From: Pelagicoccus sp. SDUM812005
GTDB taxonomy: Bacteria; Verrucomicrobiota; Verrucomicrobiia; Opitutales; Opitutaceae
Direction: 5' to 3'
NCBI RefSeq assembly: GCF_031127875.1
Contig: NZ_JARXIA010000006.1
Coordinates: 1-64,000 of the forward strand
Length of the DNA: 64,000 bases
Below, piece after piece: positions 1 to 64,000 of the stretch. Numbering within the stretch: the stretch's first letter is position 1; the number at the start of each line of letters is the position of its first letter. The translations under genes and the position numbers were made by a program. The notes beneath the pieces are model-generated. The model was not told where the DNA came from, did not search any database, and was given only the letters and a program-made list of their open reading frames with translations.

Positions 1-90
1 GTAACATACAAAATAGATAGCAGATAGGGATTAGGGGTAGTCCCGCTATCGAAAAAAGCCCGCGTTGAGCTTAGCTCGGCGCGGGCTTTG
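1..90 (+). ncRNA. 3' half of structured ncRNA element (copy 0, truncated by window edge)
   Basis: This stretch aligns with the 3' half of the three tandem elements at 3914-5002. It contains the same flanking ACATAC box, a GATAGC/GCTATC outer stem (about 18-23 with 45-50), an inner stem with a GGGG loop, and then the terminator hairpin at 58-86. The inner stem is GGGATTA/TAGTCCC here against GGAGTA/TACTCC in the other copies, so the bases differ while the pairing is kept. It lies 3' of and convergent with the acyltransferase gene. The 5' half is outside the window. No function is known to me. Confidence 0.6.
58..89 (+). terminator. Intrinsic terminator of ncRNA copy 0
   Basis: A GCCCGCG/CGCGGGC stem with an inner UUGAGC/GCUCGG helix around a UUA loop is followed by TTTG. 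The six A residues before the stem could let it also stop the convergent acyltransferase transcript. Confidence 0.65.
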
Positions 91-139
91 TTGTGCTTGG
101 AGGGCGGGAACGGTTGGCGGCCCGCGCGGGGAGGTCGGT

Positions 140-1390
140 TTAGGTGGCGCTTTGGGCGGCGGTGGGCTTGTGGGGGGCCTTGCGGAAGGGGGCGAGGAGG
201 CAGGATTGCTTGCGACTGCCGTTGAGGATCTTGCCCGCGAGGGTGGGACGAACGAGCAGGTCGTAGACGAGCAGGGATGTTGCGACGGTGATGAGGAAGA
301 TGGCGCCGAGCTTTAGGGACCAGTGGAAGGGGAGTTCGGCGAAGGCGACTTGGAGCCATACGACTACGGGGAGATGGACGAGGTAGAGCCAGTAGGAGGA
401 GTCGGCGACGTAGCGAATGAAGCGGTTGGGACGGTTGCAGCATTTCTTGAAAAGTCCGATGGTGAGGAAAACCAGGCATAGCATGGTGTAGGCGTAGGCG
501 AAGGCGAAGCCGGCTCGCAGGAGGGTGTAGTTCTCGTGGGTGTAGTCGCTTTCGAATTTTGAGAGGGCGGTGATGGCGGCGATGGCTCCGGCGCTGTTGA
601 GGAGTCGGGTCCAGCTGAAGCGGCTGAGGGTGTCGAGCAGGGAGGCCTGGCGGTGCAGGATCCAGCCGAAGCCGAAGAAGCCTCCGTAGACAAAGAAGGT
701 GGGAAGGTGGGGAACGAGCGATTTATCGGGCGTATCCATTCCCCAATGACTCATGAACCAAAGCCCGCTTGCTACGATTGCGGAGAGAAGGGGGAGCGTA
801 AGTTTGGAGTGGGCGAGCCAGTTGCAGGCTCGGTCGGCGGCGGTGGCTGCGGTGGCGTGAAGTTGGGGAGCTTGCTTGAGGAGGCTGCGAAGGGCGAGGG
901 TTGCGGCGGTGACGAGGAGGATGTCGTAGAGGAACCAGAGATGGGTGCCGACTAGGATTCCTGCAGGGAGCGTATTCAAGGATTGGATTCCGGTTTGGAG
1001 TCCTTCGAGTATGTTCACCTCCCCCCTGAGGCTGGCCATGCCCATGACCCAACCGCTTACCAAGAGGGGGCGCAGGATGAACCATCCGATGACGAAGGGG
1101 AGGGCGATGCGGGTCAGCCGAGATTTTGCGAAGGCGCGGAAGCCTCGCTGGTGAAAGGTCATATGGCTGAAGAAGCCGGCGATCAGGAAGAAAAGCTCCA
1201 TGCGGAAGGAGTGGCTGACGAGCATGAAGACGGAGACGAGGGAGCTGGTTGAAATGTCCATGACCGCCCAGCCAATGTACATAGGGGTGAAGGATAGGCT
1301 GGCGTGGAATACGATGCCGAGCAAGAGAGCGAAGGCTCTTACGGCGTCGAGGTGGTAGAGTCGTTGAGCGGAGGTGGGGTGGGCGTTCAT
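140..1390 (-). CDS. Acyltransferase 3 family membrane protein (OpgC/MdoC-like)
   Basis: Integral membrane acyltransferase of 416 residues, expected to move an acyl group (acetyl or succinyl) onto a cell-surface glycan or glucan. The N-terminus has the family signature LDAVRAFALLLGIVFHA, with the likely catalytic His at residue 29, followed by a second conserved block, RMELFFLIAGFFS. About ten hydrophobic segments follow, the usual arrangement of the family. The length fits Acyltransferase_3 and OpgC-type proteins. The gene is followed by ncRNA copy 0 and preceded on the same strand by the CIA30-like gene. The acyl donor and acceptor cannot be told from sequence. The family is firm and the subfamily tentative. 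Confidence 0.82.
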   Translation of the reverse strand: MNAHPTSAQRLYHLDAVRAFALLLGIVFHASLSFTPMYIGWAVMDISTSSLVSVFMLVSHSFRMELFFLIAGFFSHMTFHQRGFRAFAKSRLTRIALPFVIGWFILRPLLVSGWVMGMASLRGEVNILEGLQTGIQSLNTLPAGILVGTHLWFLYDILLVTAATLALRSLLKQAPQLHATAATAADRACNWLAHSKLTLPLLSAIVASGLWFMSHWGMDTPDKSLVPHLPTFFVYGGFFGFGWILHRQASLLDTLSRFSWTRLLNSAGAIAAITALSKFESDYTHENYTLLRAGFAFAYAYTMLCLVFLTIGLFKKCCNRPNRFIRYVADSSYWLYLVHLPVVVWLQVAFAELPFHWSLKLGAIFLITVATSLLVYDLLVRPTLAGKILNGSRKQSCLLAPFRKAPHKPTAAQSAT

Positions 1391-1435
1391 GTCGCTGGAT
1401 GTTGGATACGTTGTATGCGCTTGGCTTTGGCGGGC

Positions 1436-2008
1436 TCAGTAGAATCCGATTTCCTCGACCTCGAAGGCGAAGGCGGTGGGTTGCATGTCGAAGGCGACGA
1501 GGCTGAGGCTGACAATGGTTTTCGGATCGAGTGGGGTTTGCTCCGACCAGGCTCGTTTGAGGGAGGAGAAGGGGATTTTGACTTCCTGGAAGTCGTTGCC
1601 TGCCTTGCGGGCGATGGGGGCGGCGTGGTAGTCGAAATTGTTGACTGCGGCGCTGTTGGCGGAAATGGAGACGTTTCCTTTTTGGATGCGGATCTTGAGG
1701 CGGATGCCTTGGTAGTGGCTGAGGTTTTGGGCTTGGCCGGTGGCGTCGAGCAGGAAGATGACGCTGGCCCAGCCAGGTTGGCCTCGGGGTGGCGCGATGT
1801 CGCCGCTGGCGGAGAGCGTGCCGTTGGCGATGGTGTAGCGTGCTGTGGTTTTTCCGCCAGCGGAGCTGTCGTCGAGGAAGAGTCGCTCGAGTCCGAGGGC
1901 GTTGGCCTTGGCGTCGTCGAAGCTGTCGAGGGTGGCGGGCACGGGATTGGCGAAGGCGTTGGCGGCGAGGAGGCTGGCGGCGGCGAGAAGTGTTTTGAGC
2001 GATTTCAT
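1436..2008 (-). CDS. Exported CIA30/CBM11-like beta-sandwich protein
   Basis: A 190-residue protein starting with a clear signal peptide (MKSLKTLLAAASLLAANAFA, residues 1-20). The frame is open further upstream, but that sequence is low-complexity and lacks a signal peptide, so the ATG at 2008 is preferred. The mature part has the pattern of the CIA30/galactose-binding-like fold: DSFDD near the start, a central WASVIFLLD strand, then YQGIRLKIR and FQEVKIPFSSLKRAW, ending in FEVEEIGFY. Such domains bind carbohydrates or act as accessory folds. There is no catalytic signature. The gene is divergent from the sigma factor gene and co-oriented with the acyltransferase. Confidence 0.65.
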   Translation of the reverse strand: MKSLKTLLAAASLLAANAFANPVPATLDSFDDAKANALGLERLFLDDSSAGGKTTARYTIANGTLSASGDIAPPRGQPGWASVIFLLDATGQAQNLSHYQGIRLKIRIQKGNVSISANSAAVNNFDYHAAPIARKAGNDFQEVKIPFSSLKRAWSEQTPLDPKTIVSLSLVAFDMQPTAFAFEVEEIGFY

Positions 2009-2210
2009 GCGGTTTTCTGTGTTTAGATGATTTATTGGTTTTTGCTCGGCGGTGTTGTTGCGAGCGATTGCTGTTCGCTGGGTAAGTGCCGAGGGCGGCG
2101 GGAGAGGTGACAGATTTTTTCGCTTCTTTTTGCAGCCCGCCGTTTTTTGGTTTTTTCTCGGATTTCTTGTCACCTTTGCTGGCGAGCGGGGCACTTGTCT
2201 GCAGAAGCCC

Positions 2211-3833
2211 ATGAATACGGAAAAGGAAAACCCAGCGTTTATAGACGCCAGCGACGAGTCGCTGGTGATTGCGTGTCTCGGCGGCGACCGTCAGGCATTT
2301 GGAAAGATCGTAACGCGCTACCAGCGCATGTTGTGCTCGGTGGCGTACTCGTCGCTCGGCAGCTTAAGCGCTAGCGAGGAGGTGGCCCAGGAAGCGTTCG
2401 TAGAAGCGTGGAAGAAGCTGGGCAGCCTGCGGGAGCCGGAGAAGCTGAAGTCGTGGTTGTGCGGAATCTTGCGATTCAAGATTAGCCATCGCCGTCGCAA
2501 GGACGCGCGGCAGCCAGTGTTTGAGGCGGAGGGCAGCGAGGAGTTGGTCAATATGGAAGCGGAGGGAGAAGGAGTGGACGAGTCGGCGATGCGAGCGGAG
2601 GAACAGGCGCTTTTGTGGAAAGCTTTGGAGCGGGTGCCGGAAACGTACCGCGAGCCCTTGGTCCTCTATTATAGAGAGCATCAGTCGATCGAGCACGTGG
2701 CCTACGAGCTGGACTTGTCGGAGGATGCGGTGAAGCAGCGCCTTTCGCGAGGCCGCAAGATGTTGCAGGAGCGGATGATGAGCTTCGTGGAGGATTCGCT
2801 GGTACGCAGCACGCCGGGACGTGTATTCACTTTGGGAGTACTGGCGGCTTTGCCAGCTCTGGCGCCTCCCGCCAAGGCGGCGACCGGGGCTGCGGTTGCT
2901 GCGAAGCTGGGATCTTTGGCAAAGTGGTCGAGCGTGATCGCTTTTGTGGGAACGTTTTCCGGTTTGATCAGTAGCGTGTTTGCTTTGAGGGCGAGCTTGG
3001 ATCAATCGCGAACGGAGCGGGAGAGGCTGAATGTGATCCGCACGGTGGTGGGCTTTCTGGCAGTTGCCGCTGCCTACGTAGGCGGAGGCTACCTGTTGCT
3101 TTGGTTGGCAAGCCAATCGTATGAGAGCTCTGGATACTACGCAGCTGGCATGCAATTGCTCACAGTGGGTGCGACGCTGGCCTGTTGTGGCATGACGTAT
3201 CGAATGTTCAAATACTCGCGGCAATTGCGTGAGGAGGAACGCCTGGCCCATCCTGAGTGTTTCCTGGACGAGAGGGATGCGAAGACGGCAAAAGGACGAG
3301 AATTCAAGAGTCGCTGGAAGCTGTTCGGGGTGCCCTTGGTGCATGTGCGTTTCGCAGCGGCGGAAGAGGGCGACAAGCCGGTCTTTGGATGGATCGCCGC
3401 GGGCGAGCAGGCCTACGGGCTGCTCTTTGCCTGGGGCGGATTCGTGGTCGCTCCAGTGTGCGTGGGGATCGTTTCGGTCGGATTGCTGAGCGTGGGCACG
3501 ATCGGGTTCGGAGTTTTGGGAATTGGGATGATCGCCTGGGGCGTGGTGGCTTTCGGCTCGTCGGCTGTCGGTTGGAACACCTTTTCGGCGCTGTCTTCGC
3601 TAGGAGGGGATACGGCCATCTCGGGTGGGTTCGCGGTGGCTCGCGATGCTGCCATCGGGAAGGTGGCTTTCGCTGCGAAAGCGAACACCGAGGCGGCGGC
3701 GGAGCTGGCTCGCCTCGGAGCGTTGGAAGCGAGCTACGTGGGCGTTTTGGGCCTGATCGCCGTCCTGGTGCTGGTGCCGGTGACGTTTTACGCGAAAGCG
3801 GTCCGGAAGCGATTTGGCAAAAAAAGCGGCTAA
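2211..3833 (+). CDS. ECF-type RNA polymerase sigma factor with C-terminal membrane domain
   Basis: A 540-residue fusion. Residues about 20-95 form sigma region 2 (RYQRML, then EEVAQEAFVEAWKKLGSL) and about 140-195 region 4 with its helix-turn-helix (LSEDAVKQRLSRGRKMLQ). The remaining 340 residues are hydrophobic: several transmembrane helices around residues 215-330, then a soluble LFGVPLVHVRF block and a glycine-rich series of short membrane repeats (VGLLSVGTIGFGVLGIGMIAWG). Typical ECF factors have about 190 residues, so the extension probably tethers or senses at the membrane and may stand in for an anti-sigma factor. I recall similar extensions in Opitutae sigma factors. The start is the ATG at 2211; an upstream extension has no sigma character. 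Confidence 0.85.
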   Translation: MNTEKENPAFIDASDESLVIACLGGDRQAFGKIVTRYQRMLCSVAYSSLGSLSASEEVAQEAFVEAWKKLGSLREPEKLKSWLCGILRFKISHRRRKDARQPVFEAEGSEELVNMEAEGEGVDESAMRAEEQALLWKALERVPETYREPLVLYYREHQSIEHVAYELDLSEDAVKQRLSRGRKMLQERMMSFVEDSLVRSTPGRVFTLGVLAALPALAPPAKAATGAAVAAKLGSLAKWSSVIAFVGTFSGLISSVFALRASLDQSRTERERLNVIRTVVGFLAVAAAYVGGGYLLLWLASQSYESSGYYAAGMQLLTVGATLACCGMTYRMFKYSRQLREEERLAHPECFLDERDAKTAKGREFKSRWKLFGVPLVHVRFAAAEEGDKPVFGWIAAGEQAYGLLFAWGGFVVAPVCVGIVSVGLLSVGTIGFGVLGIGMIAWGVVAFGSSAVGWNTFSALSSLGGDTAISGGFAVARDAAIGKVAFAAKANTEAAAELARLGALEASYVGVLGLIAVLVLVPVTFYAKAVRKRFGKKSG

Positions 3834-3913
3834 CTCGCCTTTTTTCGAGTCGGCAGCTTTCGTCTATAGATTCGCAAGTTGCCGATTGAGAGGAGGATGC
3901 GAGAGATGTAGTT

Positions 3914-4139
3914 GGGTATAGGTGTAGCCTATGGTTGCTAGTGGAATGAAGTATTTCCATTTATGGCAGGAATATCGTATAGTTCATCCATCGACCAACC
4001 GAGAGGTCAGGACGATACGAAGCCAAGCTTCGAAACAGTTTTTTTTGGGGTATATACATACACGACAGCGTTATAGGAGTAGGGGTACTCCTGCTGTCAA
4101 AGAGGCCCGCACAGAGCTTAGCTCTGGCGGGCTTTTTCG
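3914..4139 (+). ncRNA. Structured ncRNA element, tandem copy 1
   Basis: About 226 nt, first of three tandem copies. Elements in order are: a hairpin ATAGG/CCTAT at the 5' end; a conserved block around AAGTATTTC and ATTATGGCA-like sequence; an outer CGTAT/ATACG stem enclosing GACC/GGTC with loop AACCGAGA; a GAAGC/GCTTC hairpin; a T-run and GGGGTATA box; a GACAGC/GCTGTC stem with a nested GGAGTA/TACTCC hairpin and GGGG loop; and a terminator hairpin with T-tail. Short open frames through the copies are not conserved in frame, which supports a non-coding role. No promoter of consensus type is visible. The family is not one I recognise. Confidence 0.72.
4105..4137 (+). terminator. Terminator of ncRNA copy 1
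   Basis: GCCCGC and CAGAGC arms pair with GCTCTG and GCGGGC around a TTA loop, and TTTTT follows directly. Confidence 0.8.
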
Positions 4140-4361
4140 TGTCCGGATGTTGAGGAGGGGGCTTCCGTTTGCGGGAGCGACTTCCGGAGTGGGAAGCTGG
4201 TTCGTTTTCGGTTTGGGACGGCGAGAGGGCGGTCCGCTGCTGGCGAGAATTGCGGCAAAAGAGGGGGAATTCGATTTTTCGGAAGCGTATTCGGCGTATT
4301 TTCTTTCCGTGGACGATGTTTAAGTGGCTTTTGGATAGGAGCTTAAGTCCATCGATCGAAA

Positions 4362-4585
4362 GGTATAGGTGTGTCCTATGGTTGGTAGTGGAACGAAGTA
4401 TTTCCCATTATGGCAGGAATATCGTATAGTTCACCCATCGACCAACCGAGAGGTCAGGACGATACGAAGCCAAGCTTCGTTACAGTTTTTTTGGGGTATA
4501 TACATACACGACAGCGTTATAGGAGTAGGGGTACTCCTGCTGTCAAAGAGACCCGCGCTGAGCTTAGCTCAGGCGGGTTTTTTCG
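4362..4585 (+). ncRNA. Structured ncRNA element, tandem copy 2
   Basis: Nearly identical to copy 1 over its whole length (about 224 nt), with the same order of stems. Where it differs, pairing is mostly kept: the terminator has CTGAGC/GCTCAG instead of CAGAGC/GCTCTG, and ACCCGC/GCGGGT instead of GCCCGC/GCGGGC. The 220 bases between copies 1 and 2 are not repeated, so the repeat unit is the RNA-like element itself rather than a larger duplication. Confidence 0.74.
4551..4583 (+). terminator. Terminator of ncRNA copy 2
   Basis: An ACCCGC/GCGGGT stem with inner CTGAGC/GCTCAG helix and TTA loop is followed by six T. Confidence 0.8.
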
Positions 4586-4774
4586 TGTCTGGAGATGGCG
4601 AATTTCGCTTGGAAAAAGGCAGCCATGGGGAGGCGGTAGGTCCTACGGGCGTGAGGCTCGCATGCCCGCTGCGCTTTTTTAATTGTAAAAAGGTGACCCT
4701 CATGAAGGAGGGATACACTTCTAGTGCGAAACTCAAGACGCTCGCTTGCAGCAGGTTACGAGACGATCGGGGTT

Positions 4775-5002
4775 GCTATAGGTTTTTACTATGGTTGCTA
4801 GTGGTTCTAAGTATTTCACATTATGGCAAGAATCCCGTATAGTTCTTACATCGACCAACCGAGAGGCACAATCGATACGAAGCCGAGCTTCGTTACAGAA
4901 TTTTTTTTTGGGGTATAAACATACTAGATAGCATCAAAGGAGTAGGGGTACTCCTGCTATCAAAGAGACCCGCGCTGAGCTTAGCTCAGGCGGGTTTTTT
5001 CT
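4775..5002 (+). ncRNA. Structured ncRNA element, tandem copy 3 (most diverged)
   Basis: About 228 nt with the same architecture but more base changes. The outer stem of the 3' domain is GATAGC/GCTATC instead of GACAGC/GCTGTC, a compensatory C-G to T-A exchange. The nested GGAGTA/TACTCC hairpin, the CGTAT/ATACG stem, the GAAGC/GCTTC hairpin and the terminator are kept. The GACC/GGTC inner stem is weakened. It ends 125 nt before ilvE, and its terminator makes a leader role for ilvE unlikely unless it works as an attenuator. Confidence 0.72.
4968..5000 (+). terminator. Terminator of ncRNA copy 3
   Basis: An ACCCGC/GCGGGT stem with inner CTGAGC/GCTCAG helix and TTA loop precedes TTTTTT. It separates the ncRNA array from ilvE. 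Confidence 0.8.
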
Positions 5003-5127
5003 TTGCCCAAATTCCAGGGGACGATGGGGAAATGGGGCACACAAGGTTTTGTTGGGTTAGTAAGCTTGGGCGCTAGAGGAGAAGCGGCGGGTTTGACTTC
5101 TGCGGGCCCAGGAGCGAGGTATCTGCC

Positions 5128-6045
5128 ATGGAAGAGACGGAATTTATTTGGCACGGCGGGAAGCTCATAGCTTGGAAGGATGCGACGGTGCACGTGATGA
5201 CGCACGCCTTGCACTATGGGTCCTCGGTTTTCGAAGGTATCCGCGTTTATGATACGGCGGAGGGCCCCGCGTTCTTGTGCCTGGAGCGGCATTTGAAGCG
5301 CTTTTACGATTCGGCTCGGATCTATCGGATGACTATGCCTTTCGAGGTGGCGGAGCTGAGACGGATTTGCCACGAGGTGATTCGGGCCAACAAGTTGACT
5401 TCGGCTTACGTGCGTCCCTTGGCGTTTCGTGGATACGGACCGATCACGGTTTACGGGAATGCGGATCCGGTGGAGGTGACGGTGGCGGCCTTTCCGTGGG
5501 GAGCGTATCTCGGCGAGGACGCTTTGGAGAATGGCGTCGATGTGGGGGTGTCGAGCTGGACTCGGGTGGCTCCGAATACGTTGCCGACCATGGCCAAGGC
5601 GGGCGGGAATTACCTTTCGTCGCAATTGATTACCATGGAGGCGCATCGCCATGGATACACGGAAGGGATCGGTCTGGACGCGTCGGGGCATTTGAGCGAA
5701 GGGGCAGGGGAGAACATCTTCGTGGTTCGCGACGGGGTGCTGCTCACGCCTCCCATCACGGCCGCGATTTTGCCGGGTATCACCCGCAGCATTACGATCG
5801 ATCTAGCTCAGCGGCTCGGCTACGAGGTGCGAGAGGAGAGTTTGCCGCGAGAGCTGCTCTACGTGGCGGACGAGGTTTTCATGACCGGTACGGCGACCGA
5901 GATCGCGGCTATTCGTTCGGTGGATGGATTGACGGTCGGAAGCGGCAAGCGAGGTGTCGTGACGGAACAACTACAAAAGGCGTTTTTTGGCCTTTTCGAC
6001 GGTTCGACGGAAGACACGCGCGGGTGGCTGGAAAAGGTTGAGTAG
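5128..6045 (+). CDS. ilvE: Branched-chain amino acid aminotransferase
   Basis: PLP-dependent class IV aminotransferase of 305 residues, making the last step of valine, leucine and isoleucine synthesis in the cytoplasm with glutamate as amino donor. Visible signatures are GSSVFEGIR (31-39), the PLP lysine in MAKAGGNY (K157), the LSEGAGENIF loop (189-198) and the FMTGTATEI phosphate-binding region near residue 250. The length matches the IlvE family. The gene stands alone downstream of the ncRNA array. D-amino acid aminotransferase and aminodeoxychorismate lyase belong to the same fold class, but the residue pattern and length favour IlvE. Confidence 0.93.
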   Translation: MEETEFIWHGGKLIAWKDATVHVMTHALHYGSSVFEGIRVYDTAEGPAFLCLERHLKRFYDSARIYRMTMPFEVAELRRICHEVIRANKLTSAYVRPLAFRGYGPITVYGNADPVEVTVAAFPWGAYLGEDALENGVDVGVSSWTRVAPNTLPTMAKAGGNYLSSQLITMEAHRHGYTEGIGLDASGHLSEGAGENIFVVRDGVLLTPPITAAILPGITRSITIDLAQRLGYEVREESLPRELLYVADEVFMTGTATEIAAIRSVDGLTVGSGKRGVVTEQLQKAFFGLFDGSTEDTRGWLEKVE

Positions 6046-6247
6046 GGCCGGTGGCCTAGCGTTCGCGAGGCGCGGAGGGAGGGGGCGCGAGCCCTCGGTT
6101 TTCTCGGGCGAAGGAGGCGTTTTGAGGCTTTCGGGCGGGCGAAAATCTCGCTTGATAATTTGTCGCGACCCTGCACAATGGGCGGCCTCGGCGTTCCGAT
6201 CAAGCACGGTGCTTGGGAGGGCGTGCTACGAGTTGTTTATTACCTCA

Positions 6248-6763
6248 ATGAAAAGTCTAATGTTGATTGCCGCCGCCTTGGTTTTGGCGAGCGGCGGGTC
6301 CTCCCTTTTAGCTCAAAGCGCTCCAGGGGAAACGCCACCGGCATCCGCTCCGCTCGATGCGAAGAAAGCGAAGGAGTTGGAGAAGCGAAAGGCGAATTTG
6401 ATCAAGTCGATCGAGAAGCAAGTTGCGACGGCTGAGAAGAAATTGAAGCTGAGCGAGGAGCAGAAGCAGACGATACGCCCTATCTTGACGCAGTATTACG
6501 TGAAGCGGGTTCCGCTGGCGGGAAGTTTGCGGAGAGCCGCGGATCCAGAAGCCAAGAAGGTGGCGCGTAGGGATCTGCGTTCCTGGTACAAGAAGTTGGA
6601 GAAGGAACTGTCGGACAAGCTCGACGAGAAGCAGATGAAGGCCTTGGCCCGCATCAACGAAAACGATATGGCGGCCTTGAATCCTCCTCCGGCAAGTTCG
6701 GGCGGCGGCTTCGGCGGCGGTGACGGCGGCGGTGGTGGCGACGGTGGTGGCGGTGGCGACTAA
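6248..6763 (+). CDS. Exported helical protein with Gly/Asp-rich tail
   Basis: A 171-residue secreted protein with a signal peptide (residues about 1-22, ending LLAQS), a Lys/Glu-rich helical middle resembling Spy/CpxP-type periplasmic proteins (LKLSEEQKQTIRPILTQYY and LDEKQMKALARINEND), and a C-terminal tail almost wholly of Gly and Asp. The start is the ATG at 6248 because the signal peptide begins there; the frame is open further upstream without a plausible leader. A strong terminator follows. The function is unknown. A metal-binding or periplasmic chaperone role is only a guess from the helical pattern and acidic tail. A second Spy-like protein lies at 26785. Confidence 0.72.
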   Translation: MKSLMLIAAALVLASGGSSLLAQSAPGETPPASAPLDAKKAKELEKRKANLIKSIEKQVATAEKKLKLSEEQKQTIRPILTQYYVKRVPLAGSLRRAADPEAKKVARRDLRSWYKKLEKELSDKLDEKQMKALARINENDMAALNPPPASSGGGFGGGDGGGGGDGGGGGD

Positions 6764-6793
6764 GCGATCGCGTCGCTGATGTGACTTTGCTCG

Positions 6794-6826
6794 GGGAAAA
6801 CGGTGTATCCGTTTTCCCTTTTTTTT
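6794..6826 (+). terminator. Intrinsic terminator
   Basis: A ten-base perfect stem, GGGAAAACGG/CCGTTTTCCC, with loop TGTAT is followed by eight T. It lies 30 bases after the stop of the preceding exported-protein gene. Confidence 0.9.
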
Positions 6827-6922
6827 GGGCGAAGCGTTGCCCTTTTGGCGTGGGAGACGGGTTCTTCTGGAAGGGAAGCTTCTCGATTGCCTTGTTGGCT
6901 TGGGGTGGCACCTTGCTGGGAA

Positions 6923-8125
6923 ATGAGCATGGGTGCGAATGAATCGAGGCGGCTGTCGTTTGGTCCGTTGGATGGGGCGGCGATGGTGGGCTTCCTGGCC
7001 TACGCGTCGTGCGTGACGGCGATTCCAATTTGCTTGGTGGCGATCACGCGGGACTTGGGCTTGTCGTTTTCGCAGGCCGGCGGCTTGGAGATGACGAAGG
7101 GTATCCTCGTTTTGGGTACTTTGCTTTTTAGCGGTTTTGTGGCGGCTCGCTTCGGGAAGGCTCGGTCGATCGGCTTAGCGTGCCTGGTGATGGGGGCGGG
7201 AATGTTTTTATACAGCTTCGCTCCCTCGTACGGGGCCTTGTTTTTGGCGGTTGCCTTGTTGGGCTTCGGGGGTGGCGTGATCGAGGCTTTGATCAATCCC
7301 TTGGTGCAGGAGCTGCATCCGGAGGACTCGGGGCGCTACCTGAACTTGATCAATGCGTTTTGGTCGATCGGGGTTTTGTTGACGATGCTGGGAACGGGGG
7401 AGGCTTTGACCCAGCTGGTGTCGTGGCGGTCGGTGATGATGGCTTTGGGCTGTTTTAGCCTGCTGTCGGGGGCCTTGTTTCTGGCGTTGAAGGGAGCGGG
7501 GGGAGCTGTCGGGAGGGAGAGCGAGCTGGCGACGGTGCTTGCCCACAAGCGGCGAATCCTGGGACTGCGGCGATTTTGGTTGTTCACCGCTTTGATGTTT
7601 CTGGGCGGAGCGGCGGAAGGAGCCTTCACCTACTGGAGCGCGAGCTTGCTGCAGCTGGAGCACGGGGCGGGACCGCGGGCGGCGGGAGTGGGCGTGGCGC
7701 TTTTCGCGGCGGGCATGATCGTGGCTCGCTTGCTATGGGGCTGGCTGGTTCCGCAGAGTCGCTTGTGGCATCTTTTGCTGGGCTCGGCCGTGGCGGGACT
7801 GGCGGTGGGGATCGTGTTTCCGCTTACGGACGCCTTGGCGCCGCTTTACGTGAACCTCTTCGTGGCCGGTTTGGCGATGGCTTGCTTCTGGCCGACCTTG
7901 CAATCGTACGCGGTGGATCGCATGGCCTGCGACGCGACCAGCGCCTTTATCCTGCTTTCGTGTGGCGGAATCGTGGGCTTTGCCTCGGTGTCATGGACGA
8001 TGGGGTTGATCGGCGACTGGGTGGGCTTGCGCGCGAGCTTTTGGATCGTGCCGGCTTACTTGAGCGTGATGGTGGGGCTCTTGCTTTGGGAGCGGAGGTG
8101 GGCTCCGGTCGCGGCGGACGGGTGA
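6923..8125 (+). CDS. MFS family transporter
   Basis: A 400-residue membrane protein with about twelve hydrophobic helices, matching the major facilitator superfamily in length and layout. The first helices (AAMVGFLAYASCVTAIPICLVAI) and the loop between helices 2 and 3 (FVAARFGKARSIG) fit the family pattern. A central hydrophilic loop at about residues 185-205 separates two six-helix halves. The substrate cannot be read from sequence; the closest general resemblance is to FucP/sugar-type or YfkF-like permeases. The ATG at 6923 (with a second at 6929) is chosen; further upstream the open frame runs through the terminator hairpin. Confidence 0.8.
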   Translation: MSMGANESRRLSFGPLDGAAMVGFLAYASCVTAIPICLVAITRDLGLSFSQAGGLEMTKGILVLGTLLFSGFVAARFGKARSIGLACLVMGAGMFLYSFAPSYGALFLAVALLGFGGGVIEALINPLVQELHPEDSGRYLNLINAFWSIGVLLTMLGTGEALTQLVSWRSVMMALGCFSLLSGALFLALKGAGGAVGRESELATVLAHKRRILGLRRFWLFTALMFLGGAAEGAFTYWSASLLQLEHGAGPRAAGVGVALFAAGMIVARLLWGWLVPQSRLWHLLLGSAVAGLAVGIVFPLTDALAPLYVNLFVAGLAMACFWPTLQSYAVDRMACDATSAFILLSCGGIVGFASVSWTMGLIGDWVGLRASFWIVPAYLSVMVGLLLWERRWAPVAADG

Positions 8126-8134
8126 GCGCTTTTG

Positions 8135-8902
8135 TTACTCGGCTTGGAGGCGGTAGAACGTTGGATTGCCGCCTGTAATGGGAAAGCTGATACTGGCTAC
8201 GTTTTGCGTGACCTGGGGCAAGGTGGCTACGGGAGTCCAGGCTTGGAGGTCGCTGGATTCTGCTAGGGTGAAGCCCAGGGCCGCGTCGGCTTGCCAGCTG
8301 AGATCGATGGACCCGGGGTGGGTGGTGAAAGTGATTTCGGGGGCGGCGGAGGGAGCGGTATCGTCCGGTAGCACGGTGATGCTGAGGCGCAGGGCTCCGG
8401 GGTCTGGCTCGGGCGCGGTTTCGCCGGTACCGTCGGGGTTGGACCAGGGGGTGAGGACGAAGTCGTAGGTGCCGGCTTGTGTTGGGGTGCCGACGAGGAG
8501 GCCGAGGCCAGTGGCGATGACGCCGTCGACGAGGTCTTTGCGTTGGCGCAGGTCGGTGACGCGCAAGCCGGGCGGGAGTTCGCCGGCGAGGGTCCAGGAC
8601 TGGGGGGTGATGGAATTGGAAAAGCTGATGACGGCAGTGACGCCGACTTTGACTTCCGGGGTGTTGATGTACTCGACGGTGTAGCTGGAGGTGCTGGCTC
8701 CGGATAGGGCGTGCGGAGTGGCGAGGGCGGCGGCGGGCAGGGCGAAGGATTGGAGGATGCGGGCCACGGGGGCGCTGGCTTGCAGGTGCTTGGCGTGGAG
8801 CAGCAGCTTGAGGGCGGGGCTGCGCTGCAGGACGAGCAGGAGCAGCGCGAGGGAGAGGTGCAGGCGGGCGGAGAGGAGTTTGGGAAGCAGATAGTATTTC
8901 AC
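8135..8902 (-). CDS. Exported Ig-like protein, paralog B of the DUF1501/DUF1800 operon
   Basis: Last gene of a minus-strand operon. The C-terminal two thirds carry a cadherin/He_PIG-like segment (ITPQSWTLAGELPPGLRV, then LLVGTPTQAGTYDFVLTPWS) and a fibronectin-like end (SWQADAALGFTLAESSDLQAWTP) of the kind seen at the C-termini of exported Verrucomicrobia proteins. The N-terminus has one long hydrophobic stretch (LHLSLALLLLVLQ) and the motif ATPHALSGASTS, also present in its neighbour. The GTG at 8902 aligns with the start of the neighbour; an ATG at 8992 is the alternative. Its function is unknown, perhaps extracellular scaffolding. Confidence 0.62.
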   Translation of the reverse strand: MKYYLLPKLLSARLHLSLALLLLVLQRSPALKLLLHAKHLQASAPVARILQSFALPAAALATPHALSGASTSSYTVEYINTPEVKVGVTAVISFSNSITPQSWTLAGELPPGLRVTDLRQRKDLVDGVIATGLGLLVGTPTQAGTYDFVLTPWSNPDGTGETAPEPDPGALRLSITVLPDDTAPSAAPEITFTTHPGSIDLSWQADAALGFTLAESSDLQAWTPVATLPQVTQNVASISFPITGGNPTFYRLQAE

Positions 8903-9101
8903 GGGCAATAGGCGGTATGGATAACGCCGTATTGTCCGTTGCTTGTAATGGAGGAGGCAGTTTCGCCTAGTCGGAGGGGGAGGGAAACGCAAGTTGGGGC
9001 GAATTGGTTACGCGTTCCCTGAGGGGGCGGTACGCTCGGCGAGCGGGAGAGTGACTAGGGGAGGGAGGTGGCGGCCGCGATGCCTTCGCGAGCTTGGTGC
9101 C

Positions 9102-9860
9102 TTAAGGGGCGGGAGCGAAGCGGTAGAATTCGAATTGCGTGAGGGGAATTTGGATACTGGATTGATCGCCGTTTTGGACGGGGGTGAGGGTGACGGGGTC
9201 CCAGAGCGCGAGGTCGGTGGAGCGAGTGAGCTGGTAGGATGCTGCTTCGTCGGTGGTCCAGTAGAGGGTGATGGTGTCTGCTTGGCGTTGGTAGCCTAGT
9301 CGGGGCGGCGTGGATGGGGCGGGATCTTCGGGAGCGATGTCGAAGGCGAGGCCAAGGAGTTGGGGGGCGGTGTTGCCTTGCCCGTCTTTCAAGCTCCAGG
9401 GCTTGAGGATGAGTCCGTAGGGACCGGGGGCGGTGGGCGTGCCTTTGATGACGGGAAAGGGGGTGTTGATGACGCCGTCGACGAGCTGGACTTCGTCGAA
9501 TATGTCGGTGGCGACGAGGCCGGGCGGCATCTCGCCTTCGATGGTCCAGGAGGCGGCGGTGATGGTGTTGGAGATGTCGATCTTGGTTTTGAGGCCGACT
9601 TGGGCGGGCTCGATGTGCAGGATGCTTTTGTTGGCGACGGTGTAGGAAGCGTCGTTGACGTTGTACTTGGAGGTGGTGGCTCCGGATACGGCGTGGGGAG
9701 CGGCGAGGGAGGCTGCGGCGATGAAGGCCTTTTGGACGATTTGGATGCTGGGCAGCGAGAGGCGCGAAAGCAGGCCAGCGGGGAGATTGGGCGCTCGTTG
9801 TAGTAGAAAAACGAGTACAGCGAGGGAGAGTCGCAGCTTGATGTTTATGCGGGCGAGCAT
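9102..9860 (-). CDS. Exported Ig-like protein, paralog A of the DUF1501/DUF1800 operon
   Basis: A 252-residue protein homologous to the next gene downstream (8135-8902). Shared parts are the hydrophobic N-terminus (LRLSLAVLVFLLQRAPNL), the PHAVSGATTSKY motif near residue 58, a putative Ig segment (AASWTIEGEMPPGLVATD, then IKGTPTAPGPYGLILKPWS) and the C-terminal module ending FYRFAPAP. It lies 32 bases after the DUF1501 gene on the same strand and is probably co-transcribed with it. No catalytic motif is visible. Such a pair is not part of the usual description of DUF1501/DUF1800 neighbours as far as I know. Confidence 0.68.
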   Translation of the reverse strand: MLARINIKLRLSLAVLVFLLQRAPNLPAGLLSRLSLPSIQIVQKAFIAAASLAAPHAVSGATTSKYNVNDASYTVANKSILHIEPAQVGLKTKIDISNTITAASWTIEGEMPPGLVATDIFDEVQLVDGVINTPFPVIKGTPTAPGPYGLILKPWSLKDGQGNTAPQLLGLAFDIAPEDPAPSTPPRLGYQRQADTITLYWTTDEAASYQLTRSTDLALWDPVTLTPVQNGDQSSIQIPLTQFEFYRFAPAP

Positions 9861-9891
9861 GCGTTTGTTTTTGGGAAGCTTTCTGGCGGGC

Positions 9892-11316
9892 TTATACTAC
9901 TGACTTGAGGAAGCCGATGGGCGGGGTGAGGGAGTAGGGATCGTAAAAGTTTTGGATGTTGGGGAAGACGGTTTCGAGGTCGCCGTTGGATACGCCGAAC
10001 CATTTGGCGATCTCGGAGCAATATTGGTCGACGGATGTAGTTGGAATTTGGCGACCGCGTCCGGTGTCGAGGTCGGATCCGACATGGAGATCGGGATAGG
10101 TGCCGTAGATCTTTCCCCCTTGCACGGGGCCGCCCATGACGAAGGCGTTGCCGCCCCAGCCGTGGTCGGAGCCGGCGTCGTTGGAGGTGAGGGTACGTCC
10201 GAAGTCGGAGACGGAGAAGGTGAGCACGTTTTCTTGCAGGCCGATTTCCTCGAGGGCCTTTTGGAAGGCGTAGAGGCTTTCGGATACGTCCGGGTACATG
10301 TTGTTTTGGCTGTCGAGCAGGGTGGTGTGGTGGTCCCAGCCGCCGAGGCGCACGAAGAAGGTTTGCCGCTTCATCTTGAGCTTGTCGTGGGCGGCGATGG
10401 TGCGGGCGACGGTTTTTAGGTTGTTGCCGAAGTTGGTGTTGGGGAAGCCTTGGTCGAGGGTGGTGGTGTCGAAGGCGTCGTTGAAGGCGATGGAGGATTC
10501 GATGAAGCGCTTGCTGTTGCGGCCGAAGTTTTTCTGGAAGAGGTTTTTGTAGTTTTCGGTGAGCATGCTGTCGACGGCGGCCCGCTCGAGGGGGTCGCTG
10601 TAGGCGATCATGTCGGCTCCGCCGTCGTTGTTGGCGACGAAGGAAAAGGCCTCGTCGCTGGTCTGGAAGATGTTGAGTCCGCTGACCGAGATGTTCATGG
10701 AGATCTGGGATTCGGCGTTGAGGGAGGCCAGCAGCTCGGAGGCGCGTCCGCCCCAGCCGCCGGGGCGGCTGCCGCGGACTTGGGGGAGGCAGGTTTGCCA
10801 GTGGGCTTGTTGGTCGGAGTGTGAGAAGAGCCCTTTGGGGAGGTAGCGACGGGCTTGGTAGTCGGCCTTGGTGATGGGTTGGATGAGGGTGCCGACGTTG
10901 GCGACGAAGGCTAGCTTTTGCTCGTTGTAGAGAGTTTGGAAGCGGTTGAGCTTGGGGTGGACTCCGAATTCTGAATACGCTTGGCCGGTGGTGGTGATGG
11001 GCAGGATGTTGAACTGCGGGTCGGAGTCGTCCTTGGGCACGGCGAGGTTTTCTCGGGTGGTGGCGTAGACGTTGTAGGCTTCGTTGTCGCGGGGGACGAG
11101 CATGTTGAAGGAGTCGTTTCCGCCGGCGAGGAAGATGCAGACGAGGGCTTTGTAGTCGTCGTCGGCGGAGGCGCTGGGAGCGTTGGCGGCTGCGGCGGCG
11201 CTGGTGAGCTTGAGGGAGAGCAGGCTGGAGAAGAGGGCGGTGGAGCCAACGGCGGCGCAGGGGGCTTCGCCGAGGAAGCGGCGGCGGGAGATGAGGCGTT
11301 TGTTTTTTTGGCTCAT
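9892..11316 (-). CDS. DUF1501 family Tat-exported protein
   Basis: A 474-residue protein with a twin-arginine signal (SRRRFLG, residues 10-16). The DUF1501 signature is complete: LVCIFLAGGNDSFNMLVP, FGVHPKLNRFQTLYNE, HSDQQAHWQT, FFVRLGGWDHH and VSDFGRTLTSND, then GSDHGWGGNAFVMGG. The family is sulfatase-like and alkaline-phosphatase-fold related, typically periplasmic or secreted in Planctomycetes and Verrucomicrobia. Its substrate is undefined. It lies 21 bases downstream of the DUF1800 gene, the standard partner of this family, so the two gene products probably work together outside the cytoplasm. Confidence 0.9.
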   Translation of the reverse strand: MSQKNKRLISRRRFLGEAPCAAVGSTALFSSLLSLKLTSAAAAANAPSASADDDYKALVCIFLAGGNDSFNMLVPRDNEAYNVYATTRENLAVPKDDSDPQFNILPITTTGQAYSEFGVHPKLNRFQTLYNEQKLAFVANVGTLIQPITKADYQARRYLPKGLFSHSDQQAHWQTCLPQVRGSRPGGWGGRASELLASLNAESQISMNISVSGLNIFQTSDEAFSFVANNDGGADMIAYSDPLERAAVDSMLTENYKNLFQKNFGRNSKRFIESSIAFNDAFDTTTLDQGFPNTNFGNNLKTVARTIAAHDKLKMKRQTFFVRLGGWDHHTTLLDSQNNMYPDVSESLYAFQKALEEIGLQENVLTFSVSDFGRTLTSNDAGSDHGWGGNAFVMGGPVQGGKIYGTYPDLHVGSDLDTGRGRQIPTTSVDQYCSEIAKWFGVSNGDLETVFPNIQNFYDPYSLTPPIGFLKSVV

Positions 11317-11337
11317 GTGAAAAAAAGGGGGGCGGGC

Positions 11338-13389
11338 TTATTGGAGGACGTTGAAGCTGGGGGCGATGCAGAGGAGGACGAGGGCGCGCTCGACGCGTTG
11401 CTGGGCTTGGCTGGGATCGAGGCCTTCCACGGCGGTGACGATGGCGGTCTTTTCGGTTTCGGTGAGGGCGTTGTTGGCGAGCAGGAGATTGAGGTGGTCG
11501 ACGAGGGCTGCGGCGTCGCTGGCCAGGCTTTGTTCGTAGCTTAGGTCGAGGCGGCCATGGGAGGCGTTGCCGCTTAGGAAGGGTTGGGCGAGCCCTTTGG
11601 TGACGAGGCGCTGCATGACGCCGAAGGAGAGGATGCCGGTGGAGTCGTCGAGGATCTGGAATTCGGGGGCGGTGAGGTCTTGGTCTCGGAGTTCTCCGGC
11701 GGGGGCGAAGTCGGGCTCGTAGAAGTTGAATACGGTGGGGGAGCGGAAGGGGTATTGTCCGAGCTGGTTTTGCAGGTCGGCGAGGTAGAGGACCTTGTCG
11801 GCGCGGGAGCTTTCGAGTCCGAGGGCGCGGGAGACTTGCAGGAAGCGGTTGAGCGGCTCGCGCAGCTTTCCGCGGGTGGGGTCGACGAGGAAGGCGCCGC
11901 TGCGGGCTTCGGGGTCGAGCAGGATGGCTTTGGCGACGGCGGCTAGGTTGCCGCGGGCGCCGGAGCCGTCGTCTTCGAAGACGGCTGCCACGCGGTCGAG
12001 ATATTGGGGCGAGGGGTTGGAGCAGGTGAGGCGTTGGATGAGGCGGAGGGAGACGAAGGGGGCGGTGTTGGGGTGTTGGAAGAGGGCGTCGAGGGCTTGG
12101 GTGACGTCGGTGAGGGTGTCCTGCCCGGCGGGGAGGACGGTGCCTTCGAGCAGGACCTTCTCGCCGCGGTCGTGGCGGTTTTCGTTGGCCCGCATGGGGT
12201 CGATCCAGTTTTGGTCGGTGTCCTCGTAGTTGGGATCGTCGGGGGCGAGCACGAATCCCGTGAAGACGCGGGCCATCTCGGTGATGTCTTCGTTGTCGTA
12301 GGTGGGGATGGGCTCTCCGTCGTCGTCGAGCTTGAGGCTGCCGTCGCGGTTGAGTTCCCAGAGTCCGATGGTGAAGAGCTGCATGACTTCGCGGGCGTAG
12401 TTTTCGTCGGGCTTGCGGGTGCCGCGCTCTTTCTGGTTGTTGAGGTAGGTGAGGTAGCGTCCCATCTTGGGCGAGCGGGTGACGTCTTGCAGGAGGTCGC
12501 GGTAGTTGCCGAGGGCGTTGTGGAGGTAGAGGTCGTAGTAGTGGAGCCATTCGTCGAGGTTGCCGTTGTTGGCGGAACCGATCTCGCCGAGCACGATGAT
12601 TTGGGCGAGGGCCCAGGCCATGCGTTGGCGGAGCTGGTCGGGGGCGTTGAGTGCGGCTTCGAACCAGGCGGCGCCTTTGGCGTGGCGGTTGCCCAAGGGG
12701 AAGCTGCGGGGAAAGCCGGCGAGCCCGGGGATGTCGGCGGCGGTATCGGTCAAGGTGGTGACGGGCAGGGCGATTTGGGCGTCGATCCAGTTTTCGAAGT
12801 CGAGCTTGAGGTTCAGGAGTTCGTCGATTTCGGCGGGGGCGGGGCCGAAAGTGGCTTGGCGGAGGAAGCGCACGGCTTGGGCTTCGTTGAGCAAGGTGGG
12901 TTGGGTTTCGACGCGGAGGCGGAAGAGCTTGGCGCGTCCGGAGCTTTGCTGGAAGCGGAGGAAGTCGCCGTCTTGGGTGAGGCTGGCCTGGGGATCGACG
13001 ACTTGCCAAGGGGTGGGGCCGAGCTTCCAGGCGAGGGTGGTCCAGGCGTCGGGAGAGAGGTCGGTGCGGGACTCGAAGAGGTAGACGACGTCTTGGCGTC
13101 CGACGAAGTCGAAGTGCAGCAGGGCGTCGCCGGTCTGGGTGGAAAGGTAGGGGGAGTTGCCGGATTTGTGGGGGTCGACCGCGTCGGCGGGCGCGGCTCC
13201 GAGGGCGTATTCGTAGAAGGAGGTGGCTCCGTCGCCGTCGGGATCGTCGATCGCGGGGGCGCCCGGGATTTGGCTTTTCCAGTCCGGGTGGTTGAGGGGG
13301 AGGCCGTCGGGCTGGGCAGCGTGCAAGGAGGCTGCGGCGCGGGCGGCCAGGAGTAGAAGGACTCCTGCGGAAAAGAGCTTTCTGGGCAT
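11338..13389 (-). CDS. DUF1800 family exported protein
   Basis: A 683-residue protein with a signal peptide (MPRKLFSAGVLLLLAARAAA), an EF-hand-like or thrombospondin-3-like calcium loop (DDPDGDGATSFYEYALG, about residues 48-64), then the DUF1800 core: RFLRQATFGPAPAEIDEL, MAWALAQIIV, NYREV-type YAREVMQLFTIGLWELN, EDITEMARVFTGF and LIQRLTCSNPSPQYLDRVA. It is the first gene of the operon with DUF1501 and the two Ig-like paralogs. The start at 13389 is chosen because the signal peptide begins there; 29 further codons upstream are Pro-rich and unlike a leader. The biochemical role of the family is unknown. Confidence 0.9.
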   Translation of the reverse strand: MPRKLFSAGVLLLLAARAAASLHAAQPDGLPLNHPDWKSQIPGAPAIDDPDGDGATSFYEYALGAAPADAVDPHKSGNSPYLSTQTGDALLHFDFVGRQDVVYLFESRTDLSPDAWTTLAWKLGPTPWQVVDPQASLTQDGDFLRFQQSSGRAKLFRLRVETQPTLLNEAQAVRFLRQATFGPAPAEIDELLNLKLDFENWIDAQIALPVTTLTDTAADIPGLAGFPRSFPLGNRHAKGAAWFEAALNAPDQLRQRMAWALAQIIVLGEIGSANNGNLDEWLHYYDLYLHNALGNYRDLLQDVTRSPKMGRYLTYLNNQKERGTRKPDENYAREVMQLFTIGLWELNRDGSLKLDDDGEPIPTYDNEDITEMARVFTGFVLAPDDPNYEDTDQNWIDPMRANENRHDRGEKVLLEGTVLPAGQDTLTDVTQALDALFQHPNTAPFVSLRLIQRLTCSNPSPQYLDRVAAVFEDDGSGARGNLAAVAKAILLDPEARSGAFLVDPTRGKLREPLNRFLQVSRALGLESSRADKVLYLADLQNQLGQYPFRSPTVFNFYEPDFAPAGELRDQDLTAPEFQILDDSTGILSFGVMQRLVTKGLAQPFLSGNASHGRLDLSYEQSLASDAAALVDHLNLLLANNALTETEKTAIVTAVEGLDPSQAQQRVERALVLLCIAPSFNVLQ

Positions 13390-13760
13390 GTTGTGCGTTT
13401 TTTGGGGGGAGACGGGGGGCGGGGCCGCTGGGGCAGACCTTGGGGTAAAAGTGTAAGGGCGAAAAGGCGGCGGCAACGGATTATTGCTGCGGATTTGCGC
13501 CTAGCCGCTGGGCAAGGATGCGTCGATGGGACGCTGGCCCGCTTAGCTAAATTGCACGATTTGCGCCACGTAGGGCGGGTTCGCAAGTGTCAGATGCAGA
13601 GCGTCTTAAGGAAAGGGCTGCGGTGGCTCGCTCCTGGGTTGGGGAGTATTCGCAGCTTGGGGGCAGGGCTGCGGAATGCCTTTTGGGAAATAGTCCGCTG
13701 CGAGCTCTGTCGCGAGGTTCCGTGAGCTGGGGGAGGAGGGGCGAAGGTGGGCGCGACTGT
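13390..13760. other. Intergenic region without recognised gene
   Basis: About 370 bases between the DUF1800 operon start and the end of the cyclophilin gene. It should hold the promoter of the DUF1800 operon on the minus strand, but I see no convincing -35/-10 pair. Open frames crossing it have no family resemblance and no ribosome-binding site, so none is called. Confidence 0.5.
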
Positions 13761-15008
13761 TTAGTCGGCTGGTGTGAGAGTGAAGGTACCTTCGATGACG
13801 AGGTCGTCCCGAGAATCGCTAGCGGTGGAGTTTTGGTCGCGAATGTAGACGTTTCCGCTAAGTCCGGCGCTTCGGTCCAGGAACAGTTGGATCGCTGATC
13901 CAGTTGTTTGGTAGAAGTAGATTTGGACTTGGGTGCGGGTGGGGCTGATTTCGATCCAGTCGATATAGACAGGGATCTCCGAAGAGGAGTTGATGGTGTA
14001 GGTGCCGACGAGGTCAGGCTGGATCTTGATGATTTCGACGTAGTCGGTTCCTTGGTATTGGCTCTCGATCTTTATTTGGTCGATGATGCCGCTCATGTCG
14101 GAAACCGAGCGCTTGATGACGTCGATGGTGGCGAATCTAGGGCCGTCGGCGCTGGCCGGCGCGAGCAGGGCGGAGGGAGCTGCGGTGTCTGGATCGAGGC
14201 TGGGCGAGATGAGTTGGGTCTGCTCCCAGTTTTCCAGGTCGTTGCTGGTGAAAACGCGAAACTCGGTCAGGGGAGCGAAGGCGGTGGACACGGTAAAGGT
14301 GTCGGAGCCGGTCGCGTCTACTTGCGTGGGGCTCAGGATGCTTTGTCCGAAGAGGGGGATGAAGGGGTCGAAATGGTTGGCGTAGAAGGTGGGGTCGAAG
14401 GCGTTGGCGGCTGCTCCGATGCGGAGAATCTCGATCGAGTTTATGGTGATCGGGCTAGTGGGAGCGTCGTTGTCGTTAGTCGGAGTGGATCCGATCGATC
14501 GGACGACGGAGATGCCTTCGACGACTTTTCCGAATACGTTGTGGATGCCGTCTAGGCTGCTGGTGGTGTCGAGCGTTACGAAGAACTGGCTGCCGTTGGT
14601 GTTGGCTCCGCTGTTCGCCATGGAGAGTATGCCTTCTCCCTGGTGTTTGAGGTCGGGGTGGACTTCGTCGGGCCAGCTGTATCCGGGGCCTCCTGAGCCG
14701 TTGCCGTTGGGATCGCCGCCCTGGATTACGAATCCGTCAATGATGCGATGGAAGGTGAGTCCGTCGTAGAACTTTGAATAGATGGGGGTGTCGGATCCGT
14801 TTTGGTAATGCGGGAGCGTGCCTTCGGCGAGGCCTACGAAGTTGGCGCTGGAGAGCGGCGCTTTTTCGAAGAAGAGCTCGGTGGTGAAGGATCCCTTGTT
14901 GGTATCGAAAACGGCGTAGAGCCCGTCTTCGGTAGGAGCTGCGTTCAGGCTAGTAGCCAGCAGCAGAATGGAAGGCAGGGCGGCGAAAAGGGCTTTCTTG
15001 AAAGTCAC
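13761..15008 (-). CDS. Exported cyclophilin-type peptidyl-prolyl cis-trans isomerase with C-terminal extension
   Basis: A 415-residue secreted protein with a signal peptide (residues 1-23, ending LNAA). Residues about 30-200 form a complete cyclophilin domain: FHRIIDGFVIQGGD (86-99) with the catalytic Arg at 88, the ANSGANTNGSQFFV block and LDGIHNVFGKVVEG. It catalyses proline isomerisation in the periplasm or outside the cell. The remaining 210 residues are extra: a short NAFDPTFYANHFDPF linker, a segment resembling the fibronectin-like ends of other exported proteins here (EFRVFTSNDLENWEQTQ), and a beta-rich tail. Standard bacterial PPIases end near residue 200, so the extension is probably an adhesion or targeting module. 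Confidence 0.88.
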   Translation of the reverse strand: MTFKKALFAALPSILLLATSLNAAPTEDGLYAVFDTNKGSFTTELFFEKAPLSSANFVGLAEGTLPHYQNGSDTPIYSKFYDGLTFHRIIDGFVIQGGDPNGNGSGGPGYSWPDEVHPDLKHQGEGILSMANSGANTNGSQFFVTLDTTSSLDGIHNVFGKVVEGISVVRSIGSTPTNDNDAPTSPITINSIEILRIGAAANAFDPTFYANHFDPFIPLFGQSILSPTQVDATGSDTFTVSTAFAPLTEFRVFTSNDLENWEQTQLISPSLDPDTAAPSALLAPASADGPRFATIDVIKRSVSDMSGIIDQIKIESQYQGTDYVEIIKIQPDLVGTYTINSSSEIPVYIDWIEISPTRTQVQIYFYQTTGSAIQLFLDRSAGLSGNVYIRDQNSTASDSRDDLVIEGTFTLTPAD

Positions 15009-15124
15009 GGGATGGAAAGGGAGTTCGTATTTGGGTCGCCGGTTTTCGTCAGGCGACGCTCTTTTTACGAGCTTCTTTCCGTTTTGGGTTCAGGAAAGTG
15101 AAATTTTCTTTGGGCGGCGCGGCG

Positions 15125-15586
15125 TTAGCTCGCTTGTTGGAGGCAGGCGGTGAGGCGGTCCTCCATTTGCTCGACCGCGTAGAGGTATTCCTTGATGCGC
15201 CACTCGCGCCAGGAGCGGGCGTGGCGCAGGGTCCACTCTTCGGCGATCTTGTTGCGGTCGTGGTTGCCGAGTTCGCCTTGTATCCAAATCTCGGATTCGA
15301 TCTCCTTGATCTGGTCGAGGGTTTCGGCGAGGCGGTCGACGATGCCGCTTTGTACGACGAGGTACTGGGCGATTTCGACGAGTTCGTCGTTGTCGCTGGT
15401 GGTGTCGAGCAGCTGCTTGAACTCTTCCCGTTTTTCGCGGTAGAAGCGTTCGAGGGCGTCGAGGTGTCGCTGGAGGCGGCCGGAGTGCCAGAGCTGCTCG
15501 AGGAGCTGTCGTTCGTGGGCTTGCGGCAGGAACTCTGGGTCGACGATGGACTGCGCTTTGCGGTAGGATGTGGAAATTTGTACCAT
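15125..15586 (-). CDS. Conserved-looking helical cytoplasmic protein, function unknown
   Basis: A 153-residue protein with neither signal peptide nor membrane helix. It is almost entirely charged and helical (RQLLEQLWHSGRLQRHLDALERFYREKREEF and the DRLAETLDQIKEIESEIW region), which suggests coiled coils. Trp and Arg are concentrated near the C-terminus (EEWTLRHARSWREWRIKEYLYAVEQMEDRL). The ATG at 15586 follows a plausible purine-rich leader. I recognise no family. It stands alone between the cyclophilin and glucosidase genes, both on the same strand but too far away for a sure operon. Confidence 0.6.
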   Translation of the reverse strand: MVQISTSYRKAQSIVDPEFLPQAHERQLLEQLWHSGRLQRHLDALERFYREKREEFKQLLDTTSDNDELVEIAQYLVVQSGIVDRLAETLDQIKEIESEIWIQGELGNHDRNKIAEEWTLRHARSWREWRIKEYLYAVEQMEDRLTACLQQAS

Positions 15587-15950
15587 GGGGAGATGGGTTT
15601 TACGGGTTGGTTCGCTTGCTAACGAAGTTAGTCAATAGATCGGATTTTGCAGGCGGTTTGGTTGCTTTGACGGGCGTTTGCTCGGTCTTTGGCGTTTGCT
15701 TTACAGGCGTCTCGGGAGTTTCGCTGCGGCGGCTTAGGGAGAGTCCCTGCGCGGGCGGGGCGTCTCCGAGGAGAGTCCCCTAGGGAGGATCGGATAGGCT
15801 GAACCTTGGATCGGTCCCTTGGAGCGAGAACGGCTTTTGTGTGGATTCAGAGGGTTCAACGAAGCCGAGGGGGCCTTGAATTCGCCTGCGGTCTTTTCGC
15901 GTCGTTTGCGAAGGGAATTGGGGTGGGACGGCGACGGCGCTTTTTGGGCG
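15587..15950. other. Intergenic region without recognised gene
   Basis: About 360 bases between two minus-strand genes. It holds several G/C-rich inverted stretches around 15740-15790 (GGGAGAGTCCC and GAGGAGAGTCCCCTAGGG parts), but none is followed by a T-run in the right direction. Nothing here can be assigned. Confidence 0.4.
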
Positions 15951-17258
15951 TCAGTTGTCGGTCATGGGCGATGCCCATGCCAGCCAGATGGCGGCGGTCC
16001 AGGTGAAGTGGTTCCCGCCGGAGCCGGCTCCGGTGATGGGATCGAAGTACTCGTAGAAGCCGTTGTTTTGGATGACCTTTCGGGTATCGAGGCGGATGCG
16101 TTGGGCTTTTTCGGCGAAGCCGTATTCCTCGAGCCCGCGGGCTACGAGGTAGTTGACGATGGCCCAAGTGGGTCCGCGCCAGTAGCGGCGGGAGTCGAAC
16201 TTGGGGTGTTGCGGGTCGAAGCTTGGCAGGCTGTAGGGCGCGGAGTCTAGGATGCGGGTTAAGGTTTTCTGCAGCTTGGCGTCGCGGCGAGGCCGGGTGA
16301 TGCCAGCGTAGTAGGAAAGGAAGGCGACGGAGGAAACTCCGTCGGAGAAGCGGCCGGTGCGCAGGTCGCGGGCGGCGTAGGCGTCGATCTGGTCGTTCCA
16401 GAGGTAGTCGGCGGCGAGCTGGCTGCGGCGCAGCCATTTGTCGATCTCGCGGGCGGAGTCGCGGGCGCCGAGGTAGCGGGCGAGGGCGCGGAGGTCGCGG
16501 TCGGCCCGGGCGAGGATGAAGGTGATGCCGGGGTCGGCTACGGCGAAGGGGCCTTCGCGGGTGATTTGGGAGTGGTCCCAGCCGCAGTTGCGGCCGTACT
16601 CTACGAGCTTGATGTAGCGGTCGTACTGGGCGTCGGTGGGGCGCATCTCGGCGTCGACGTGGCCGAGGTCCTTGCGTTGGTAGGGGGTGACGCCGGTGGG
16701 GTCGACGTTTTGCAGGGCTTCGTCCCAGTCGGGGGAGTTGTCGCGGCCGGATTCCCAAGGGTGGGTGACGGCGATGGCGGCTCCGCCGGAGATGACGCGC
16801 ATGGTATGGAACCAGCGGTGCCAGCGCATGAGTCGAGGGAAGAGCTTGCGCAGGCGTTCTTCGCCCATCTGCGGGTCTTTTTCGTAGAGGTCGCGCACGA
16901 TGGTGGCGGCGACGGGGGGCTGGGAGCAGCCGGAGGTGGCGACTTCGTGGGTGCCGCCCCAGATCTTGGGCCCGGGAAAGTAGGAGGGGGAGTCGCGACG
17001 GAAGACGATGTGGGCGGCCATGCCGTTTTTCCATTGTCCTTGGAAGAGGGATTCGACTTCGGTCCAGGCTCGGTCGAGGTCGATCTCGGAGAAGCCGAGG
17101 GCGACGAACATGGAGTCCCAGTTCCACTGGTAGGGATAGAGGCCTTTGGTGGGGAGGGTGTAGTCGCCCCAGGAGTTCTCGCGGAGGATTTCGATGGCTC
17201 GTTTGTCGAGGTCGATTTTCTTGGCGGCGGGTGGTTCGTCTGTCGGGAGCTTGCTCAT
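15951..17258 (-). CDS. GH63-type glucosidase (glucosylglycerate/mannosylglycerate hydrolase-like)
   Basis: A 435-residue cytoplasmic (alpha/alpha)6-barrel glycosidase. Family marks are TLPTKGLYPYQWNWDSMFVALG (about 35-56), VEYGRNCGWD, HPWESGRDNSPDWDEA with acidic residues at the expected active-site positions, and SYYAGITRPRR with PSFDPQHPKFDSRRYWRGPTWAIVNYLVARGL near the end. It probably hydrolyses a glucosyl or mannosyl glycerate, that is, a compatible solute; trehalase-like (GH37) activity is the alternative. The start MSKLPT at 17258 is chosen, since the upstream in-frame stretch is low-complexity and basic. It is the last gene before the defence islet. Confidence 0.78.
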   Translation of the reverse strand: MSKLPTDEPPAAKKIDLDKRAIEILRENSWGDYTLPTKGLYPYQWNWDSMFVALGFSEIDLDRAWTEVESLFQGQWKNGMAAHIVFRRDSPSYFPGPKIWGGTHEVATSGCSQPPVAATIVRDLYEKDPQMGEERLRKLFPRLMRWHRWFHTMRVISGGAAIAVTHPWESGRDNSPDWDEALQNVDPTGVTPYQRKDLGHVDAEMRPTDAQYDRYIKLVEYGRNCGWDHSQITREGPFAVADPGITFILARADRDLRALARYLGARDSAREIDKWLRRSQLAADYLWNDQIDAYAARDLRTGRFSDGVSSVAFLSYYAGITRPRRDAKLQKTLTRILDSAPYSLPSFDPQHPKFDSRRYWRGPTWAIVNYLVARGLEEYGFAEKAQRIRLDTRKVIQNNGFYEYFDPITGAGSGGNHFTWTAAIWLAWASPMTDN

Positions 17259-17447
17259 GCTTTGGCGTCCGCGGCGCGTTGGAAGGTGAGAGGGTTTTGG
17301 CGCCGGCGGTGCGGTCGGAGAGCAGGGTTTGCGCCGGATGGGCGAGAGCTCAATTTTGGGCGATGGGCGGGGCGAATCCTGTTGGCTTTTGGTGCGGGAT
17401 ATTCTTGAGTTTGGTTTTCCTCCTCTTGTTCCAAATGTATTTTTCGC

Positions 17448-17567
17448 AATTTCGAGTCGACCGAATAGGCTTGTCATTTGCTCCGACTAGCGGACGCTAT
17501 TCGACAACACACGCGCCGTGCCTCTCGTCCGTAAGGAGGATGCACATCAAGGGCGCGTCTTTTTTTG
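17448..17567 (+). ncRNA. Candidate small RNA upstream of the AbiF-like gene
   Basis: The boundaries are approximate. The intergenic space directly before the Abi gene folds into two domains: a CGAATAG/CTATTCG stem (17462-17468 with 17497-17503) holding a TCCG/CGGA hairpin with loop ACTAG, and a terminator-like stem ACGCGCC/GGCGCGT (17511-17517 with 17552-17558) with a nested GTGC/GCAC helix, ending in CTTTTTTT. A transcript of about 110-120 nt would stop 36 bases before the abi start codon. AbiF-type HEPN proteins have been reported with adjacent non-coding RNAs acting as antitoxin, which fits the arrangement; the link here is inference. A loose -10-like TGTATT at 17436 would give the assumed 5' end. 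Confidence 0.55.
17511..17567 (+). terminator. Terminator-like hairpin between the candidate RNA and the abi gene
   Basis: A seven-base perfect stem ACGCGCC/GGCGCGT is extended by GTGC/GCAC across an asymmetric bulge, with a 20-base apical loop and a tail of C plus seven T. It could end the small RNA or attenuate abi expression. Confidence 0.65.
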
Positions 17568-17602
17568 CCCAAATCAGACGGTCTAAAGGTAACAATCGTT
17601 AG

Positions 17603-18517
17603 ATGGCCGGTTCGGTTTACAACAAGCCTTGGCTATCAATTGAGGGTCAAATCCGGAAGCTGAAATCGAACGGATTAGAGGTAAGCGATGAGAAGGCGGC
17701 ACGGTTGTTTTTGCGTCATCTCAACTACTATCGTTTCAGTGGTTATGGTTTAGCGTTCGAGACTTCGCGTCATCAATACCGAGCGGGTACCACTTTTGAG
17801 CATGTTAAGGCGGCTTACGAATTCGACCGCAGTTTACGAGATTTGGTCTATGAATCGATGGAGGTGATCGAACTCGATGTTAGAACGACGGTTGCCTACC
17901 ATTTCGGTGAGATCTACGGTCCTTTTGGACATACGGATGCGAAGAGCTTCTTCGGACGGTTCGATCATTCAGCTTGGTTGGAAGGCCTAAGATTAGAGGC
18001 GAGAAGATCTCGGGAACGATTTGTGAGTCACTTTGAGAAGACCTACCGAGAATATCCGGATTTGCCGATTTGGGTGGCGACTGAAGTGATGTCGTTCGGC
18101 GCTGTTTCCAGAATGATTTCCGGTATGCACAAGGCTGACATCAAGAAGGTTTCGTATCGATATGGGATGCAGCCTGCTACCTTCGTGTCTTGTCTTCACC
18201 ATCTGGTGTACGTGAGGAACATTTGCGCTCATCACGCTCGTTTATGGGATCGGAAGTGGTCTATCTTGCCCAATCTGCCAGCTGGCAGGAATTGGAGCCG
18301 TCCGCTTTTGCCGAAGAATGACCGCCTCTTCTCCTCCTTGCTACTCCAGATCGTTTTGCTAAATCGCTGTGCTGCTGAACGTTTGTTTGCGAAGAAATGG
18401 AAGAGACGAGTCGAAGCGCTGATACTTGGGAGTCTGCCCCGTTGTTCGAATCCGTTAGAGAAAATGGGTTTAACCACAGATTGGTATAAGCACCCGCTCT
18501 GGGAATCGAAGGAATGA
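17603..18517 (+). CDS. Abi_2/AbiF-family abortive infection protein (HEPN RNase)
   Basis: A 304-residue protein of the Abi_2 (AbiD/AbiF) family. The family block LRHLNYYRFSGYGLAFE is at residues 38-54, and the HEPN catalytic motif R-x4-H appears as RNICAH (R205-H210), followed by HARLWDR. Proteins of this group cut RNA during phage infection and halt growth; the group is also considered the source of the HEPN effector in Cas13. The gene is preceded by a structured RNA candidate and followed 36 bases later by the STAND ATPase gene in the same direction. Base composition is lower in GC than its neighbours, consistent with acquisition. The start codon has only a distant AAAGG. Confidence 0.88.
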   Translation: MAGSVYNKPWLSIEGQIRKLKSNGLEVSDEKAARLFLRHLNYYRFSGYGLAFETSRHQYRAGTTFEHVKAAYEFDRSLRDLVYESMEVIELDVRTTVAYHFGEIYGPFGHTDAKSFFGRFDHSAWLEGLRLEARRSRERFVSHFEKTYREYPDLPIWVATEVMSFGAVSRMISGMHKADIKKVSYRYGMQPATFVSCLHHLVYVRNICAHHARLWDRKWSILPNLPAGRNWSRPLLPKNDRLFSSLLLQIVLLNRCAAERLFAKKWKRRVEALILGSLPRCSNPLEKMGLTTDWYKHPLWESKE

Positions 18518-18553
18518 GCTCCTCCGACGACCTTAACGCAGTTTTCACTATCG

Positions 18554-21500
18554 ATGGCATTTCCATTTGAAATAAAATCCACTTTAATCAAGTCGGTCGA
18601 TGACGAGATGGCCCGAGAGCTAGTGGCTCGCCTATGCAAGGCAGAGCTGCGATTGCAGGGACTTGCCGAGTCCGCTGTTACCTGGGGTGGTAATCAACGT
18701 GCTGCAGATGGAGGTGTAGACGTCCGAGTTAATTGTGCCACTCCGCTTCGGAACGCTGATTTTGTGAAGTCCTCGCGAACTTTAATTCAGGTTAAGGCAG
18801 AGACATTTGGGCCAGCTAAGATTGGGCCCGAAATGGCTCCAGCTGGCTCAATACGTCCAGCTATCGAAGCTCTGCGAAATACTGGAGGATGCTATCTTAT
18901 CGTTTCTACCAGGGACGATGGCAGCGATATTTCTTTGGGCCCTCGCCAGAACGCTATTGTCCGTTGCCTGAGCAACTATGGTTTGGCGGAGAGTGTTGTG
19001 TCTGACTTTTACGACAGTCGCCGAATCGCGGATTGGGTCGAACAACATCAAGAGGTCGCTGTTTGGTTGAGATCTAAGTTAGGGCAACCGCTGGAGGGGT
19101 GGAAACCTTATGGAGCCTGGGCGTATCGAGAAGAGAATCCAGATTCAGAATACTTAATTGATGATCGTGTGAAAGTTTTCGCTCCGAATTCTGAAGAAGG
19201 AATGCCTGTTGCTGATGCGATAGCTCAATTGAGGGCGAAACTGCAGCGTTCGGTTTCGATTCGGATTGTCGGCCTTTCAGGCGTTGGGAAAACGAGATTG
19301 GTTCAAGCTTTGTTCGATGAGCGAGTTTGTCCTAATTTATTGTTCTTGGATCCCGGAAACGTGATCTATGGGGACCTTGCCGACAATCCGTATCCCTCCC
19401 CAACTGAGATGGTGGAGCGTTTAGTTGCTCGCGGTTCTGATTCTGTCGTTGTGGTAGATAACTGCGGATTCGAGACGCACGCTCGTTTGACCGAGATTGT
19501 TCGGCGAAGCGAAAGCCGTTTAAAGCTTATCAGCATCGAATATGATATTCGTGATGACATTCCTGAGGGCACGGATGCATTTCGATTGGAGGGTTCTTCG
19601 CCTGAAATCATAAGCCAGTTAGTCAGTAGGAAGTACAAGCGATTATCCCAGCGTGATCGTGAACGAATTGCAGAGTTTTCGGATGGGAATGCACGAGTCG
19701 CATTTGCTCTCGCTTCAACTGCGGAGGTTGGAGGCGAGCTATGCGAGTTGCGGGACGAGGTCTTGTTTTTGAGGCTTTTCGAACAGCAAAGAAGGCCAAG
19801 TGAAGAACTGCTTCATTCTTCGGAGGTTGCGAGCCTTTTGTATTCGTTTGACGGCGACGATTTTTCGGATGGAGGTGAATTAGCTTTGCTCGCTTGTCTG
19901 GCTGAAGTTTCGACTCTTCGCTTCTCAAAGCATATAGCTGAACTACGGCGTCGCGGCTTAGTGCAGTCTAGAGCTCAATGGAGAGCTGTATTGCCGCATG
20001 CTATAGCAAATCGTCTCGCTGCTCGCTGTCTCGACTCACTTCCGGTCGGGCTGATTGTGGAAAAGCTAATTCTGGGATCAGGAGATAGGGTCGCACGATC
20101 GTTTACGCGGCGCCTTGGTTATCTGCATGACTGTAGGCGAGCCGTAGAAATTGCGACAATGCTTCTTGAGGGCGGTGGGGTCCTCGGTGAGCCTTTCGAT
20201 TTATCTGGGTTTCAGATGCAAATGTTTGAGAACTTGGCCCCGGTTGCTCCTAAGGCTGCTCTTGATGCGATAGTACGGTCGCTTTTGGTAAATGCATTGG
20301 AAGGTATAAGAAATCAAAACGGAAATAGGTTGGTTCGTGTAACGCGAGAGATCGCTTACGATGCCGAATTCTTTGATGATGCGGTAAGGGTATTGATTAA
20401 GTTTGCCCTAGGCGTTTCGAGGGACCGTTTCGGAGCTGGGGCTCGTGATGCTCTAAAGACCTTCTGCCAAGCTCACCTTTCAGGAACGCATGCCACTCCC
20501 TCCCAGCGACACCAATTTGCCTCTGAACTTTCGAATAGCACTTCCGAATATGAACGCGAACTTGGCTTGGGGCTGATCACCGCAGGTTTGAAAACAACGC
20601 AATTTTCCTCAAGCTACGACTCGGACTTTGGGGCGAAACGTAGGGATCACGGCTGGCGGCCGAAGTCGGGTGACGACCTCCGGGATTGGTATTTTCCATG
20701 GATTGAAATGGCGGTCCAGTTTGGTGAGGCGGATGCTAGTGGAGGAAAGAAGTTTCGCGCTGTTCTCGGTGCGTCGATGCGAGGGCTTTGCCGAGTCGGA
20801 GTCTTGCGGGACGCTCTATCAGAGGCTGCTGAGAGGTTGAAAGCCATTGATGGCTGGGGAGAAGGTTGGGCAGGTGTTCGCGAAGCACTGGCCTGGGACG
20901 TTAAGGATGCAGACGAGGCAACATTGTCGTGGCTCCGTTCAATGGAATCAAAGTTGGCTCCTTCAAATTTGATAGAAGAGATTCGAGCCAAAGTTATTTC
21001 GCCGAAAGCTCCTTTGTATGATCTTGAATCGCAGTCTGTAGCGGGATCAGGAAGCAAAAGACCATCGGGGCCTGATATGTATAGGATCGCGGAGGAGCGG
21101 CGAATTGCTCTTGGAGAGAAAGCAGCTGTTCAGCCGCTGCTTTTAAAGCGCCTGATTCCGGAACTCTGCTCTAGTGAGGTCAAAGAAGGAGTCTTTGATT
21201 TTGGATTTGGTGCAGGCTCGATACATCCGGATAAGCGAGGTTTCCTCGATGAAGTTCGATCGCAGTTGTGTGTCGTTGCTGAAAATTCCTTGAACATCAG
21301 GTTCGTGCTCGGATTTGTGTCAGGTTGGAGTCGTTCGGATCCTGAGTCGCTAGAGGCTTTCCTCGACTCCGCTATCGGGAATTCGTTTTGGATTACTTGG
21401 TTTGTTTCTCTCCAAACCCAGAGTGGGATTTCTGGACCCGGCTACGAACGGCTCTGTGCAGCACTCGACTCGGCCGCTTGTCCAACAGGACAATTTTCGT

Positions 21501-22408
21501 GTCTGCGATATGGGCGTTCGACGGAAGCGCTGGAGATCGGCCAGATCGCTACTCTTATCGGAAAGCTTAGTCAGCGTCCTGACTCTGGATTGGTCGTTGC
21601 ATTGGACGTTTTGACGATGGTGGTTAGCGGGTCCGACGGAAAGGATGAATCTTACTGTCGCGAACTCGGTAGGTTCGTCGGGGATTTCTTGGCTCACTTT
21701 GAGTGGGAAAATGAGGGATTGCAGAAAATGGGAGGACCACCCCTGAATTTTGAGTTCGAGCAGATCACAAAGCTGTGGATCAAGTACGAAGAATCCGCAT
21801 CTAGCGTAGCGCTTATCATAAAACGGATATTAGAAACCGACGAGCGGTACTCGATGGGTTTTGAGGACTGCCGAAGAGAGGTGCTCGCTCCAATTTTCGA
21901 AAAATTCCCTGTCCTTGCATTGGATCTCGTTTTCGGAGAAACGGGCGAGAAAGAATACAATCGCGCTCGGTTGCTAATGAAGGATCGCTACTCGGACCGA
22001 AAGGCAGGAGTGATCGACAAGGTACCAACCGATATTCTGATGGAGTGGTGCTCCATTGCTCCGGAGTCTCGCTATCAATTCATAGCGAATATATGTTCGT
22101 TTTTTAAGAAAGTAGATGGGAATAGCGGCTTGAAACTAACCGACATCGGCTTCGCCTTATGGAAGTCTGCACCAGACAAGAAAGCAGTTCTGGCGGGTTT
22201 TGTGGGCCAACTATACCCGTTATCGTGGATGGGATCTTTGGCGAATACGTTGGAACGCAGGCTCCGCCTATTTGATGAGCTGGAAGCGGTTGGCCGTACC
22301 TCCGAGTTGGCGTTGGCGAAGGCCAAGGCTAAGGTTCAAACATGGGTAGATGATCAGCGGGCAAAAGAGCAAGAAGAGGAGCGTCTTCGGAACCTGAGTT
22401 TTGAGTGA
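18554..22408 (+). CDS. STAND NTPase with N-terminal nuclease-like domain (Avs-like defence protein)
   Basis: A 1284-residue cytoplasmic protein. Residues 1-170 look like a PD-(D/E)xK nuclease: WGGNQRAADGGVDVRV with Asp 52/56, then LIQVKAE with the Q-x-K pair at 79-81. A P-loop GLSGVGKT lies at 240-247 and a Walker B strand VVVVDN at 298-303, followed by a winged-helix-like segment to about 500. The last 750 residues are helical-repeat-like with no motif I know, as expected for a sensor region. The layout nuclease-ATPase-long helical sensor is that of Avs (AVAST) STAND proteins, which oligomerise and cut DNA on meeting phage proteins. Assignment to Avs is inference from architecture; other STAND families remain possible. 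GC content is low, as in the abi gene. Confidence 0.75.
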   Translation: MAFPFEIKSTLIKSVDDEMARELVARLCKAELRLQGLAESAVTWGGNQRAADGGVDVRVNCATPLRNADFVKSSRTLIQVKAETFGPAKIGPEMAPAGSIRPAIEALRNTGGCYLIVSTRDDGSDISLGPRQNAIVRCLSNYGLAESVVSDFYDSRRIADWVEQHQEVAVWLRSKLGQPLEGWKPYGAWAYREENPDSEYLIDDRVKVFAPNSEEGMPVADAIAQLRAKLQRSVSIRIVGLSGVGKTRLVQALFDERVCPNLLFLDPGNVIYGDLADNPYPSPTEMVERLVARGSDSVVVVDNCGFETHARLTEIVRRSESRLKLISIEYDIRDDIPEGTDAFRLEGSSPEIISQLVSRKYKRLSQRDRERIAEFSDGNARVAFALASTAEVGGELCELRDEVLFLRLFEQQRRPSEELLHSSEVASLLYSFDGDDFSDGGELALLACLAEVSTLRFSKHIAELRRRGLVQSRAQWRAVLPHAIANRLAARCLDSLPVGLIVEKLILGSGDRVARSFTRRLGYLHDCRRAVEIATMLLEGGGVLGEPFDLSGFQMQMFENLAPVAPKAALDAIVRSLLVNALEGIRNQNGNRLVRVTREIAYDAEFFDDAVRVLIKFALGVSRDRFGAGARDALKTFCQAHLSGTHATPSQRHQFASELSNSTSEYERELGLGLITAGLKTTQFSSSYDSDFGAKRRDHGWRPKSGDDLRDWYFPWIEMAVQFGEADASGGKKFRAVLGASMRGLCRVGVLRDALSEAAERLKAIDGWGEGWAGVREALAWDVKDADEATLSWLRSMESKLAPSNLIEEIRAKVISPKAPLYDLESQSVAGSGSKRPSGPDMYRIAEERRIALGEKAAVQPLLLKRLIPELCSSEVKEGVFDFGFGAGSIHPDKRGFLDEVRSQLCVVAENSLNIRFVLGFVSGWSRSDPESLEAFLDSAIGNSFWITWFVSLQTQSGISGPGYERLCAALDSAACPTGQFSCLRYGRSTEALEIGQIATLIGKLSQRPDSGLVVALDVLTMVVSGSDGKDESYCRELGRFVGDFLAHFEWENEGLQKMGGPPLNFEFEQITKLWIKYEESASSVALIIKRILETDERYSMGFEDCRREVLAPIFEKFPVLALDLVFGETGEKEYNRARLLMKDRYSDRKAGVIDKVPTDILMEWCSIAPESRYQFIANICSFFKKVDGNSGLKLTDIGFALWKSAPDKKAVLAGFVGQLYPLSWMGSLANTLERRLRLFDELEAVGRTSELALAKAKAKVQTWVDDQRAKEQEEERLRNLSFE

Positions 22409-22435
22409 CGGCTTAGCGATTGAAGCCCGGCGGGC

Positions 22436-22783
22436 TTAGGCTTTTTTGACGAACTCGGATTTGAGCTTCATGGCGCCGAAGCCGGGGATCTTGCAGTCGA
22501 TGTTGTGGTCGCCGTCGCAGAGGCGGATGTTTTTGACCTTGGTGCCGGCCTTGAGGTCGCCTTGGGCACCTTTGACTTTGAGGTCTTTGATGAGGGTGAT
22601 GGTATCGCCGTCGGCGAGGGGGTTGCCGTTGGAGTCGAGCACGCGGTCTTCGGCTTCGCCGGCCGCGGCTTCGGGCGTCTGGGAGGGGACCCATTCGTGT
22701 CCGCAGTCGGGACAGGCGAGGGTGGGGCCGTTTTCGTAGGCGTATTCGGAGTCGCACTGCGGGCAGTTCGGGATTTGGTCCAT
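22436..22783 (-). CDS. phnA: PhnA/YjdM-family zinc ribbon protein
   Basis: A 115-residue protein with an N-terminal four-cysteine zinc ribbon (CPQC at 8-11, CPDC at about 24-27) and the C-terminal PhnA domain ([23 protein letters not shown], then [31 protein letters not shown]). Despite the historical name alkylphosphonate utilisation protein, the family has no proven role in phosphonate breakdown, and no phn genes lie nearby. Length and sequence are typical. The gene is convergent with the STAND gene, only 27 bases apart, and marks the right edge of the defence islet. Confidence 0.92.
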
Positions 22784-22869
22784 GGGGCCTGAATAGCGGG
22801 TGGCTGCGGCGAGACAAGGGGATTGATGCGGATTGACCTTGTGGGGGGCTTGCTCGCTTATGTTTGGCG

Positions 22870-23235
22870 ATGAGCGAAGCGGCGAAGAAAGACCCGATGC
22901 ATGGGAAGACCTTGAAGGCGATGTTGACCGAGCTGGTCGAGAAGTATGGCTGGGAGGACTTGGCGGCGCGGATCTCGATCAACTGCTTCGCCAACGATCC
23001 GAGCTTGAGCTCCAGCCTGAAGTTTTTGCGCAAGACCCCGTGGGCTCGCAACAAGGTGGAAATCGCCTACATGGAGTCGATCGGGGTGGAGCCGCCGGTG
23101 AGGAAGAAGCCGGCGGCGAAGGAGCGGCCGGCTCCGCGCCCGGAGCCTTTGCTGCCGTCGCGGCGCCCTTTCAAGCGACGGGAGCCGTCTGCGGGCAAGG
23201 TCAATCCTTGGACGGGCAAGCCGCTGGAGGAGTGA
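22870..23235 (+). CDS. VF530 (DUF2132) family DNA-binding protein
   Basis: A 121-residue protein. Residues about 6-70 carry the VF530 fold almost to consensus: [29 protein letters not shown], then [25 protein letters not shown]. The family is a small helical protein with double-stranded-DNA-binding character. The 50 residues after the domain are rich in Pro, Lys and Arg and probably disordered, an extension found in several homologs. The ATG at 22870 is used; a TTG two codons earlier is less likely. The downstream helicase gene follows after 85 bases in the same direction. Confidence 0.88.
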
Positions 23236-23320
23236 GCGTCCCGCCTCCGGGCGGCAGGGCGCTGGATTGGGATTTTTGGAGGATTGCCTTGGGGGCGCTT
23301 TGGGCGCAGGTGTGGGGGCT

Positions 23321-24628
23321 ATGTCATTTGCTTCGCTTGATCTCTCAGACTTTTTGCTCCGTTCCTTGGAGGACCTCGGCTACGCCGAGCCGACTCCGAT
23401 CCAGGCGGCTTCGATCCCGGTAATCTTGTCGGGCAAGGATCTGCGGGCCGCGGCGCAAACGGGGTCGGGCAAGACGGCGGCATTCGCCCTGCCGATCGCC
23501 CAGAAGGTGGCGACGGCGGAAAGCCAGGCCCGGAAGCCGCGTCACTTGATTTTGGTGCCGACGCGGGAGTTGGCGGTGCAGGTCGGCGCCGCTTTGGAGC
23601 GTTACGCCCAGGGCGCTCCGGCGCCGGTGCGGGTCTTGGTGGCCTTTGGCGGCGTGGGCTACGAGGCTCAGATGAAGGCGGCTTACGCGGGAGTGGACGT
23701 GGTGGTGGCGACGCCGGGGCGCTTGATCGATTTGGTGGAGCGTCGCTCGGTGGAGCTGGACGAGGTGGAGCTGCTGGTGCTGGACGAGGCGGATCGTTTG
23801 TTGGCCTTGGGCTTTGCGGACGAGCTGAACGCGATCATCGAGATGTTGCCGGAGAAGCGGCAGAACCTGCTTTTTTCCGCGACCTTTCCGCAGCATGTGG
23901 TTTCGCTGGCGGATTCCCTGCTTGAGGATCCTGAGCGGATCGAGCTGGAGGCGGCGGCCCAGCCGGTGGCGAGCATTGCCCAGCGGGCGATCGAGGTGGA
24001 CGGCAACATGCGTACGGGCTTGCTGCGGCATTTGCTCGAAGTGGAGGGCTGGGAACGGGTGCTGGTTTTCGTGGGCTCGAAGCGTCGGGCGGAGAACGTG
24101 ACGGTGAAGCTGACGAAGAACGGGATCAAGGCCTTGGCCTTGCATGGCGACATGTCGCAGGACAAGCGCCAGCGTTCCTTGGAGCGGTTCAAGCAGCAGA
24201 AGGCGCGGGTGCTGATGGCTACGGACGTGGCGGCGCGCGGGATCGACATCGCGGGCTTGCCGTGCGTGATCAATTACGACTTGCCGCGGGCGGCGGCGGA
24301 CTACGTGCACCGCATCGGCCGTACGGGCCGGGCGGGTGGCGAGGGTGTCGCGGTGAGTTTCATCACGGACGACATGGACGCCCATTTTCGCCAGATCGAG
24401 AAGAAGAACAAGATCGAGCCGATCGCTCGCGAGCGGATCGCAGGCTTCGAGCCGGAGGCTTGGAATCCGGAGGACCCGAACAAGGGCAAGGCTCCGGTGA
24501 AGGGCAAGCGTCCGAGCAAGAAGGACAAGTTGCGCAAGCTGGCGGCTGGAAAGGGTCGCGGGTCGGGCGGCGTTAAGGATGTATCCAGTCCCTGGGCACG
24601 AGCCTTGCGGAAAACGAAGGGGGACTAG
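23321..24628 (+). CDS. rhlE: DEAD-box ATP-dependent RNA helicase (RhlE-like)
   Basis: A 435-residue helicase that unwinds RNA duplexes. All core motifs are present: Q motif PTPIQ, motif I AQTGSGKTA, PTRELA, TPGRLIDL, motif II DEAD (LVLDEADRLL), SAT (LLFSATFP), ARGIDI and the HRIGRTGRAG motif VI. A basic Lys/Arg/Gly tail of about 50 residues (KGKRPSKKDKLRKLAAGKGRG) follows and probably binds RNA. The start at 23321 gives the usual FASLDLSDFLLRSL opening. RhlE is the nearest subgroup by motif and tail, but DEAD-box subfamilies are hard to separate by eye. Confidence 0.93.
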   Translation: MSFASLDLSDFLLRSLEDLGYAEPTPIQAASIPVILSGKDLRAAAQTGSGKTAAFALPIAQKVATAESQARKPRHLILVPTRELAVQVGAALERYAQGAPAPVRVLVAFGGVGYEAQMKAAYAGVDVVVATPGRLIDLVERRSVELDEVELLVLDEADRLLALGFADELNAIIEMLPEKRQNLLFSATFPQHVVSLADSLLEDPERIELEAAAQPVASIAQRAIEVDGNMRTGLLRHLLEVEGWERVLVFVGSKRRAENVTVKLTKNGIKALALHGDMSQDKRQRSLERFKQQKARVLMATDVAARGIDIAGLPCVINYDLPRAAADYVHRIGRTGRAGGEGVAVSFITDDMDAHFRQIEKKNKIEPIARERIAGFEPEAWNPEDPNKGKAPVKGKRPSKKDKLRKLAAGKGRGSGGVKDVSSPWARALRKTKGD

Positions 24629-24662
24629 GCTCGGGTTAGGAGCGGCGCTCTGGCATGGCGGG

Positions 24663-24686
24663 CGCTGGCTAAAGCTCGGCGCTGCG
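24663..24686. repeat. REP-like sequence at the 3' end of the hybrid kinase gene
   Basis: A 24-base stretch that differs at only two positions from the right arm of the inverted repeat at 44739-44813. It overlaps the last six codons of the kinase gene and its stop, so the repeat encodes the C-terminal RSAEL. A shorter related piece is at 51294-51311. Confidence 0.6.
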
Positions 24687-26402
24687 CGTGCAGGCCAGTT
24701 CGATGGCGTGGCGGAGTTGCTCGAGCTTGAAGGGTTTGGTGAGGTAGTGGTCCATGCCGGCGGAGATGGCTCGCTCGCGGTCGTACTGGATGTTGTGGGC
24801 GGTGAGGCCGATGATGGGGACGTCGCGGTTGATGGAGCCGCACATGCCGCTGCGGATCATGCGGGTGAGGGAGAGTCCGTCGATCTGGGGCATCTGCAGG
24901 TCGAGCAGGACGAAGTCGTAGGGGTTCTCTTCGATGAGGATGCGGGCTTCTTCGCCGTCTTGAGCTTCGGTGGGGGCGGGGTAGCCGAGCTGGCGAAGGT
25001 AGCGCTCGAGCAGCATGCGGTTGTTGTCGTTGTCCTCTGCGATGAGCATCTTGGTTTTGTCGGAAGCTTTGTTGACTTGGGCTCGGGTGCCGATGGGGGA
25101 GCTTTGCACGTGGGGCGCTTTGCTGGCGTACTCGAATTGGAAGTCGACCTTGAAGGTGGTGCCGATGAGCGATTCGGATTCGAATTGGATCTGTCCTTGC
25201 ATTCCGGATACGAGCCTTTTGACGATGGCGAGGCCCATGCCGATGCCGCCGTGGGCGCGGGTGAGGGAGGAGTCGATTTGCTTGAAGGGCTCGAAGACGC
25301 TGCTTTGGTGGACGGGGGCGATGCCGCAACCGGTGTCCTCGATGGTGTACTGGATGGCGAGGCTGCCGTTGGGCTTGGGTTGGGATTGGGCGACGACGCG
25401 GACGTTTCCGCTGTCGGTGAACTTGATCGCGTTTTGTACGAGGTTGGAGAGGATCTGGCGGAGTCCGGTGGGGTCGGCTAGGACGGAGCCTTCGAAGTCG
25501 CCGAGATGGCGGAAGGTGATGTGCAGGTTTTTGCTACGGGCGATCTGGGTGAAGGATTCGACGGTTTCGCGGGCGATTTCGACGGGGTCGCAGGGCAGGT
25601 AGCGTCGGCGCAGGTCGCGGTCGGCGAGGTTGGCGTAGTCCATCATGCTGCTGAGCATGTTGAGCAGGTGGTCTCCGCTTTGCTCGATGGTGTGGGCGAG
25701 GTTTTTCTGCTCTTCGGAGGTTTCGTTGAGGCAGAGGAGCTGGGCGAAGCCGAGGATGGCGTTGAGGGGGGTGCGGACTTCGTGTCCGAGCATGCCGAGG
25801 AATTCGCGCTTGATGTCGTCGGACCGATTGGCGGCTTCGATGGCTCGCTGGGCTTTTTGATCGGCTTTCTTGCTGTAGTATTGTCCGGCTACGATTTCGG
25901 CGTAGAGGCAGATCAGCGGGCCGGTCTTGGAGTTGATGGCGGGGCTTTCGAGCAGGTCGTCGACGGAGAGGTAGCCTGTGATGTCGCCGCCCTCGTACAG
26001 GGGAGCGGTGAAGTGGACGCCATGGGCGATGATGCCGCCTTCGGAATCTCGCAGCGGGCTATCGGTTTTGAGGAAGTAGTGGGGGGCCTGGGCCCAGGCT
26101 TCTCGCTGGGGGGCGATGGATCCGTGGTCGAAAACGGTGTTTTGCCGCTCGTCGACGACGTTGCCCTCTTTGTCGACGCCGAAGCTTCCCTTGAGGGCGT
26201 GGAAGCCGCCGTCGAAGAACCAGAAGCTGATGCGACTGAATAGAAGCGTCTTGCGGCCTTCCTCGACGGCGCTGCGCAGGAGCTCGTCGGGATCCTCGAT
26301 CGCGTTGAGCCGTTTCGCGATTTGGCGAAGCTTGGGGATCTCTCGCTCGAGGAAATCGATGGGGGCAGGCTGGAGCTTCGGGGCGGGATCTGGGGGTGGC
26401 AT
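24669..26402 (-). CDS. Hybrid sensor histidine kinase/response regulator
   Basis: A 577-residue cytoplasmic signalling protein without membrane helices. Residues about 20-180 form a GAF-like sensor domain (SRISFWFFDGGFHALKGSFG, then TAPLYEGGDITGYLSVDDL). A HisKA domain follows with phospho-acceptor His 207 in GHEVRTPLNAILGF, then the ATPase domain (LVQNAIKFTD, EDTGCGIA, GIGMGLAIVKRLV) and a C-terminal receiver domain with acidic pocket AEDNDNN and acceptor Asp in VLLDLQMPQIDG. The signal is unknown. No partner regulator is adjacent. The last codons are supplied by a REP-like repeat, giving the C-terminus RSAEL, identical to that of the AraC regulator at 44796. Confidence 0.9.
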   Translation of the reverse strand: MPPPDPAPKLQPAPIDFLEREIPKLRQIAKRLNAIEDPDELLRSAVEEGRKTLLFSRISFWFFDGGFHALKGSFGVDKEGNVVDERQNTVFDHGSIAPQREAWAQAPHYFLKTDSPLRDSEGGIIAHGVHFTAPLYEGGDITGYLSVDDLLESPAINSKTGPLICLYAEIVAGQYYSKKADQKAQRAIEAANRSDDIKREFLGMLGHEVRTPLNAILGFAQLLCLNETSEEQKNLAHTIEQSGDHLLNMLSSMMDYANLADRDLRRRYLPCDPVEIARETVESFTQIARSKNLHITFRHLGDFEGSVLADPTGLRQILSNLVQNAIKFTDSGNVRVVAQSQPKPNGSLAIQYTIEDTGCGIAPVHQSSVFEPFKQIDSSLTRAHGGIGMGLAIVKRLVSGMQGQIQFESESLIGTTFKVDFQFEYASKAPHVQSSPIGTRAQVNKASDKTKMLIAEDNDNNRMLLERYLRQLGYPAPTEAQDGEEARILIEENPYDFVLLDLQMPQIDGLSLTRMIRSGMCGSINRDVPIIGLTAHNIQYDRERAISAGMDHYLTKPFKLEQLRHAIELACTRSAEL

Positions 26403-26784
26403 GGGAGAGACGGAGCGGATTGGCGTGGCGGGTTTGAAACCGTTTTGCCTGCGGGAAGTTCGAGATTTCGGTGCGACGGACGCTTGCTGCGAAATTCGTG
26501 GTTAAATGCGAGGGCGACACAATCAGAGGACCTAGCCTTGTTCAATTAAAACATGTACGTAATCTTGCGGCGACTGTGAGGTGATGTAGTCGAACTGTGG
26601 GTACGTGGCTGGGGAGGGATTCCCAAGCGGGGAAGCGGCGGGAGGAAAAATTTGGGAAAGGATTCCCAAAGGGGTGGTGTTCGCTGGCGGTGGAAACGAG
26701 TCGGTTCGGTGGGAAGTCCTTGTATTAGAGTGTGTTGTGTGGCGGTTGCGTGTATTGGCATATTGAATGCAGAAGGTTTCGCCT
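26403..26784. promoter_or_regulatory. Divergent control region with inverted repeat at 26651-26670
   Basis: About 380 bases between the kinase gene (minus) and the Spy-like gene (plus) hold both promoters. A perfect eight-base inverted repeat TTTGGGAA/TTCCCAAA with a four-base spacer lies 115 bases before the Spy-like start. A second, partial GGATTCCCAA half-site followed by GCGGGG occurs 40 bases upstream. This looks like an operator pair, but the regulator is unknown. Confidence 0.4.
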
Positions 26785-27216
26785 ATGAATATCTCTAAAC
26801 TGTTTCGTTTCGTACTTTGTGGTTTCACGCTTATCGCGGCGGCTAATCTGGGGGCTCAGGACCGGGGGCAGGCTCGCGGAGGAAGAGGGGGAATCGAGGG
26901 CTTGGTCCAGCAGCTGGACTTGAGCGATACGCAGAAGGACCAACTGAAGGCGGTCTTTGCGGAGTCGCGCGAGGCGCGCCAGGCGATTCTTGCCAAGCAT
27001 GGCATCGAGATGGGCAAGGGGGTGCGTCCCGATCGCGAGCAGATGCGGGAAGCCCAGCCTGAGATCGCGGCCTTGCGCAAGGAGACTGAGAGCAAGGCCA
27101 AGGCTTTGTTGAGCGAGGAGCAGATTTCGAAGTTGGAAGAGCTGCTCGCTGCGAACGATCGGGGTGGCAGAGCCGGCGGCAATCGGAAGCAGAACGCCGA
27201 CTCTGACGAGGAGTAA
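26785..27216 (+). CDS. Spy/CpxP-like exported helical protein
   Basis: A 143-residue protein with a signal peptide (residues about 1-25, ending NLGAQ). The mature part is helical with the LTxxQ-like segment LDLSDTQKDQLKAVFAESREARQAI and a second LSEEQISKLEELLAAND, the arrangement of periplasmic Spy/CpxP chaperones and of related metal-resistance proteins. Gly/Arg-rich stretches flank the helices. The start at 26785 is the ATG of the signal peptide; six codons upstream are open but not leader-like. An inverted repeat upstream may be its operator, and an intrinsic terminator follows. Envelope-stress function is inferred from the family. Confidence 0.72.
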   Translation: MNISKLFRFVLCGFTLIAAANLGAQDRGQARGGRGGIEGLVQQLDLSDTQKDQLKAVFAESREARQAILAKHGIEMGKGVRPDREQMREAQPEIAALRKETESKAKALLSEEQISKLEELLAANDRGGRAGGNRKQNADSDEE

Positions 27217-27265
27217 GATTTCTTAGTTGTACGTGTCGCGTATCCTATCGATGGGTACGCGTTAG

Positions 27266-27303
27266 AAGGTTCGCTGGAGTAGGGTCCGGCGAACCTTTTT
27301 TTT
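27266..27303 (+). terminator. Intrinsic terminator after the Spy-like gene
   Basis: A nine-base perfect stem AAGGTTCGC/GCGAACCTT with a 14-base loop is followed by a T-run of eight including the stem end. Confidence 0.88.
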
Positions 27304-27370
27304 GCGGCTTGAGATTGCTGGGCGGGGAATTCGGTTCGCAATTGCGGGGGGAGAGGTTTGTGGTTCCTGC

Positions 27371-27850
27371 GTGATTTCAATTCGGACGTATAAGTTGGTG
27401 GTATTCGACCTCGATTTTACCTTGTGGGATGCGGGTGGGGTGTGGTGCGATTGCTTGCAACCTCCGTTTTCCAAGCGGGATGGACGGGTGCTCGATGCGG
27501 CGAAGGCCTGGGTGCGTCCCTACGAGGAGATTCCGGAGTGCTTGCTCGATTTGGCGGCCGCGGGCTTGGACTTGGCCATCGCCTCGCGGACGACGCAGCC
27601 GCAGTGGGCCCGAACGCTCTTGGACCTGTTGGGCTTGCGGGAGCATTTCGCTTACGAGGAGATCTATCCTTCGTCGAAGGTGAGGCACTTTGCGGAGCTC
27701 AAGGCGGCGACGGGCTACCAGTACGGGGAGATGCTTTTCTTCGACGACGAAATGCGGAACATCGAGGAGGCCGGGGAGCTGGGCGTGCGTTGCGTGCATG
27801 TGCGAAACGGATTTCGCCGGGAGTTGCTCGACGCGGAGATTTCGCTTTAG
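27371..27850 (+). CDS. Magnesium-dependent phosphatase-1 (MDP-1) family HAD hydrolase
   Basis: A 159-residue HAD-superfamily phosphatase. Motif I is VVFDLDFTLWD with the nucleophile and acid/base Asp pair; motif II Ser/Thr lies in IASRTTQP; the conserved Lys in YPSSKVRHF is motif III; motif IV is LFFDDEMRNIEEA. The FTLW and SRT signatures are those of MDP-1, which acts on protein phosphotyrosine or on sugar phosphates. A GTG at 27371 is chosen because it places the DxD motif about 12 residues in, as in homologs; the upstream open frame runs through the preceding terminator. The next gene follows after nine bases. Confidence 0.83.
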   Translation: MISIRTYKLVVFDLDFTLWDAGGVWCDCLQPPFSKRDGRVLDAAKAWVRPYEEIPECLLDLAAAGLDLAIASRTTQPQWARTLLDLLGLREHFAYEEIYPSSKVRHFAELKAATGYQYGEMLFFDDEMRNIEEAGELGVRCVHVRNGFRRELLDAEISL

Positions 27851-27859
27851 CTGCGGGGG

Positions 27860-28351
27860 ATGGCGATTTGGTTGGTAGAGTACTTTGGCAGTCGCGAGCT
27901 CAATACTTTGTTTTGGGTGGCGACGGCGAGCTCGGCTCCCTTTTGGCTGCTCATGCTGGTGTGGCCGCGTAGTCGCCTGACCAATACGCTGTGTCGCCTT
28001 TGGTTGGCTCCGCCTTTGCTTGGGGTGTTTTATTTGTATTTGTTCTATCTGGCCTACGACGTTACGGGACTGCCGCGTTTGGAAGGCGTGGAGATGAAGA
28101 ACGTGCGGCGGTTTTGGGCGCATCCGATCTTGTTTATCGCCCTGTGGATGCATCGTTTGACGATGGACTTGTTCGTGGGGATCTGGATTTCCCGCTTCGC
28201 TCGCTTCCGCGGGTGGGAGGTGCGTTTCGAGCTGGTGCTGGTTTGGCTGTTGGGGCCGATCGGGACCTTGTTTTTCGCCGCTCGCTATTGGGTGGCGACT
28301 TTGATTGGCAAGTGGCGGTCGCGAAAGGAAGCGGTGACGGAGGAAGACTAG
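27860..28351 (+). CDS. ABA4-like (DUF4281) membrane protein
   Basis: A 163-residue protein with four hydrophobic helices. Its blocks resemble the ABA4/DUF4281 family: NTLFWVATASSAPFWLLMLVWPRSRLT near the start, AHPILFIALWMHRLTMDLFVGIWISR in the middle, and VLVWLLGPIGTLFFAARYW near the end. Plant ABA4 is needed for neoxanthin formation; bacterial members have no known role. It is nine bases after the MDP-1 gene, so the two are probably co-transcribed. It is convergent with the regulator gene at 28380. Confidence 0.78.
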   Translation: MAIWLVEYFGSRELNTLFWVATASSAPFWLLMLVWPRSRLTNTLCRLWLAPPLLGVFYLYLFYLAYDVTGLPRLEGVEMKNVRRFWAHPILFIALWMHRLTMDLFVGIWISRFARFRGWEVRFELVLVWLLGPIGTLFFAARYWVATLIGKWRSRKEAVTEED

Positions 28352-28379
28352 GTCAGCGCCTCTGTTCGCTGCTGCGGAC

Positions 28380-29561
28380 TTAGCTGTTTTGCTTTCGCCA
28401 CTGGCCGGGCGTTTGGCCGAGCTCGCGTCGGAAAACTTGCGAAAGGTAGGTGGCGGACTGGAAGCCTGACTCGGCCGCGATGTCCTCGAGGGTTCGCTTG
28501 CTGTGGGAGAGCAGGGTCTGGGCGCGTTGGAGCTTGTTGCGGAGGATCTCCTTGAAGATGGTCCGGCCGAGGTGGCGCTTGAATTCGTTTTCGAGCAGGG
28601 TGCGGCAAACGAAGGTTTGGGTGACGACTTGTTCGACGGAGATCGGATCGCAGGCGTGGGTTTTGATGAAGTCGAGAGCGCGGATGAGCTGAGGCGAGTC
28701 GATGGCGAGGATGTCGGTGGAAGCTCGGGTGACCACGGCGCGGCAGGGGACGAGCTGCTCTTTAGGTATCCGTTTTTTGGGGGCGCGCATCATCTGGTGG
28801 AGCAGGCTGGCGGCGAGGTGCCCGACGCGGGCGGCGTCGGTGGCGACGCTTGAAAGCGGAGTGGGCGAGAGGGTGCAGAGGTGCTCGTCGTTGTCGACCC
28901 CGAGCACGGCTAGGTTTTCGGGAACGGAGATTCCCGAGCGGGTGGCGGCGTCGATCGTTTCGCGGGCTAGGAGGTCGTCGACGCAGAGGATTGCGGTGCG
29001 GTCGTCGAGGGTTTTGAGCCATTTGGAGATGCGCTTTTGTTGGGCTTCCCAAGTGGCGTTGGGGCGGCCGAGGCGGGTGTCGGTGAAAGTGGCGCAGGGG
29101 TAGCCCGCTTGGGAAACCTGTTGCTGGAAGTAGGCGCAGCGCTGGTCGAGGTGGGGATGGTAGCCGCTGGGGGCGCCTACGATGGCGAATCGTTCGAATC
29201 CGTGATCGCGGAAGTGTTGGAAAGCCAGTTCGGCGACGCTGCGGTTGTCGACCCCGACGAAAGGCGTAGGCAGGTCCGGCAGGATGCCGCGCAGGTCGAT
29301 CAGGGGAATATTGCGAGAGAGGAGAAGTTCGGCTGTATCGGAATCGCTAATACGGGCAAGGATACCGTCGCCATCCCAATTCCTAAGCCAGGAGGGCGCG
29401 GCTCGAGCGAAGCCCGAGGGTTCGAAGTAGACCGACCAGCTCGGGTTTTCGCGGTTGAAGCGGGCGATGCCCTCCAGCAGTCCGCGTCCGTAGGCGCGGG
29501 AGGTTTCGATCAGCAGGGCTACTTTGAGTCTTCGGGGCTGGCGGGGGCGAGGGGTCCTCAT
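28380..29561 (-). CDS. XylR-type AraC family transcriptional regulator with LacI-like sensor domain
   Basis: A 393-residue regulator. Residues about 12-280 are a type I periplasmic-binding-like domain (KVALLIETSRAYGRGLLEGIARF, then VGVDNRSVAELAFQHFRDHGF and LGVDNDEHLCTLSPTPLSSV), as in LacI proteins and E. coli XylR. The last 100 residues hold two AraC helix-turn-helix units (VEQVVTQTFVCRTLLENEFKRHLG and LEDIAAESGFQSATYLSQVFRRELGQTPGQWRK). It probably binds a sugar such as xylose or arabinose and controls the plus-strand sugar genes that start just downstream of its divergent promoter. The start ATG at 29561 gives the normal N-terminus. Confidence 0.9.
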   Translation of the reverse strand: MRTPRPRQPRRLKVALLIETSRAYGRGLLEGIARFNRENPSWSVYFEPSGFARAAPSWLRNWDGDGILARISDSDTAELLLSRNIPLIDLRGILPDLPTPFVGVDNRSVAELAFQHFRDHGFERFAIVGAPSGYHPHLDQRCAYFQQQVSQAGYPCATFTDTRLGRPNATWEAQQKRISKWLKTLDDRTAILCVDDLLARETIDAATRSGISVPENLAVLGVDNDEHLCTLSPTPLSSVATDAARVGHLAASLLHQMMRAPKKRIPKEQLVPCRAVVTRASTDILAIDSPQLIRALDFIKTHACDPISVEQVVTQTFVCRTLLENEFKRHLGRTIFKEILRNKLQRAQTLLSHSKRTLEDIAAESGFQSATYLSQVFRRELGQTPGQWRKQNS

Positions 29562-29666
29562 CTCTCGGCAAGCTTGGGAGATTTTCTCTGGGATACGAGA
29601 AAACTTAATAAAAATAAGAGAACAGGTAATGTGTGGGGAGCGTTTTTCCGCTATGATGCGGTGATT

Positions 29667-30455
29667 ATGTCGAAGGTGCAGGACGAAGAGGAATTGTTGT
29701 TTGCGAGGGAGTCGCGACTGGCGATGCGTCGCGGAGAGTGGACGGGGGTAACGCAGTTTCGGGCCAGGGATCAGGTGCTGGCCAACTTGGTGGTGGTCTC
29801 GAAGGACTTGGCTTACGACTTCGTGGTGTATTGCCAGCGCAATCCCAAGCCCTGCCCATTGATCGAGATATTGGAGCCCGGCGATCCGGAGCCCCGCTAC
29901 AGCGCGCCCGGAGCGGACTTGCGAACCGATTTGGCCAGCTACCGCGTGTTTCGGGAGGGCGAGTTCGAGGCGGACGTGCGGGAGATCGGAGATTTGTGGC
30001 GGGATGACAGCGTGGCGTTCCTGATCGGTTCGAGTCTTTCCTTCGACAATGCTTTGGCGCGAGCGGGGGTTCCGTATTCGCCGGATGTCTGGGTATTGAA
30101 TTCGTCGATACCGACGCGTCCGTCCGGGAAGTTTTCCGGCAACATGGTGATTACTATGCGTTGGATGAGCGCGGAGCAGGCGGTGATCGCCACTCAGTTG
30201 ACCGCTCGCTACTACAACAACCATGGCGCTCCGGTGCATATCGGCGATCCGGCGGCGATCGGCGCGGACCTGGAGAATCCGATTGTGGGCGCTCCGGTTG
30301 AGAGGATCCCGGAGGGAGTGGTGCCGGTCTTTTGGGCCTGTGGGGTGACGCCTCAGGTGACCTTGCTGGGGGCGAAGCCCGATTTGTTGATCACCCATAC
30401 GCCGGCGCATCCATTCATGTGCGATTTGAAGGTGGACCGAATTTGCCTGCCTTGA
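29667..30455 (+). CDS. DUF1445 family protein (putative hydro-lyase / D-glutamate cyclase family)
   Basis: A 262-residue cytoplasmic protein, the normal length of this family. Typical blocks are VVSKDLAYDFVVYCQRNPKPCPLIEI, DLASYRVFREGE, SVAFLIGSSLSFDNALARAG, the GNMVITMRWM strand, HGAPVHIGDPAAIG, VPVFWACGVTPQV and the C-terminal ITHTPAHPFMCDLK. Members were annotated as hydro-lyases and are related to mitochondrial D-glutamate cyclase. It starts 105 bases from the divergent XylR-type regulator and could be under its control. The ATG at 29667 is chosen by family length; the frame is open much further upstream within the regulator gene. Confidence 0.86.
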   Translation: MSKVQDEEELLFARESRLAMRRGEWTGVTQFRARDQVLANLVVVSKDLAYDFVVYCQRNPKPCPLIEILEPGDPEPRYSAPGADLRTDLASYRVFREGEFEADVREIGDLWRDDSVAFLIGSSLSFDNALARAGVPYSPDVWVLNSSIPTRPSGKFSGNMVITMRWMSAEQAVIATQLTARYYNNHGAPVHIGDPAAIGADLENPIVGAPVERIPEGVVPVFWACGVTPQVTLLGAKPDLLITHTPAHPFMCDLKVDRICLP

Positions 30456-30485
30456 TGGGCGTTGAATTAGACCTGCCCTGCGGCT

Positions 30486-30497
30486 GTCGCAAGCGAC
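30486..30497. promoter_or_regulatory. Short palindrome before the oxidoreductase gene
   Basis: GTCGC/GCGAC separated by AA lies 40 bases before the Gfo/Idh/MocA start. It may be an operator half or a fragment of a dispersed palindromic repeat; the evidence is slight. Confidence 0.3.
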
Positions 30498-30536
30498 TGT
30501 CCTACTAAAAGAACCCTATAAAACGAAGACCCCAAA

Positions 30537-31856
30537 ATGATAAGAAGAGACTTTATTCGCGCCGCTAGTGGAGTGGGGGCAGGCTTGGCCCTGTCGCTCA
30601 AAGGCTTTGCCGCCTCGGAAGCGGAGGGCAAGAGGAAGCGTTCGGCTAACGACCGTATCAACGTAGGCTTGATCGGGGTGAAGAATCTCGGCGGCAAGGT
30701 TCATTTGCCGTCGGTGGTGGGATCGCCGGAGTGCCAGCTAGTGGGGATTTGCGATGTCGACGCGAAGGTCGCGGAGGAGGCCTTGAATACGGCGGAAGGG
30801 CTCTATGCGGAGCAGGCAGGGAAAAGTGGATACAAGGGGATCCGGACCTACGGCGATTTTCGCGAGCTGCTGCAGCGCAAGGATCTGGATGCGGTGATGA
30901 TTGCGACGCCTGATCATTGGCATGTGCCGATCGCGAAGGAGGCGATCCGAGCGGGCTTGGACGTTTATGTGGAGAAGCCGCTTTCCTTGCATATCGAGGA
31001 AGGGCGGGAGCTGGTGGAGTTGTTGAAGGTCCATCCGCGGATCTTGCAGGTCGGAAGTCAGCAGCGTTCGCAGGATCGCTTCATCATTGCCAGCGAATTT
31101 GTGAGGAACGGCTTGCTGGGAGAGGTCAAGCATGTGGATGTATCCATCAATACCCGACCGGGCAGCGCGGAGAAGTGGAAGCCGGAGCCGATTCCGGAGG
31201 GGCTCGACTACGACATGTGGTTAGGCCCGGCCCCTTGGTCGGACTACCATTCGGATCGCCTTCACTACAACTTTCGCTTCATGCCGGAGATTTCCGGCGG
31301 GGAGATCGCGAACTGGGGTGCCCACTTTCTCGATACGGCGCAGATGGGATTGGGAACGGATGTGACGGGGCCGGTTTCGGTGCGAGGAATGGGGCAGCGG
31401 AATCCGGTCGGGGCGCGGCATACCAGCTATTTCGATCTCGATGTAGACTACGAGTATGGGAATGGGGTGACGATGAAGTTAAGGTCCGGGAAGAACGGGG
31501 TTACCTTTTTCGGGACGAGCGGGCAGCTTTACGTGAACCGGGAGGAGCTTTGGACGAATCCGAAGGACTTGATCCGCGAATACAAGGGGCAGCAGGAGGA
31601 CTTGGCGATACGCTTGCGGCGGACCAAGGGCGGCCACTTCCAGAATTGGCTGGCCTGCGTGCGCTCGCGTCGGGCGGAGGACTTGCACGCTCCGGTAGAG
31701 GTGGGGCATCGCTCGGCGACGCTGTGTCACCTGGCTAACATCTCGATCGATCTGGGTCGTCCGCTGTACTGGAACCCCGAGCGGGAGAGTTTCTTGGACG
31801 ACGCTCATGCGAATGCCTTGAGAAACCGTCCAGCCCGCGCGAAGTGGAGCTTCTAG
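30537..31856 (+). CDS. Gfo/Idh/MocA family oxidoreductase, Tat-exported
   Basis: A 439-residue NAD(P)-dependent dehydrogenase of the sugar-oxidising type. A twin-arginine leader (IRRDFIRAASG, residues 2-12) predicts export in folded form with cofactor bound. The Rossmann fold begins at about residue 41 (INVGLIGVKNLGGKVHLPSVV, a variant of GxGxxG), and VYVEKPLSLH holds the catalytic Lys motif. The C-terminal half has the family pattern NYNFRF-like HYNFRFMPEISGGEIANWGAHFLD. Verrucomicrobia encode many such exported forms next to ThuA proteins, as here: the ThuA gene follows after two bases. The substrate is probably a sugar or sugar acid, not determinable here. Confidence 0.9.
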   Translation: MIRRDFIRAASGVGAGLALSLKGFAASEAEGKRKRSANDRINVGLIGVKNLGGKVHLPSVVGSPECQLVGICDVDAKVAEEALNTAEGLYAEQAGKSGYKGIRTYGDFRELLQRKDLDAVMIATPDHWHVPIAKEAIRAGLDVYVEKPLSLHIEEGRELVELLKVHPRILQVGSQQRSQDRFIIASEFVRNGLLGEVKHVDVSINTRPGSAEKWKPEPIPEGLDYDMWLGPAPWSDYHSDRLHYNFRFMPEISGGEIANWGAHFLDTAQMGLGTDVTGPVSVRGMGQRNPVGARHTSYFDLDVDYEYGNGVTMKLRSGKNGVTFFGTSGQLYVNREELWTNPKDLIREYKGQQEDLAIRLRRTKGGHFQNWLACVRSRRAEDLHAPVEVGHRSATLCHLANISIDLGRPLYWNPERESFLDDAHANALRNRPARAKWSF

Positions 31857-31858
31857 CG

Positions 31859-32563
31859 ATGAAGCGATTCCTTTGGGTAGGCGTTTTTTTGGCGCTGGCG
31901 TGTTTGACGTCGGCGGGAGCGGAGCCCGTGCGGGTGCACATGCTGTCGGGCTCGGCTGAATACCGATCCGAGGAGAGTCTGTTGGGCTGGGCGGAGCGCC
32001 TGGAGGAGCTCTACGGGGTGCAGTCGAGCTTCTCGTTGGGGACGGATAAGGTCGCTGCGGTGGCGGGCTTGGAAGGTCTGGAGAAGGCGGACGTGTTGGT
32101 GTTTTTTTGTCGGCGCTGGGAGCTGGAAGGCGAGCAGGCCCAGTGCATCGTCGATTGGTGCGAGGCGGGGAAGCCGGTGTTGGCGATACGCACCGCGAGC
32201 CATGCCTTCCAGTTCTACCAGGAATTCGATTCCAAGGTGTTGGGCGGCAGCTACAGCGGTCATGGTCCGGCGGAGGAGGGGATCCGTATTCAGATCGTGG
32301 AGGCGAATGCATCCGACCCGATCCTCTACGGGCTCGAGGGCTGGACGCGGCCGGGCAAGCTGTATCGGAATCCCGAGCTGGCCGCGGACGTGGAAGCGCT
32401 CCTGCGGGCGAGCTCTCCCACGGAGGAGGCTCCGGTCGCATGGAAGCGAGTGAATGGGACGCAGCGGGTGTTTTACTCCAGCCTCGGCGTGCCGGCTGAC
32501 TTTCGGGACGAGCGCTTTCTGGGCATGCTGGAGCGGGCTTTGTTCTGGGTGGCGGGACGCTAG
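31859..32563 (+). CDS. ThuA-like domain exported protein
   Basis: A 234-residue protein with a signal peptide (MKRFLWVGVFLALACLTSAGA). The ThuA-like, class I glutamine-amidotransferase-related fold shows in VRVHMLSGSAEYRSEESLLGWAERLEE, ADVLVFFCRRWELEGEQ, IVDWCEAGKPVLAIRTASHAFQFY, YSGHG and TQRVFYSSLGVPADF. ThuA of rhizobia takes part in trehalose use, oxidising sugars together with a Gfo/Idh/MocA protein. The two-base distance to the oxidoreductase gene points to a single transcript and a joint role in sugar oxidation. Confidence 0.87.
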   Translation: MKRFLWVGVFLALACLTSAGAEPVRVHMLSGSAEYRSEESLLGWAERLEELYGVQSSFSLGTDKVAAVAGLEGLEKADVLVFFCRRWELEGEQAQCIVDWCEAGKPVLAIRTASHAFQFYQEFDSKVLGGSYSGHGPAEEGIRIQIVEANASDPILYGLEGWTRPGKLYRNPELAADVEALLRASSPTEEAPVAWKRVNGTQRVFYSSLGVPADFRDERFLGMLERALFWVAGR

Positions 32564-32680
32564 GGCGGTTTCGCGGCTGCAATCTATGGGTTTGCCAATC
32601 GCGATTCGTATCGTACGAATCGGAGTACATGAAACTCGGGGGCGGTATTTGCCGCCTCTTGATCGAATGGACTCACGCAT

Positions 32681-33001
32681 ATGGCAATTGAAAGCAAGAA
32701 AGAGGCAGCTCCCTCTGCCAAAGAACCTTCCCAATGGACGTTTTTCTCGAACCACGCCCATGTCCTGCTCTGTTTGGATAAGGGCGGCGACAAGGTGCTG
32801 CGCGACGTGGCCGTGGAGGTCGGGATAACGGAGCGGGCGGTGCAGAAGATCGTATCCGACCTGGAGGTGGCCGGCATCATTACCCGTTTCAAGGAAGGGC
32901 GCCGCAATCGCTACAAGATCAATCGCCGGGTGAAGCTGCGCCACGCCATCGAGTCGCACCGTTCGGTCGGCGACCTGCTGGACTTCGTGCACAAGGACTG
33001 A
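32681..33001 (+). CDS. Winged-helix transcriptional regulator
   Basis: A 106-residue protein with a MarR/ArsR-like winged helix: WTFFSNHAHVLLCLDKGGDKVLRDVAVEVGITERAVQKIVSDLEVAGIITRFKEGRRNRYKINRRV (residues about 19-85), where ERAVQKIVSDLE is the recognition helix and GRRNRYKI the wing. A short N-terminal Lys-rich segment and the C-terminal RHAIESHRSVGDLLDFVHKD complete it. Small stand-alone regulators of this kind occur widely in Opitutae and Planctomycetes. It precedes the first GH43 gene by 82 bases, but its target is unknown. Confidence 0.85.
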   Translation: MAIESKKEAAPSAKEPSQWTFFSNHAHVLLCLDKGGDKVLRDVAVEVGITERAVQKIVSDLEVAGIITRFKEGRRNRYKINRRVKLRHAIESHRSVGDLLDFVHKD

Positions 33002-33055
33002 GGCGAGGCGCCGCGAGCGGCCGGGCGAGGGCTGGCCGCGTTTTTTTCCGTCTGA

Positions 33056-33085
33056 TTTGGCGGGTTCGAGTGGAAGGGGGCGCAT
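33056..33085 (+). promoter_or_regulatory. Candidate sugar-regulon motif, copy A
   Basis: TTTGGCGGG, a second imperfect TTCGAGTGG unit and a GCGCAT box lie in the same geometry as at 38079-38108 and 41729-41758 (24 bases from TTTGG to GCGCAT). Here the ATG of the box is the chosen start of the GH43 gene. This copy is the least exact of the three. Confidence 0.35.
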
Positions 33086-34061
33086 GTCTAAGGGTATGAA
33101 GACCCTTACCCTTTTTGCCGCGTGGGCGGTAGCAGCCTCGGCCTATGCTGGGAATCCGATCATCACGGACGTTTTTACGGCGGATCCGGCCGCCATGGTG
33201 CATGGCGACACAGTCTACCTCTACACGGGGCACGACGAGGCCTTGCCCGACAAGCCCGGCTACGTGATGGACGATTGGCTCTGCTTCTCGTCCACGGACA
33301 TGGTCAACTGGAAGCCGGAGGGCTCGATTCTTTCGCTGGAGGACTTTCCTTGGGCCAAGGCAAACGCCTGGGCGGCCCATACCATCGAGCGGGACGGGAG
33401 GTTTTTCTGGTACGTCTCGGTCTGGCGGGGCGAAGGCTTGGGCTTCGCGGTAGGGGTGGCTACGGCCGACAGCCCCACGGGGCCGTTTAGCGATCCCCTT
33501 GGCGGGCCGCTGGTTTCCAGCGACATGACTCCTGATCCGATCAACCCCGAAGGGCGCCGCGTGACCTGGGACGACATCGACCCGGCGGCCTTCATCGACG
33601 AGGACGGGCAGGCCTACCTGTTTTGGGGCAATACGAACCTCTATTGGGCGAAGCTTAAGGACGACATGATCGAGCTCGACGGCGAGATCCATCAGATCGA
33701 GCTGCCCCATTTTACCGAAGCGCCTTGGGTGCACAAGAAGGGCGATCTCTACTACCTGACCTATGCTTGGGGCTTTCCGGAGCGCACGGCTTACGCGACT
33801 TCGAAGAGCGTCACCGGTCCGTGGGAGTACCGTGGCGTGATCAAGGGCTTGGCGGGCAACTGCAATACGAACCACCAGTCCATCATCGAGTTCAAGGGGC
33901 GCGACTACTTCATCTATCACAATGGCGGTTTGCTGACGGGCGGTAGCTTTCGCCGCTCCGTATGCATAGACGAACTACGCTACAACGAGGACGGAAGCTT
34001 GCAGCGCATCGTTTCCACCTTGGAAGGCGTTCCGTCGGCGGACGAACCTCGAGCGAAATAG
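33084..34061 (+). CDS. GH43 family glycoside hydrolase, exported
   Basis: A 325-residue five-bladed beta-propeller enzyme acting on beta-xylosides or alpha-L-arabinofuranosides. A signal peptide covers residues about 1-22. GH43 catalytic positions are visible: the base Asp in FTADPAAMVHGDTVYLYTGHDE (D34), the pKa-modulating Asp in DDIDPAAFIDEDGQAYLFWG, and the acid Glu in FTEAPWVHKKGDLYYLTYA. TSKSVTGPWEY and NHQSIIEFKGRDYFIYHNG complete the fold. The ATG at 33084 has a GGAAGGGGG leader at good spacing; the next ATG (33096) does not. It lies 22 bases before a close paralog and is probably co-transcribed with it. Confidence 0.9.
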   Translation: MSKGMKTLTLFAAWAVAASAYAGNPIITDVFTADPAAMVHGDTVYLYTGHDEALPDKPGYVMDDWLCFSSTDMVNWKPEGSILSLEDFPWAKANAWAAHTIERDGRFFWYVSVWRGEGLGFAVGVATADSPTGPFSDPLGGPLVSSDMTPDPINPEGRRVTWDDIDPAAFIDEDGQAYLFWGNTNLYWAKLKDDMIELDGEIHQIELPHFTEAPWVHKKGDLYYLTYAWGFPERTAYATSKSVTGPWEYRGVIKGLAGNCNTNHQSIIEFKGRDYFIYHNGGLLTGGSFRRSVCIDELRYNEDGSLQRIVSTLEGVPSADEPRAK

Positions 34062-34083
34062 CGTATCCATTAACTGATCACAA

Positions 34084-35052
34084 ATGACTTCGAAATTGAG
34101 AACCACACTTTTGGCGGCAATAGGCTTGGGCCTTGCTGCGGCAGCTTGGGCCGATCCCGCCCAGTATCGCGGCAATCCCATCGTGACGGATATGTTTACG
34201 GCGGACCCTGCTCCGTTGGTCCATGGCGATACGCTCTACCTCTATACGGGTCACGATATCCAGAACGAGACGGATCGCTTCTTCAAGATGCACGACTGGT
34301 ATGCTTTTTCCACTACGAACATGGTGGACTACGAGAAGCACGGTCCGTTGCTATCGGTGGACGACTTTGCATGGGCTCAGGGGGACGCGTTTGCCAGCCA
34401 TGTCACGGAGCGGGACGGCAAGTTCTATTGGTACGTCTCGATTCGCCACAAGGAAATCCGCGTGCATGAAGGTTTCGCGATCGGCGTAGCGGTGAGCGAT
34501 AGTCCGACTGGCCCGTTTCGCGACGCCATCGGCGGGCCTTTGATTACGGACGAGACGCCGAATTCAGTAGTGCTGAACATCGACCCGGCGGTCTACGTCG
34601 ACGACGATGGGCAGGCCTATCTCTACTGGGGGTCCTGGAACGAAGGGCGCTGGGCGCGGCTCAAGGACAACATGCTCGAGCTGGAAGGGGAGGTGCATAC
34701 CTTGGAGGCCCACAACTTCTTCGAGGCGCCGTTTATCCACAAGCGGGGCGATACCTACTACCTCACCTACGCGTCGCATTACCCGTCGACCACCGAGTAC
34801 TCCACCAGCGACAGCGTGACGGGGCCTTGGACCTACCGAGGCGTGATCAACGATCTGCTGCCCAAGTCAGAGACGAACCATCAGGGCATCGTGGAGTTCA
34901 AGGGCAATTGGTATTTCGTCTACCACAACGCGGGCTTGCCCGGCGGCGGGGTGTACCGGCGTTCCCTTTGCGTGGACAAGCTCGAGTACGACGAAGAGGG
35001 CTTGATCAAGAAGGTGGTCCGCACCCAGACCAGCGTGCCGCGGATCGACTAG
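34084..35052 (+). CDS. GH43 family glycoside hydrolase, exported (paralog)
   Basis: A 322-residue paralog of the preceding GH43, likely from tandem duplication. It has a signal peptide (residues 1-24, ending AWADP), the base Asp in FTADPAPLVHGDTLYLYTGHD, the modulating Asp in LNIDPAVYVDDDGQAYLYWGS and the acid Glu in FFEAPFIHKRGDTYYLTYA. Differences between the two lie mainly in the loops around the active site (FFKMHDWYAF against DDWLCF), so substrate preference may differ, for example xylan side chains against arabinan. No extra carbohydrate-binding module is present. Confidence 0.9.
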   Translation: MTSKLRTTLLAAIGLGLAAAAWADPAQYRGNPIVTDMFTADPAPLVHGDTLYLYTGHDIQNETDRFFKMHDWYAFSTTNMVDYEKHGPLLSVDDFAWAQGDAFASHVTERDGKFYWYVSIRHKEIRVHEGFAIGVAVSDSPTGPFRDAIGGPLITDETPNSVVLNIDPAVYVDDDGQAYLYWGSWNEGRWARLKDNMLELEGEVHTLEAHNFFEAPFIHKRGDTYYLTYASHYPSTTEYSTSDSVTGPWTYRGVINDLLPKSETNHQGIVEFKGNWYFVYHNAGLPGGGVYRRSLCVDKLEYDEEGLIKKVVRTQTSVPRID

Positions 35053-35207
35053 GAGGACGCTCCCTTGCGTGGAGATGGAGGCAAATGTTTGATATCGCGG
35101 GAAATGCCTCTAGCGTGGGCGGAGAGTCGGAGGAGCCCGTTTCGATCCTGCCCCATTTGATGGACGGAAAAGGAGCCTCCTCGAGCTCGAGGCATTGTTG
35201 CGACCCC

Positions 35208-35828
35208 ATGAAATCTGAACCCAGCGAATCCCCGAAACCTCATTGGTCCGGCGCCAGCATGGCGGACCTGACGGTCTGCTTGCAGGCGATCGAGGCGGGG
35301 GACGAACGGGCTTCGGAGGAGCTGTTGCCGCTTGTCTACGACGAGCTGCGCCAGCACGCGGGCGTGCGCATGGCCCGCGAATCTTCGGCCCATACCTTGC
35401 AGCCGACGGCCCTGGTGCACGAAGCGTGGCTGCGGGTGGTAGGCAAGGGAGGGATTCGCTGGGAGAGCCGGGCCCACTTCTTCGGCGCGGCGGCGGAGGC
35501 GATGCGCCGAATCCTGATCGAGAGCGCTCGCAGGAAGGCGCGGCTCAAGCGCGGCGGCGATCTGGTGCGGGTGGATCTCGCGAGCATCGACGTAGCGACG
35601 GCGACCCCGGAAGAGAAGGTGCTGATGATCGACGAGGCTTTGGAGAAGCTTAAGCAAAAGGATCCGGAGCAGGCGCGGGTGGTGATGTTGAAGTTCTTTA
35701 TGAGCCACACCAACGCGGAGGTGGCGGACATGTTGCGCATCAGCGAGCGCACCGTCGAACGGCGTTGGGCTTTTGCCAAGGCTTGGCTTCTCGACACCAT
35801 CAAGCAGCAGCAAGCCCATCCCCTATGA
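35208..35828 (+). CDS. ECF-type sigma factor (TIGR02999-like) paired with a Ser/Thr kinase
   Basis: A 206-residue sigma factor. The opening MADLTVCLQAIEAGDERASEELLPLVYDELRQHA and HTLQPTALVHEAWLRVV are typical of the TIGR02999/ECF group common in Planctomycetes and Verrucomicrobia, followed by ESRAHFFGAAAEAMRRILIE (region 2) and a region 4 helix-turn-helix (NAEVADMLRISERTVERRWAFAKAWL). The stop overlaps the start of the kinase gene (ATGA), so translation is coupled. No anti-sigma factor is present; in this group the kinase is thought to control the sigma factor. The ATG at 35208 is chosen; an ATG at 35085 with a better GGAGG leader would add 41 unusual residues. Confidence 0.88.
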   Translation: MKSEPSESPKPHWSGASMADLTVCLQAIEAGDERASEELLPLVYDELRQHAGVRMARESSAHTLQPTALVHEAWLRVVGKGGIRWESRAHFFGAAAEAMRRILIESARRKARLKRGGDLVRVDLASIDVATATPEEKVLMIDEALEKLKQKDPEQARVVMLKFFMSHTNAEVADMLRISERTVERRWAFAKAWLLDTIKQQQAHPL

Positions 35829-38002
35829 ATTCCGAGAGCGCCCGAGAGGAAGAAGTATTCGATGCGGCCCGCGCCATTGCGGACCCGGCGCTGCGTAGCG
35901 CTTTTTTGGAGACGGAGTGCGCGGACGATCCGGGGATGCTGCGTCGCCTCAAGTCGATGCTGGAGACCACCGACGAGGTGGACGACTTCTTTGCGGAGAG
36001 CGCTCGGGCGATCAATTCCGAAGAGGTGGCGGAGAAGCTGCGTCGCGACCCGGACGAGGAGGAGGAAGTGGGGGTGAAGATTGGCCGCTACCGGCTCTTG
36101 CAACGGCTTGGCGATGGCGGTTGCGGAGTGGTTTACCTCGCGGAGCAGGAAGAGCCGGTACGCCGCGCGGTGGCATTGAAGATCATTCGTTTGGGGATGG
36201 AGACGGAGCGGGTTATTTCGCGATTCGAGGCGGAGCGCCAGGCCCTGGCTATGATGGACCATCCGAATATCGCTCGCGTCTTCGACGCGGGGGAGACGGC
36301 GGGCGGCTCGCCTTACTTCGTGATGGAGCATGTGCGCGGAGAGGCGCTCACGGACTATTGCCGCGGGCACAAGCTGGGCATCGTGGATCGGCTGAAGCTC
36401 TTCATGCAGGTGTGCCATGCGATCCAGCACGCCCACCAAAAGGGGATTATCCATGGCGACATCAAGCCGTCCAACATCATCGTCAGCGAGCACGACGGCG
36501 GCGCCGTGCCGCGGGTGATCGACTTCGGCATCGCTCGGGCCACGGAGGCGGGCTTCAGCGAGATGATGCTTTTTTCCGGACCGGACAAGCAGGTGCTCGG
36601 CACGCCGTCCTACATGAGTCCGGAGCAAGTGCAGCTCGGTGGTTTGGATGTGGATACGCGGAGCGACGTCTACAGCTTGGGGGTCTTGCTCTACGAGCTG
36701 CTTACCGACAAGCCCTCCTTCGACAAGGATCGCTTGGCGAACGTGGGCATCGCGGACTTGCGTCGCATCGTGGGCAAGGAAGAGCCGCCGCTTCCATCGG
36801 AACGCATTCTTAGTCTGGGTAGTGAGGAAGCGGATACGATTTCAGCCTCCTTGAACAAGACGCCGAAGAGCCTCGTTTCGCGATTGAAGGGAGACTTGGA
36901 TTGCATCGTGATGAAGGCGATGTCCAAGGATCGCCATCGCCGCTACGAGACGGCGGACGCCTTGGCCACGGAGATCAAGCGCTACTTGGCCGACGAGCCG
37001 GTGGTCGCTCACTCGCCCGGGTTCTTTTATCGCTACCGCAAGATGGTAAAGCGAAACCGCACCATGGTGCTAGCTTCCACGGCGGTGGCCCTGACCTTGA
37101 TCTTTGGTCTGGGGCTTTCGACTTGGCTGCTTATGCGAGAGCGGGAGGCGCGTCAGCGGGCGGAGGCGGCGGAGCAGCAGCAGGCGCGGCTGCGGCAGGA
37201 GGCGGAGTTTCGCGGCCAGCTGACCGAGGCGGCCATGCTGGTGAGCAAGGAGGAGTATGCGGAGGCGGACGTTTTGGTAGGCGGAGTGGAGCTCAACGAA
37301 GCGACGATGGAGGGGGCTGCGGTCTTTCGGGCCCTGGGCGAATGGCACGCGATCAATGGCCGCTGGCGCTTGGCGGCGGAGCGTTTCAAGACCTTGCTGA
37401 AGGTGAACCAGCTGGAAGGTGCGGACGTATCCAGTTTGGACTACCTCGAGCTGGGGCCAGTGTTGATCGAGTTGGGCGACTTGGACGAGTACGACCGGTT
37501 TCGCCGTCAAGCGGTGGAGCGCTTTTCCGGCGTGGACCTGCCCTTTGCGGACCGGATTGTGAAGATCAGTTTGCTGGTGTCGGCCAATGGCGAGATGCTG
37601 CGTCAGCTGGAGCCGTTTGCGGAGGCGTCGAAGGTGTCGATCCATGGGGCGGAGACTTCGGGCGACAATTTCCAGGCGGCCTGGCGTTCCATGTCGCATG
37701 CGCTTTTCGAGTATCGGCGGGCCAACTACGCGGAGGCGGTTGCCTATGCGCGGCGTTGCTTTGCCTACGGGGCTCCGAATGCCCCGCGCGATGCGGCGGC
37801 GGGGTTCGTCTTGGCAATGGCTTCCTATCAGATGGGGCGTACGGACGATGCGGAGGCGGCGTATCGAGCAGCGGCGCGTTTGGTGGAGAGCAAGTACGTT
37901 ACGAACATCGACCTGGGCAATCCGGTGCAGGGGTTCTGGTTTGACTGGGCGTTTGCCCGCGTGATCAAGCGGGAGGCGTCTCGCCTGCTGGGGATGGAGT
38001 GA
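35825..38002 (+). CDS. Membrane Ser/Thr protein kinase with non-RD catalytic loop
   Basis: A 725-residue kinase. Residues 1-85 are a helical region ahead of the kinase domain (about 88-370). The glycine loop is LGDGGCGVVYLA, the catalytic Lys is in VALKII (K119), the catalytic loop reads HGDIKPSNIIV (210-220; Asp 212, Asn 217) and the metal site is DFG (233-235). The usual Arg of HRD is Gly, so activation-loop phosphorylation may not be needed. One transmembrane helix (VLASTAVALTLIFGLGLSTWLLM) near residue 425 is followed by a Glu/Gln-rich coil and TPR-like helical repeats outside the membrane. It overlaps the sigma factor gene by four bases and probably modifies it. Confidence 0.9.
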   Translation: MNSESAREEEVFDAARAIADPALRSAFLETECADDPGMLRRLKSMLETTDEVDDFFAESARAINSEEVAEKLRRDPDEEEEVGVKIGRYRLLQRLGDGGCGVVYLAEQEEPVRRAVALKIIRLGMETERVISRFEAERQALAMMDHPNIARVFDAGETAGGSPYFVMEHVRGEALTDYCRGHKLGIVDRLKLFMQVCHAIQHAHQKGIIHGDIKPSNIIVSEHDGGAVPRVIDFGIARATEAGFSEMMLFSGPDKQVLGTPSYMSPEQVQLGGLDVDTRSDVYSLGVLLYELLTDKPSFDKDRLANVGIADLRRIVGKEEPPLPSERILSLGSEEADTISASLNKTPKSLVSRLKGDLDCIVMKAMSKDRHRRYETADALATEIKRYLADEPVVAHSPGFFYRYRKMVKRNRTMVLASTAVALTLIFGLGLSTWLLMREREARQRAEAAEQQQARLRQEAEFRGQLTEAAMLVSKEEYAEADVLVGGVELNEATMEGAAVFRALGEWHAINGRWRLAAERFKTLLKVNQLEGADVSSLDYLELGPVLIELGDLDEYDRFRRQAVERFSGVDLPFADRIVKISLLVSANGEMLRQLEPFAEASKVSIHGAETSGDNFQAAWRSMSHALFEYRRANYAEAVAYARRCFAYGAPNAPRDAAAGFVLAMASYQMGRTDDAEAAYRAAARLVESKYVTNIDLGNPVQGFWFDWAFARVIKREASRLLGME

Positions 38003-38078
38003 GCGTCGGGAACTGTTGAGCCTTAGCTGGAGGGATCCTGCGCTGCGCTACGGAGGGGGCTTCGCGTTTGAACCTTTT

Positions 38079-38108
38079 TTTGGCGGGTTTGGAGCGGGGA
38101 GGGCGCAT
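38079..38108 (+). promoter_or_regulatory. Candidate sugar-regulon motif, copy B
   Basis: A direct repeat TTTGGCGGG and TTTGGAGCGG, ten bases apart (one helical turn), with a GCGCAT box 24 bases from the first TTTGG. It is preceded by a T-run and lies 150 bases before the symporter gene. It is identical over more than 20 bases with the copy before the TonB receptor gene. Confidence 0.55.
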
Positions 38109-38229
38109 GTAGGGGTAGCTCGATGGGTGTCGCGGTTATTCGCTGCCGATCGGTCTTTGGATATCGAACTCCTTCTATTATGCCCTTATCTCTATCTTTC
38201 GCTTACAGGGAGGCTTCTTCCTTCACGCT

Positions 38230-39588
38230 ATGAATTCGAAGAAGCTTACTGTCTTGGAAAAGGTCGGCTTCGGCGCCGGCGACATGTCGATCAATGTAAT
38301 GGTCGCCGCCTTGTTCTTCTTCATGTCCTTTTTCTATACGGACATCTTCGGTCTGGATCCGGTGCACATGGGGATCTTGTTCATGGTGGCCCGCTTCGTG
38401 GACGCGTTCACGGATCCGATGATGGGGTTGATCACCGATAAGGTGACGACGCGGATGGGGCGTTTTCGGCCCTATTTTCTTTATTTGGCGGTGCCTTATG
38501 GCGTGTCGATGGTGTTGCTCTTCACCACGCCGGATTGGGACTATGCGGCGAAGCTGGTTTGGGCGTATGCGACTTACCTGCTGGCAACCTTGATGTTTAC
38601 GGGGGTGGCGATTCCCTACATCTCTTATATCGGAGTGCTAACTTCGGACCCGCAGGAGCGGTTGTCGGCGAATGGGTACCGCATGTTTTTCGCGAAGATC
38701 GCGAACGTCGTCATCGTTGCATCGGTGCCGATCTTGGCGAAGGCATGGGGCGGCGACGATCTGGGGAAAGGTTACCAGCTGGCGATGGGCTTGATGTCGG
38801 GGGTGGGAGTTTTGCTCTTGTTGTTTTGTTTTTTCACTACACGGGAGCGGGTAGAATACGTGGCGGATCGCCGTCCCATCGGTCGCCAGATTTCGCTGCT
38901 CTTGCGCAATGACCAATGGCTGGTTTTAGCGGGAGCCTGTATTGTCGGTACGCTTGGATACGCGATTCGCGGGAGCGTGGCGATGTACTACGCGAAGTAT
39001 TTTCTGGCTGGAGACGAGGTTATAATATCGGCTTTCACGAGCTCGGGCATCGCGGCTTCGATCGCGTCGATGGTGGCGTCGACTTGGATTACGAAACGTT
39101 ACTGCAAGATCGCGCTCTTTCGGTGGTCCCAGATTTTGACCGGTGTGGTCAGCGTGGCCCTTTATTTCTTCGTAACGCCGGACGACGTGGTGCTGGCTTT
39201 CGGGCTTTATATTCTCCTTTGCTTCGTGGTGGACCTGCACGCACCGGTTTTCTGGTCGGCTATCGCGGAGGCGGTGGACTACGGACAGGCCAAGAACGGC
39301 GAGCGGGTTTCTGGATTGGCCTTCGGTGGAATATCATTTTGCCAAAAGGCGGGCGGCGGTCTGGCAGGTTTGATTGGCGGACTGTTGCTCAGCTATTTCA
39401 ACTACGAGAAAGATGTGGAGCAGACGGCCTACACCTTGAATGGGATTGCCTTGATGTTGACGGTGATACCCGGCGTCTTCCATGCCCTGCTCGGGGTGAT
39501 GATGTTTAAGTATAAGATCACGGATAAGTTCTATCACGAAATGGTGGATGGTAGCGATATTCTGAAGCCTGCCGAGAAGGGCGCCTAG
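38230..39588 (+). CDS. GPH-family sugar:cation symporter
   Basis: A 452-residue transporter with twelve hydrophobic helices, of the glycoside-pentoside-hexuronide:cation family (MelB, XynB, UidB). The opening LTVLEKVGFGAGDMSINVMVAALFFFMSFFYTDIFGL and MVARFVDAFTDPMMGLITDKVTTRMGRFRPYFLY, with the conserved DPMMG and GRFRPY, are diagnostic. It takes up mono- or oligosaccharides released by the GH43 enzymes by sodium or proton symport across the inner membrane. It is followed 56 bases later by a cytoplasmic GH43, which suggests import of arabino- or xylo-oligosaccharides for cleavage inside the cell. A candidate operator lies upstream. Confidence 0.93.
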   Translation: MNSKKLTVLEKVGFGAGDMSINVMVAALFFFMSFFYTDIFGLDPVHMGILFMVARFVDAFTDPMMGLITDKVTTRMGRFRPYFLYLAVPYGVSMVLLFTTPDWDYAAKLVWAYATYLLATLMFTGVAIPYISYIGVLTSDPQERLSANGYRMFFAKIANVVIVASVPILAKAWGGDDLGKGYQLAMGLMSGVGVLLLLFCFFTTRERVEYVADRRPIGRQISLLLRNDQWLVLAGACIVGTLGYAIRGSVAMYYAKYFLAGDEVIISAFTSSGIAASIASMVASTWITKRYCKIALFRWSQILTGVVSVALYFFVTPDDVVLAFGLYILLCFVVDLHAPVFWSAIAEAVDYGQAKNGERVSGLAFGGISFCQKAGGGLAGLIGGLLLSYFNYEKDVEQTAYTLNGIALMLTVIPGVFHALLGVMMFKYKITDKFYHEMVDGSDILKPAEKGA

Positions 39589-39644
39589 GAACGCGTTTCG
39601 GGACGATTCGCCTCGATCGTATCAGCTGTAGCAATTTATATATT

Positions 39645-40589
39645 ATGGACAAACGACCTACTCCTTTAATCGAGCAACGAGCGGATCCGCACATTTTGAA
39701 GGCGTCCGACGGGTACTATTATTTTTCGGCTTCCGTACCGGAGTACGATCGGCTCGAGTTGCGTCGTTCCAGGACGATTGCCGGTTTGGCGGAGGCGAAT
39801 CGCGTGACGGTGTGGACGAAGCCGGAGGAGGGACCGTTTTCGGATTTGATTTGGGCTCCGGAAATTCACTTCGTGCGGGGCGCTTGGTATATCTATTTCG
39901 CTGCAGCTCCGTCGCGAGAAATCAAATACGACCTCTTCCAGCATCGCATGTATGCGATCCATACCGATGCGGCGAACCCCCTGGCGGGCGATTGGTCGGA
40001 TCCGGTTCGGATCGAAACCGGAATGGATACGTTTTGCCTGGATGCGACGGTGTTCGAGCACCGGGGAGAGCTCTTCTACGTTTGGGCCCAGAAGGAGATT
40101 GGGATCGAGGGGAATTCGAACCTGTACATCGCTAAGATGGATACGCCGCTTACGCTGGCGACGAAGCCGGTGCGCCTGAGCGTTCCCGAGTTCGACTGGG
40201 AAATACGCGGTTTTTGGGTGAACGAGGGACCGTCGATCCTGAAGCGGAACGGGAAGGTCTTCCTGTCCTATTCCGCGAGCGCCACGGACGAGAACTATGC
40301 GATGGGCTTGCTGTATGCGGACGAGGATTGCGACCTGCTGGATCCACGCAGTTGGACGAAGCGTAGGGAACCGGTGCTCGGCTCTCGCCCGGAGTTCAAG
40401 CACTTTGGACCCGGGCATAACAGCTTCACGGTTTCGGAGGACGGACAGGACGACCTGCTGGTGTATCATGCTCGAGAATACACGGAAATCGAAGGCGATC
40501 CGCTTTGGGATCCGAATCGGCACACTTTCGTGAAGAAACTTCTTTGGGATGAAACGGGCATGCCTGTATTCGATGCGCAGCGTACCTAA
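39645..40589 (+). CDS. GH43 family glycoside hydrolase, cytoplasmic
   Basis: A 314-residue GH43 enzyme without a signal peptide, therefore cytoplasmic. The base Asp is in QRADPHILKASDGYYYFSASVPEYDRLELRRS (D14), the modulating Asp in FCLDATVFEHRGELFYVWA, and the acid Glu in WVNEGPSILKRNGKVFLSYSAS. The GFWVNEGPSI and LGSRPEFKHFGPGHNSF blocks resemble GH43 alpha-L-arabinofuranosidases of the exo-arabinanase type (such as GH43_26). It probably trims arabinose from oligosaccharides brought in by the adjacent symporter. Twenty-one bases separate it from the lipoprotein GH43 gene. Confidence 0.88.
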   Translation: MDKRPTPLIEQRADPHILKASDGYYYFSASVPEYDRLELRRSRTIAGLAEANRVTVWTKPEEGPFSDLIWAPEIHFVRGAWYIYFAAAPSREIKYDLFQHRMYAIHTDAANPLAGDWSDPVRIETGMDTFCLDATVFEHRGELFYVWAQKEIGIEGNSNLYIAKMDTPLTLATKPVRLSVPEFDWEIRGFWVNEGPSILKRNGKVFLSYSASATDENYAMGLLYADEDCDLLDPRSWTKRREPVLGSRPEFKHFGPGHNSFTVSEDGQDDLLVYHAREYTEIEGDPLWDPNRHTFVKKLLWDETGMPVFDAQRT

Positions 40590-40610
40590 TTTGAATTGGA
40601 AGGACGAACG

Positions 40611-41645
40611 ATGAGACGAATGATTTCAAGTGTATCCTGCCTGCTTTGCGTGACCCTGGCAGCTTGCGGGGATGAGCCGGCGGAGGTTCGAGAGACCGTT
40701 GACGTGCCACGTGAAGATGTGGTGGCCCACGATCCGGTTATTATAAAGGAAGCGGATACGTATTATCTCTTTACGACTGGTCCGGGGGTGTCGGTTTGGA
40801 GTTCCAGCGATATGGTGCATTGGACCATGCAGGATCCGGTATTCGATACGGCTCCAAGCTGGGCGACGGAGCTGGTGTCCGGCTTTAAGGGGCATATGTG
40901 GGCGCCGGATATCAGTTACCATGATGGTCGGTATATTTTATATTATTCCGTATCCACCTTCGGGTCGAACGATTCGTGCATCGGCATGGCCAGTAACGTG
41001 ACGCTGGATGCGAGTCGTCCAGACTTCGAATGGAAGGACCACGGAGTGGTCGTTCGCTCGGAGCCCGGACTGCAGGACTGGAACGCGATCGATCCAAATT
41101 TGATATTCGATGAAACGGGGCAGCCTTACCTTGCCTTTGGTTCGTTCTGGAGCGGCTTGAAGCTGATGCCCTTGAACGAGGAGCTCGCCCGGGTCGAGCA
41201 GGGGGCGGAACCGATCGCCATCGCGAGCCGCCGGTTTGAGCTAAAATCCGCGGGTCCTGGTGAGGCTCCTGTGGTGCGGGAAGGGAACGATGCGATCGAG
41301 GGGCCATTTATTTATAGAAAGGGAGAATATTATTATCTCTTTGCTTCGGTAGACTTTTGCTGCCGCGGTAAGGACAGCACCTATAAAATGGTTTACGGCC
41401 GCTCGCGTGACATTCGCGGTCCTTATCTCGATCGGGAGGGCCATTCGATGCTGAAGGGCGGCGGTACTTTGTTGAAGGAGGGAGACCAGCGCTGGCAGGG
41501 TCTCGGCCACAACGGTATTTCGAATATCGATGGCGTAGAATACGCTGTTTTTCACGGTTACGACGGGGAGACGGATCGAGGTCTGCCTAAGCTTCACATC
41601 GAAGTCCTAAGATGGACCGAGGATGGGTGGCCGGTGCTCGAATAG
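40611..41645 (+). CDS. GH43 family lipoprotein, endo-arabinanase-like
   Basis: A 344-residue lipoprotein: a basic start, hydrophobic SVSCLLCVTL and lipobox LAAC (Cys 19) place it on the membrane surface. GH43 positions are the base Asp in VAHDPVIIKEADTYYLFTTG (D41), WAPDISYHDGRYILYYSVSTFGSNDSCIG, the modulating Asp in WNAIDPNLIFDETGQPYLAFGSFWSG and the acid Glu in AIEGPFIYRKGEYYYLFASVDFCCRG. The FASVDFCC and GHNGI blocks are characteristic of arabinan endo-1,5-alpha-L-arabinanases. It would cut arabinan at the cell surface into pieces for the TonB receptor and symporter. The ATG at 40611 has a GAAGGA leader. Confidence 0.9.
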   Translation: MRRMISSVSCLLCVTLAACGDEPAEVRETVDVPREDVVAHDPVIIKEADTYYLFTTGPGVSVWSSSDMVHWTMQDPVFDTAPSWATELVSGFKGHMWAPDISYHDGRYILYYSVSTFGSNDSCIGMASNVTLDASRPDFEWKDHGVVVRSEPGLQDWNAIDPNLIFDETGQPYLAFGSFWSGLKLMPLNEELARVEQGAEPIAIASRRFELKSAGPGEAPVVREGNDAIEGPFIYRKGEYYYLFASVDFCCRGKDSTYKMVYGRSRDIRGPYLDREGHSMLKGGGTLLKEGDQRWQGLGHNGISNIDGVEYAVFHGYDGETDRGLPKLHIEVLRWTEDGWPVLE

Positions 41646-41728
41646 GCTTCGTCGACCGAAAAGCCGTTGTCCACTCGCCACGTTTCGAAAAGCGGATATC
41701 CTCGATAATTGGATATTATGAAAAGTTT

Positions 41729-41758
41729 TTTGGCGGGTTTGGAGCGGCTACCGCGCAT
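41729..41758 (+). promoter_or_regulatory. Candidate sugar-regulon motif, copy C
   Basis: The same direct repeat and GCGCAT box as at 38079-38108 with identical spacing, preceded by a T-run, 113 bases before the TonB receptor start. The surroundings differ, so this is not simply a larger duplication. Confidence 0.55.
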
Positions 41759-41841
41759 TGGCTAGTGAGGAGTTCCTCAGCTGATGCCCTTTTAGTTCTT
41801 GTTTCGACTAAATCAGCTACACCGAAAACTACCATATTAAC

Positions 41842-44667
41842 ATGACCCCGAAGATTAATAACCTAGAAGAAAAGACCCCACTGTTTTCTGCCAAGAGCAA
41901 GAAGTCACTTGGTCTTTCCGTCGCCATGCTCATGGCGATTTCGGGCGGAGCCGGCCAGGCCTTCGCTCAAGACGACGAAAAGGTATTCGAGCTCGACGCG
42001 TTCGTCGTCGAGAACAGCATCCGCGACAGTTTGGCTGCTGGTGTTGAAATCAAGAAGAACAGCCGCCAGATGATCGATGCTCTCGTAGCGGAGGACATCG
42101 GGAAGTTTCCAGATAACAACGTTGTGGAAGCGTTGCAGCGCGTGGCTGGCGTTCAGACGACGGACCGAGCTCGCGGCGAGGTGAATACCGTTACCATTCG
42201 CGGTCTCAACGACGTAACCACTACAGTTAATGGTCGCAATATATTCACTTCGTCCGGCCGTTCCGTAGCCTTGGCGGATATTCCTGCTTCCTTGGTGAAC
42301 CGAGTGAACGTGTATAAGACGCGTTCCGCTTCCCAGATCGAGCACGGCATCGCAGGCGTGATCGACGTGCGCACGCAGCGTCCCTTCAATTTCGACGGTC
42401 AAAAGACGGTGCTGGCGGCTCGTGGGATCTACTCCGAGCTTTCGGACGAGTTCGATCCGAATGTGAGCGCCCTTTTCTCCAACGTTTGGGAAACGGACGG
42501 TGGCAAGTTCGGGGCGTTGTTTAACGTGTCCTTCGCGGAATCGAATTGGACGGACAAGAGCATCACTGCCGGCGCGATGGTCCCTTTCATAACGGAGAAC
42601 CCACCTGCGGACTTCACCTTTGCTCCGCTCGAGCGCCTCTTTACGACGCATCCCTCCGCGGTTGAAAATCCGCTTTGGCAGCCAGGTCTGGAAGCTGGCC
42701 TGCCTTTCAACGAAGGCGCGACCTTGCCCTTGACGCCCGTCAGCGGGGGAGCGACTCAGCAGGTGCCTTACTACTTGACGCGCGATGCGGTTTTTTCGGC
42801 CGACTTTTACGGAAAGCGCGAGCGTCCTGCGGCAAACCTGTCGCTGCAATTCGCTCCGGACGACAATACCACTTACACCTTTGAAGCTTTCTATAACGGC
42901 TATCGCGAAAGCTTTAACAACAACCTGATGTTCTCGCTAGCGGACTGGTGGGGCAATCCGGGCGACTTCGAATTGATCCCAGGGACGAATATCATCAAGG
43001 AACGCACAGTTGGAAACCCATTCAGCTTCATGAGTGGCGACCGCACCGAGCAGAAGACCGATAGCTATCTCTACGCCCTTTCCGGCGAGTGGCAGGTTGG
43101 CTCGAAGCTCTCCATGACGGCTGACCTTTCGTACCAGAAGAGCGAGTTCTCCGTGGACTTCCTCGCGATCCAAACGAATCGCATCCCACCGAGCATCTCC
43201 GTTGACTTCAATGCAGGTGGCGGAGTGCCGGCCTTCAGCTTTGGGGACGACCCGAACACCGCTGTCGACGAAAGCGACCTCACGGTTGCGGAGCTGTGGA
43301 ATATCGGTCCCTTCTTCGACAACGCGGACCGCGACGAAGGCGATGCGACAGAGCTGAAGGTAGACGGTGTCTACGAACTCGAGGAAGGCTTCTTCGAGAA
43401 TATTGGCTTTGGCATCCGTTACGATACGCGCTCCGCCTCGGAAGCTGAATACCGTAGCGGCGTTTCGGATTTGAACCAGCCTTTGGCGAATTATCCAGAG
43501 ATGCAGTATGTGAATTCTGGATACTACGATGGGCGTACCGATATTCCTGCCTCCGCGATGCTTATCAATGCTGACTATTTGAGCGCTGAGAGAGACACGG
43601 TGCGCGCCTTGTACGGCTACCCTACCTCTTCGGAATTCTCGATCGCCAAGAATTTCGAGATCGAAGAGAAAACGCTTTCAGCCTATGTGCAAACTGACTT
43701 CATGAGGGACTTCGGCGATCAGGCTTTGAGCGGTCAGGTTGGCTTGCGCTACGTGAAGGTCGATCGCGATTTAGACTTTATCTCTTCGAGCAGCTCAACC
43801 AGCGGGGATTCGATTCTTCCCAGCGCCGTCGTGCTTTACGATTTGACGCCAGATCTGCGGCTGCGGGCTAGCTACGGCGAGACGGTTCGTTATGCTGGAT
43901 TTGGCGCTTTGAATCCAAATATCACATACGTCGAAGACGTGACGAACATCGGTTACGGAACTGCATCTGGCGGAAATCCAAACTTAGCTCCGACCGAGTC
44001 GAAGAACTACGATCTCTCGCTCGAGCGTTACTTCGGCGAGAAAGGGGCGAATATGGTTTATGCTACCGCTTTCAAGCGGAAGATCGAGGGACTCGTCATC
44101 GATTTCGTAAACCGTGTGAACTACGAAGGATACGACTATATTCTTTCTCAGCCAGACAACGCTTCGAACGGGGAGTTGGACGGTTTGGAATTCGGCTTGG
44201 TTTGGTTCCCGGAGAACTTGCCTGATTGGGCGGAGGGATTTGGTATCCAAGCAAGCTATACGACTCTGGACTCGATTCAGGATATCCCTATCACCAACGA
44301 TGCTGGCGAGGTCGTGGGTACCGATACGACACCGTTCTTCGCCGTATCCGATTCCTCTTACAGCGTGGTGCTCGCTTACGAGAAGGAGCGCTTCAGCTCT
44401 CGTCTATCCTACGTCTGGAGAGATGACTTCCTCCACCACTACGAAGCTCGTTTGTTCGCCAACCCGCTCGGCGTGTATAATACTGCTCAGCAGAGTTTGG
44501 ATCTGCAGCTCTCTTACAATGTTTCCGAAGACCTGGTGCTGACGCTCGACGCGACGAATCTTACGGACGAGGAATTCCACAGCTACTACGAGTATCCAGA
44601 TACTCATAACTTTGGGAACTGGCTGATCAGCCGAACGGTTTCGATCGGCGCTCGTTATTCATTTTAG
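41842..44667 (+). CDS. TonB-dependent outer membrane receptor
   Basis: A 941-residue outer membrane receptor. A long basic leader and hydrophobic core (residues about 20-42, ending GQAFAQ) form the signal peptide. VFELDAFVV follows, a TonB-box-like stretch common in Verrucomicrobia, then the plug domain: IGKFPDNNVVEALQRVAGVQTTD, VTIRGLNDVTTTVNGRNIF and HGIAGVIDVRTQRPF. The last 700 residues are the beta-barrel with a C-terminal aromatic residue (IGARYSF). The plug wording (KFPDNNVVEALQR.. GVQ) is that of carbohydrate-type TonB receptors. Placed after arabinanase genes, it should import arabino-oligosaccharides. No SusD partner is present, as is usual outside Bacteroidota. Confidence 0.94.
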   Translation: MTPKINNLEEKTPLFSAKSKKSLGLSVAMLMAISGGAGQAFAQDDEKVFELDAFVVENSIRDSLAAGVEIKKNSRQMIDALVAEDIGKFPDNNVVEALQRVAGVQTTDRARGEVNTVTIRGLNDVTTTVNGRNIFTSSGRSVALADIPASLVNRVNVYKTRSASQIEHGIAGVIDVRTQRPFNFDGQKTVLAARGIYSELSDEFDPNVSALFSNVWETDGGKFGALFNVSFAESNWTDKSITAGAMVPFITENPPADFTFAPLERLFTTHPSAVENPLWQPGLEAGLPFNEGATLPLTPVSGGATQQVPYYLTRDAVFSADFYGKRERPAANLSLQFAPDDNTTYTFEAFYNGYRESFNNNLMFSLADWWGNPGDFELIPGTNIIKERTVGNPFSFMSGDRTEQKTDSYLYALSGEWQVGSKLSMTADLSYQKSEFSVDFLAIQTNRIPPSISVDFNAGGGVPAFSFGDDPNTAVDESDLTVAELWNIGPFFDNADRDEGDATELKVDGVYELEEGFFENIGFGIRYDTRSASEAEYRSGVSDLNQPLANYPEMQYVNSGYYDGRTDIPASAMLINADYLSAERDTVRALYGYPTSSEFSIAKNFEIEEKTLSAYVQTDFMRDFGDQALSGQVGLRYVKVDRDLDFISSSSSTSGDSILPSAVVLYDLTPDLRLRASYGETVRYAGFGALNPNITYVEDVTNIGYGTASGGNPNLAPTESKNYDLSLERYFGEKGANMVYATAFKRKIEGLVIDFVNRVNYEGYDYILSQPDNASNGELDGLEFGLVWFPENLPDWAEGFGIQASYTTLDSIQDIPITNDAGEVVGTDTTPFFAVSDSSYSVVLAYEKERFSSRLSYVWRDDFLHHYEARLFANPLGVYNTAQQSLDLQLSYNVSEDLVLTLDATNLTDEEFHSYYEYPDTHNFGNWLISRTVSIGARYSF

Positions 44668-44696
44668 TTTCGGTATTTGATCGATACACATTGTTG

Positions 44697-44729
44697 GCAG
44701 GACGCTCGGGGGGGCGTCCTGCTTTTTTT
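44697..44729 (+). terminator. Intrinsic terminator after the TonB receptor gene
   Basis: A nine-base perfect stem GCAGGACGC/GCGTCCTGC with a G-rich loop is followed by seven T, 29 bases after the stop codon. Confidence 0.9.
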
Positions 44730-44738
44730 GTGTTGGGC

Positions 44739-44813
44739 CGTAGCGCTGAGCTTTAGCCAGCGTCCGCAGTGCTGATCTTGCAAAGGGGCCGCTGGCTAAA
44801 GCTCAGCGCTACG
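44739..44813. repeat. Perfect 24-base inverted repeat (REP/BIME-like)
   Basis: Arms at 44739-44762 and 44790-44813 are exact reverse complements around a 27-base centre. The right arm overlaps the final codons and stop of the AraC gene, encoding RSAEL. An almost identical single arm lies at 24663-24686. Arm length, palindromic setting between convergent genes and dispersal point to a repetitive extragenic palindrome family. Confidence 0.75.
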
Positions 44814-45638
44814 ATTTGCGGCTTCGCGGTACTGGGTCGGTGTAGTGTGGTAGGCGCTACGGAAGGCGCGGCAGAAGACGTTGGCGGAGGAGAAGCCGCT
44901 GGAGCGGGCGATCGTTTCGAGGGGCTGGGCTGTGGTTTCCAGCAGCCCGCGGGCGTGCTGCAGGCGGAGCTGGCGGAGCAGCGCTCCGGGGGATTGCTGG
45001 TAGCGGCGGGAGAAGGAGCGGATGAAGTGTTCGCGGGTGACGCCGCAGGCGCTGGCGATTTCCTTGAGGGTGATGGGGCTGGCGAAGCGGTTGCGCAGCA
45101 GGTGGTAGCCGTATTCGACGGGGTCACTGTGCTGGGTGTCGTTGACTTGCTGGCGATAGATGGCGGTGAGCAGGCGGGTGACGAGTTCGGACTCGTGGTA
45201 GCGGTCGCTGAAGTTGCGGGCTTGGAAGCGTTGGTAGAGCTCGTCGAAGAGGGCGCAGGATTCGCTGCCTTCGGGCATGGAGAGCACGGAGCCGAAGTCG
45301 CGCCGGATACGGTTGAAGAGCGGGGTGGCGGTGGCGCTGGGGTCGATGGAGAGGTAGCGCAGGCGGTAGGGCTCGGTGGCGGTGGCGGGGTAGCCGTAGC
45401 GGGAGTTTTCGCGCTGGGTGAAGGCGATAAGGCTGCCTTTGGGGAGGAGGTAGCGGCCGGTCTCGTTTTCGAAGAAACCTTCGCCGGAGAGGGTGCGCTG
45501 GAGGTTGATGCGGTTGGATTCGCTGCGTTTGGAGTTGTCCCAGTAGTAGCTGGTGTCGTGGCGCGTCTCGTCGGCGCCCCCGTCCACTCGTGCAAAAACG
45601 TCTTCCCGCATGTGGGGAAGACGTATCAAGTTTTGCAC
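44796..45638 (-). CDS. AraC family transcriptional regulator
   Basis: A 280-residue regulator with an N-terminal cupin-like sensing domain (residues about 30-150, including GRYLLPKGSLIAFTQRENSRYG) and two C-terminal helix-turn-helix units: ITLKEIASACGVTREHFIRSFSRRYQQSPGALLRQLRLQHA and LETIARSSGFSSANVFCRAFRSAYHTTPTQYRE. Such regulators sense sugars, and this one lies 42 bases before the alpha-galactosidase stop codon on the same strand, that is, downstream of that gene. The start is a GTG at 45638; an ATG at 45611 is possible. Its last five residues come from the REP-like repeat. A ten-base inverted repeat spans 45598-45624 inside the first codons. Confidence 0.87.
   Translation of the reverse strand: MQNLIRLPHMREDVFARVDGGADETRHDTSYYWDNSKRSESNRINLQRTLSGEGFFENETGRYLLPKGSLIAFTQRENSRYGYPATATEPYRLRYLSIDPSATATPLFNRIRRDFGSVLSMPEGSESCALFDELYQRFQARNFSDRYHESELVTRLLTAIYRQQVNDTQHSDPVEYGYHLLRNRFASPITLKEIASACGVTREHFIRSFSRRYQQSPGALLRQLRLQHARGLLETTAQPLETIARSSGFSSANVFCRAFRSAYHTTPTQYREAANRSAEL
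45598..45624. repeat. Inverted repeat near the AraC start
   Basis: ACGTCTTCCC and GGGAAGACGT pair perfectly around a seven-base loop. It spans the possible ATG start at 45611, so it may be an autoregulatory operator or an RNA hairpin affecting translation. Confidence 0.4.
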
Positions 45639-45680
45639 AGTTGGCGAGGGTTTTGGGAGCCCAGGTTCCTGCGGTGGGCC

Positions 45681-46931
45681 TTACTTCTTGCTGAGGCGGA
45701 CGGTGAGCACGTCGTGGCTGGCGATGCGGGCCTTGAGCGGCTGGTGGGTGTCGCCGAGGTCCTGGTCGGCCCAAAGGTCGCGGATGCGGTAGTGGTCGGG
45801 GAAGGTTTGCTCCATGCGGTGCCATTCGACGGTGACGTCTTGGGCTGTTTCGGAGGTGTTGAGCACGGTGACGGCCCAGTCGCCGTCGTGCAGGGGCTTG
45901 ACCCAGATTTCGTACTTTTCGGGGGCGGTAAAGATGCGCCAGCCGGCCACGCCGTCGGGGTCTTGGTTGAGGGCGATGATTTCCTTGTTGGTGAGGATTT
46001 CTATGATCTCGGGGGTGACGACGCGCATGTCGTTGCCGGCCATGAGGGGCGAGGAGATCATGGCCCAGAGGGTGAAGTGGGAGCGGGATTCGGCGAGGGT
46101 GAGGCCGGGGTTGCCGACTTCGAGCATGTCGGCGTCGTTCCAGCCTCCGGGGCCGGCGTGTTGGCCGAGTCCGTCGCGTCCGACGACGGAGGGCTTGGAT
46201 TCGTGGTAGCCGTCTAGGATGGTCTTGAAGCCGCGGGACCATTTGAATTCGCAGTCCCAGCAGTCGTAGATGTCGCCGGAGATGCGCCAGAGGTGCCCGA
46301 TGTCCTGGGCCCATTCCCAGGGCTTGTTGTCGCCCCATTCGCAGATTGAGAAGACGACGGGGCGTCCGGCGGCGTAGAGGGCGTCGCGCATGGTGGTGTA
46401 GGCTTCCTTGGCGTCGCGGGTGTCGGTGGCGCACCAGTCGTACTTGAGGTAGTCGACTCCCCAGGAGGCGAAGGTGCGGGCGTCCTGGTACTCGTGGCCT
46501 TGGCTGCCGGGATAGCCGGCGCAGGTGGTCTTGCCGGCGTCGCCGTAGATGCCGAACTTGAAGCCGATGGCGTGGAGCTGGTCGGCGAGGGCTTTGATGC
46601 CGCTGGGGAACTTTGCCGGGTCGGCCACGAGGTTGCCGTCGGCGTCGCGCTCGCGCAGGGACCAGGTGTCGTCGATGACGATGTACTGGTAGCCGGCGTC
46701 GAGCATGCCGTTGGCCTTCATGGCTTCGGCGGTGTCGAGCACGAGCTGTTCGTTGATTTCGGACTCGAAGGTGTTCCAGGAATTCCAGCCCATGGGCGGA
46801 GTGAGGGCCAGGCCTTCGAACTTTTGGGCGGAGGCGGCGCCGGCGAGGGCGGTGGCCGCGGCCAGTCCGAGGAGTGCGGAGCGGAGCAAGGCGGCCTTGC
46901 CCGCGAGGGTCTGTTTAAGGGTGTTTTGCAT
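45681..46931 (-). CDS. GH27 alpha-galactosidase, exported
   Basis: A 416-residue secreted alpha-galactosidase. The signal peptide covers residues about 1-35 (ending GAASA). The (beta/alpha)8 barrel has all GH27 marks: LALTPPMGWNSWNTF, IVIDDTW, GFKFGIYGDAGKTTCAGYPGS, the nucleophile Asp in VDYLKYDWC, the acid/base Asp in LWRISGDI, and GGWNDADMLEVG. The C-terminal beta-domain ends ASHDVLTVRLSKK. It removes terminal alpha-galactose from galactomannan or related side chains. The ATG at 46931 is chosen by the leader; 28 codons upstream are open but not signal-like. The AraC regulator gene follows on the same strand. Confidence 0.94.
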   Translation of the reverse strand: MQNTLKQTLAGKAALLRSALLGLAAATALAGAASAQKFEGLALTPPMGWNSWNTFESEINEQLVLDTAEAMKANGMLDAGYQYIVIDDTWSLRERDADGNLVADPAKFPSGIKALADQLHAIGFKFGIYGDAGKTTCAGYPGSQGHEYQDARTFASWGVDYLKYDWCATDTRDAKEAYTTMRDALYAAGRPVVFSICEWGDNKPWEWAQDIGHLWRISGDIYDCWDCEFKWSRGFKTILDGYHESKPSVVGRDGLGQHAGPGGWNDADMLEVGNPGLTLAESRSHFTLWAMISSPLMAGNDMRVVTPEIIEILTNKEIIALNQDPDGVAGWRIFTAPEKYEIWVKPLHDGDWAVTVLNTSETAQDVTVEWHRMEQTFPDHYRIRDLWADQDLGDTHQPLKARIASHDVLTVRLSKK

Positions 46932-47223
46932 GTCTTCGTTTAAGGGGTTCGGCTTAGTGCCACGCAGAGAAAGGAGCGAGTCAAACGAGGGAGGTGGGAA
47001 TATCACATATTGCACAAAATGGGATCACGTTTGGCGACGCTCGTGCTGCGGAGGGGGCGAGGGATTGCGTTTTGCAGGATTGGGGACGGCCCGCTCCTGG
47101 GGAGGGGGAGGGCCGCGGAAAAGCGCGAATTGCAAGCTGCTCGTCCGGAGGGGGATAGCGGGAGTGGGCCTAGGAGAGCGAGCGGCTGGCATGCCTTAAG
47201 CAAGAGGGAGGCGGAGGTAATTT

Positions 47224-47745
47224 ATGATGATGAAAGCATGCGTAAGAGAAATTTTGGGACTCGTATTGGCTCTGGGCCTAGGGGCTGGGAGCGGATTCGC
47301 TGCGAATGGCGAGCGGAGTGACCCGGAATCGATGATCGGTGCCAAGGTGGTGGGTATCGCTGGATACACCCAACTGGGCGAGATCGTGGGCGTGGCCCGC
47401 AGCGGTCCGGGAGGCCCTGCTCAGATGTACGTGGTCCAAGTCAAGGGCTGGTGGGGCGGTCGTGGGGTAATCCCGCTTTCGCACGTGGTCGACGAGATGT
47501 CGGTGCCGGAGAAGGACGGGAGCCGCAGCTACCGCGTGGAGGTGTCGGTCAACAAGGCGACCTTCCGCAATATAGCGAATTGGGAAAGCGACGAGTCGCT
47601 GGCTTCCTACCTCGGGCGCATGGAGTCGATCTTGGGCACGGTGTACGGCCTGGAGCAGTCCACGCTCGACGGTTTTGCCCAAAACCTAGTGGTGGACGAA
47701 GGAAAGCTGGCGAACGAACCGAAATCCTCCGTCGCTAAGTTTTGA
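47224..47745 (+). CDS. Exported PRC-barrel-like protein
   Basis: A 173-residue protein with a signal peptide (residues about 1-27, ending GSGFAAN). Residues 35-90 resemble a PRC-barrel: MIGAKVVGIAGYTQLGEIVGVARSGPGGPAQMYVVQVKGWWGGRGVIPLSHV. The C-terminal half (YRVEVSVNKATFRNIANWESDESLASYLGRMES) is unlike known families. PRC-barrels occur in ribosome maturation, photosynthetic reaction centres and periplasmic stress proteins. Three ATG codons in a row begin the frame; the first, at 47224, has a GGAGG six bases upstream. No operon partner is near. Confidence 0.65.
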   Translation: MMMKACVREILGLVLALGLGAGSGFAANGERSDPESMIGAKVVGIAGYTQLGEIVGVARSGPGGPAQMYVVQVKGWWGGRGVIPLSHVVDEMSVPEKDGSRSYRVEVSVNKATFRNIANWESDESLASYLGRMESILGTVYGLEQSTLDGFAQNLVVDEGKLANEPKSSVAKF

Positions 47746-47993
47746 ATACGGAGCAGTAAAGGGTGTCCGCCGTGGGAGCGTGGCGGCAAGGATTTCCTAA
47801 GAGCGCGAGGGCAGGGGAATCGCTTTTCCTCCCGTGAAGCTCCTTTAGCGCGAGGCGCTTTAGTGGGGGCACGTAGTGTTTGCTTTGCTAGTGCCCCGTT
47901 TTCGTAAGAAATCGGTAAACGAGCAGAGGTTTCCGCTCGCTGGTCTACAGCTTGCTTTGAGGGCGGGGACCCTAGGTAATTTAGTATAGCACT

Positions 47994-48677
47994 ATGGAAA
48001 TTGGCTCTCATGTAAATGGCGTGCGGAGCGTCGGAGGAACTTATGCTGCTCAATTCATGAGGCAGCTGGGTGAGGCGACGGCTGCCGCGAAAATGAATGG
48101 CGAAAAGCTCCGGCCGAGCGAATTCGAAATAGCTATTCCGGGAACGGAGGCGGCGGCTCGGGCTAGCTTGAGTGGTCCGCGTTTCGAGGACTTAGGTGCA
48201 GAACACCCGCTTAGTATACTCGCGCAATTCGATGCGAATCAGGATGGGAAGATTAACTTCCGCGAGAATATGCAGATGGCGTTCGCCTTCTCCAACCCGG
48301 TCGACATTGGAAATGGCGGCTCTGTAGGTGAATCGGGGATACGCTTTAGAAGCTCCGAGGATCTCGAAGAATTGGAGGAGTATCTAGGGTCCGTTTTCGA
48401 TGGAGTGTTTTCGAAGGAAGATTCGGAAGCCTTGTTTGCTCGACTGGACAAAGACAAGGATGGTGTGATTTCGGAAGTCGAGATGGAAGAGGCTCTCGAG
48501 GAGATTGAGAGTCAGACCCAGCTACGAATCGAGTCCCAGTTGGAAAGGGAGCGAGTAGCCTCGAGCGCTCAAGCGGAGGTCTTGTCTAACGATTCCGAGC
48601 TGAGGACTGCAGGTAGCGAGATTTCGTTTGGGCCAGAATTAGGGATGTGGGCTCCGTTTGTTGAATGTATCCGGTGA
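47994..48677 (+). CDS. EF-hand domain protein, tandem copy 1
   Basis: A 227-residue acidic protein without a signal peptide. Two canonical EF-hand calcium loops: DANQDGKINFRE (80-91) and DKDKDGVISEVE (152-163). The N-terminus (VRSVGGTYAAQFMRQLGEA) is related to that of the next gene (VQGTYSGQFTKQLLEA), and the loop spacing is similar, so the two arose by duplication. It may bind calcium as a sensor or buffer; no partner can be inferred. Ten bases separate the two genes, which are probably one transcript. Confidence 0.8.
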   Translation: MEIGSHVNGVRSVGGTYAAQFMRQLGEATAAAKMNGEKLRPSEFEIAIPGTEAAARASLSGPRFEDLGAEHPLSILAQFDANQDGKINFRENMQMAFAFSNPVDIGNGGSVGESGIRFRSSEDLEELEEYLGSVFDGVFSKEDSEALFARLDKDKDGVISEVEMEEALEEIESQTQLRIESQLERERVASSAQAEVLSNDSELRTAGSEISFGPELGMWAPFVECIR

Positions 48678-48687
48678 AGGAATACGT

Positions 48688-49290
48688 ATGATTCAGAATG
48701 TTCAAGGGACTTATTCCGGCCAATTTACAAAGCAGTTGCTTGAGGCTCGTAGGGAGTCGGTAGGAAAAGGAGTTGTCTTCGATCCGATGGCGTTCAGCTC
48801 ATTACTTCCTGCGGAAGAGGGTGAGGCAGGAGCGAAGCCAGTCGAGGCGGGATCCGGAGCCGGAGGGGGCTACGCTATGGATTTTTTGGGAGATGAGGGA
48901 GTTCTTTCCCAGTTTCGTAGTTTCGATAGGAATAGAGACGGGCGCTACGGTTTCGATGAGCACTTGCGCAGCTTAGAAGCGGCGAGGGAATCAGAGGGCC
49001 TGAATACATCGAGTGGAATTTCGCTCGACGACTTCGGAGAGTTCGTAGCGAATGAGCTAGAATTCGATTTCTCGAAGGAGATGCTCGAAATCGTGTTCGA
49101 GAAGTTCGATCTCGATGGAAATGGGGTCTTGGATCCGAAGGAGCTTGAGTCCGCCATCGAGCACTTGGTCGAGCAGGCCGAGCGTAAGGAAGAAAAGAAA
49201 ACCGAATTGAAGAAGGATCTCAGGCGAGAGGTTTTGGTGGATTCGGGTCGCTTCTTGCGAAGCGACCGGCCGCTAGCGAGGGAAACGTGA
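48688..49290 (+). CDS. EF-hand domain protein, tandem copy 2
   Basis: A 200-residue paralog of the preceding protein with EF-hand loops DRNRDGRYGFDE (80-91) and DLDGNGVLDPKE (141-152). The first loop is non-canonical at later positions (RYGF), so the second is likely the stronger calcium site. A charged, Lys/Glu-rich C-terminal helix (EQAERKEEKKTELKKDLRRE) replaces the tail of copy 1. The ATG at 48688 has GAAGGA at good spacing. The pair is set in a region with no related genes. Confidence 0.8.
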   Translation: MIQNVQGTYSGQFTKQLLEARRESVGKGVVFDPMAFSSLLPAEEGEAGAKPVEAGSGAGGGYAMDFLGDEGVLSQFRSFDRNRDGRYGFDEHLRSLEAARESEGLNTSSGISLDDFGEFVANELEFDFSKEMLEIVFEKFDLDGNGVLDPKELESAIEHLVEQAERKEEKKTELKKDLRREVLVDSGRFLRSDRPLARET

Positions 49291-49357
49291 AGGGGGGCTC
49301 CGAGTTGGAACGCTCCAGCGCGGCCGGGCGAACACGCCGAGACGGATAGCCTTGGAA

Positions 49358-49378
49358 GCGGCCTTGGCCGCCTCTTTT
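49358..49378. terminator. Possible terminator between convergent genes
   Basis: A GCGGCC/GGCCGC stem with a two-base loop is followed by CTCTTTTGT on the plus strand. It may end the EF-hand transcript; its T-tail is short. Confidence 0.45.
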
Positions 49379-49379
49379 G

Positions 49380-50018
49380 TTAGAGACTGAAGTGTACGGT
49401 TTCGCCGGCGGCGCGGTGGTTTGAGTAGAAGTGGGTGCCGTCGTGGGCGAGGGCTCGGGCTGGGAAGGGGATGAGGGCGAGGTCTTCGTAGGCGCCGGTT
49501 GTAGTGTCGATGCGGCCGAGGTAGTAGGCGCCGTGTTCCTCTTCGGCGGTGTTGGCGAGGTATATGAAGTTGCCGACGATGACTTGGCCGCAGATGCCGC
49601 GGGGGGCGTCGTAGGTTTTGGTGACGCCACCGTTGGGAGAGAGGGCGAGCACTTTTTGCTTGTACCATTGGCTGACGTGGAGGCTGTGGCCGTCCCAACC
49701 GAGTTGGGAGCCGGTGTCGTCGGGGCAGGGCAGTTTGAACACGGTATCGAAGCCGTGTCCGGGCATGAGGCGGCGGATATTACGGAAATCTTCTTCGGTC
49801 TCGCCGCAGAGCACGCGGAGCTCTTCGCCGATGGATACCATGCCGAAGGGGGTGCCGGGGGCGGCTATCTCGTATTTCACGGACCAGTCGCTTGTATCGA
49901 TCTGGTAGATACGTTTGCTGGCGAGGGAGCCGAGCCAGAGGGTTTCGCCGTCCCAGGCGAGGGATTGCGGCAGGTCGGCGGGAGCTGGGTGGCGGGCGAG
50001 TTCGGTGATGGTTTTCAT
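49380..50018 (-). CDS. Beta-propeller-like protein (SMP-30/NHL-type repeats)
   Basis: A 212-residue protein of beta-propeller type, with repeating blocks LAWDGETLWLGSLASKRIYQIDTSDW, LGWDGHSLHVSQWYKQKVLALSPNGG and ALAHDGTHFYSNHRAAGE, each pairing a hydrophobic strand with D-G-x-x turns. Similar small propellers occur in lactonase-like and glutaminyl-cyclase-like proteins, but no metal-site residues are clear. No signal peptide is seen. The ATG at 50018 is chosen; the frame extends upstream across the LysR gene with Ser/Pro-rich translation. It is 16 bases downstream of the LysR regulator and probably its co-transcribed partner. Confidence 0.72.
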   Translation of the reverse strand: MKTITELARHPAPADLPQSLAWDGETLWLGSLASKRIYQIDTSDWSVKYEIAAPGTPFGMVSIGEELRVLCGETEEDFRNIRRLMPGHGFDTVFKLPCPDDTGSQLGWDGHSLHVSQWYKQKVLALSPNGGVTKTYDAPRGICGQVIVGNFIYLANTAEEEHGAYYLGRIDTTTGAYEDLALIPFPARALAHDGTHFYSNHRAAGETVHFSL

Positions 50019-50034
50019 GAGTGGCTTTGGGTTG

Positions 50035-50925
50035 TTACTGAGGTTTGGAAAGGGCGAGTGTTTGGGAGCAGGCGTCGACGCAGGCTTGGATGGCGCGTTC
50101 GTGGTAGCGGGCTCCGAGGCAGATGAGGCTGTGGGGAAGGCGGCATTGGAACCCGTCCCAGGCGATGATTTCGCCGCGTGCGATCTCGTCGCGCACGATA
50201 GCTTCTCCGATGAGGGAGAGGGCGGTGCCGCTTTTGACGAAGCGTAGGCAGGTGCCTTCTTCGTCGATGGTGTAGCGTCGCTCGATATCGAGCTCGTGGG
50301 CTTTGACGATGCGGTCCATGAGCTGGTAGTAGCTGCAGTCGGGGGTCTTGAAGACCCAGGGCAGCTTTTGCAGGTCGGACCAGCGGGTGGTTTGCAGGGC
50401 GTCCTTGAAATCTGGAGACGCGATGACGAGGATGGCGTTTTCCTGGAACTGGGAGCTGATGATCTTGGGGGAGTCGATCTCGCCTTCGTAGAAGCCGATA
50501 TCGATGTCGCCTTCGAGAATGCCTTTCTTGATATAGCCGGAGGAGCTGTGGAGGAACTCGAGCTGCAGCTTGGGGCAGCTTTCCTGCAGGCGTTGGGCGA
50601 TGGTGTCGAGGGGGAGCTCGCCGGAGCCGGTGTTGACGCCGATGGTGAGTTTTCCGGAAGGGCTGGACTGGAGGTCGCGGGCGAGGTTGTTGAGGGCGGC
50701 GGTTTCCTTGAGGATGGCGTAGACGCGGGCAAGGAGGGCCTCGCCGTCGGGTGTGATTTGCATGCCGCGGGCGCTGCGCTCGAAGAGGGCGATGCCGAGC
50801 TCGTCTTCGAGGGCCTTGATGTGGGCACTGACGGAGGGCTGGCTGGAGAAGAGGCGCATGGCGGCCCGGGCGAGGGTGCCTTCTTCGGCGACGGCTACGA
50901 AGGATCTGAGTTGGTAGAGTTCCAT
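50035..50925 (-). CDS. LysR family transcriptional regulator
   Basis: A 296-residue regulator with the N-terminal LysR winged helix (MELYQLRSFVAVAEEGTLARAAMRLFSSQPSVSAHIKALEDELGIALFERSARG, residues 1-54) and a C-terminal substrate-binding domain (KLTIGVNTGSGELPLDTIAQ, then DIDIGFYEGEI, AILVIASPDF and TALSLIGEAIVRDEI). It controls an unknown target, perhaps the propeller-protein gene that follows 16 bases downstream. Confidence 0.92.
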   Translation of the reverse strand: MELYQLRSFVAVAEEGTLARAAMRLFSSQPSVSAHIKALEDELGIALFERSARGMQITPDGEALLARVYAILKETAALNNLARDLQSSPSGKLTIGVNTGSGELPLDTIAQRLQESCPKLQLEFLHSSSGYIKKGILEGDIDIGFYEGEIDSPKIISSQFQENAILVIASPDFKDALQTTRWSDLQKLPWVFKTPDCSYYQLMDRIVKAHELDIERRYTIDEEGTCLRFVKSGTALSLIGEAIVRDEIARGEIIAWDGFQCRLPHSLICLGARYHERAIQACVDACSQTLALSKPQ

Positions 50926-51394
50926 GCTAGGGAATGCTGGGCGTATCGAGCGGGCTGTGTACCTCTCCTTTTTGCGGCGTGGTGGCGGCGTCGGCGAGGT
51001 TTTGTTGCGCGGTGCGAAGCGTTTTTGGCGGCGTCGGGCGGGAGCTGGGGATTGTGACGATGGTGCCGTGCAGGAAGAGCTTCATGCCTGGGCGGCCGCC
51101 CTCGTGCGGAAACGCGGTGAAATCAGGCAGGGAACGGTGGAGGGCGGCGAACAGGCGAAGCAGTTTCCGGACGATGGGGAGGTGGCGGACTGGATTGTTT
51201 TTCATGGTTCGATTATGGCAGGGGGGCGGCGGTTTGGGTAGACGGGCTTTCCGATGGGGGAGTTCGGAATCTCTGAGGGCTGGCCCTGTGGGGGGCTTGG
51301 CTAAAGCTGCGTAAATTCTCGCTTTCCATGAAACGGAGCGGCCTCCGCTGGGTCGGTAGGGTGCGTGAGGGATTCATACTTTAAAGGTTTCGCC
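50926..51394. other. Intergenic region, no supported gene
   Basis: About 470 bases between divergent genes. A 92-codon minus frame (50927-51205) has an ATG but no family resemblance and a proline-rich end, so it is not called. A short piece related to the REP-like repeat (GGCTTGGCTAAAGCTGCG) lies at 51294-51311. No convincing promoters are visible. Confidence 0.4.
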
Positions 51395-52138
51395 GTGTCT
51401 GGACGGCGTGATGGGGGCAGGGGCGCTTGGCTGCTGCGTGGGGGGCTTTTTGCAGCCTTGCTGCTGTTTTTGCCGGGCTGCGTGTACTTGCGTCTGCTCG
51501 ACGTGAAGGGGCAGTTGAAGGAGGTGGACCGCTATTTCGCGGCAGAGCGGACCGAGGCTGGAATGGAGCTGGTCTTTAAGGATCCGACCTTGAGGGACGG
51601 CGACTTGAAGCGGCTCGGCGTGGTGCCGTTGAGTTCGGAAACGACGGAGTCGGGGGAGGTTTGGCAGGTGGAGATGCGCAAGCGCTTGCCGGGCGATCGG
51701 GAGCCCGATCCTGAGCACGACGTGTGGACGGAGCTGCGCTTCGAGGAGAGCTTGCTGGTGTCGGTGTTGATTCCGGACGCGTATCTGGAGTGTTTTCCGC
51801 CGGACCTTATCTTGGCGACGATGCGGGCCTTGGGGGAGTCGCGGGTTTTCAAGCTGAAGAAGTCCGTGGAAGCGCGATCGCAGGAGTCATTTGGCGAGGA
51901 GTTGGCAGCGGCTTCCTACGAGCAGTTGCTGGAGACTTTCGGACCGCCGTACGAGGTCGAGCGCAGCGAAGGGGAGATGGTATTGACCTACAGCTACGAA
52001 AAGCGGGAGCCGGAGGGCATCGCTGAGGAGCGGCGTTCGGATCGCACCTACGAGATCCGCTACGTGCTCGACGGGCAGGGGGATCGCCTCCTGGCGGCGG
52101 GAACGCGATCGATTTCGGTGCTCTACGCGGAGCGTTGA
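51395..52138 (+). CDS. Putative lipoprotein, function unknown
   Basis: A 247-residue protein with a basic start, a hydrophobic stretch LLRGGLFAALLLFLPG and a lipobox ending LPGC at about residues 26-29, so membrane-anchored by lipid. The mature part is charged, with alternating strand- and helix-like segments (YFAAERTEAGMELVFKDPTL, then YEQLLETFGPPYEVERSEGEMVLTYSYEKRE) and no known motif. The GTG at 51395 has AAAGG eight bases upstream; a GTG at 51365 is the alternative. The 3' end overlaps the convergent PqiA gene by 16 bases. Confidence 0.65.
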   Translation: MSGRRDGGRGAWLLRGGLFAALLLFLPGCVYLRLLDVKGQLKEVDRYFAAERTEAGMELVFKDPTLRDGDLKRLGVVPLSSETTESGEVWQVEMRKRLPGDREPDPEHDVWTELRFEESLLVSVLIPDAYLECFPPDLILATMRALGESRVFKLKKSVEARSQESFGEELAAASYEQLLETFGPPYEVERSEGEMVLTYSYEKREPEGIAEERRSDRTYEIRYVLDGQGDRLLAAGTRSISVLYAER

Positions 52139-53088
52139 GGGCTTGCTGGGGTGGGGGCGTTGTTGGCCTTTTGCAGGACGAGCGAGAACGCGGTTTGCAG
52201 CAAGAGGGTGGCGCCGAGAAAGACTGTGCCCCAGTGGATTTCGGTTTTCATGAGGTGGTCGCTTTCGATGGCGAAGACGACGAGGGCGAGGCCGAAGACA
52301 TCCAGCATGCTCCACCGCTGGGCGCGATTGATCCAGCGCGGGTGTCCGCGGGTTTTCCAGGCGTAGCATTGCGCGCCGAAGACGAGGATGGGGGCGGCGA
52401 CTAGGAAGAGGGCGGAAAGGGCGGAGCTGACCCATGCTCCTTGTATCCACAGGGCCGGTACGAGGGATAAGATGCTGTATTCCCTGTTTTTGAGGAGCCA
52501 GTCCTCGATGCGCAGGAAGGGCAAGCTGAGGGCGGCGATCAGGGCGATGCCGGAAAGGGCGAGCAGGAAGCCGCCGTTTCGTCCAGAAGGAGCGGGCGGC
52601 GGCGGGAGCTCTCTGTGGAGGCGGGCAGCGATGAGCTCGCCGGTGCCCATGCTGACGAGGATTGCGGCGATGAATAGGGTAAGGCCGATCTCGGGCTTGG
52701 CTCCGACGAAGAATTGCTTCGAAGCGAGAGAGAGGATTATGGATACGAGGAAGACGTCCAACATGGACCACTTGCCGAGGCGTTCCACGCGCTCGAGCCA
52801 CTTTTGACGGCGCGGACCGGCGCCGTCGGCGGAGATGATCCAGAAGAGGATTCCGAGTTTAGCGAAGGGGAATAGTATGGAGAATCCAACTACCAGCAGG
52901 CTGAGCACGTAGAGGCCCTTGCTCCAAAGGAGGCTGACGGAATGCAGGAGGGTGTAGAGTTCGTTGTCCAGGCCCTTGCGCAGCTTCATGAAGGGGTAGG
53001 CCAAGGCCGCGACGTTGCAGATCAGGGAAAGGCACAGGAGGCACGCAGGCAGGAGCTGTTTTGAGAAGGGATTGGAAAACGAAGGCAT
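52123..53088 (-). CDS. pqiA: PqiA-like (paraquat-inducible protein A) membrane protein
   Basis: A 321-residue inner membrane protein with about eight helices in two similar halves, the PqiA layout. Characteristic blocks are ALAYPFMKLRKG, TLLHSVSLLWSKGLYVLSLLVVGFSILFPFAKLGIL, the duplicated WSMLDVFLVSIIL and WSMLDVFGLALVVF, and KWLERVERLGK/RWINRAQRW before each. PqiA acts in lipid transport and envelope stress, normally with PqiB (MCE) and PqiC; none is encoded nearby. The ATG at 53088 starts the family sequence; upstream codons are not PqiA-like. Confidence 0.82.
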   Translation of the reverse strand: MPSFSNPFSKQLLPACLLCLSLICNVAALAYPFMKLRKGLDNELYTLLHSVSLLWSKGLYVLSLLVVGFSILFPFAKLGILFWIISADGAGPRRQKWLERVERLGKWSMLDVFLVSIILSLASKQFFVGAKPEIGLTLFIAAILVSMGTGELIAARLHRELPPPPAPSGRNGGFLLALSGIALIAALSLPFLRIEDWLLKNREYSILSLVPALWIQGAWVSSALSALFLVAAPILVFGAQCYAWKTRGHPRWINRAQRWSMLDVFGLALVVFAIESDHLMKTEIHWGTVFLGATLLLQTAFSLVLQKANNAPTPASPQRSA

Positions 53089-53215
53089 GGCGGCTGGTAG
53101 GGTTCCTTTAGATAGAGCGAGCTCTGGATCGCAAGCAAGATAGGATAGGAACTCTATTGGATTACTAAGCGAGGGGTTGCCTGCGAGTCGCTTGGCGTGC
53201 GATGTTGTTGACCTT

Positions 53216-54562
53216 ATGAATCGAATACCCTGCTTCGTCCGCTTGCTTGCCCTTCCGTTTTTAGTTTTCGCCTTCGCCGTTAGTGCGGAAGAAGGACGCG
53301 ACTTCAAGATACCGGAGACGAACGAGGGGCTGCCGGGGGAGGGAGTGATTCGTCGCTACGAGTGGTTCCAGAAGCTGTGGGAGGGGCGCCGTTCGGCTTG
53401 GGCAAAGGCGGCGGAAACGGATCGCGGAGCGGTCGTCTTCTTGGGGGATTCGATCACGCAAGGATGGGGAGGCGCCTTGGGAGCCTCCTTTCCGGGCATG
53501 AAGGTGGCGAACCGCGGTATCAGCGGCGACACTACGCGTGGGGTCTTGATCCGTCTACAGGAGGACGTGCTTTCGCTCGATCCGGCTGGGATCGTGCTCT
53601 TGATCGGTACCAACGACTTGGACGAAGCGGGTACGCCCGAAATGATCGCGGGCAACCTGAAGCTGATTTTGGAAGCGATCGCTGCCCATGATCCGGAGGT
53701 GCCGGTGCTGCTTTGCGAAGTGTTTCCTAGTCACGATTCCAAGAACCGTCCAACGGAGAAGATCCAGAAGGTGAATGAACTCTACCGCGACTTGGTGAAG
53801 GGGAACGAGCAGGTGCTGGTGGTGGATACCTTCGAGCTATTCGACGACGGAAGCGGCGATGCGATTCCGGCCTTGTTTCCCGATCTTTTGCATTTGAACG
53901 AGGCTGGCTACGCGAAGTGGGCTGCGGCTTTGCGACCGATTTTGGAGGGACTGGAGCTGCTTCCGGTAGAGGAGGACTTCGTTTTGGAGGACGGGTTCGA
54001 GTATCTGTTCAACGGATACGATCTGACGGGGTGGGGCTATGAAGTGACTTCCCCGAAGCATATCGAAGCGGGGGCGCGTTGGCGCCAGCGTGATCCGAAG
54101 GGGGCGGCGGAATGGCCGGTCGTGACCCAGCCGCAGTCCTTCGACGGATTGAAGGAGTCGCCGGACGGGCGCTTCGCGGCGGTCAATGGCCGCTTGTTGG
54201 TGCGCATCCCGTCGGCTTACCGCTCGATCCAGCAGCTGCATACCACGCGTCAGTTTCCCAAGGATTTCGTTTTGAGGCTCGAATTCAGGGCGTCGCCGTT
54301 TGCCGATAGCGGCGTATACATACGCGGGCCGCAGCTGCAGTGTCGCGACTATGCGTTGGCGGGGCCTTACGAGGACTTGGAGAACTATGTGCCACAAGGC
54401 TGGAATACCTTGGAGATCACGGTGAGGGGCGGCAAGGCCCGTTGCCTGTGCAACGGTGAGGTCTTGGAAGAGGGTATGGAGGTTCCGGATACGGGATCTA
54501 TCGGTGTGGAAGGCGACCGCGGCCAGATGGAGTATCGCCGGATCCGCATCAAGGAGCTGTAG
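53216..54562 (+). CDS. SGNH/GDSL hydrolase fused to a DUF1080 domain, exported
   Basis: A 448-residue secreted two-domain protein. After a signal peptide (residues about 1-24), an SGNH hydrolase spans about 60-250: block I GDSITQGW with the nucleophile Ser, block II Gly in ANRGISGDT, block III GTNDL with the oxyanion Asn, and block V DLLHLNEAG with Asp and His. From about residue 265 a DUF1080 (3-keto-disaccharide hydrolase, LamG-like) domain follows: FEYLFNGYDLTGW, FVLRLEFRASPFADSGVYIRG, WNTLEITVRGGKARCLCNGE. The esterase half could deacetylate a polysaccharide that the second half binds or cleaves. DUF1080 proteins are typical of Planctomycetes and Verrucomicrobia. Confidence 0.9.
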   Translation: MNRIPCFVRLLALPFLVFAFAVSAEEGRDFKIPETNEGLPGEGVIRRYEWFQKLWEGRRSAWAKAAETDRGAVVFLGDSITQGWGGALGASFPGMKVANRGISGDTTRGVLIRLQEDVLSLDPAGIVLLIGTNDLDEAGTPEMIAGNLKLILEAIAAHDPEVPVLLCEVFPSHDSKNRPTEKIQKVNELYRDLVKGNEQVLVVDTFELFDDGSGDAIPALFPDLLHLNEAGYAKWAAALRPILEGLELLPVEEDFVLEDGFEYLFNGYDLTGWGYEVTSPKHIEAGARWRQRDPKGAAEWPVVTQPQSFDGLKESPDGRFAAVNGRLLVRIPSAYRSIQQLHTTRQFPKDFVLRLEFRASPFADSGVYIRGPQLQCRDYALAGPYEDLENYVPQGWNTLEITVRGGKARCLCNGEVLEEGMEVPDTGSIGVEGDRGQMEYRRIRIKEL

Positions 54563-54641
54563 GCGGCGGGGCTTGGCTCTTTAGGAATTGGTTAATGGGA
54601 GGAGTGGAGCCTCTTTATCCTCCGGATACCTGAGCTCTAGC

Positions 54642-54962
54642 TCAGCTGCATTCTCTTCCGAGCGCTTCGATGATCCAGTTGTTCAGGCTCTTGTTTTCTT
54701 TCTTCGATCGAATGTAGATGCTCCGGTGAAGGTTCGGATCCAGTCGAAGGGTTAGCTTTCCTGAAAAGGGCTTGTCGGGTTCTTCTCCACGCTCGGCGCA
54801 AAAGTCGAGGTAGTCGTCGATCGAAAGCTGAAACTCTCTCTTTAGGCCTTCGACCGTGTCGGCCTGAAAGGTGACAACGTCTCTCATGTTGATGACTTCA
54901 CCATGGAAGATCTCGGCTTCCTCGTCGAAATGAACTGCTCCTACGTATCCTTTGTATTCCAT
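54642..54962 (-). CDS. hicB: HicB family antitoxin
   Basis: A 106-residue antitoxin of the HicAB type II module. The N-terminal partial RNase-H-like fold shows as YVGAVHFDEEAEIFHGEVINMRDVVTFQADTVEGLKREFQLSIDDYLDFCAERGEEPDKPFSGK, followed by a ribbon-helix-helix DNA-binding part (LTLRLDPNLHRSIYIRSKKENKSLNNWIIEAL). In a working module HicB neutralises HicA and represses the operon. Here the upstream hicA is broken (54968-55135), leaving HicB alone, though the protein itself looks intact. Confidence 0.88.
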   Translation of the reverse strand: MEYKGYVGAVHFDEEAEIFHGEVINMRDVVTFQADTVEGLKREFQLSIDDYLDFCAERGEEPDKPFSGKLTLRLDPNLHRSIYIRSKKENKSLNNWIIEALGRECS

Positions 54963-54967
54963 GATCT

Positions 54968-55135
54968 TTACACTCCTGCAGCTTCCAGAAACCGTCTGAC
55001 TGACTTGACCGCTCCCCCGTCCGTTTCCTTTTGAGGGTGAGGGCGGTGAAATACCGCTCTGACCCCGTTTAGGTAGACGCGAACGCGAGAGCCGCTCCCT
55101 TGCTTTCTTCAGGGTAGTCGTTGCCTTCGATTCAT
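54968..55135 (-). pseudogene. hicA: hicA remnant with internal deletion
   Basis: Five bases upstream of hicB, the minus strand encodes the end of a HicA mRNA interferase: GSRVRVYLNGVRAVFHRPHP, then QKETDGGAVKSVRRFLEAAGV and a stop. An ATG at 55135 in the same frame begins MNRRQR, the usual HicA start, but a TGA follows two codons later, and the roughly 30 residues that should join the two parts are missing. The length is 56 codons against about 80-90 in this HicA type. The toxin is therefore inactive. The HicB-HicA link is typical of solitary antitoxin relics. Confidence 0.8.
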
Positions 55136-55231
55136 GTTAATTTGGTGGCTAAAAGCGCTACTATGTCAAAGTTCTTGATTCTGTTGCGGCGTATTGTCGC
55201 CCGGGCAAAAGGGGGTTGGTGGACTTTGCTG

Positions 55232-56101
55232 CTAAGGGTGGGGCGTGGAGTCTTTTGAGGAGGGAGCTTGTGGGAGGCGGGCTTTGATGAGGACGGGGAA
55301 GTGGTCGGAGAGGTGGCGGGCGTCGATGAGGTCGCTATGGGTGGCGTAGGTGGTGACTTGGGTTTGCGGATCGGTGAAGATGTAGTCGATGCGTTGGCTG
55401 GGGATTTGGTGGGGATCGAAGGCGTTGAAGGTGGCTTCGGGACCGAAGGGCAGGGTTTGGGCATGGAGACGGGAGTCGCGGAGGCGCTGGGATAGGAGCT
55501 GGATGGGAGGCGCTTCGGGGGTGGCGTTGAGGTCGCCCATGAGAAAGTAGGATTCGCCGGGGGCGACGCGTTCTTGGATGCGGGCGAGGATGAGCTTGGC
55601 CCCGTTGAGGCGGGCTTCGGGTACTTCGTGGTCGAAGTGTGTATTGAAAACCCAATACGTGGATCCGGATTGGCGGTCGCGGAAGTGTCCGTAGGTGCAG
55701 ATGCGGCGGTAGTGGGCTCCCCAGCCGTAGGAGGGGAGGTCGGGCGTGGGGGAAAGCCAGAAGGTGTCGGAGGCGATCAGTTCCGTTTTTTCGGGTTGGT
55801 AGTAGAGGGCGCTGAACTCGCCTTGGCGTTTGCCGTCGTCGCGGCCGACGCCGATGTACCGGTAGCCGGGAAGGCTTGCTTGGAGAGCGTCGACTTGGTG
55901 GGGCAGGCCTTCTTGGATGCCGAGGATGTCGGGGGCGAGGCTGGCGATTTGGGCGGCGAGCTGTTGCTTGCGGTTGTCCCAGCGGTTGGGGCCGTCGCTT
56001 GGGAGGTCGAGGCGGATATTGTAGCTCATGAGGCTGAGCTCGGTGGCCCCGCTGCTGGCGAGGGCGGCTAGGGCGATGAGAAGGCCGGCGATGCGTTTCA
56101 T
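55232..56101 (-). CDS. Exported endonuclease/exonuclease/phosphatase family protein
   Basis: A 289-residue secreted EEP-fold enzyme. A signal peptide covers residues about 1-19 (ending SSGA). Active-site blocks are LMSYNIRLD (metal Asn), ILGIQEGLPHQ (Glu), VFNTHFDHEV (His), LMGDLNATPEAP (Asp and Asn), RIDYIF (Asp) and LSDHFPVL (Asp-His). The gap between the N-terminal and DNASE-type blocks is normal for the family. Substrates include nucleic acids, sphingomyelin and inositol phosphates; the sequence does not decide. A phosphodiesterase or nuclease scavenging phosphate is likely. Confidence 0.88.
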   Translation of the reverse strand: MKRIAGLLIALAALASSGATELSLMSYNIRLDLPSDGPNRWDNRKQQLAAQIASLAPDILGIQEGLPHQVDALQASLPGYRYIGVGRDDGKRQGEFSALYYQPEKTELIASDTFWLSPTPDLPSYGWGAHYRRICTYGHFRDRQSGSTYWVFNTHFDHEVPEARLNGAKLILARIQERVAPGESYFLMGDLNATPEAPPIQLLSQRLRDSRLHAQTLPFGPEATFNAFDPHQIPSQRIDYIFTDPQTQVTTYATHSDLIDARHLSDHFPVLIKARLPQAPSSKDSTPHP

Positions 56102-56243
56102 AGGTTTCTTGGAGCGGGGTGGGGTGCGAGTGGTGAGGGAGTTTTGGTTCGTTTTGGGTCGGGGTCAAATGGCTTCGGCTGGGGCGTTCCTTGGTAGAAG
56201 TGGCGGGTTGTGTTTTTGGGGGGAGGGCCCTAGGGATTTGGGG

Positions 56244-57161
56244 ATGAGCGATATCGTTGTGCTGGGGAGTTTGAATGCGGATTTGGTGGTGTCTGTCGAT
56301 CGGGCTCCCGCGGCAGGCGAGACGGTGCCGGGAAGGAGCTTCGCGGTCTTCAATGGCGGCAAGGGCGCGAACCAGGCGTTTGCCGCGGCGAGAATGGGCG
56401 GCGAGGTGGCGATGCTGGGGCGGGTGGGCGACGACGCCTATGGGCGAGGTTTGCTGGGGAGCTTGGAGTCGGTGGGCGTGGCGGTGGAGGGCGTTCGTTG
56501 TATCGAGGGAGTCACTACGGGAGTGGCTTCGATTACGGTGGAGGCGGGCGGGGAGAATCGGATCGTAGTGGTGCCGGGAGCGAATGGCGCTTATTGCCCG
56601 GTGGAGCTGGAGCGGGATGCCGCTTTTTTCAAGGGGGCGAAGTTGGCGCTTTTTCAGTTGGAGACGCCGCTTGAGACGGTGGTCGGAGGTTTGCAGCTGG
56701 CTCGCGAAAGGGGCTGTATCACGATTTTGGATCCAGCTCCGGCGCGGGAATTGGGCGAGGAGGCCCTGTCGCTCGTGGACTACCTGACGCCGAATTTGAG
56801 CGAGTTGGCTTTGCTGTCGCAGCGGGAGCTAGGGGAGGAGTCGAGCGCGGCGGAAATCGTGGCGGCGGCGAAGTCGCTGCTGGATTACGGGGTGGGCAAG
56901 GTCCTGGCGAAGCTGGGCGAGCGGGGAGCGATCTTGGTGAGCCGGCAGGGAGTGGAGCGGGTATATGCGGTGAGCGTGCGTGCGGTGGATTCGACGGGGG
57001 CTGGGGATTGTTTCAACGGCGCCTTCGCGGCGGCGCTTTCGCGTGGGGTGGCACCATTGGAGGCGGCTCGTTTCGCCTGCATGGCGGCTTCGATTTCGGT
57101 GTCTCGAGCCGGGGCCCAGGACAGTTTTCCCAGCGTGGAGGAGGTTCTGAAGGGGGCTTGA
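56244..57161 (+). CDS. rbsK: Ribokinase
   Basis: A 305-residue PfkB-family sugar kinase that phosphorylates D-ribose at O5. Signatures are VVLGSLNADLVVSVDRAPAAGETVPG, the GGKGANQAFAAARMG motif near residue 40, GRVGDDAYG, and the C-terminal ATP/catalytic motif DSTGAGDCFNGAFAAALSRG with the base Asp. The wording matches RbsK over fructokinase. The start at 56244 is the natural one; upstream sequence is not kinase-like. No ribose transporter or pyranase gene is nearby. Confidence 0.9.
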   Translation: MSDIVVLGSLNADLVVSVDRAPAAGETVPGRSFAVFNGGKGANQAFAAARMGGEVAMLGRVGDDAYGRGLLGSLESVGVAVEGVRCIEGVTTGVASITVEAGGENRIVVVPGANGAYCPVELERDAAFFKGAKLALFQLETPLETVVGGLQLARERGCITILDPAPARELGEEALSLVDYLTPNLSELALLSQRELGEESSAAEIVAAAKSLLDYGVGKVLAKLGERGAILVSRQGVERVYAVSVRAVDSTGAGDCFNGAFAAALSRGVAPLEAARFACMAASISVSRAGAQDSFPSVEEVLKGA

Positions 57162-57304
57162 GGGAGCCGCCCTTGCCTGCGGGAACGAACGTTCCGCGGC
57201 TCGCTCAATAGTAAAAGCGAAACGGGAATTGCTTCTGGGGACGGGGCGGGCAGCATTTTAGGGAGCGTTTTTCCTGCGCTGCTCCTGTTTACCCCCCACT
57301 CGCT

Positions 57305-58366
57305 ATGCACCTTTCGTTGAATCGATTCCTCACTTGCTGTTCTTGCGTTTTGTTCGCCGGCCTTGCGTTGACGACTGCCTTTGCCGAAAAAACCTTTAGC
57401 GACGGGCAGGAGGCCCTGGAGGCTGAAGTGTCGCTGCCGAAGCTTACCGTGCAGGGAAATCGCTTCGTGGATCCGGACGGGAATACGGTGGTGCTGCGCG
57501 GGGTGGCGACGGTGGATCCGGCGGAGTTGGACAAGCGCGGAGCGTGGGACCGGTCCTATTTCGAGGCGGCGGCCTCGTGGAATGCGAACGTAGTGCGGAT
57601 CGCCATACATCCGCTTTGGTGGCGGGAGCGTGGGCAGGATTGGTATTTGCAGGCTTTGGACGACGCGGTGCGCTGGAGCGGCGAGCTGGGCATGTACGTG
57701 ATCATCGATTGGCATACGATCGGCAATCCGTTGACGGAGGTATTTCACCGGGACATCTACGAGACCTCGCGGGGCGAGACCTTTCGGTTTTGGTATACGG
57801 TTGCCCAGCGTTACGCGGGCAACAGTACGGTGGCCTGCTACGAGCTTTGGAACGAGCCGACCAATCGCGGCGGCATGATGGGGCGCTTGCCTTGGTCCGA
57901 ATACAAGGCGTATATCGAGGAGTTGATTTATATGCTTCGGGCCATCGACGAGAGCTGCATTCCTTTGGTGGCTGGCTTTAATTGGGGCTATGACTTGTCG
58001 GTGGCGAAGGACGATCCGATCGACTTTCCAGGAGTCGCCTATGTGTCGCATCCGTATCCTCAGAAGCGGCCGGCGCCGTGGATTGCGGACTGGGAGCGGG
58101 ATTGGGGTTTCATGGCGGAAAAGTATCCGATGGTGTGCACGGAGTTCGGCTTCATGTCGGAGGACGGGCCGGGGGCTCATATTCCGGTGATCGGAGACGA
58201 GGTGTATGGGGAAGCCTTGATCTCCTATTTCGAGGAGCGGGGCATTTCCTGGACGGCTTGGGTGTTCGACGACCGTTGGTCGCCGCAGCTGTATCAGGAC
58301 GCGGACTACACGCCCACGCGTCAGGGAGCCTTCTTCAAAAAGAAGCTGGAAGCGCTGAATCCGTGA
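57305..58366 (+). CDS. GH5 family glycoside hydrolase, exported (cellulase/mannanase type)
   Basis: A 353-residue secreted (beta/alpha)8 glycosidase. The signal peptide is residues about 1-28 (ending TTAFA). GH5 marks: LRGVATVD near strand 1, VVRIAIHP, MYVIIDWHTIG, the acid/base Glu in YELWNEPTN (E184), the YVSHPYP loop, and the nucleophile Glu in MVCTEFGFM (E280), with WTAWVFDDRW near the end. It acts on beta-1,4-glucan, mannan or a related polymer. There is no binding module. It is isolated from the GH43 cluster by 10 kb. Confidence 0.93.
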   Translation: MHLSLNRFLTCCSCVLFAGLALTTAFAEKTFSDGQEALEAEVSLPKLTVQGNRFVDPDGNTVVLRGVATVDPAELDKRGAWDRSYFEAAASWNANVVRIAIHPLWWRERGQDWYLQALDDAVRWSGELGMYVIIDWHTIGNPLTEVFHRDIYETSRGETFRFWYTVAQRYAGNSTVACYELWNEPTNRGGMMGRLPWSEYKAYIEELIYMLRAIDESCIPLVAGFNWGYDLSVAKDDPIDFPGVAYVSHPYPQKRPAPWIADWERDWGFMAEKYPMVCTEFGFMSEDGPGAHIPVIGDEVYGEALISYFEERGISWTAWVFDDRWSPQLYQDADYTPTRQGAFFKKKLEALNP

Positions 58367-58397
58367 GGGACGTTTCTGCGAACGGGAGCCAGCTGGG

Positions 58398-58544
58398 CTA
58401 GCTTCCGTAGGCGGCGTAGAGGAAGGTCAGGATGGCGAGCGCGAGTAAGGACCGTTCGCTTCGGTAGGTGGCTTTTCGTGCCGCGAGTGGGAGTAGCAGG
58501 GTGGCGATAGCGATCGCCCCTACCGAGATGAGAGTGACGTTCAT
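58398..58544 (-). CDS. Very small hydrophobic protein (48 residues)
   Basis: A minus-strand frame starting ATG at 58544 encodes two hydrophobic segments (VTLISVGAIAIATLLLPLAA and SLLALAILTFLYAAYGS) separated by the basic stretch RKATYRSERS. The second begins after a positive loop, as in a helical hairpin. No classical ribosome-binding site is seen. It may be a small membrane protein; homology must decide. Confidence 0.42.
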   Translation of the reverse strand: MNVTLISVGAIAIATLLLPLAARKATYRSERSLLALAILTFLYAAYGS

Positions 58545-58634
58545 AAGGTCGCGACCAGCGTGACGGCTGGTTAATGGGAAAAGGTTTCTGAGTGAGTACT
58601 GGCGCGGCGTGAGTTTCTGCCGTAGGTGGTGGGG

Positions 58635-58757
58635 TCAGCTTTCGACGGTGCTGGTGCGAGCTTTCTCTTTTTTGACGCGTTTGGCTTCTTTCTTTTCCTT
58701 GGCCGTCATTTGCGGTGCCTTGCGGCCTTCTCTCTTGGTGTCTTTTGTCTTTGGCAT
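58635..58757 (-). CDS. Very small basic protein (40 residues)
   Basis: Frame from the ATG at 58757: MPKTKDTKREGRKAPQ, MTAKEKKEAKRVKKEKARTS, then TVES. Nearly half of the residues are Lys, Arg or Glu, which suggests a nucleic-acid or ribosome-associated peptide, or disordered tail. No clear ribosome-binding site is visible. The coding is plausible rather than proven. Confidence 0.42.
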   Translation of the reverse strand: MPKTKDTKREGRKAPQMTAKEKKEAKRVKKEKARTSTVES

Positions 58758-58815
58758 GGCGTTTCGTTGGTAAGGTAAATTGTAGTTGTTTTAAGGGTAC
58801 CTTTTTGGATGGGCC

Positions 58816-59013
58816 TTATTTCGAGTTTTTCCCTTCGTGGAAGGCTTTTGCTGTCTTTTTGGCTAGCGTCACGGTGCGGGTATGGAGCGTTCTGAGCATG
58901 CTGCTTAGGCGTCCTTCGGGTGCTGTTTCGTCCCGGGCGTGTGAACTGGGCGGGTTTTCGTTGGGAGTGGCTTCGACTTGCTTCGAGTCGTCTTTCGTTT
59001 CGTGGCTTTGCAT
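58816..59013 (-). CDS. Small hydrophilic protein (65 residues), uncertain
   Basis: A 65-codon frame (MQSHETKDDSKQVEATPNEN at the start, TVTLAKKTAKAFHEGKNSK at the end) with an acidic N-half and basic, helical C-half. It shares gene direction with the two smaller genes next to it. No family is recognised, and competing open frames exist on both strands. Confidence 0.38.
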   Translation of the reverse strand: MQSHETKDDSKQVEATPNENPPSSHARDETAPEGRLSSMLRTLHTRTVTLAKKTAKAFHEGKNSK

Positions 59014-59101
59014 GGATAGGTGTGGTCATCGCTACTTTATACCGATGAGGCGATTGGCGGTATGGGGCGAAACCCGCCTTTGGGCACGCGGCAGCGGGGG
59101 C

Positions 59102-59959
59102 TCAGTCCAAGCGTTGCACGCGCACGTCGCTAAAGAGCTGGTCGTTGGCTGGCGGGTTGCTGAAGAAGGAGCCTTGGACGGGGTTGACGCTTTCGGCTAC
59201 GACTGCGTGGGCGACGGGGATGTAGGCGTTGTCGCAGAAGATCCCGTGGGTGGGGTCCAGCCCCCGCCATCCGGCTCCGGGGAGGAAGACTTCTGCCCAA
59301 GCGTGCATGTCGCCGGCTTGCTGGGCGTTGAGGGTGGGGTCGAAGAGGTAGCCGCTGACGAAGCGGGCGGCGATGCCTAGGGTACGGGCGCACTCGATGA
59401 AGAGGGCGGCGAAGTCGCGGCAGGAGCCGGTTCCGAGCGATAGGGTTGTGGTGGCGGATTGGATACCGATGTCGTCCCGTCTTTGGTAGGCGATGCTTTG
59501 CTGGATGACGCGATTGAGTTCGAAGAGGGCGGTTACGGTCTCTTGCGGCCGTTTGGGGAAGCGTTGCTGGAGCCAGTGATTGAGGGCTTGGCGAACTGGG
59601 GGCTCGGGCGGCTTGAGGTAGATGCCTAGGTTGAATTTGTGGAGAGGCTCGTACTGGAAGGGGAAGCGGGTGGCGTAGTCGCGGACGAGGAAGTCGAAGG
59701 GGCCGAGGTCGGAGGTAGTGACTTGGCAGTGGGCGTGGATGTCGAGGACGTCGGAGGTGGTTTCGAAGTGGGCGCTGGCGGGGAGGTTGTCGAAGTCGTC
59801 GCGCATCCAGTCGACGCGGGCGGCGGGCTGGAAGTCCATGCGGAAGGCGTTCACCGACTGGAGCGGATTTTCGCGGGGGCGGAGGTAGAGCAGGTGCGGG
59901 TTGAGTTGGACGGGCCGGTTGTATTGGTAGCGGGTGCGGTGGGAAATCTTCAGTCTCAT
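59102..59959 (-). CDS. Transglutaminase-like family protein
   Basis: A 285-residue cytoplasmic protein with the N-terminal bacterial transglutaminase-like domain (MRLKISHRTRYQYNRPVQLNPHLLYLRPRENP) and the papain-like catalytic part: Cys in LSLGTGSCRDFAALF, His in GDMHAWAEVFLPGAGW and Asp in GLDPTHGIFCDN. Members are cysteine proteases or amide-bond enzymes, often coded with alpha-E and circularly permuted ATP-grasp genes; none is visible here. It lies 16 bases downstream of the response regulator gene and may belong to its transcript. Confidence 0.9.
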   Translation of the reverse strand: MRLKISHRTRYQYNRPVQLNPHLLYLRPRENPLQSVNAFRMDFQPAARVDWMRDDFDNLPASAHFETTSDVLDIHAHCQVTTSDLGPFDFLVRDYATRFPFQYEPLHKFNLGIYLKPPEPPVRQALNHWLQQRFPKRPQETVTALFELNRVIQQSIAYQRRDDIGIQSATTTLSLGTGSCRDFAALFIECARTLGIAARFVSGYLFDPTLNAQQAGDMHAWAEVFLPGAGWRGLDPTHGIFCDNAYIPVAHAVVAESVNPVQGSFFSNPPANDQLFSDVRVQRLD

Positions 59960-59975
59960 GGTTGGTTGGATGCCT

Positions 59976-60659
59976 TTAGCGATTTGCGGTCGTTTCCTGG
60001 ATGCTGCTCTCGATCACGCCGGTCGCGATGGCGTGGCGGGTGAGTCCGGCGGTGTCGTGGATATCCAGTTTGTTCATCAGTTGCTGGCGGTGTTTTTCGA
60101 TGGTTTTGATGCTGATGCCGAGTTCGGCGGCCATTTGCTTGTTGGCGAGTCCTTCGGCGACGAGCTGCAGGACTTCGGCTTCTCTTTTGGTGAGAGTGGG
60201 GGCGGGGTTGGGATGCGGGGCGCCGGCGAGGCGGGCCTTTTCCTTGGCGTGGCGGAGGCGCTTGGCGACGCTCGGGCTGAAGTAGGGCTTTCCGGCGGCG
60301 ACTTCCTTGATGGCGTGGACGAGCACCTCGCCGGAGTTTTGCTTTGCCAAGTAGCCTGCGGCTCCGATTTCGAGCATGCGCCTGATGTACTCGTCGTCGC
60401 TATGGGCGGAGAGGACGAGCACTTTGACTTGGGGGGTGGAAAGGAGGATTTGCCGGGTGGCCTCGAATCCGTTGAGGCCGGACATTGCGATGTCCATGAC
60501 GATGACGTCGGGCTGCATCTGGCAGGCCATGCGCACGGCTTCCCGGCCGTTGGACGCTTCGCCTACCACGGCGAATTCTTCGCTAAGTTCGAGCAGGGTT
60601 CGTAGGCCTTCGCGTACGATGCCGTGGTCTTCCGCCAGGAGTACGGTGATCTTCTTCAT
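59976..60659 (-). CDS. NarL/LuxR-family response regulator
   Basis: A 227-residue regulator. The receiver domain (residues 1-120) has the acidic pair AEDH at 9-12, the phospho-acceptor Asp 56 in VIVMDIAMSGLNG and the Lys in GYLAKQNSG. The C-terminal LuxR-type helix-turn-helix reads LTKREAEVLQLVAEGLANKQMAAELGISIKTIEKHRQQLMNKL. Its start overlaps the stop of the sensor kinase gene by four bases (ATGA), so the two form a coupled two-component system. Confidence 0.94.
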   Translation of the reverse strand: MKKITVLLAEDHGIVREGLRTLLELSEEFAVVGEASNGREAVRMACQMQPDVIVMDIAMSGLNGFEATRQILLSTPQVKVLVLSAHSDDEYIRRMLEIGAAGYLAKQNSGEVLVHAIKEVAAGKPYFSPSVAKRLRHAKEKARLAGAPHPNPAPTLTKREAEVLQLVAEGLANKQMAAELGISIKTIEKHRQQLMNKLDIHDTAGLTRHAIATGVIESSIQETTANR

Positions 60660-61711
60660 GGCTTTCCAGAGGCGGGGAGTGCGGCTAGGACGGTGGTGCC
60701 GGCAGCGGCTGAGGAGCGTATGGAAAAGGTTCCACCGAGCATCTCGACCCGTTCTCGCATGCCTAGGATACCGAGGCGCTTGTGTGTCGTTGATTTTAGG
60801 ATACGGGTGGCGTCGAAGCCTTTGCCGTCGTCTTGGATCTCCAGGCGTATCAGTTGGGAGCGTTTCTGGATTTTAACGCTGGCGTTCTGGGCGTGGGAGT
60901 GGCGGATGACGTTAGTGAGGGCTTCTTGGGCGACGCGGTAGAGGGCGGTGCACTGTTCGTTGCCGAGCAGGTCGGTTTTGCCGATGGCTTTGAAGTGGAA
61001 GCTGATGGGGGTGTGTTCCGAGAGGGAGGCGATGTAGGAGCGAAGGGTGGGGACGAGGCCGAGGTCGTCCAGCAGGGAGGGGCGCAGGCGGAGGGCGTAG
61101 CGATGCACGGCTGCGACGGATTGCTCGACGAGCTTTTGGGTGTGGTCGATGCGTTCGCCAATGTCGTCGCTGCCTACTTCGATGACTTTCTTGAGGGCGG
61201 ACAGGCGCACGTTGATGCCGGCCAGGACCTGGGCGATTTCGTCGTGCAGGTCGCGACTGATCTCCTTGCGTTCCTGTTCTTGGGAGAGGAGGAACTGGTG
61301 GGTTAGCTGCCGGACCTGTTCCTTTTGCCGCTCGGCTTGCTCCACCAGTTTGTTTCGCCGTTTGCCTTCCGCGAGCGAGTGGCTGGCAAGTTTTTTGTCC
61401 ACTTGCCTCAGTTGGTTGCGGGCGGCGCTGTGGGCTCGCTCGAGGGGGGCGATGGCTTCGACGTAGAAGAGGGCGGCGGGTGAGATTTGGGGGCGCTCCG
61501 GTTGCGGAAGGGGCGGGCAGGAGTGGATTCGCTTGAGGGCTTGGTCGTGGATGTGGGCGAGGTCGATGGCGTTGAGGTCCAGCTCGATGGCGTTTTTGCC
61601 CAGCTTGCGGGCGGACAGGGACTTGCCGTTGGTTCGCCCTTTTCTCGTCAAGTGGCGGCGCAAGGCCTCCTCGTAGGCTAGACTGAACTGTTTTCCCCTG
61701 TTTCCCCCCAT
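60656..61711 (-). CDS. NarX/DegS-like sensor histidine kinase
   Basis: A 351-residue HisKA_3 kinase without membrane helices. Residues about 1-130 are a helical, basic sensor part with a coiled coil (AHSAARNQLRQVDKKLASHSLAEGKRRNKLVEQAERQKEQ). The phospho-acceptor His is in EISRDLHDEIAQVLAGI, the dimerisation helix continues to about 215, and the ATPase domain shows VAQEALTNVIRHSHA (N box), DDGKGFD (G1) and LGILGMRERVEMLGG. It phosphorylates the NarL-type regulator. The ATG at 61711 is chosen; an ATG at 61771 would add 20 residues of basic sequence. Confidence 0.92.
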   Translation of the reverse strand: MGGNRGKQFSLAYEEALRRHLTRKGRTNGKSLSARKLGKNAIELDLNAIDLAHIHDQALKRIHSCPPLPQPERPQISPAALFYVEAIAPLERAHSAARNQLRQVDKKLASHSLAEGKRRNKLVEQAERQKEQVRQLTHQFLLSQEQERKEISRDLHDEIAQVLAGINVRLSALKKVIEVGSDDIGERIDHTQKLVEQSVAAVHRYALRLRPSLLDDLGLVPTLRSYIASLSEHTPISFHFKAIGKTDLLGNEQCTALYRVAQEALTNVIRHSHAQNASVKIQKRSQLIRLEIQDDGKGFDATRILKSTTHKRLGILGMRERVEMLGGTFSIRSSAAAGTTVLAALPASGKP

Positions 61712-61876
61712 AATGCTGCGTTTGCTCCGATCCCGTGCGGGGCCGCGTTCAGGCCTGCTCCTGTTGAGCATGCCTGTCCGAGCAAACTAGGGCCGGGCGG
61801 GGAGAGAAGCGAGCAAAGAGTCTTGGGGTGTTGCCCGCGCTGGGGGGGGGAGGCGGGGCCTTCTTGGGGCGTGGAC

Positions 61877-62485
61877 CTAGGGCGAGACGATTTGGCGGAG
61901 GAAGGAGAGCAGGTAGTCGTTGCGGGTGGCGTTTTGCTCCTGTCGGGTGGTGAGCATGGCGGAGCCTTCGACGAGGCACTGCAGGGCGAAGAAGCGTTTG
62001 TTGATTTCCTCCTCGCTTACGGTGGTGCCGGACTTGCGGGCGATGAGGGTGATCCACTTGGTGAACTCTTCGCGGTAGAGGGTATCGGCCCGGGCGAGGG
62101 CGGCTTGGATATCGGGGTCGCGGGTGGCTTCGGCGCACATTTCGATGAAGAGGACGGGGTTCATTTTCGTGCTGCCGTCCTTGCCCCACTCTTGTATGAG
62201 CTCGAGGAGCTTGCTGATGTAGTCTTCGACGGTGTCGGAGTCTTCGGTGAGGGTGTGGCGTTCCGAGAGCTGGCGCTCGATGATGGCGAGGATAATGGCG
62301 CTCTTGCTCTTGAAGTAGCGGTAGGCGAGGCCTTGGCTGATGCCGGCGGTTTCGGCGACGCGGGCCATGCTGGCGGCGTGGAAGCCGTGCTGGATGAAGC
62401 AGGATTGGGCGGCGTCGAGGATGCGGTTGCGCTGGGCCTCGGCGCGTTCGGGGGAGCGGGGACTTTCTTTGTCGGAGGATTTCAT
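61877..62485 (-). CDS. TetR family transcriptional regulator
   Basis: A 202-residue regulator with the N-terminal TetR helix-turn-helix (QRNRILDAAQSCFIQHGFHAASMARVAETAGISQGLAYRYFKSKSAIILAII, residues about 18-70) and a divergent ligand-binding C-terminus. Its start overlaps the stop of the OprM-like gene by four bases, so it belongs to the efflux operon and is expected to repress it and sense an efflux substrate. Confidence 0.92.
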   Translation of the reverse strand: MKSSDKESPRSPERAEAQRNRILDAAQSCFIQHGFHAASMARVAETAGISQGLAYRYFKSKSAIILAIIERQLSERHTLTEDSDTVEDYISKLLELIQEWGKDGSTKMNPVLFIEMCAEATRDPDIQAALARADTLYREEFTKWITLIARKSGTTVSEEEINKRFFALQCLVEGSAMLTTRQEQNATRNDYLLSFLRQIVSP

Positions 62486-63903
62486 GACTCTTCCATCCAG
62501 CCGCCGCCCAAGGCTTTGTACAAAGCGATGCGGTTGCTTTGTTCGCTGAGCAGGGACTGTATGAGGGATTGGCGGGCACTGTATAGGGTCCTTTGAGCGT
62601 CGAGCAAGGTCAGATAGCTGTCGCGTCCGGCCCGGTAGCGCAGCTCGGAGAGGCTTTGGGTTTCGTCGGCGGCTTCCACGAAGGCTTCGATGGCTTGGCG
62701 GCGTTGGGCGAGGGTGGAGCTGAGGGCGAGGGCGTCGGCGACTTCCTTGAAGCTGCTTTGGATGGCTTTTTCGTAGCTGGCGAGGGCGATGTCCTGGTCG
62801 GCCCGGGCGGCGTCGCGGTTGGCGCGCAGCTTGCCGGCTTGGAAGATGGGCACGGTGACTTGGGGAAGGAAGCTCCAGACGCCGGTGTTGTCGCCGAAGA
62901 GGTCGGAGAGTTCTCCGCTGGCGCTGCCGACGGTTCCGGTGAGGGTGATGCGCGGGAAGAAGGCGGCGCGGGCGGCGGCCAGGTTGGCGTTGGCGGCGGC
63001 GAGCTGGTGTTCCTTTTGCTGGAGGTCGGGCCGGCGGAAGAGGGTTTCCGAGGGAATGCCGGCGGGAAGGGCGGCGAGGCCGCTGACTTCGAGGTCGAAG
63101 CGATCCGGCAGGTATTCTTCGGAGAGCTGGCTTCCTACCAGCAGCTCGAGGGCGGAGCGGCTCTGTACGGCTTGGCCGCGGTAGTAGGCGAGCTCGGCCT
63201 GGGCGCTGGCGAGCAGGGTACGCACTTGGCTGAGCTCCAGGTTGGAAACGCTGCCCAGCTCGTTGCCGCGCTGGGAGATCTCGAATTGTTCCTGGTAGCT
63301 TTGCAGGGTGGACTCGGCGATGCGCTGGAGCTCCAGGTTGGCGGAGTGGGTCAAGTAGGCGTTGGCGACTTCGGCGACCAGGCTAATCTGCACGCTGCGT
63401 TGGGCTTGCTCGGTGGCGAGGTACTGCTGCAAGGCGGCGCCGCTGAGGTTCTTGACGCGTCCGAAGAGGTCGATCTCGTATTGGGCGAGCCCGAGGTTGG
63501 CCTGGTAGGTTTCGACTTCGGCGACGGCGTCTCCACCGCTGCGGGTGAGGCTGGCGCTGGCGTTGACGGAGGGAATGCGATCCGATTTCTGGATACGGTA
63601 GGTGGCTCGGGCTCGTTCGACGTTTAGGGCGGCGATGCGCAGGTCTCGGTTGTGGGCGAGGGCTTGCTCGACGAGGCTTTCGAGTTTCGGATCGGTGAGG
63701 AAATTGCGCCAGCCGATTTCGGACGCGTACGGCGCGCCGAAGGCGTTTTCAGCCGGGTCGGCTGGCGTTGAGTATGTTGTGCCGGTAGACCAGTTTTCGC
63801 TGAGCTGAACGTCGGGCTCAGGAAGCTCGGTCTGAAGCGAGGCGCAGCCGGCGAGGCTGATGGCTGCAGCGAAGGCAGGAACTGTGATTTTAAAGTTACG
63901 CAT
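62482..63903 (-). CDS. RND efflux outer membrane lipoprotein (OprM/NodT family)
   Basis: A 473-residue outer membrane channel protein of a tripartite efflux pump. The lipobox LAGC (Cys 20) gives lipid anchoring, followed by the NodT-type opening ENWST, then WRNFLTDPKLESLVEQALAHNRDLRIAALNVERARA and two repeats of TolC-like coiled coils (for example RAAFFPRITLTGTVGSASGELS and VPIFQAGKLRANRDAARADQDIALASYEKAIQ). It exports drugs or metabolites through the outer membrane with the RND permease upstream, whose stop codon lies eight bases inside this gene. Confidence 0.94.
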   Translation of the reverse strand: MRNFKITVPAFAAAISLAGCASLQTELPEPDVQLSENWSTGTTYSTPADPAENAFGAPYASEIGWRNFLTDPKLESLVEQALAHNRDLRIAALNVERARATYRIQKSDRIPSVNASASLTRSGGDAVAEVETYQANLGLAQYEIDLFGRVKNLSGAALQQYLATEQAQRSVQISLVAEVANAYLTHSANLELQRIAESTLQSYQEQFEISQRGNELGSVSNLELSQVRTLLASAQAELAYYRGQAVQSRSALELLVGSQLSEEYLPDRFDLEVSGLAALPAGIPSETLFRRPDLQQKEHQLAAANANLAAARAAFFPRITLTGTVGSASGELSDLFGDNTGVWSFLPQVTVPIFQAGKLRANRDAARADQDIALASYEKAIQSSFKEVADALALSSTLAQRRQAIEAFVEAADETQSLSELRYRAGRDSYLTLLDAQRTLYSARQSLIQSLLSEQSNRIALYKALGGGWMEES

Positions 63904-64000
63904 GGCTCTGGTGTCCTTTCTTGCGGATGAAGAGGCGTTCGATGACGAAGAAGAAGAGCGGGACGAAGAAGATCCCGAGGAAGGTGCCGACTAGCATGCC
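63896..64000 (-). CDS. RND efflux permease, C-terminal end (partial)
   Basis: The minus strand at the right edge encodes GMLVGTFLGIFFVPLFFFVI, then ERLFIRKKGHQSHA and a stop, the last transmembrane helix and tail of AcrB/MexB-type (HAE1) RND transporters. It overlaps the OprM-like gene by eight bases. The rest of the gene, and probably a membrane-fusion protein, are outside the window. Confidence 0.85.
   Translation of the reverse strand, partial: GMLVGTFLGIFFVPLFFFVIERLFIRKKGHQSHA

Follow-up and report, generated by a model that had tools for sequence, protein, structure and literature searches.

The first 64 kb, counted from base 1, of contig C85 of the Pelagicoccus sp. SDUM812005 genome (6.65 Mb), a stretch of 64,000 nt referred to here as the window, was found to carry three head-to-tail copies of a unit in which a promoter precedes a structured, terminated small RNA (sRNA) of ~150 nt. 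The RNA represents an undescribed family of marine Verrucomicrobia, the tail of which is common with messages for tiny hydrophobic peptides. On balance, the copies are interpreted as independent sRNA genes controlled by an OxyR-family regulator, with the RNA acting in trans and with peptide-coding siblings, and their induction is probably brought about by peroxide.

The repeats lie on the plus strand, as do all features of the window described below, at positions 3915–4147, 4362–4593 and 4775–5010, and this repeat match confirmed the three copies proposed by the first-pass annotation. Identity to the first copy is 77–94% within two matched blocks. The suspicion that the array might be a recent duplication applies to copies 1 and 2 (support 96/97) but not to copy 3, which groups with a copy of genome G002 adjoining the same aminotransferase gene (support 94/97). 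An additional full copy is found on contig C31 of the same genome, and 3′ pieces of the unit lie on contig C54 and where C85 begins. The latter piece, 1–96, had been counted as a fourth copy; it does hold the 3′ module (covarying hairpin and terminator) of a related unit (1..92; 83.4 bits with the R1 model described below, truncated at 5′), but the unit is cut by the contig start and is not a full copy. The same piece also opens contig C54, on which the same 5′ block, a small ORF and the shared 3′ hairpins follow one another, and the counterpart of the 1–96 3′ end elsewhere follows a small peptide gene.

The array sits in a locus of conserved gene order. Upstream lies a gene for an ECF sigma factor that is extended by a long C-terminal part (2211..3833; Pfam Sigma70_r2 and r4_2, TIGR02937 above cutoff). 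This gene is kept beside RNA copies in other species, being adjacent in the window's genome (G000), G002 and G007, and the neighbours in loci L050 and L051 are 77–78% identical to it. The extension, of ~350 residues, appeared hydrophobic by eye, and 48 of the 150 family genomes sampled contain a match to the sigma factor. The downstream neighbour is a class-IV aminotransferase gene (5128..6045; Pfam Aminotran_4; L050 neighbour 94% identical), located directly after the ORF-less form of the unit (type B, as opposed to the peptide-coding type A, see below) in G000 and G002. In G002 and G007 the gene order is type A – DUF2868 – DUF3482 GTPase – type A – ... – rhomboid – type A, continuing with acyltransferase – CIA30 – ECF sigma – type B; synteny, which is a basis and no proof, suggests the same order for G000 if contigs C118, C54 and C85 are consecutive. 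Contigs of G000 and G003 break within these units, as repeats do. The DUF2868 and DUF3482-GTPase gene pair was seen beside type A units in L009 (1206–4147), with homologues in the stretches from G002, G003 and G007. The locus is syntenic between species, and no sign was seen of the mobile or defence-related RNA that had been suggested.

The three sRNAs of the window, all of type B and with predicted starts, extend over about 3990..4139 (start placed ~7 nt after the -10; structured region and terminator, without an ATG), 4437..4585 (from fold, alignment and R1 match) and 4850..5002 (upstream of the aminotransferase gene). Each folds 5–6 s.d. better than 200 dinucleotide shuffles, none of which was as good, and each ends in a terminator-like hairpin, in agreement with the intrinsic terminators first proposed (five sites by scan in the region, against 1.5 ± 1.2 expected). 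Type B RNAs are composed of hairpin H1 (AUCGG...CCGAU around CC-GAGA-GG), the CGAAGC-rich hairpin H2, a linker of the form ACAG-U(3–9)-GGGGUAUA, hairpin H3 and the terminator H4, with the two 5′ hairpins being present in most copies and the U-run with GGGGUA being single-stranded. In copy 1, H3 occupies 4064..4098, with its UAGGGGUA loop at 4080–4087, and H4, found by hairpin scan and covariation, 4105..4137.

A covariance model of the kind recommended at the outset, R1, was built from the 3′ module (H3 and H4) and run on genomes. In the alignment of 30 distinct 3′ modules, which are related sequences fitted to R1 (a procedure that favours pairing), 99.5% of cells pair and 12 of 26 pairs show double-sided changes (64 cells), against a mean of 5.3 such pairs in shuffles, none of 500 being as high as 12. 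The covariation score was 0.290 compared with 0.126 for shuffled alignments, and pairing fell to 31–45% when partners were slid by 1–3 columns. Compensatory stem changes thus accompany an intrinsic terminator in the 3′ module; the covarying stems of the earlier claim were borne out, and the three stem changes it had listed are present in the sequence. Both the UAGGGGUA loop and TAGGGGTA occur in all 30 distinct modules and a second GGGTA in 29, the remaining one being cut by a contig end. An invariant loop among covarying stems would suit a seed for base pairing and a binding site for a protein equally. A fifth TAGGGGTA of the window, at 38110–38117, lies outside the array and has no R1 match.

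The structure of the 5′ domain is less sure than that of the 3′ module, to which the pair count is confined. Folded alone in 10 copies, this domain gave z-scores from -3.9 to +0.2, with values of about -2.7 or lower in copies 1 and 3, C31, G2a and G7c, and values of -2.6 (G5), -2.4 (G6a), -1.4 (G1a), -1.1 (G1c) and +0.2 (G6b) in the others. H1 shows a double-sided change between copies (AUCGG/CCGAU to AUCAG/CUGAU), and RNAalifold, run on 13 and on 16 copies, left H1 unpredicted both times and H2 unpredicted in the larger set, giving as an alternative a long-range pairing of the 5′ CCGAGA with UUUUGG. In folds of the isolated 5′ domain, the AACCGAGA block pairs as CC-GAGA-GG within the small 5′ hairpin. 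H2 with the U-run has the appearance of an early terminator in copy 2, which is not claimed here because the U-run is reduced to 3 in one G006 copy. Neither the 64-kb window nor four related loci reached the gathering threshold of any Rfam family, in keeping with the family having gone unrecognised; four sub-threshold matches for 3800–5100 at E-values up to 10 (CRISPR-DR44, rox1, rsmX and ZFAT-AS1_3, the best by E-value being rsmX at 0.85) were taken as chance.

The first ~70 nt of each repeated element were found to be promoter DNA, namely an OxyR-type LysR operator abutting a weak sigma-70-like -35/-10. Since this first third is promoter DNA, each copy consists of a promoter followed by an sRNA of ~150 nt, and of the element of ~225 nt previously regarded as RNA only the remaining two thirds stand as structured RNA. 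The operator has the form ATAG-N7-CTAT-N7-A..G-N7-GTAT and in copy 1 covers 3918..3957 (tetrad 3918–3954, ending in GTATTTC at 3951–3957), overlapping a promoter at 3954..3983 (-35 TTTCCA, 18 nt, -10 TATAGT; 9 of 12 bases) with CGTATAGT at 3976–3983. Operator and promoter occupy 4365..4430 in copy 2 (tetrad match, promoter scan and box match) and 4778..4843 in copy 3 (-35 TTCACA, 17 nt, TATAGT). The -35-like hexamers of the three copies are TTTCCA, TTCCCA and TTCACA, and a -35/-10 scan of the region placed its sites directly after the operator in all three (3 found, 1.3 ± 1.0 expected). The stretch with AAGTATTTC and ATGGCA, described in the first-pass annotation as a conserved single-stranded RNA block, lies upstream of the -10 (CGTATAGT) at fixed spacing and is operator/promoter DNA; the same operator/promoter precedes other genes elsewhere.

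The OxyR tetrad consensus is given as ATAG-N7-CTAT-N7-ATAG-N7-CTAT in PMC5720770. With three mismatches allowed, it matched the window three times, at the array copies and nowhere else, where 0.03 matches were expected. Each copy has 13 of the 16 tetrad bases, next to its promoter, although the third half-site is weak in type B copies; this equals ahpB (13) and exceeds ahpC (12) among the sites that PMC5720770 lists. A 23-base box, ATAG-N7-CTAT-N18-GTATTTC-N18-CGTATAGT, was drawn from the window and related copies, and it has the OxyR tetrad spacing since N18 equals N7 + 4 + N7. In the window the box matched only at the three copies, with 0 mismatches, and with up to 3 mismatches it was found in 52 of 250 family genomes (the 8 of the genus and 44 others; reversed control 0). 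The shorter pattern GTATTTC-N18-CGTATAGT, at up to one mismatch, occurred in 12 of 38 genomes including all 8 of the genus, often clustered, with some of these matches being due to chance; a first promoter pattern had the wrong spacing and found nothing. The box precedes 27 of 32 3′ modules at fixed spacing, L172 having 17 instead of 18 nt and four modules being without upstream sequence. From this architecture and linkage as read in the sequence, the assignment of the operator to the OxyR-type class is well supported.

The R1 module is present in 7 of the 8 Pelagicoccus genomes, with up to 7 strong copies per genome, and gave no convincing match in 272 other sampled genomes of the order. In this order search (273 genomes, stricter filters) the matches listed for the genus were limited to the window's genome, and two matches beyond it scored 31 and 28 bits, compared with at least 71 for the 32 strong genus matches. 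A pattern scan of named genomes returned 7 stretches, which belong without exception to three genus mates of the window's genome: P. mobilis, Pelagicoccus sp. SDUM812002 and Verrucomicrobiae bacterium DG1235. The 32 R1 copies comprise 16 without an ORF (type B), 12 in which promoter and module are separated by an ORF for a hydrophobic peptide of 56 aa (type A; 11 called by script, L172 by eye) and 4 cut by contig ends. Complete type B copies occur in 6 of 8 genomes and 15 of the 16 RNAs are without any ATG, with the longest frames in 13 copies (ATG, GTG or TTG allowed) ranging from 6 to 92 codons and all starting from TTG. The absence of a reading frame conserved between copies was thereby upheld, as was the view of the copies as sibling sRNAs, these being siblings of an undescribed, terminated and structured RNA within the genus.

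Type A peptides share the pattern MN..NKT..IEAT...P...LETKKRAY. Hydropathy of the 11 scanned showed one long hydrophobic stretch at about residues 7–52 in 9 and a split one in 2, and the proline at position 28, invariant in 10 of 10 aligned peptides, suggests two spans. The two peptides tested had no Pfam match, and NCBIfam gave nothing above cutoff for them. Behind the same promoter, G004 and G005 carry relatives of the peptide without an R1 match. These genes (L057, L058 and L059) have other structured-looking 3′ UTRs, with GCAGCATGG...CCATGCTGC-like stems by eye, and GGGGTA is retained in two of them, L057 (TTAGGGGTAG) and L059 (TTGGGGTATA).

The regulator and its cue were approached through the genes beside the box. 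In 7 of the 8 genus genomes (G000–G004, G006 and G007) the box is flanked by an OxyR-like LysR gene, at which it starts, and by a gene for a small hydrophobic peptide (68–71 aa), into which it reads; in G005 the LysR was found and a box beside it was not. Outside the genus there are 46 box places, and for 30 that were fetched, inspection by eye showed katG as the next gene in 5 (with KatG checked in L117 and L120) and a gene for a short hydrophobic peptide (56–97 aa) in 24, and 1 ran off its contig. A LysR was present somewhere in 26 of the 30 stretches. An OxyR-type box between a LysR gene and a hydrophobic-peptide gene is thus a widespread LysR–peptide pair in the family. The arrangement with peptides of 56–97 aa was observed in many family genera (L112–L141, L061, L062, L065, L067 and L174–L178), and several of these loci continue with an apparent ECF sigma gene (MTLFRK...).

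The redox cysteine pair of OxyR (Cys199/Cys208 in E. coli) is absent from the Pelagicoccus LysR beside the box. The pair is present in the katG-linked LysR of L117, in an OxyR-like LysR of G007 (L190; KatG checked) whose divergent neighbour, katG, is preceded by a tetrad with GTATTTC as its end, and in Pelagicoccus LysRs divergent from catalase (L182–L184 and L186; catalase checked for L183), where the tetrads have 3–4 mismatches and are without GTATTTC. The box-adjacent LysR scores best as CynR, below cutoff, and no LysR in any of the 8 genomes passed the cutoff of the NCBIfam OxyR model. Lacking the two redox cysteines and scoring best as CynR, this LysR may respond to a cue other than peroxide, so that both the paralogue acting at the sRNA genes and the peroxide cue are presumptive. 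Among 28 peptide-linked LysRs, the first redox cysteine of OxyR was kept in none and the second in 10, and 25 have another cysteine ~13 residues further on, possibly a different sensor. No Hfq was found in the 8 genus genomes (the search control was positive in 5 of 14 named genomes), and CsrA was found in all 8.

In the proposed mechanism, a regulator of the OxyR family, activated most plausibly by peroxide, would bind the operator that abuts the weak sigma-70-like -35 and recruit RNA polymerase. An RNA of ~150 nt would then be made, ending at its own terminator, and its two GGGGUA motifs would be the active parts, acting in trans with either mRNAs or a protein as the partner. As the sister genes that share this promoter and 3′ module encode the 56-aa hydrophobic peptide in addition, the regulon would deliver both forms, peptide plus RNA module from type A and RNA module alone from type B. 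Pairing of type B RNAs with type A 5′ regions (6 × 6) was no better than for shuffled RNA, since even the lowest shuffle count, 10/100, is not above chance. A wider and decidedly tentative picture is that of a Pelagicoccus redox regulon of RNA modules, in which a promoter-and-tail cassette was copied round the genome with a hydrophobic membrane peptide or with no gene, and in which stress would release peptides together with a pool of UAGGGGUA-bearing RNA titrating or pairing with a common target.

The features of the RNA could also be those of a protein sponge like CsrB/RsmX, in which paired GGGGUA motifs from many genes per genome titrate, for example, CsrA. The two GGGTA that 29 of the 30 distinct modules carry, of which one sits in a hairpin loop, the up to 7 strong copies per genome, the presence of CsrA in all genus genomes that yielded no Hfq and the weak rsmX similarity (E 0.85) are consistent with such a role. 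However, the core motif of CsrA is GGA, which occurs only 0–3 times per type B RNA (zero in one of 16) and at its commonest position sits in the H3 stem, while rsmX reached 18.5 bits against a gathering threshold of 56, and a sponge is accordingly considered unlikely. It may further be asked whether type B is decayed type A, with the peptide ORF lost and promoter and 3′ UTR left without a function of their own, as the promoter and module common to both types and the ease of duplication seen in copies 1 and 2 would allow. Such decay is improbable given complete type B copies in 6 of 8 genomes (16 copies), the close ones having alike 5′ domains, the compensatory changes in the shared module, and the equivalent position of copy 3 and the G002 copy, both next to the aminotransferase gene.

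Recognition of the promoter might instead depend on the ECF sigma factor whose gene neighbours the array, with no OxyR-family activator involved. The sigma-factor gene is the direct neighbour of type B copies in G000, G002 and G007, and in G001, G005 and G006 it is at most 10 kb away from one copy of the RNA; its protein has no match in G004, which is also without the RNA module. This co-occurrence is explained by a shared neighbourhood. The box, by contrast, is present in G004 too and also stands before katG and LysR-linked peptides in family genomes, which makes control by the sigma factor unlikely. Control by an OxyR-family regulator is the reading retained here.

In the literature searched, no publication was found joining Pelagicoccus with a small RNA or with OxyR, and searches for OxyR with small RNA in Verrucomicrobia and for OxyR in Opitutaceae gave nothing relevant by title and abstract. 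A survey table in PMC9029176 gives the figure 8 for the whole PVC group against 345 for Proteobacteria, taken here as numbers of distinct sRNAs. The first-pass annotation had recognised real structured sibling RNAs, but without the OxyR-type promoter that they share and without their peptide-coding relatives. Taken together, the covarying RNA module, terminator, operator and candidate regulator class offer a concrete condition (peroxide) to probe in a marine genus whose genomes yielded no Hfq, and natural sister genes with and without the peptide could separate RNA function from peptide function. If the interpretation is true, the family would be an Hfq-free analogue of OxyS with peptide-coding sister genes, in a phylum with few described sRNAs.

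The closest known system is OxyR–OxyS of enterobacteria, the likeness being a LysR operator together with a stress sRNA as described in PMC5002191, here predicted from sequence. On the best reading, the sRNAs would work like OxyS yet be unrelated to it: the lack of an Rfam match means that no homology to OxyS is shown, and the OxyS model was not among the four matches up to E 10 for 3800–5100. Unlike OxyS, the gene of which is divergent from oxyR, the RNA here has several copies per genome, and those of the window lie between ECF sigma and aminotransferase genes, with no LysR gene as neighbour; the position divergent from the box-adjacent LysR is taken by the small-peptide gene. Hfq, on which trans-acting sRNAs of the Hfq-dependent class rely, is absent here, and the 3′ module is common with peptide mRNAs. 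Paired LysR paralogues may be compared with LsrB/OxyR of Agrobacterium, where PMC11975290 describes two LysR oxidative-stress regulators co-regulating katG, one with cysteines other than those of OxyR, and 45 largely uncharacterised sRNAs that responded to H2O2; this likeness is one of description and implies no relation to LsrB. The repeated short G-rich motif, with one in a loop, the multiple copies and the presence of CsrA recall CsrB/RsmX, but the motif is GGGGUA instead of GGA and occurs only twice per RNA, without the many loop GGA or the family-model match of that class. SgrS/SgrT is a dual-function sRNA/mRNA, and the present transcript family similarly combines a small protein with an RNA module; in contrast to SgrS/SgrT, the RNA function here is putative, and the peptide-coding and ORF-less forms are separate genes.
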